From JAUWCW01 sp030609125 [NCBI: Candidatus Rokuibacteriota bacterium] (GTDB lineage: Bacteria; JAUVQV01), in contig JAUWCW010000044.1 of the NCBI GenBank assembly GCA_030609125.1, positions 1-10,424 of the forward strand: a DNA stretch of 10,424 bases, read 5' to 3'. Below, piece after piece: positions 1 through 10,424 of the stretch. The translations under genes were made by a program, and so were the position numbers. Under the pieces are notes generated by a model that searched no databases, was not told where the DNA came from, and saw only the letters and a program-made list of their open reading frames with translations. Numbering within the stretch: position 1 is the stretch's first letter; every line of letters begins with the position of its first letter.

Positions 1-3
1 ATC

Positions 4-372
4 ATGATTCAGATGCAATCCATGCTGGATGTGGCCGACAACTCCGGCGCCAGGAAGGTGCAGTGCATCAAGGTTCTCGGGGGATCCAAAAGGCGCTACG
101 CCGGCCTGGGCGATATCATCGTCGTGGCCGTCAAGGAGTCCGCTCCGGGGGGCGCGATCAAGAAGGGCGATGTCCTCAAGGCGGTCGTGGTCCGGGTGGT
201 AAAGAGCACTCGCCGCTCGGACGGGTCATACATCCGTTTCGACCGGAACGCCGCCGTTGTCATCAATGCCCAGGGAGAGCCGCAGGGGAGCCGTATTTTC
301 GGCCCTGTCGCCCGCGAACTCCGCGCCCGGGGATTCATGAAAATCGTTTCCCTCGCGCCGGAGGTCCTCTAG
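4..372 (+). CDS. rplN: 50S ribosomal protein L14
   Basis: L14 (uL14) binds 23S rRNA and sits at the subunit interface of the 50S particle, where it contributes to contacts with the 30S subunit. The 122-residue protein has the standard bacterial length. It opens with [16 protein letters not shown] and carries the family blocks [17 protein letters not shown] (residues 21-37), [15 protein letters not shown] (74-88) and [11 protein letters not shown] (97-107), and ends in the usual SLAPEVL. The ATG lies three bases into the window, so its ribosome binding site and the usual upstream neighbours (rpsQ, rpmC) are outside view. Nothing is truncated. It is followed 24 bases later by rplX, the normal spc order. 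Confidence 0.98.
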
Positions 373-396
373 GGGCGAGGAGACGGAGGTGTGGGT

Positions 397-705
397 ATGA
401 ATTACAGAGTGAAGGACACCGTGGAGGTCATCGCGGGCCGCGAGAAGGGCAAGAGGGGCAGGATTCTCAAGGTCCTTCCCGCCCAGGGAAGGGTCATTGT
501 CGAAAAGGTCAACTTCGTCAAGAGACACACCAAGCCTTCCCAGAAGAGCCGGCAGGGGGGAATCGTGGAGAAGGAAGGTTCGATACACGCCTCCAACGTG
601 ATGCTTTTCTGCAAGAAGTGCAACAAGGCCGTCAGGGTCAGGAACCTCCGAGGCGCCGACGGCACCGGGAGCAGGGCCTGTGCCCGGTGCGGGGAACTGA
701 CCTAG
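397..705 (+). CDS. rplX: 50S ribosomal protein L24 with four-cysteine zinc-ribbon-like C-terminus
   Basis: L24 (uL24) is an early assembly-initiating 50S protein that binds 23S rRNA near the exit tunnel. The 102-residue protein starts MNYRVKDTVEVIAG, with a KOW-type RNA-binding fold over roughly residues 1-35 (VEVIAGREKGKRGRILKV). Its C-terminal third carries two CxxC pairs, C72/C75 and C95/C98, as in the zinc-type L24 of many bacteria; metal binding itself is inferred. I chose the ATG at 397 because GGAGGT at 385-390 lies six bases before it. The in-frame GTG at 391 would sit directly against that ribosome binding site and would add only two residues. It lies between rplN and rplE as in most spc operons. 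Confidence 0.97.
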   Translation: MNYRVKDTVEVIAGREKGKRGRILKVLPAQGRVIVEKVNFVKRHTKPSQKSRQGGIVEKEGSIHASNVMLFCKKCNKAVRVRNLRGADGTGSRACARCGELT

Positions 706-756
706 AGACGGGAAGCGCCCTGACTGCGCGGGGAAGATACGGGAGAATCGAGAGGA

Positions 757-1308
757 ATGGCCGCTGAACAAGCAAGGATGAAAGTGAAGTACCGGGAGGA
801 AGTCGTCCCGGCGCTGAAAAAGCAGTTCGGGTACGGCAACATCATGGAAGTGCCTCGACTGGAGAAGATCGTCATCAATCGCGGCGCCGGGGACGCGGCC
901 CAGGAGGCCAAGCTGATGGACTCCTACGTGGCCGAGCTGGCGACGATCACCGGACAGAAGCCGGTGGTGACCCGCGCCAAACGCTCCGTGGCGGCCTTCA
1001 AGCTCCGCGAAGGCATGCCCATTGGCTGCAAGGTGACGATTCGCGGAAACAGGATGTATGAGTTCTACGACAGGCTGGTGAGCCTTACCCTCCCCAGGGT
1101 CCGGGACTTCCGGGGCGTATCGTCCAAGGGTTTCGACGGGCGTGGGAACTTCAACCTCGGCCTGGAAGAGCAGATCATCTTCCCCGAGGTCGATTACGAC
1201 AAGGTGGAGCGGGTCAAGGGCCTGACGGTTACGATCGTCACCACCGCCCGGACCGACGAGGAAGGGCAGGCGCTGCTGGGCGGCATGGGGTTTCCCTTCA
1301 GGGACTGA
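757..1308 (+). CDS. rplE: 50S ribosomal protein L5
   Basis: L5 (uL5) binds 5S rRNA in the central protuberance of the 50S subunit, together with L18 from the same operon, and contacts the P-site tRNA region. The 183-residue protein is of standard length. Recognisable blocks are [16 protein letters not shown] (residues 11-26), [10 protein letters not shown] (32-41), [20 protein letters not shown] (65-84), [11 protein letters not shown] (112-122) and the closing GMGFPFRD. The ATG at 757 is preceded directly by GAGAGG, with a weak GGGAGA ten bases upstream, so its ribosome binding site is poor. An ATG at 778 is possible but would remove a short N-terminal segment that homologues usually have. 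The 51-base gap after rplX is longer than most in this block. Confidence 0.97.
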
Positions 1309-1332
1309 GAGAGACCGTTCGAGGAGGAAGTT

Positions 1333-1518
1333 GTGGCAAAGAAATCTTTGATAAACAAGGCGAACAGGAAACCGGCATTTCCGGTGCGGGGATACAACCG
1401 CTGCCCTCTCTGCGGCAGGCCGAGGGGCTTTCTGAGGAAGTTTCAGATGTGCCGGATCTGTTTCCGTATGCTGGCCCTCAGGGGCGATATCCCCGGCGTG
1501 GTCAAGGCCAGCTGGTAG
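1333..1518 (+). CDS. rpsN: 30S ribosomal protein S14, type Z (zinc)
   Basis: S14 (uS14) binds 16S rRNA in the head of the 30S subunit. At 61 residues this is the short type Z form, not the roughly 100-residue cysteine-free form of enterobacteria. The four zinc ligands are visible as CPLC (C24, C27) and CRIC (C40, C43), and the protein ends in the typical [11 protein letters not shown]. It starts at GTG 1333 ([13 protein letters not shown]), five bases after a strong GAGGAGG at 1321-1327. The small zinc form lies in its normal place between rplE and rpsH. No zinc-free paralogue is visible in the window. Confidence 0.98.
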
Positions 1519-1540
1519 AGGCCGGGAGGAGGAAGTAAGC

Positions 1541-1939
1541 ATGACGATGACTGACCCGATAGCGGATCTGCTGACCCGCATCCGCAATGCCAACCAGAAC
1601 GGCTCGGACAAGCTTGAGGTGCCGTCTTCCCGGTTCAAAGTGGAGATAGTCAGGGTTCTCAAGGAAGAGGGATACATCAATGATTTCCGCGTTCTGAAGG
1701 ACAAGGAACGGGCGGTGATCAAGATCTCCCTGAAGTACGCCGACAAGGACGAGAGGGTCATCAAGACCATCAAGAAGATAAGCAAGCCCTCAGGGAGAGT
1801 GTACGTGGGAAAAGACGAGATCCCCCGGGTCATGAGCGGCATGGGGGTCGCCATTATTTCCACTCCCAAAGGGGTGATGACGGACAGGCAGGCCCGCCGT
1901 GAAGGGGTCGGCGGGGAAGTGATCTGCACGGTCTGGTAA
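1541..1939 (+). CDS. rpsH: 30S ribosomal protein S8
   Basis: S8 (uS8) binds the central domain of 16S rRNA (helix 21) and nucleates assembly of the 30S platform. In E. coli it also represses the spc operon by binding a mimic site in the rplE leader. The 132-residue protein has the N-terminal TDPIADLLTRIRNA block (residues 4-17) and the C-terminal signature from GVAIISTPKGVMTDRQAR (102-119) to GVGGEVICTVW. ATG 1541 is chosen because GGGAGGAGG at 1524-1532 is eight bases upstream; the in-frame ATG at 1547 is 14 bases away. I could not recognise an S8-type repressor site in the rplE leader by eye. Confidence 0.98.
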   Translation: MTMTDPIADLLTRIRNANQNGSDKLEVPSSRFKVEIVRVLKEEGYINDFRVLKDKERAVIKISLKYADKDERVIKTIKKISKPSGRVYVGKDEIPRVMSGMGVAIISTPKGVMTDRQARREGVGGEVICTVW

Positions 1940-1952
1940 CGAGGAATATGCC

Positions 1953-2489
1953 ATGTCGCGAGTAGGGAAAAAGCCTATACCGATCCCCTCAGGGGTCGAT
2001 GTGAAGATCGGGGACGACTGGCTCGAGGTCAAGGGTCCCAAGGGAACGCTGCGGGGCCCGATCCCCGCCGCTATCAAGGCCGAGGTCAAGGGCAACGAGC
2101 TGACATTCGCCCACGTTGGAAACGAAAAGGGAGGCAACGCCGCCTTCGGGCTGGCGCGGGCCCTGTCGAACAACATGGTGCTGGGAGTCACCGAGGGTTT
2201 TCAGAAGGTTCTCGAGATCGTCGGCGTCGGGTACAGGGCGCAGGTGCAGGGCAGGACCCTGACCCTGAATCTGGGGTACTCGAACCCGGTGGAATACACC
2301 ATCCCGGAAGGGATAGAGGTCAGTGTCGAGCAGAAGAATCAGGTGGTGGTCAAGGGGATCGACAAGCAGCAGGTCGGTTCGGTGGCGGCTGAGATCAGGG
2401 GCTTTCGTGAGCCCGAGCCCTACAAGGGCAAAGGCGTGAAGTACCTCGACGAGCATATCCGCCGGAAGGTGGGCAAGACCGGCGCCTAG
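1953..2489 (+). CDS. rplF: 50S ribosomal protein L6
   Basis: L6 (uL6) sits near the sarcin-ricin loop and the factor-binding stalk base of the 50S subunit. The 178-residue protein has two duplicated alpha/beta domains (about residues 1-80 and 81-170). It begins [14 protein letters not shown], and the second domain contains the signature [12 protein letters not shown] (153-164), which forms part of the rRNA contact. Length and both domains are standard. ATG 1953 follows GAGGA at 1941-1945 by seven bases. It is only 13 bases after the rpsH stop, so translational coupling is likely. Confidence 0.98.
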
Positions 2490-2515
2490 CCCGGGCCGTC
2501 GGGGGAGGATCGAAG

Positions 2516-2878
2516 ATGAAGAAGATTGTCAGGGACCCGCGGAAAAAAAGAAGGGTCCGTATCCGAAAGAAGATCAGGGGCGTGCAGGAGCGGCCGCGCA
2601 TGAGCGTCTTCCGGAGCAATAAACACATATACGTCCAGATCGTGGACGATACGAGCGGACGGGTCCTGGCCTGCGCCTCGTCGCTGAGCGATGAGTTCAG
2701 GGGCAAGGCAGTCCAGGGCACGGGCATCGAGGGGGCCAAGATTGTCGGTGCCATGATCGCGGAGAAAGCCATGGCCAGGGATATTGGACAGGTCGTCTTC
2801 GACCGTGGCGGATACCTCTACCACGGCAGAGTGAAGGCCCTGGCCGAGGTGGCCCGCGAGAAGGGCCTGAAGTTCTAA
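2516..2878 (+). CDS. rplR: 50S ribosomal protein L18
   Basis: L18 (uL18) binds 5S rRNA and, with L5, anchors it in the central protuberance. The 120-residue protein has the usual basic N-terminal tail (residues 1-28, including [16 protein letters not shown]). The compact core starts [16 protein letters not shown], and it closes with [20 protein letters not shown] and the terminal GLKF. ATG 2516 lies six bases behind the purine run GGGGAGGA at 2502-2509. Nothing is missing or unusual. The gap to the next gene, rpsE, is 52 bases and contains the leader motif described separately. Confidence 0.98.
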
Positions 2879-2891
2879 AACCAGGACGTCC

Positions 2892-2911
2892 GAGACAGGG
2901 GCGGGGACAAC
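2892..2911 (+). promoter_or_regulatory. rpsE leader copy of a 20-base motif shared with rpsD
   Basis: Positions 2892-2911 match 7946-7965, the leader of rpsD, at 17 of 20 bases. The last 11 bases (GCGGGGACAAC) are identical. Both copies lie a short distance upstream of the ribosome binding site of a TTG-started 30S gene. The match is seen directly; a regulatory role is only inferred. The alternative is chance similarity between purine-rich leaders. Confidence 0.35.
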
Positions 2912-2930
2912 AAGGGGGATAAGAGAGCCT

Positions 2931-3461
2931 TTGCAACCGAGACAGAGAAGAGAGTCGTCACAGCCGAGACGAGCGGAAGAGAAAGAGTTCCTCGAAAAGG
3001 TGGTGAACATCAACCGGGTGGCCAAGGTTGTGAAGGGCGGCCGGAGATTCAGCTTCACCGCCCTTGTGGTCGTCGGTGACGGAAAAGGGCGTGTCGGCTG
3101 GGGGATGGGCAAGGCCAACGAGGTTCCCTCCGCCATCAGAAAGGGCATGGAGAAGGCGAAGAAGTCCCTGGTCGCCATCCCTCTGAAAAGGACGACTATT
3201 CCCCACCAGGTTCTCGGCCACTTCGGCGCGGGGAGGGTCATGCTCAAGCCGGCGTCCCAGGGAACGGGCGTCATCGCCGGCGGTCCGGTGCGTGCCGTCA
3301 TGGAGGCTCTGGGCGTCTCGGACATTCTCACCAAGTGCATCGGCACGAAGAACCCCAACAACGTCCTGAAGGCGACTTTCCAGGGCCTGCAGAGCATTCG
3401 CAGCGTGGAAGACGTGGCCCGCGTGAGAGGCAAGAAACCCGAGGAGATCCTCGCCCAGTAG
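2931..3461 (+). CDS. rpsE: 30S ribosomal protein S5
   Basis: S5 (uS5) sits on the solvent side of the 30S subunit near the mRNA entry and, with S4, affects decoding accuracy. The 176-residue protein has the N-terminal double-stranded-RNA-binding-like S5 domain (about residues 19-84, with [19 protein letters not shown] and the loop [17 protein letters not shown]) and the C-terminal domain (about 95-165, with [19 protein letters not shown] and [10 protein letters not shown]). The start is TTG at 2931. It is supported because the family normally has about 20 to 25 residues before the NRVAKV block, and no ATG in frame would supply them. A moderate AAGGGGG at 2912-2918 lies 12 bases upstream. The first 15 residues are arginine-rich and poorly conserved. 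Confidence 0.95.
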
Positions 3462-3509
3462 AGGCCGAGGCAGAGACTGAAGGCAGGCAGGATGATGGAA
3501 CAGGGAGAA

Positions 3510-3962
3510 ATGAAACTGCACCAGCTGCGGCCCCCGAAGGGCACGAAGAAATCGCCCAAGAGGGTCGGCAGGGGAACAGGGTCGGGTCACGGCAAGACGA
3601 GCTGCCGCGGTCAGAAGGGCCAGTCGTCCCGCTCCGGCGGGGGTGTTCGCCCCGGTTTTGAAGGGGGGCAGATGCCCCTGGCGAGGAGGCTCCCCAAGAG
3701 GGGCTTCCACAACATATTCCGTGTCGAGTACCAGGTGGTCAACGTGAGCCGTCTCGGTGTTTTCGAAGCGGGCGCCGAAGTCGATCTCGAGGGGCTGCGG
3801 GGCAGAAGAATGATCCGCAAGCCCGATGCCCCCGTCAAGATCCTCGGAAAGGGAGACATCGCCCACCCTCTCACCGTCAGGGTTCACGCCGTGAGCGCGA
3901 CCGCGAGAAAGAAGATCGAGGATGCGGGAGGACGGATCGAGCTGATCGGCAAGGGCCGGTAG
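3510..3962 (+). CDS. rplO: 50S ribosomal protein L15
   Basis: L15 (uL15) is a late-assembling 50S protein that threads a basic, glycine-rich extension into 23S rRNA. The 150-residue product begins [11 protein letters not shown]. It has the glycine/arginine-rich arm (residues 13-56, including [19 protein letters not shown] and [18 protein letters not shown]) and the folded C-terminal domain (about 72-148). I chose ATG 3510 because MKLH is the conserved family start. Its ribosome binding site is poorly placed, since GGGAG ends two bases before it. In-frame ATGs at 3492 and 3495 have GAAGG eight or more bases upstream and would add up to six residues, so the start is unsettled. The gene follows rpsE directly, with no rpmD between them. 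Confidence 0.95.
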
Positions 3963-3977
3963 GGGACCGGAAGCACA

Positions 3978-5261
3978 ATGGAAATAGTCAGGAATATATA
4001 CAACATCCCGGAGCTCCGCAAAAGGATCGTCTTCACGTTCCTGATGCTGGTCGTCTACCGTGTGGGCGCCCACATCCCCACTCCCGGCATCGATCTGCAG
4101 GCCCTGGGGTCCTTTTTCGACGCCGCCCGCGGGACGATGCTGGGCTTTTTCGATATGTTTTCAGGGGGTGCCCTCCGGCGGCTGACAATCTTCGCTCTCG
4201 GCATCATGCCCTACATCAACGCCGCCATCATTCTCGAGCTCCTCAAGGTGGTGATCCCCCACCTCGCCCGCCTGGCGAAGGAAGGCGAGGCGGGAAGAAA
4301 GAAGCTCACCCAGTACACCCGCTACGGCACGATCGTCATCGCCATCGTCCAGGCTACGGGTATATCCATCGGCCTGGAGAGCATGACGGCTCCCAACGGC
4401 GCCGCCATCGTTCCCCTCCCGGGCCTCGCCTTTCGCCTCCTCACGATCATCACTCTCACCAGCGGAACGGCCTTTATCATGTGGCTGGGGGAGCAGATCA
4501 GCGAGCGGGGAATAGGCAATGGAATATCCCTCATCATTTTCGCCGGCATCGTCGTGCGCATGCCCGAGGCGATGGTGAAGACCGTAACCCTGTGGCGAAG
4601 CGGCGAAATGCCCCTTTTTCTCCTCCTTTTTCTCGTGGTTATGACCGTGGCCGTCGTGGCGGTGATCGTTTTTGCCGAGACCGGGCAGCGCAAGATACCC
4701 GTGCAGTACGCCCGCCGCGTGGTGGGGCGGAAGATGTACGGGGGGCAGAGCACCTACATCCCGCTCAAGATCAACACCTCGGGTGTCATCCCGCCGATTT
4801 TTGCCTCCTCCATCATCATGTTCCCCGCCACGGTGGCGCAGTTTATAAACGTTCCCGTCATGCAGACCGTTTCGAACCTTCTCCAGCCGGGAAGGATCCT
4901 TTACGAGAGCATCTTCGTCTTCCTGATCGTGTTCTTCTGCTACTTCTACACGGCGGTGGTTTTCAACCCCGACGATCTGGCGGACAACCTGAAGAAGTAC
5001 GGCGGCTTCATCCCCGGCATCCGGCCGGGCAAGAAGACCGCGGCGTATATCGACCGCGTTCTCACCCGCATCACCCTCGGCGGGGCGGTCTATGTTTCCG
5101 CGATCTGCGTGCTGCCCGATATTCTCATCAGCCAGCTCAACGTTCCGTTCTACTTCGGGGGGACGGCGCTGCTGATTTCAGTGGTGGTGGCGAAGGATAC
5201 GGTGACGCAGATCGAGTCGCATCTGTTGACGCGGCATTACAAGGGTTTTCTGAAAAAGTAG
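3978..5261 (+). CDS. secY: Protein translocase subunit SecY
   Basis: SecY is the membrane channel of the Sec translocase. With SecE and SecG it passes unfolded proteins across, or sideways into, the inner membrane, driven by SecA or the ribosome. The 427-residue protein has ten predicted hydrophobic segments, around residues 17-37, 68-92, 113-133, 148-171, 180-198, 211-234, 266-288, 308-329, 365-386 and 391-408. Family blocks include TPGID (35-39), SERGIGNGISLIIFAGIV (175-192), the cytoplasmic QRKIPVQYARR (237-247), IPLKINTSGVIPPIFASS (261-278) and the SecA/ribosome-facing loop DNLKKYGGFIPGIRPGKKT (336-354). ATG 3978 lies 15 bases after rplO, the standard rplO-secY arrangement. Length is slightly short of E. 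coli (443), within the family range. Confidence 0.99.
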   Translation: MEIVRNIYNIPELRKRIVFTFLMLVVYRVGAHIPTPGIDLQALGSFFDAARGTMLGFFDMFSGGALRRLTIFALGIMPYINAAIILELLKVVIPHLARLAKEGEAGRKKLTQYTRYGTIVIAIVQATGISIGLESMTAPNGAAIVPLPGLAFRLLTIITLTSGTAFIMWLGEQISERGIGNGISLIIFAGIVVRMPEAMVKTVTLWRSGEMPLFLLLFLVVMTVAVVAVIVFAETGQRKIPVQYARRVVGRKMYGGQSTYIPLKINTSGVIPPIFASSIIMFPATVAQFINVPVMQTVSNLLQPGRILYESIFVFLIVFFCYFYTAVVFNPDDLADNLKKYGGFIPGIRPGKKTAAYIDRVLTRITLGGAVYVSAICVLPDILISQLNVPFYFGGTALLISVVVAKDTVTQIESHLLTRHYKGFLKK

Positions 5262-5275
5262 GAGGTGAGCTCACC

Positions 5276-5923
5276 ATGCGAATGATACTTCTTGGACCGC
5301 CGGGAGCCGGCAAGGGCACGCAGGCCAAAATGCTCCTGGAGAAGCTGGCGATTCCGCAGATCTCAACGGGCGACATCCTCAGGGCGGCCGTCAAGGACGG
5401 CACGCCCATGGGCCTGGAAGCCAAGAGCTTCATGGACAGCGGGGGCCTGGTCCCCGACTCGGTGGTCATCGGGATCATCCGGGACAGGATCCAGGACGAG
5501 GACTGCAGCAAGGGTTATATCCTGGACGGCTTCCCCCGGACCATCGCCCAGGCCGAGGCGCTGGACACGATGCTCTCCGAACTGGGAAGCGGCATCGACG
5601 CCGTCGTGAGCCTGCAGGCCGACGAGGAAGAGCTTGTCCGTCGCCTGACGGGACGGCGGACTTGCCGGTCCTGCGGTTTTGGTTTTCACGTCATGTTCAA
5701 GCCTCCCAAGGCCGAGGGTGTCTGCGATGAGTGCGGCGGCGAGCTGTACCAGCGTGACGACGACCAGGAGACGGCAATCCGGGAGCGGCTCTCCGTCTAT
5801 GGGGAGCAGACCCAGCCTCTTATCGACTATTACCGCGGCAAAGGCACCCTGAAGGAAGTCGACGGGCTCGGCGAGATCCAGGAGATCCAGGGGAGAATCC
5901 TGGGGGCCATCGGGACGGCCTAG
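5276..5923 (+). CDS. adk: Adenylate kinase with zinc-type lid
   Basis: Adenylate kinase converts ATP plus AMP to two ADP in the cytoplasm. The 215-residue protein has the P-loop GPPGAGKGT (residues 7-15), the AMP-binding STGDILRAAV (30-39) and LDGFPRT (83-89), and the lid-flanking arginines in RRLTGRRTC (122-130). The long lid carries C130, C133, C150 and C153 (CRSC and CDEC), the structural zinc site found in Gram-positive and many deltaproteobacterial enzymes but not in E. coli. A strong GGAGGT at 5261-5266 overlaps the secY stop, nine bases before ATG 5276. An exact 12-base palindrome (5264-5275) fills the space between them. adk after secY is common in Firmicutes and Desulfobacterota. Confidence 0.99.
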   Translation: MRMILLGPPGAGKGTQAKMLLEKLAIPQISTGDILRAAVKDGTPMGLEAKSFMDSGGLVPDSVVIGIIRDRIQDEDCSKGYILDGFPRTIAQAEALDTMLSELGSGIDAVVSLQADEEELVRRLTGRRTCRSCGFGFHVMFKPPKAEGVCDECGGELYQRDDDQETAIRERLSVYGEQTQPLIDYYRGKGTLKEVDGLGEIQEIQGRILGAIGTA

Positions 5924-5968
5924 GACCTTTGGGCGGACTGCGGACTGAAAAGATGAGTTTCACCGGGG

Positions 5969-6718
5969 ATGATAATTCTGAAGACACGGGAAGAGCTGGA
6001 AAAAATGCGGCGGGTGAGCCGCGTCATCGGGGAGACTCTTGAGGGCATGGAGCATCTTATGAAACCCGGCGTGCGGACGAAGGAGATCGACGAGTTCGCC
6101 GAGGACTCCCTGCGCTCCCGCGGCGTGGAGCCCGGGTTCAAGGGGTACCGGGGCTATCCGGCCACGGTCTGCGCCTCACGGAACGAGGTCGTGGTCCACG
6201 GCATTCCCTCCGACGAGACTCTCGAGGAGGGTGACATCATCAGCATCGATGTGGGGGGGCTGCTGGAAGGATACTACGGCGATTCAGCCAGGACCTTCCC
6301 CGTGGGGAAGGTGTCTCCCACGGCAGCCCGGCTCCTCGATACTGCCCGGGAAGCACTGGAACGGGGCATCGAGCAGGCCAGGGTCGGAGGACGGCTGCAC
6401 GACATTTCGTGGGCCATCCAGAACTGTGCCGAGAGTGAGAACTTCAACGTCGTCAGGGACTACGTGGGACACGGTATAGGCAGAAGTCTTCACGAGGATC
6501 CCCAGGTGCCCAATTTCGGGCAGCCCGGCAGCGGGCCGCGCCTGCGGGAGGGCATGGTTCTGGCTATCGAGCCGATGCTGAACGCGGGGACCTCGGAGGT
6601 GAAGCTGAAGAACGACGGCTGGGCCGTGGTGACGTCGGACGGCATGCTTTCGGCGCACTTCGAGCACACCGTGGCTATAACCGAGGCGGGGCCTGAAGTC
6701 CTGACCCGGTGTTTGTGA
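5969..6718 (+). CDS. map: Methionine aminopeptidase, type I
   Basis: This enzyme removes the initiator methionine from new proteins and uses a two-metal centre. The 249-residue protein has the pita-bread fold of type I enzymes with no N-terminal extension. The five metal ligands are visible: D94 (ISIDVGG), D105 (YGDSART), H168 (GHGIG), E201 (AIEPM) and E232 (HFEHTVAI). H77 in VVVHGIP matches the substrate-contact histidine of E. coli. The start at ATG 5969 ([19 protein letters not shown]) fits the family, but its ribosome binding site is weak: GGGG touches the start codon and nothing better lies upstream. The gene sits 45 bases after adk and 11 bases before infA. Confidence 0.98.
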
Positions 6719-6729
6719 GGAGGGGAAGT

Positions 6730-6948
6730 ATGGCCAAGGAAGAAGCGATCGAGATTGAGGGGACGATCGTCGAGCCCCTGCCCAACGCCATGTTCCGGGT
6801 GAAACTGGAGAACGGGCATCGCATCCTGGCTTACATTTCCGGCAAGATGCGGATGCACTATATCCGGATCCTTCCGGGTGACAAGGTCAAGGTGGCTCTT
6901 TCGCCTTACGACCTCAGCCGCGGCCGGATCGTGTTCCGCTACAAGTAG
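6730..6948 (+). CDS. infA: Translation initiation factor IF-1
   Basis: IF-1 binds the A site of the 30S subunit during initiation and cooperates with IF-2 and IF-3. The product is 72 residues, the canonical length, and is a single OB-fold (S1-like). It begins [20 protein letters not shown], followed by [21 protein letters not shown] (21-41), the '[18 protein letters not shown]' block (50-67) and the end FRYK. ATG 6730 is chosen over an upstream in-frame GTG at 6709. AGGAGG at 6718-6723 is spaced six bases from 6730, and the upstream start would overlap map and add an unconserved heptapeptide. It stands between map and rpmJ as in Firmicutes-style and Desulfobacterota operons. Confidence 0.98.
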
Positions 6949-6968
6949 GACGGCAGGAGACAGGTACG

Positions 6969-7082
6969 ATGAAAGTCAGATCGTCGGTCAAGAAGATATG
7001 CGACAAGTGCAAGGTTATTCGCCGCAAAGGGGTGGTGCGGGTTATCTGCGAAAACCCCAAGCATAAGCAGCGCCAGGGATAG
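6969..7082 (+). CDS. rpmJ: 50S ribosomal protein L36, zinc form
   Basis: L36 (bL36) is the smallest 50S protein and stabilises 23S rRNA through a zinc ribbon. This 37-residue ORF is easily missed because of its size. It reads [20 protein letters not shown] and so on, with the complete C11, C14, C27, H32 zinc ligand set (CDKC, ICENPKH), so it is the C+ form. It ends with KHKQRQG at a TAG (7080-7082). AGGAG at 6955-6959 lies nine bases before ATG 6969. The position between infA and rpsM is the universal one for this gene. Confidence 0.98.
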
Positions 7083-7114
7083 GCGGCAGCGGCGAAGAGT
7101 AGACGGAAAGGCTA

Positions 7115-7122
7115 AAAGGAGG
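7115..7122 (+). promoter_or_regulatory. Ribosome binding site that fixes the rpsM TTG start
   Basis: AAAGGAGG is a near-complete match to the anti-Shine-Dalgarno sequence and lies seven bases before TTG 7130. It supports the TTG start, because no ATG or GTG lies at the conserved N-terminus ARIAGVD. Confidence 0.85.
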
Positions 7123-7129
7123 AAATTCA

Positions 7130-7504
7130 TTGGCTCGGATAGCAGGCGTTGACTTGCCGAGGGAAAAGAGGGTTGAGATCGCCCTGTGCTACATCTACGG
7201 GATCGGACCCAGGATTTCGGGCCGTGTGCTCAGCATGGCGAACATCAATGTGGACATGCGCGTCAAGAACCTCACCGAGGAGGAGGTCAGCCGGATCCGG
7301 AATGTCATCGACCAGAACTTCAAGGTCGAGGGGGAGCTTCGCAAGGAGGTCTCCTTCAATATCAAGAGGTTGATGGACATAGGCTGCTACCGCGGGCTGC
7401 GTCACCGCCGGAACCTTCCGGTTCGCGGCCAGAGGACGCACACCAACGCCCGGACCCGCCGTGGGAAGAGAAGAGCCACGGTGCGCACCAGCAAGGGCAA
7501 GTAA
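7130..7504 (+). CDS. rpsM: 30S ribosomal protein S13
   Basis: S13 (uS13) is in the 30S head. It forms bridges to the 50S subunit, and its tail reaches the P-site tRNA. The 124-residue protein begins [19 protein letters not shown], contains the helix-two-turn-helix region ([19 protein letters not shown], residues 21-39) and ends in the basic C-terminal extension with [20 protein letters not shown] (89-108). It starts with TTG at 7130, which has a very strong ribosome binding site. In E. coli this gene begins the alpha operon. Here it continues the run from rpmJ after 47 bases, with no clear promoter in the gap. Confidence 0.98.
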
Positions 7505-7534
7505 GAGAAGCACTGACCGGAGAGGACGGATTCA

Positions 7535-7933
7535 ATGGCAAAGGATCGCGGCAAAAAAGGATCTAGAAAGAAGAAGGAAAAAAAGAACATTCCGACTGGC
7601 GTGGCTCACGTCCAGTCCACCTTCAATAACACCATCATCACCATTACCGACCTCGAAGGACAGGTTGTCTGCTGGTCCAGCGCAGGAGCGATGGGCTTCA
7701 AGGGCTCCAGGAAGGGAACACCCTTCGCCGCCCAGGTGGCCGGTGAAGATACGGCCCGCAAGGCCAAGGAGCATGGAGTCAAGAGAGTCGAAGTTTACGT
7801 CAAGGGACCGGGCTCGGGCCGCGAGGCGGCCATCCGGGCCCTGCAGGCCGCGGGCCTGCAGATCAGCCTGATAAAGGATGTGACGCCCATACCTCACAAC
7901 GGGTGCCGCCCGCCGAAGCGCAGGAGAGTGTGA
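7535..7933 (+). CDS. rpsK: 30S ribosomal protein S11
   Basis: S11 (uS11) lies on the 30S platform near the E site and the Shine-Dalgarno helix. The 132-residue protein has a lysine-rich N-terminal tail (residues 1-18). The core includes [18 protein letters not shown] (25-42), [14 protein letters not shown] (54-67) and the [13 protein letters not shown] block (91-103). It ends with the canonical [21 protein letters not shown] 7535 follows GGAGAGGA, about eight bases upstream. It is 30 bases after rpsM, standard order, with nothing unusual. Confidence 0.98.
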
Positions 7934-7945
7934 GCGGTGCTGTTG

Positions 7946-7965
7946 GAGGCTGGAGCGGGGACAAC
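7946..7965 (+). promoter_or_regulatory. rpsD leader copy of the 20-base motif shared with rpsE
   Basis: This is the second copy of the motif at 2892-2911 (17 of 20 identical; the final GCGGGGACAAC is exact). It ends one base before the rpsD ribosome binding site. Both copies precede 30S genes that start with TTG. A shared translational control site is a possibility, not shown. Confidence 0.35.
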
Positions 7966-7966
7966 T

Positions 7967-7974
7967 AAAGGAGG
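7967..7974 (+). promoter_or_regulatory. Ribosome binding site that fixes the rpsD TTG start
   Basis: AAAGGAGG lies five bases before TTG 7980. It supports the TTG as the real start and gives the conserved N-terminus MARYRGSVCRLCR. Confidence 0.85.
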
Positions 7975-7979
7975 CACCA

Positions 7980-8609
7980 TTGGCCAGATATAGAGGATCC
8001 GTTTGCCGTCTTTGCCGCCGGGAAGGCGGAAAGCTGTTTCTCAAGGGAGAGCGGTGCTACGGCAGCAAGTGCGCCATCGAACGCAGGCAGTATGCTCCGG
8101 GCCAGCACGGCCAGCGGATGCAGCGCAAGGTTTCGGATTACGGCGTGCGGCTGCGGGAAAAGCAGAAAGTGCGGCGCATTTACGGACTGATGGAAGTTCA
8201 GTTCAAGAACACGTTTCACAAGGCGGCTAAAAAGAAGGGGGTAACGGGGGAGATCTTCCTGCAGTACCTCGAACAGCGCCTGGACAACGTGGTCTATCGT
8301 TTCGGCTTCGCCAGTTCGCGCCCGGAGGCGCGGCAGCTGGTGCGGCACGGCCACATCGTGGTGAACGGCCGCAGGGTCAACATCCCTTCCTTCCGCGTGC
8401 GCCAGGACGACCAGGTGCAGATAAAGGAGAAGAGCCCGAGAAGGGACGTTATCAAGGAGAAAGTCGCCGTGGCCGAGACCCGGGGGCTCCCGCCGTGGCT
8501 TCAGCTCAACAAGGAAGAGCTCAGCGGCCGGATCGTAGGGGAGCCCGCCAGGGATGACATCAAGATGGAGATAAAAGAGCAGTACATTGTCGAGCTATAT
8601 TCGAAATAA
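7980..8609 (+). CDS. rpsD: 30S ribosomal protein S4, zinc form
   Basis: S4 (uS4) is a primary binder of the 16S rRNA 5' domain. It starts 30S assembly, lies at the mRNA entry with S5, and in E. coli represses the alpha operon from a pseudoknot in the rpsM leader. The 209-residue protein carries C9, C12, C26 and C31 in its N-terminal region (VCRLC, RCYGSKC). These are the same positions as the zinc ligands of Thermus S4, and E. coli S4 lacks this set. The S4 RNA-binding domain covers about residues 98-160 (RLDNVVYRFGFASSRPEARQ, HGHIVVNGRRVNIPSFRVR). It ends IVELYSK. The start is TTG with a strong ribosome binding site. Confidence 0.98.
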   Translation: MARYRGSVCRLCRREGGKLFLKGERCYGSKCAIERRQYAPGQHGQRMQRKVSDYGVRLREKQKVRRIYGLMEVQFKNTFHKAAKKKGVTGEIFLQYLEQRLDNVVYRFGFASSRPEARQLVRHGHIVVNGRRVNIPSFRVRQDDQVQIKEKSPRRDVIKEKVAVAETRGLPPWLQLNKEELSGRIVGEPARDDIKMEIKEQYIVELYSK

Positions 8610-8634
8610 GGTATAGAAACCGGCGAGGAAAGCT

Positions 8635-9627
8635 ATGGAAAATACAGGGAATATGTTCACCAGGCCCAAGAGGCTGGAAGTCGATCCGGAGGCGCTGACA
8701 GAGTCTTACGGCAAGTTTGCGGCGGAGCCTTTTGAGAGGGGATTCGGGACCACGATCGGCAACTCGCTGAGAAGGGTTCTGCTCTCGTTCATCGAGGGGG
8801 CGGCGGTCACCAGTATCCGTATCGAAGGCGTCGATCACGAGTTCTCGACCCTGAACGGCATGAAAGAGGACGTTGTCGAATTGATCCTCAACATCAAGGA
8901 GCTTCACCTCAAGCTGGTCGGTGACGAGGAGAGGACGATCCGCATCGAAAAGAGCGGGCCGGGAGAGGTGAAGGCCGGGGACATTCTCACTGACCCCCAC
9001 GTGAAGGTTCTCAATCCCAAGCTGCACCTTGCCTCGCTGAACACGGACGGCAGGCTGGTCATGGAGATGACGGTCCGGGCGGGAAGGGGATACTCCGCGG
9101 CGGAGAAAAAGAGCGAGGATCAGCCCATCGGGGTGATACCCGTGGACGCCATCTTCTCCCCGGTCCAGAGGGTGAACTACCAAGTGGAAAACGCCCGGGT
9201 CGGACAGGCGACGGACTTCGACCGGCTCGTTCTCGAGGTCTGGACCGACGGCAGCATCGCCCCCCAGGATGCGGTGAAGCGCGCCGGCAGGATCCTCAAT
9301 GATCACCTCTCGGTGTTCATCGGTGAAGAGGAGAGCGAGGAGGGCGAGGAGAGCGAGGATACGGGCAGCCGCAAAGACATATTGCAGAACCTGGACCGCA
9401 GCGTCAGCGAACTGGAGCTCTCGGTACGGGCGGCCAACTGCCTCAAGAACGTCGACCTCTCCACGATCCGCGACCTGGTGCAGAAGACGGAAGCGGAAAT
9501 GCTCAAGACGAAGAATTTCGGCCGCAAGTCCCTCAATGAAATTAAGGAAGTGCTTGGCGAGATGGGGCTCCAGCTCGGCATGAAGCTCGAAGAACTCGAG
9601 GTTGCCGGGGAAGAGACCGAAGAATAA
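8635..9627 (+). CDS. rpoA: DNA-directed RNA polymerase alpha subunit
   Basis: The alpha subunit dimerises to nucleate RNA polymerase assembly, and its C-terminal domain reads UP elements and meets activators. The 330-residue protein has the N-terminal domain (about residues 8-230, with the assembly block [20 protein letters not shown] at 33-52). An acidic linker follows (231-242, [12 protein letters not shown]). The C-terminal domain (about 248-320) starts around [13 protein letters not shown]265, N268, G296, K298 and S299 fall at the same numbers as the DNA-contact residues of E. coli alpha, a strikingly proteobacterial layout. ATG 8635 follows GAGGA at 8624-8628. In-frame ATG 8653 is less likely. 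It lies between rpsD and rplQ as usual. Confidence 0.99.
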
Positions 9628-9636
9628 CCCGGATGC

Positions 9637-9659
9637 GACGGGCCCCGTCCCACGGACGG
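9637..9659 (+). other. Overlapping, mutually exclusive hairpins in the rpoA-rplQ gap
   Basis: CCGTCC (9645-9650) pairs with GGACGG (9654-9659) around loop CAC. GACGG (9637-9641) can instead pair with CCGTC (9645-9649), and both stems use 9645-9649. No T run follows, so this is not a standard terminator. It may be a 3' end block or a processing site between rpoA and rplQ, or simply GC-rich chance. Confidence 0.35.
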
Positions 9660-9661
9660 AG

Positions 9662-9676
9662 CTCCTGAAATAGGAG
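9662..9676 (+). promoter_or_regulatory. Hairpin covering the rplQ ribosome binding site
   Basis: CTCCT (9662-9666) is an exact complement of the rplQ ribosome binding site AGGAG (9672-9676), with loop GAAAT between them. Folding would hide the site five bases before ATG 9682. Pairing is seen in the sequence; control of L17 translation is inferred. The stem is only five pairs. Confidence 0.4.
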
Positions 9677-9681
9677 AACGT

Positions 9682-10107
9682 ATGCGACACCGAAAAGAGA
9701 AGAGGCAGCTGGGCAGGACGACGAGCCACCGCAAGGCCCTGCTGCGGAACCTCGTCACGTCCCTTCTCGAGAAGGAGAGGATAGAGACGACGCTGGCGAA
9801 AGCGAAGGAGCTTCGCCGCATCGCGGACAGGATGATCACCCTCGGCAAGAAGGGCGACCTGGCGGCCAGGCGCCGGGCTCTCAGGACGGTGCGGAGCAAC
9901 GAGGTTGTGCAGAAGCTCTTTTCGGATCTCGCCCTGCGCTACGAAGGCCGCCCCGGCGGCTACACGCGGATCTACCAGCTCGGGCCCCGTTCCGGTGACT
10001 GCGCGAGCATGGCTCTCATCGAGCTCGTCGACCGCCCCGACAAGCCCTCCGGCAAGAAGGCGAAAGAGGGCTCGGAGAAGAAGAAAGGATCCTCCGCCAA
10101 GAAGTAG
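9682..10107 (+). CDS. rplQ: 50S ribosomal protein L17
   Basis: L17 (bL17) binds several 23S rRNA domains close to the tunnel exit. The core (residues 1-117) is standard: [40 protein letters not shown], then [15 protein letters not shown] and the closing ALIELVD. It is followed by a 24-residue lysine/serine-rich tail (118-141, [19 protein letters not shown] and onward), which brings the total to 141 residues against about 127 in E. coli. The tail is low complexity and probably disordered, and similar tails occur in other bacterial L17 proteins. ATG 9682 follows AGGAG at 9672-9676. This is the last gene of the block and of the window. Confidence 0.98.
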
Positions 10108-10111
10108 CCCC

Positions 10112-10155
10112 CCCCTACGGGGAGCTTCACCCGGGATCCGGGCGCTGCCTCCCCG
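10112..10155 (+). terminator. Composite GC-rich hairpin after rplQ (possible operon end)
   Basis: The stop codon is followed by eight C's. CCCC (10112-10115) can pair with GGGG (10119-10122). Alternatively CGGGGAG (10118-10124) pairs with CTCCCCG (10149-10155) as a seven-pair outer stem enclosing a perfect inner stem, CCCGG (10130-10134) with CCGGG (10138-10142). There is no T run afterwards, so it is not a classic intrinsic terminator. It may act as a 3' stability hairpin or a pause site for Rho-dependent termination. Confidence 0.4.
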
Positions 10156-10168
10156 GTCGCGGCCTGTC

Positions 10169-10198
10169 TTGACAACCCCCGCCGTTTCCGTTAACAAT
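10169..10198 (+). promoter_or_regulatory. Candidate sigma70-type promoter downstream of rplQ
   Basis: An exact -35 box TTGACA (10169-10174) is followed after 18 bases by AACAAT (10193-10198, four of six matches to TATAAT); TAACAA one base earlier gives 17-base spacing. Transcription would start near 10205 and run into the palindromic element, or to a gene beyond the window. No ORF with a credible start follows within view. Confidence 0.45.
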
Positions 10199-10279
10199 CC
10201 ATCAGGGAGCACCTGCGCAACTCTGTCCGGGTTCCGCCCCGCCGTTTCCAGGGGGATGCTAAGGGCTCGCGCAAGAATA
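10199..10279. other. Non-coding spacer leading into the palindromic element
   Basis: There is no credible gene here; frames remaining open across it are continuations of out-of-frame reading of rplQ. The last part (10263-10279, GGGCTCGCGCAAGAATA) adjoins the left arm of the palindrome and has lower GC than the operon. It is probably the outer end of that element, whose matching partner would lie just beyond the window. Confidence 0.4.
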
Positions 10280-10424
10280 ACTTCACAGAATTGGCGCTCA
10301 GATTCAGGTCGTATTTGGTCGATCTGATTGAGCGAAACCGCAGGAATAGCAGGGCTATTTTGAGGATTTCGTGAATGAGGATCGATCGAAGACGGCCTGA
10401 AGATGAGATGCGAAAATGGGAAGT
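10280..10424 (+). repeat. Long imperfect palindrome (MITE-like or structured-RNA element), cut by window end
   Basis: Positions 10280-10350 align, without any gap, to the reverse complement of 10354-10424. By hand count, 44 of 71 positions are identical and 8 more form G-U pairs in + strand RNA; about 18 identities would be expected by chance. The apex is a perfect stem AATAGC (10345-10350) / GCTATT (10354-10359) with loop AGG. The best arm runs from 10303 to 10325, pairing with 10379 to 10401, with only one true mismatch. Local GC is about 48%, against roughly 60% in the genes. No coding capacity is seen. It could be a dispersed palindromic repeat, a MITE derived from an insertion sequence, or a small RNA; the right end is outside the window. 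Confidence 0.6.

Follow-up and report, generated by a model that had tools for sequence, protein, structure and literature searches.

The stretch of DNA analysed here (the window, 10,424 bases) ends inside a mobile element that probably belongs to a family of MITEs sharing a structured, conserved core, in which the folded plus-strand transcript would keep insertions tolerable. Mobility and structure are both well supported. The element is dispersed, has defined ends and a target-site duplication, and shares its ends with autonomous insertion sequences in other genomes, while one strand of its hairpin is under constraint. The acting molecule would be RNA, and it is probably the folded transcript that makes the insertions tolerable. 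The features of the window that bear on these conclusions are as follows.

9682–10107, plus strand: reading frame, from the list of reading frames, which we take to be rplQ (so named in the preliminary description and recognised by eye); it lies 155 nt upstream of the element, on the same strand.
10260–10262, no strand: left copy (TAA) of the 3-bp target-site duplication; the right copy lies beyond the contig end.
10263–10424, plus strand: ISAzo13-type MITE, the first 162 nt of about 179, from aligned full copies and their length.
10263–10283, plus strand: left terminal inverted repeat, 21 bp, from sequence comparison of copies.
10293–10411, plus strand: conserved interior hairpin, from a match to model R1 (119 of 119 positions, 125 bits, E 5.1e-33) and covariation.
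10334–10369, plus strand: apical part, consisting of the second internal loop and the apical stem-loop, in common with core model R3 (only 13.4 bits, E 0.061).
10421–10424, plus strand: start of the right terminal repeat (4 nt), from alignment with complete copies.

The last 145 bases of the window (10280–10424) form a gapless imperfect palindrome, as the preliminary description had reported, in which 44 of the 71 arm positions are Watson–Crick pairs. This exceeds every one of 2,000 dinucleotide shuffles (mean 17.8, s.d. 3.6, maximum 33). No other 145-base stretch of the window scores above 34, and the best scores in ten shuffled whole windows fall between 32 and 35. A further 8 of the 71 arm positions are G-U and 2 are A-C. 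The drop in GC content claimed earlier is real, the palindrome standing at 47% (the earlier figure was about 48%) versus 61% for the window. The predicted RNA fold of 10260–10424 has an energy of −68.4 kcal/mol on the plus strand (z −7.9) and −40.3 kcal/mol on the minus strand (z −3.0), a gap that is due in part to the wobble pairs. The bounds originally assigned were too small, as the element starts at 10263, behind the TAA duplication, and extends some 17 nt beyond the contig end. Between rplQ and the element lies an exact 13-base direct repeat, CCCCGCCGTTTCC, at 10177–10189 and 10237–10249, the two copies being 60 bases apart.

The host genome (G000; 376 contigs, 92% complete) contains the element at 15 distinct loci; the covariance model returned 16 matches, one of which is the reverse strand of a listed copy. 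The proposal of a palindromic dispersed element is therefore borne out, and neither of the contrary outcomes that had been named beforehand, an absence of copies or an ordinary fold, was found. The further copies are 80–95% identical, and fragments occur on contigs C99, C139, C208, C288, C298, C343 and C346. In the alignment of copies, which has 16 rows, two rows are the same copy read on both strands. Complete copies are usually 178–179 bp, one of 205 bp carrying an insertion; they start with GGGCTC[AG]CGCAAGAATAA and finish with the inverse of that start. The element is short (under 500 bp), non-coding and present in many copies, as MITEs are; nothing in its six-frame translation is claimed to be coding. 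The window contig (C53) stops 162 nt into a 179-bp repeat, and only 162 nt of this copy are present because the contig itself stops. Contigs C288, C298 and C343 also terminate at a copy or within 3 nt of one, so that the element explains why several contigs of this assembly stop where they do. On C346 an interior copy without terminal repeats (locus L028, 3006–3086) lies directly upstream of a tRNA-Arg(cct) gene (3098–3174).

The ends of the element are 21-bp inverted repeats with the pattern GGGYYCRCGCAAGAATAASTT, which occurs in at least 114 stretches among genome contigs. The matches listed include Acidobacteria, Planctomycetota, Gemmatimonadetes, Nitrospinota, Nitrospirae, Lentisphaerae, Desulfobacterales, Fermentibacteria, Krumholzibacteriia, Eisenbacteria, Myxococcota, Chromatiaceae, Sedimenticola and others. 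A Desulfosarcina plasmid carries one 157-bp copy, and the exact repeat pattern was absent from viral contigs. Among the matches listed there are 82 inverted pairs with at most five mismatches, 72 of them spanning 155–274 bp; together with 14 copies from the host genome these give 96 elements, 90 of which have 8-nt flanks. In this set, drawn from the matches listed and the host copies, 54 of 90 elements have identical 3-bp flanks, whereas shuffling gives a mean of 26.7 and at most 39; agreement never extends to 4 bp (0 of 90). Of the 58 elements with TAA or TTA on each side, 52 have the same triplet twice; the host copies by themselves give 6 of 13. The duplication is a 3-bp TWA, mostly at C-TWA-G. 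A clean empty site was not found, the orthologous site in two Sedimenticola genomes holding a different insert. A 14-base end, allowing one mismatch, occurs 2 to 167 times in each of 16 genomes that carry the element (reversed control, 0 to 9); the count of 167 is that of the isolate Sedimenticola hydrogenitrophicus. Elements at four loci (L055, L093, L107 and L155) are in a metagenome assembly titled Klebsiella pneumoniae, for which a wrong organism label is suspected. At L115, two facing matches to Acido-Lenti-1 (RF01687), at 1088–1133 on the minus strand and 1234–1279 on the plus strand, lie about 190 bp apart, near but outside a MITE, and this family, too, may represent part of some palindromic repeat.

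The element is identified as an ISAzo13-type MITE because its ends are also those of complete insertion sequences of the ISAzo13 family in other genomes. Matches to the ISAzo13-type transposase (PF07592) were found in 8 of 17 genomes searched. Thirteen transposase loci, representing 11 distinct places, were scanned for the ends, which occur on both sides of the transposase at three places: L201 (2,031 bp, duplication CTA), L202 (1,907 bp, duplication TTA) and, in degenerate form, L211. At two further places, L206 and L208, they occur on one side only, and at the other six they are absent. The window element thus resembles these insertion sequences in its 21-bp ends and 3-bp duplication and differs from them in having no transposase. 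None of the loci with common ends is in the host genome, and PF07592 was not found in the 92%-complete host assembly; the host transposase may have been lost or may be located in the unassembled part. The interior hairpin is not matched in the autonomous loci, neither by R1 or R2 in L197, L202, L206 and L208 nor by R3 in L201, L202, L206, L208 and L337. Other candidate partners were rejected. Clustering of reading frames beside the repeats gave recurring clusters that mostly overlapped the elements, none being recognised by eye as a transposase, and none of 21 loci with a PF01609 transposase has close repeats on both sides. A fusion of DruA and a Tn5-type transposase (L181/L182) has a 4-mismatch repeat on one side, and ISAzo13 is preferred over it because the match on its second side, with six mismatches, is only at chance level. 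At L182 (2346–4634; contig G068:C188) this Tn5/IS4-type transposase is fused behind the DruA domain (PF14236) and adjoins half an element; DruA and PF01609 matches also occur on one host contig (C91, about 1049–2639; L192).

Covariation within the interior hairpin points to selection on its structure. The interiors of seven representatives of the window's class are 51–81% identical; mean column identity is highest at the ends (0.84–0.86), drops to 0.56 and 0.60 in the two arms and rises again to 0.75 at the apex. In alignment A1, comprising 14 sequences of this class that we chose, 29 of 68 pairs have changed on both sides with the pair kept (17.9 ± 2.0 in shuffles, 0 of 500 reaching the observed value), and the covariation score is 0.382 versus 0.188 shuffled; these shuffles ignore relatedness. 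In a second class (A4; the apex of 24 sequences), 11 of 15 pairs are double-changed, versus 7.2 in shuffles that likewise ignore relatedness (1 of 500). The structural part of the earlier proposal of a large structured RNA is thereby upheld, and we infer that the structure acts as RNA. Where columns were paired by Watson–Crick counts alone, which is neutral as to strand, G-U outnumbers A-C by 78 to 18 cells in A1 (60 to 16 by group) and by 82 to 34 in A2 (64 to 25 by group), the groups being only partly independent. The excess is weaker at the level of columns (31 to 15 in A1, 29 to 19 in A2); element by element it is 90 to 33 in A1 and only 219 to 175 in the second class. Taken together, the double changes that keep pairs and the excess of G-U over A-C suggest selection on the plus-strand transcript. 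Scans of the window, of a single full copy and of two 20-locus sets gave no Rfam 15 family above its gathering threshold at the elements. Weak matches to Streptomyces-metH in L307 and whalefall-1 in L315 were discarded, being below the gathering score and away from the cores. With genes called by our own crude codon model, orientation showed no significant bias, either for sense placement in tandem contexts (24 sense versus 14 antisense, P = 0.14) or for genes reading into the element (39 versus 30, P = 0.34). The first set (14 to 10 and 38 to 28) likewise displayed no significant bias, and the host genome alone gave 6 sense to 0 antisense.

The position of the element, 155 nt downstream of rplQ and on the same strand, would suit a terminator, or a 3′ element acting in cis, that belongs to the ribosomal protein operon. 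This is extremely improbable, as the same element occurs at 14 other loci near other reading frames, and a full copy, in which neither a promoter nor a terminator was found, has no terminator-like site. A more serious but still unlikely explanation is that the element is an ordinary palindromic MITE, in which the hairpin is a by-product of arms kept alike by hairpin extrusion or template switching and the centre is shared by descent and functionless. Hairpins are indeed common in MITEs (PMC10969869, PMC2229807), correction between the arms at the DNA level also yields double changes, and the lack of a significant gene-orientation bias fits such an element. Arm correction in DNA, however, gives no bias of G-U over A-C, and the apex is better conserved than the arms in the seven representatives.

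The same bias could arise if the constrained molecule were single-stranded DNA, folded and recognised during replication or transposition, as in IS200/IS605 or in REP/RAYT systems, which are marked by a Y1 transposase and GTAG-type palindromes. G-T is better tolerated than A-C in folded DNA, and the bias follows the element rather than gene orientation. In contrast, the inverted ends, the 3-bp duplication and the DDE transposase partner point to double-stranded cut-and-paste, and a role for single-stranded DNA is correspondingly improbable. A MITE with a selected plus-strand transcript is the reading that we prefer.

A similar core is found in elements whose ends are not of ISAzo13 type. R1 and R2, two models from which the ends had been left out, were used in a survey of 386 diverse genomes that included the host; the genome collection has two genomes of the host phylum. 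At E ≤ 1e-5, R1 matched 12 and R2 matched 11 of the 386, and core model R3, under strict filters and with at most 12 candidates scored per genome, matched 30 of the 386 genomes and 26 of 327 genera. As many as 112 model matches occur within one genome, and one surveyed genome (G370; L297, L299, L301, L302 and others) has at least 12 core matches of identical score, which suggests recent spread. Ends were examined at 35 loci brought in by R1, R2 or R3. Eight (L314, L317, L319, L323, L326, L333, L334 and L335) have no convincing ends, L332 is ISAzo13-like, in L316 and L351 the core lies off-centre between the ends, and the remaining 24 have inverted ends, some degenerate, nearly symmetric about the core, making elements of about 162–187 bp. 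At L314 (610–728), the core-like hairpin, without clear terminal repeats, is between tRNA-Leu and tRNA-Cys genes. Eight other loci (L350, L353, L354, L356, L357, L358, L359 and L360), of 37–49% GC, contain two inverted core matches about 25–40 nt apart.

A similarity test of 15 ends (99% of the null distribution at 11 of 20) set the ISAzo13 end apart from all others and identified a CTAGTGTC group (L307, L309, L310, L311, L324 and probably L297) and a CCCGnATTTCTCA group (L312, L331 and L336). These are three clearly unlike kinds of end, and more are possible; how many are independent is uncertain because weak links join nearly all non-ISAzo13 ends. A division into eight unrelated kinds of terminal repeat was not sustained by the test. 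The end of L309, a core-carrying element in the host genome, is CTAGTGTCCTGTCCC, which also bounds both sides of an element annotated as IS630-family on a Cupriavidus plasmid; L309 is thus like an IS630-family insertion sequence in its ends, in contrast to the window element with its ISAzo13-type ends. The different ends could be explained, without swapping, by slow divergence alongside related transposases, since ISAzo13 and IS630 are related: the L197/L201 protein matches the ISAzo13 model at 1.1e-122 and the IS630 model at 1.8e-8.

The cores themselves covary. In alignment A5, comprising 22 cores of which 16 are from survey loci, 17 of 20 pairs are double-changed (13.6 in shuffles that ignore relatedness, 6 of 500), 89.7% of cells are paired versus 63.0%, and covariation is 0.650 versus 0.186; the 16 survey cores alone give 24 G-U to 5 A-C. 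The recurring shape consists of a helix, the loop CAAGGC/GCAACGC, a variable helix, the loop CCGnAGG/CGAGGA and an apical stem-loop, and the window's class shares with it mainly the CCGnAGG/CGAGGA loop and the apical stem-loop. R3 has its best place in the window at the apical match listed above, but with a low score, whereas R1 reaches 20–45 bits in eleven loci whose ends are of another type or not clear. We entertain, tentatively, a broader reading in which it is the core that evolves as a unit, as a structured RNA that is widespread, has escaped description and is carried on MITEs of ISAzo13, IS630-like and perhaps other transposase families, and has kept its two internal-loop motifs in many bacterial lineages while the terminal repeats changed. 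Our confidence in it is lowered because most non-ISAzo13 ends are weakly linked.

The inside of a MITE is usually regarded as filler. Both MITEs and ISAzo13 are already known, as are MITE transcripts that form hairpins (PMC10969869, PMC5896051, PMC9208149, PMC2229807, PMC4853749). Bacterial MITEs such as Correia/NEMIS, ERIC, RUP and QMITE are described there as small, non-coding and present in many copies, with terminal inverted repeats and with long stem-loops predicted for their transcripts (PMC10969869, PMC5896051, PMC2229807). The window element shares these features and differs in its centre, which has been conserved between phyla and turns up again in elements with different ends. ERIC was dismissed as a homologue of the core, one E. 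coli copy (L368) giving a best R3 score of 4.3 bits, which is noise, and no R1 match. The Chunjie MITE of Geobacter uraniireducens (38 copies, 178–235 bp, inverted and direct repeats; PMC10969869), compared by its published description only, is of similar size; the portion of that review cited here does not mention ISAzo13. We recognised no description of these elements or their core in the open-licence PMC literature, which lends weak support to their absence from it.

These data are best explained by a non-autonomous ISAzo13-type transposon whose 21-bp ends would be recognised in trans by an ISAzo13-family DDE transposase, which would insert it with the TWA duplication. Host read-through transcription of an insertion would then yield a transcript that folds into a long hairpin, whose conserved internal loops may form a specific shape, such as a site for a protein or nuclease or a signal for anti-polarity or processing, and this shape would keep insertions near genes tolerable. 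The significance of the family lies in its centre, which is strand-biased, covarying, kept between phyla and under different ends, and without an Rfam family in the scanned loci. A core model would annotate many unlabelled repeats at once and, if the RNA reading is true, an old question could be put to the test: how small transposons can lie next to genes or within operons and yet leave expression intact.
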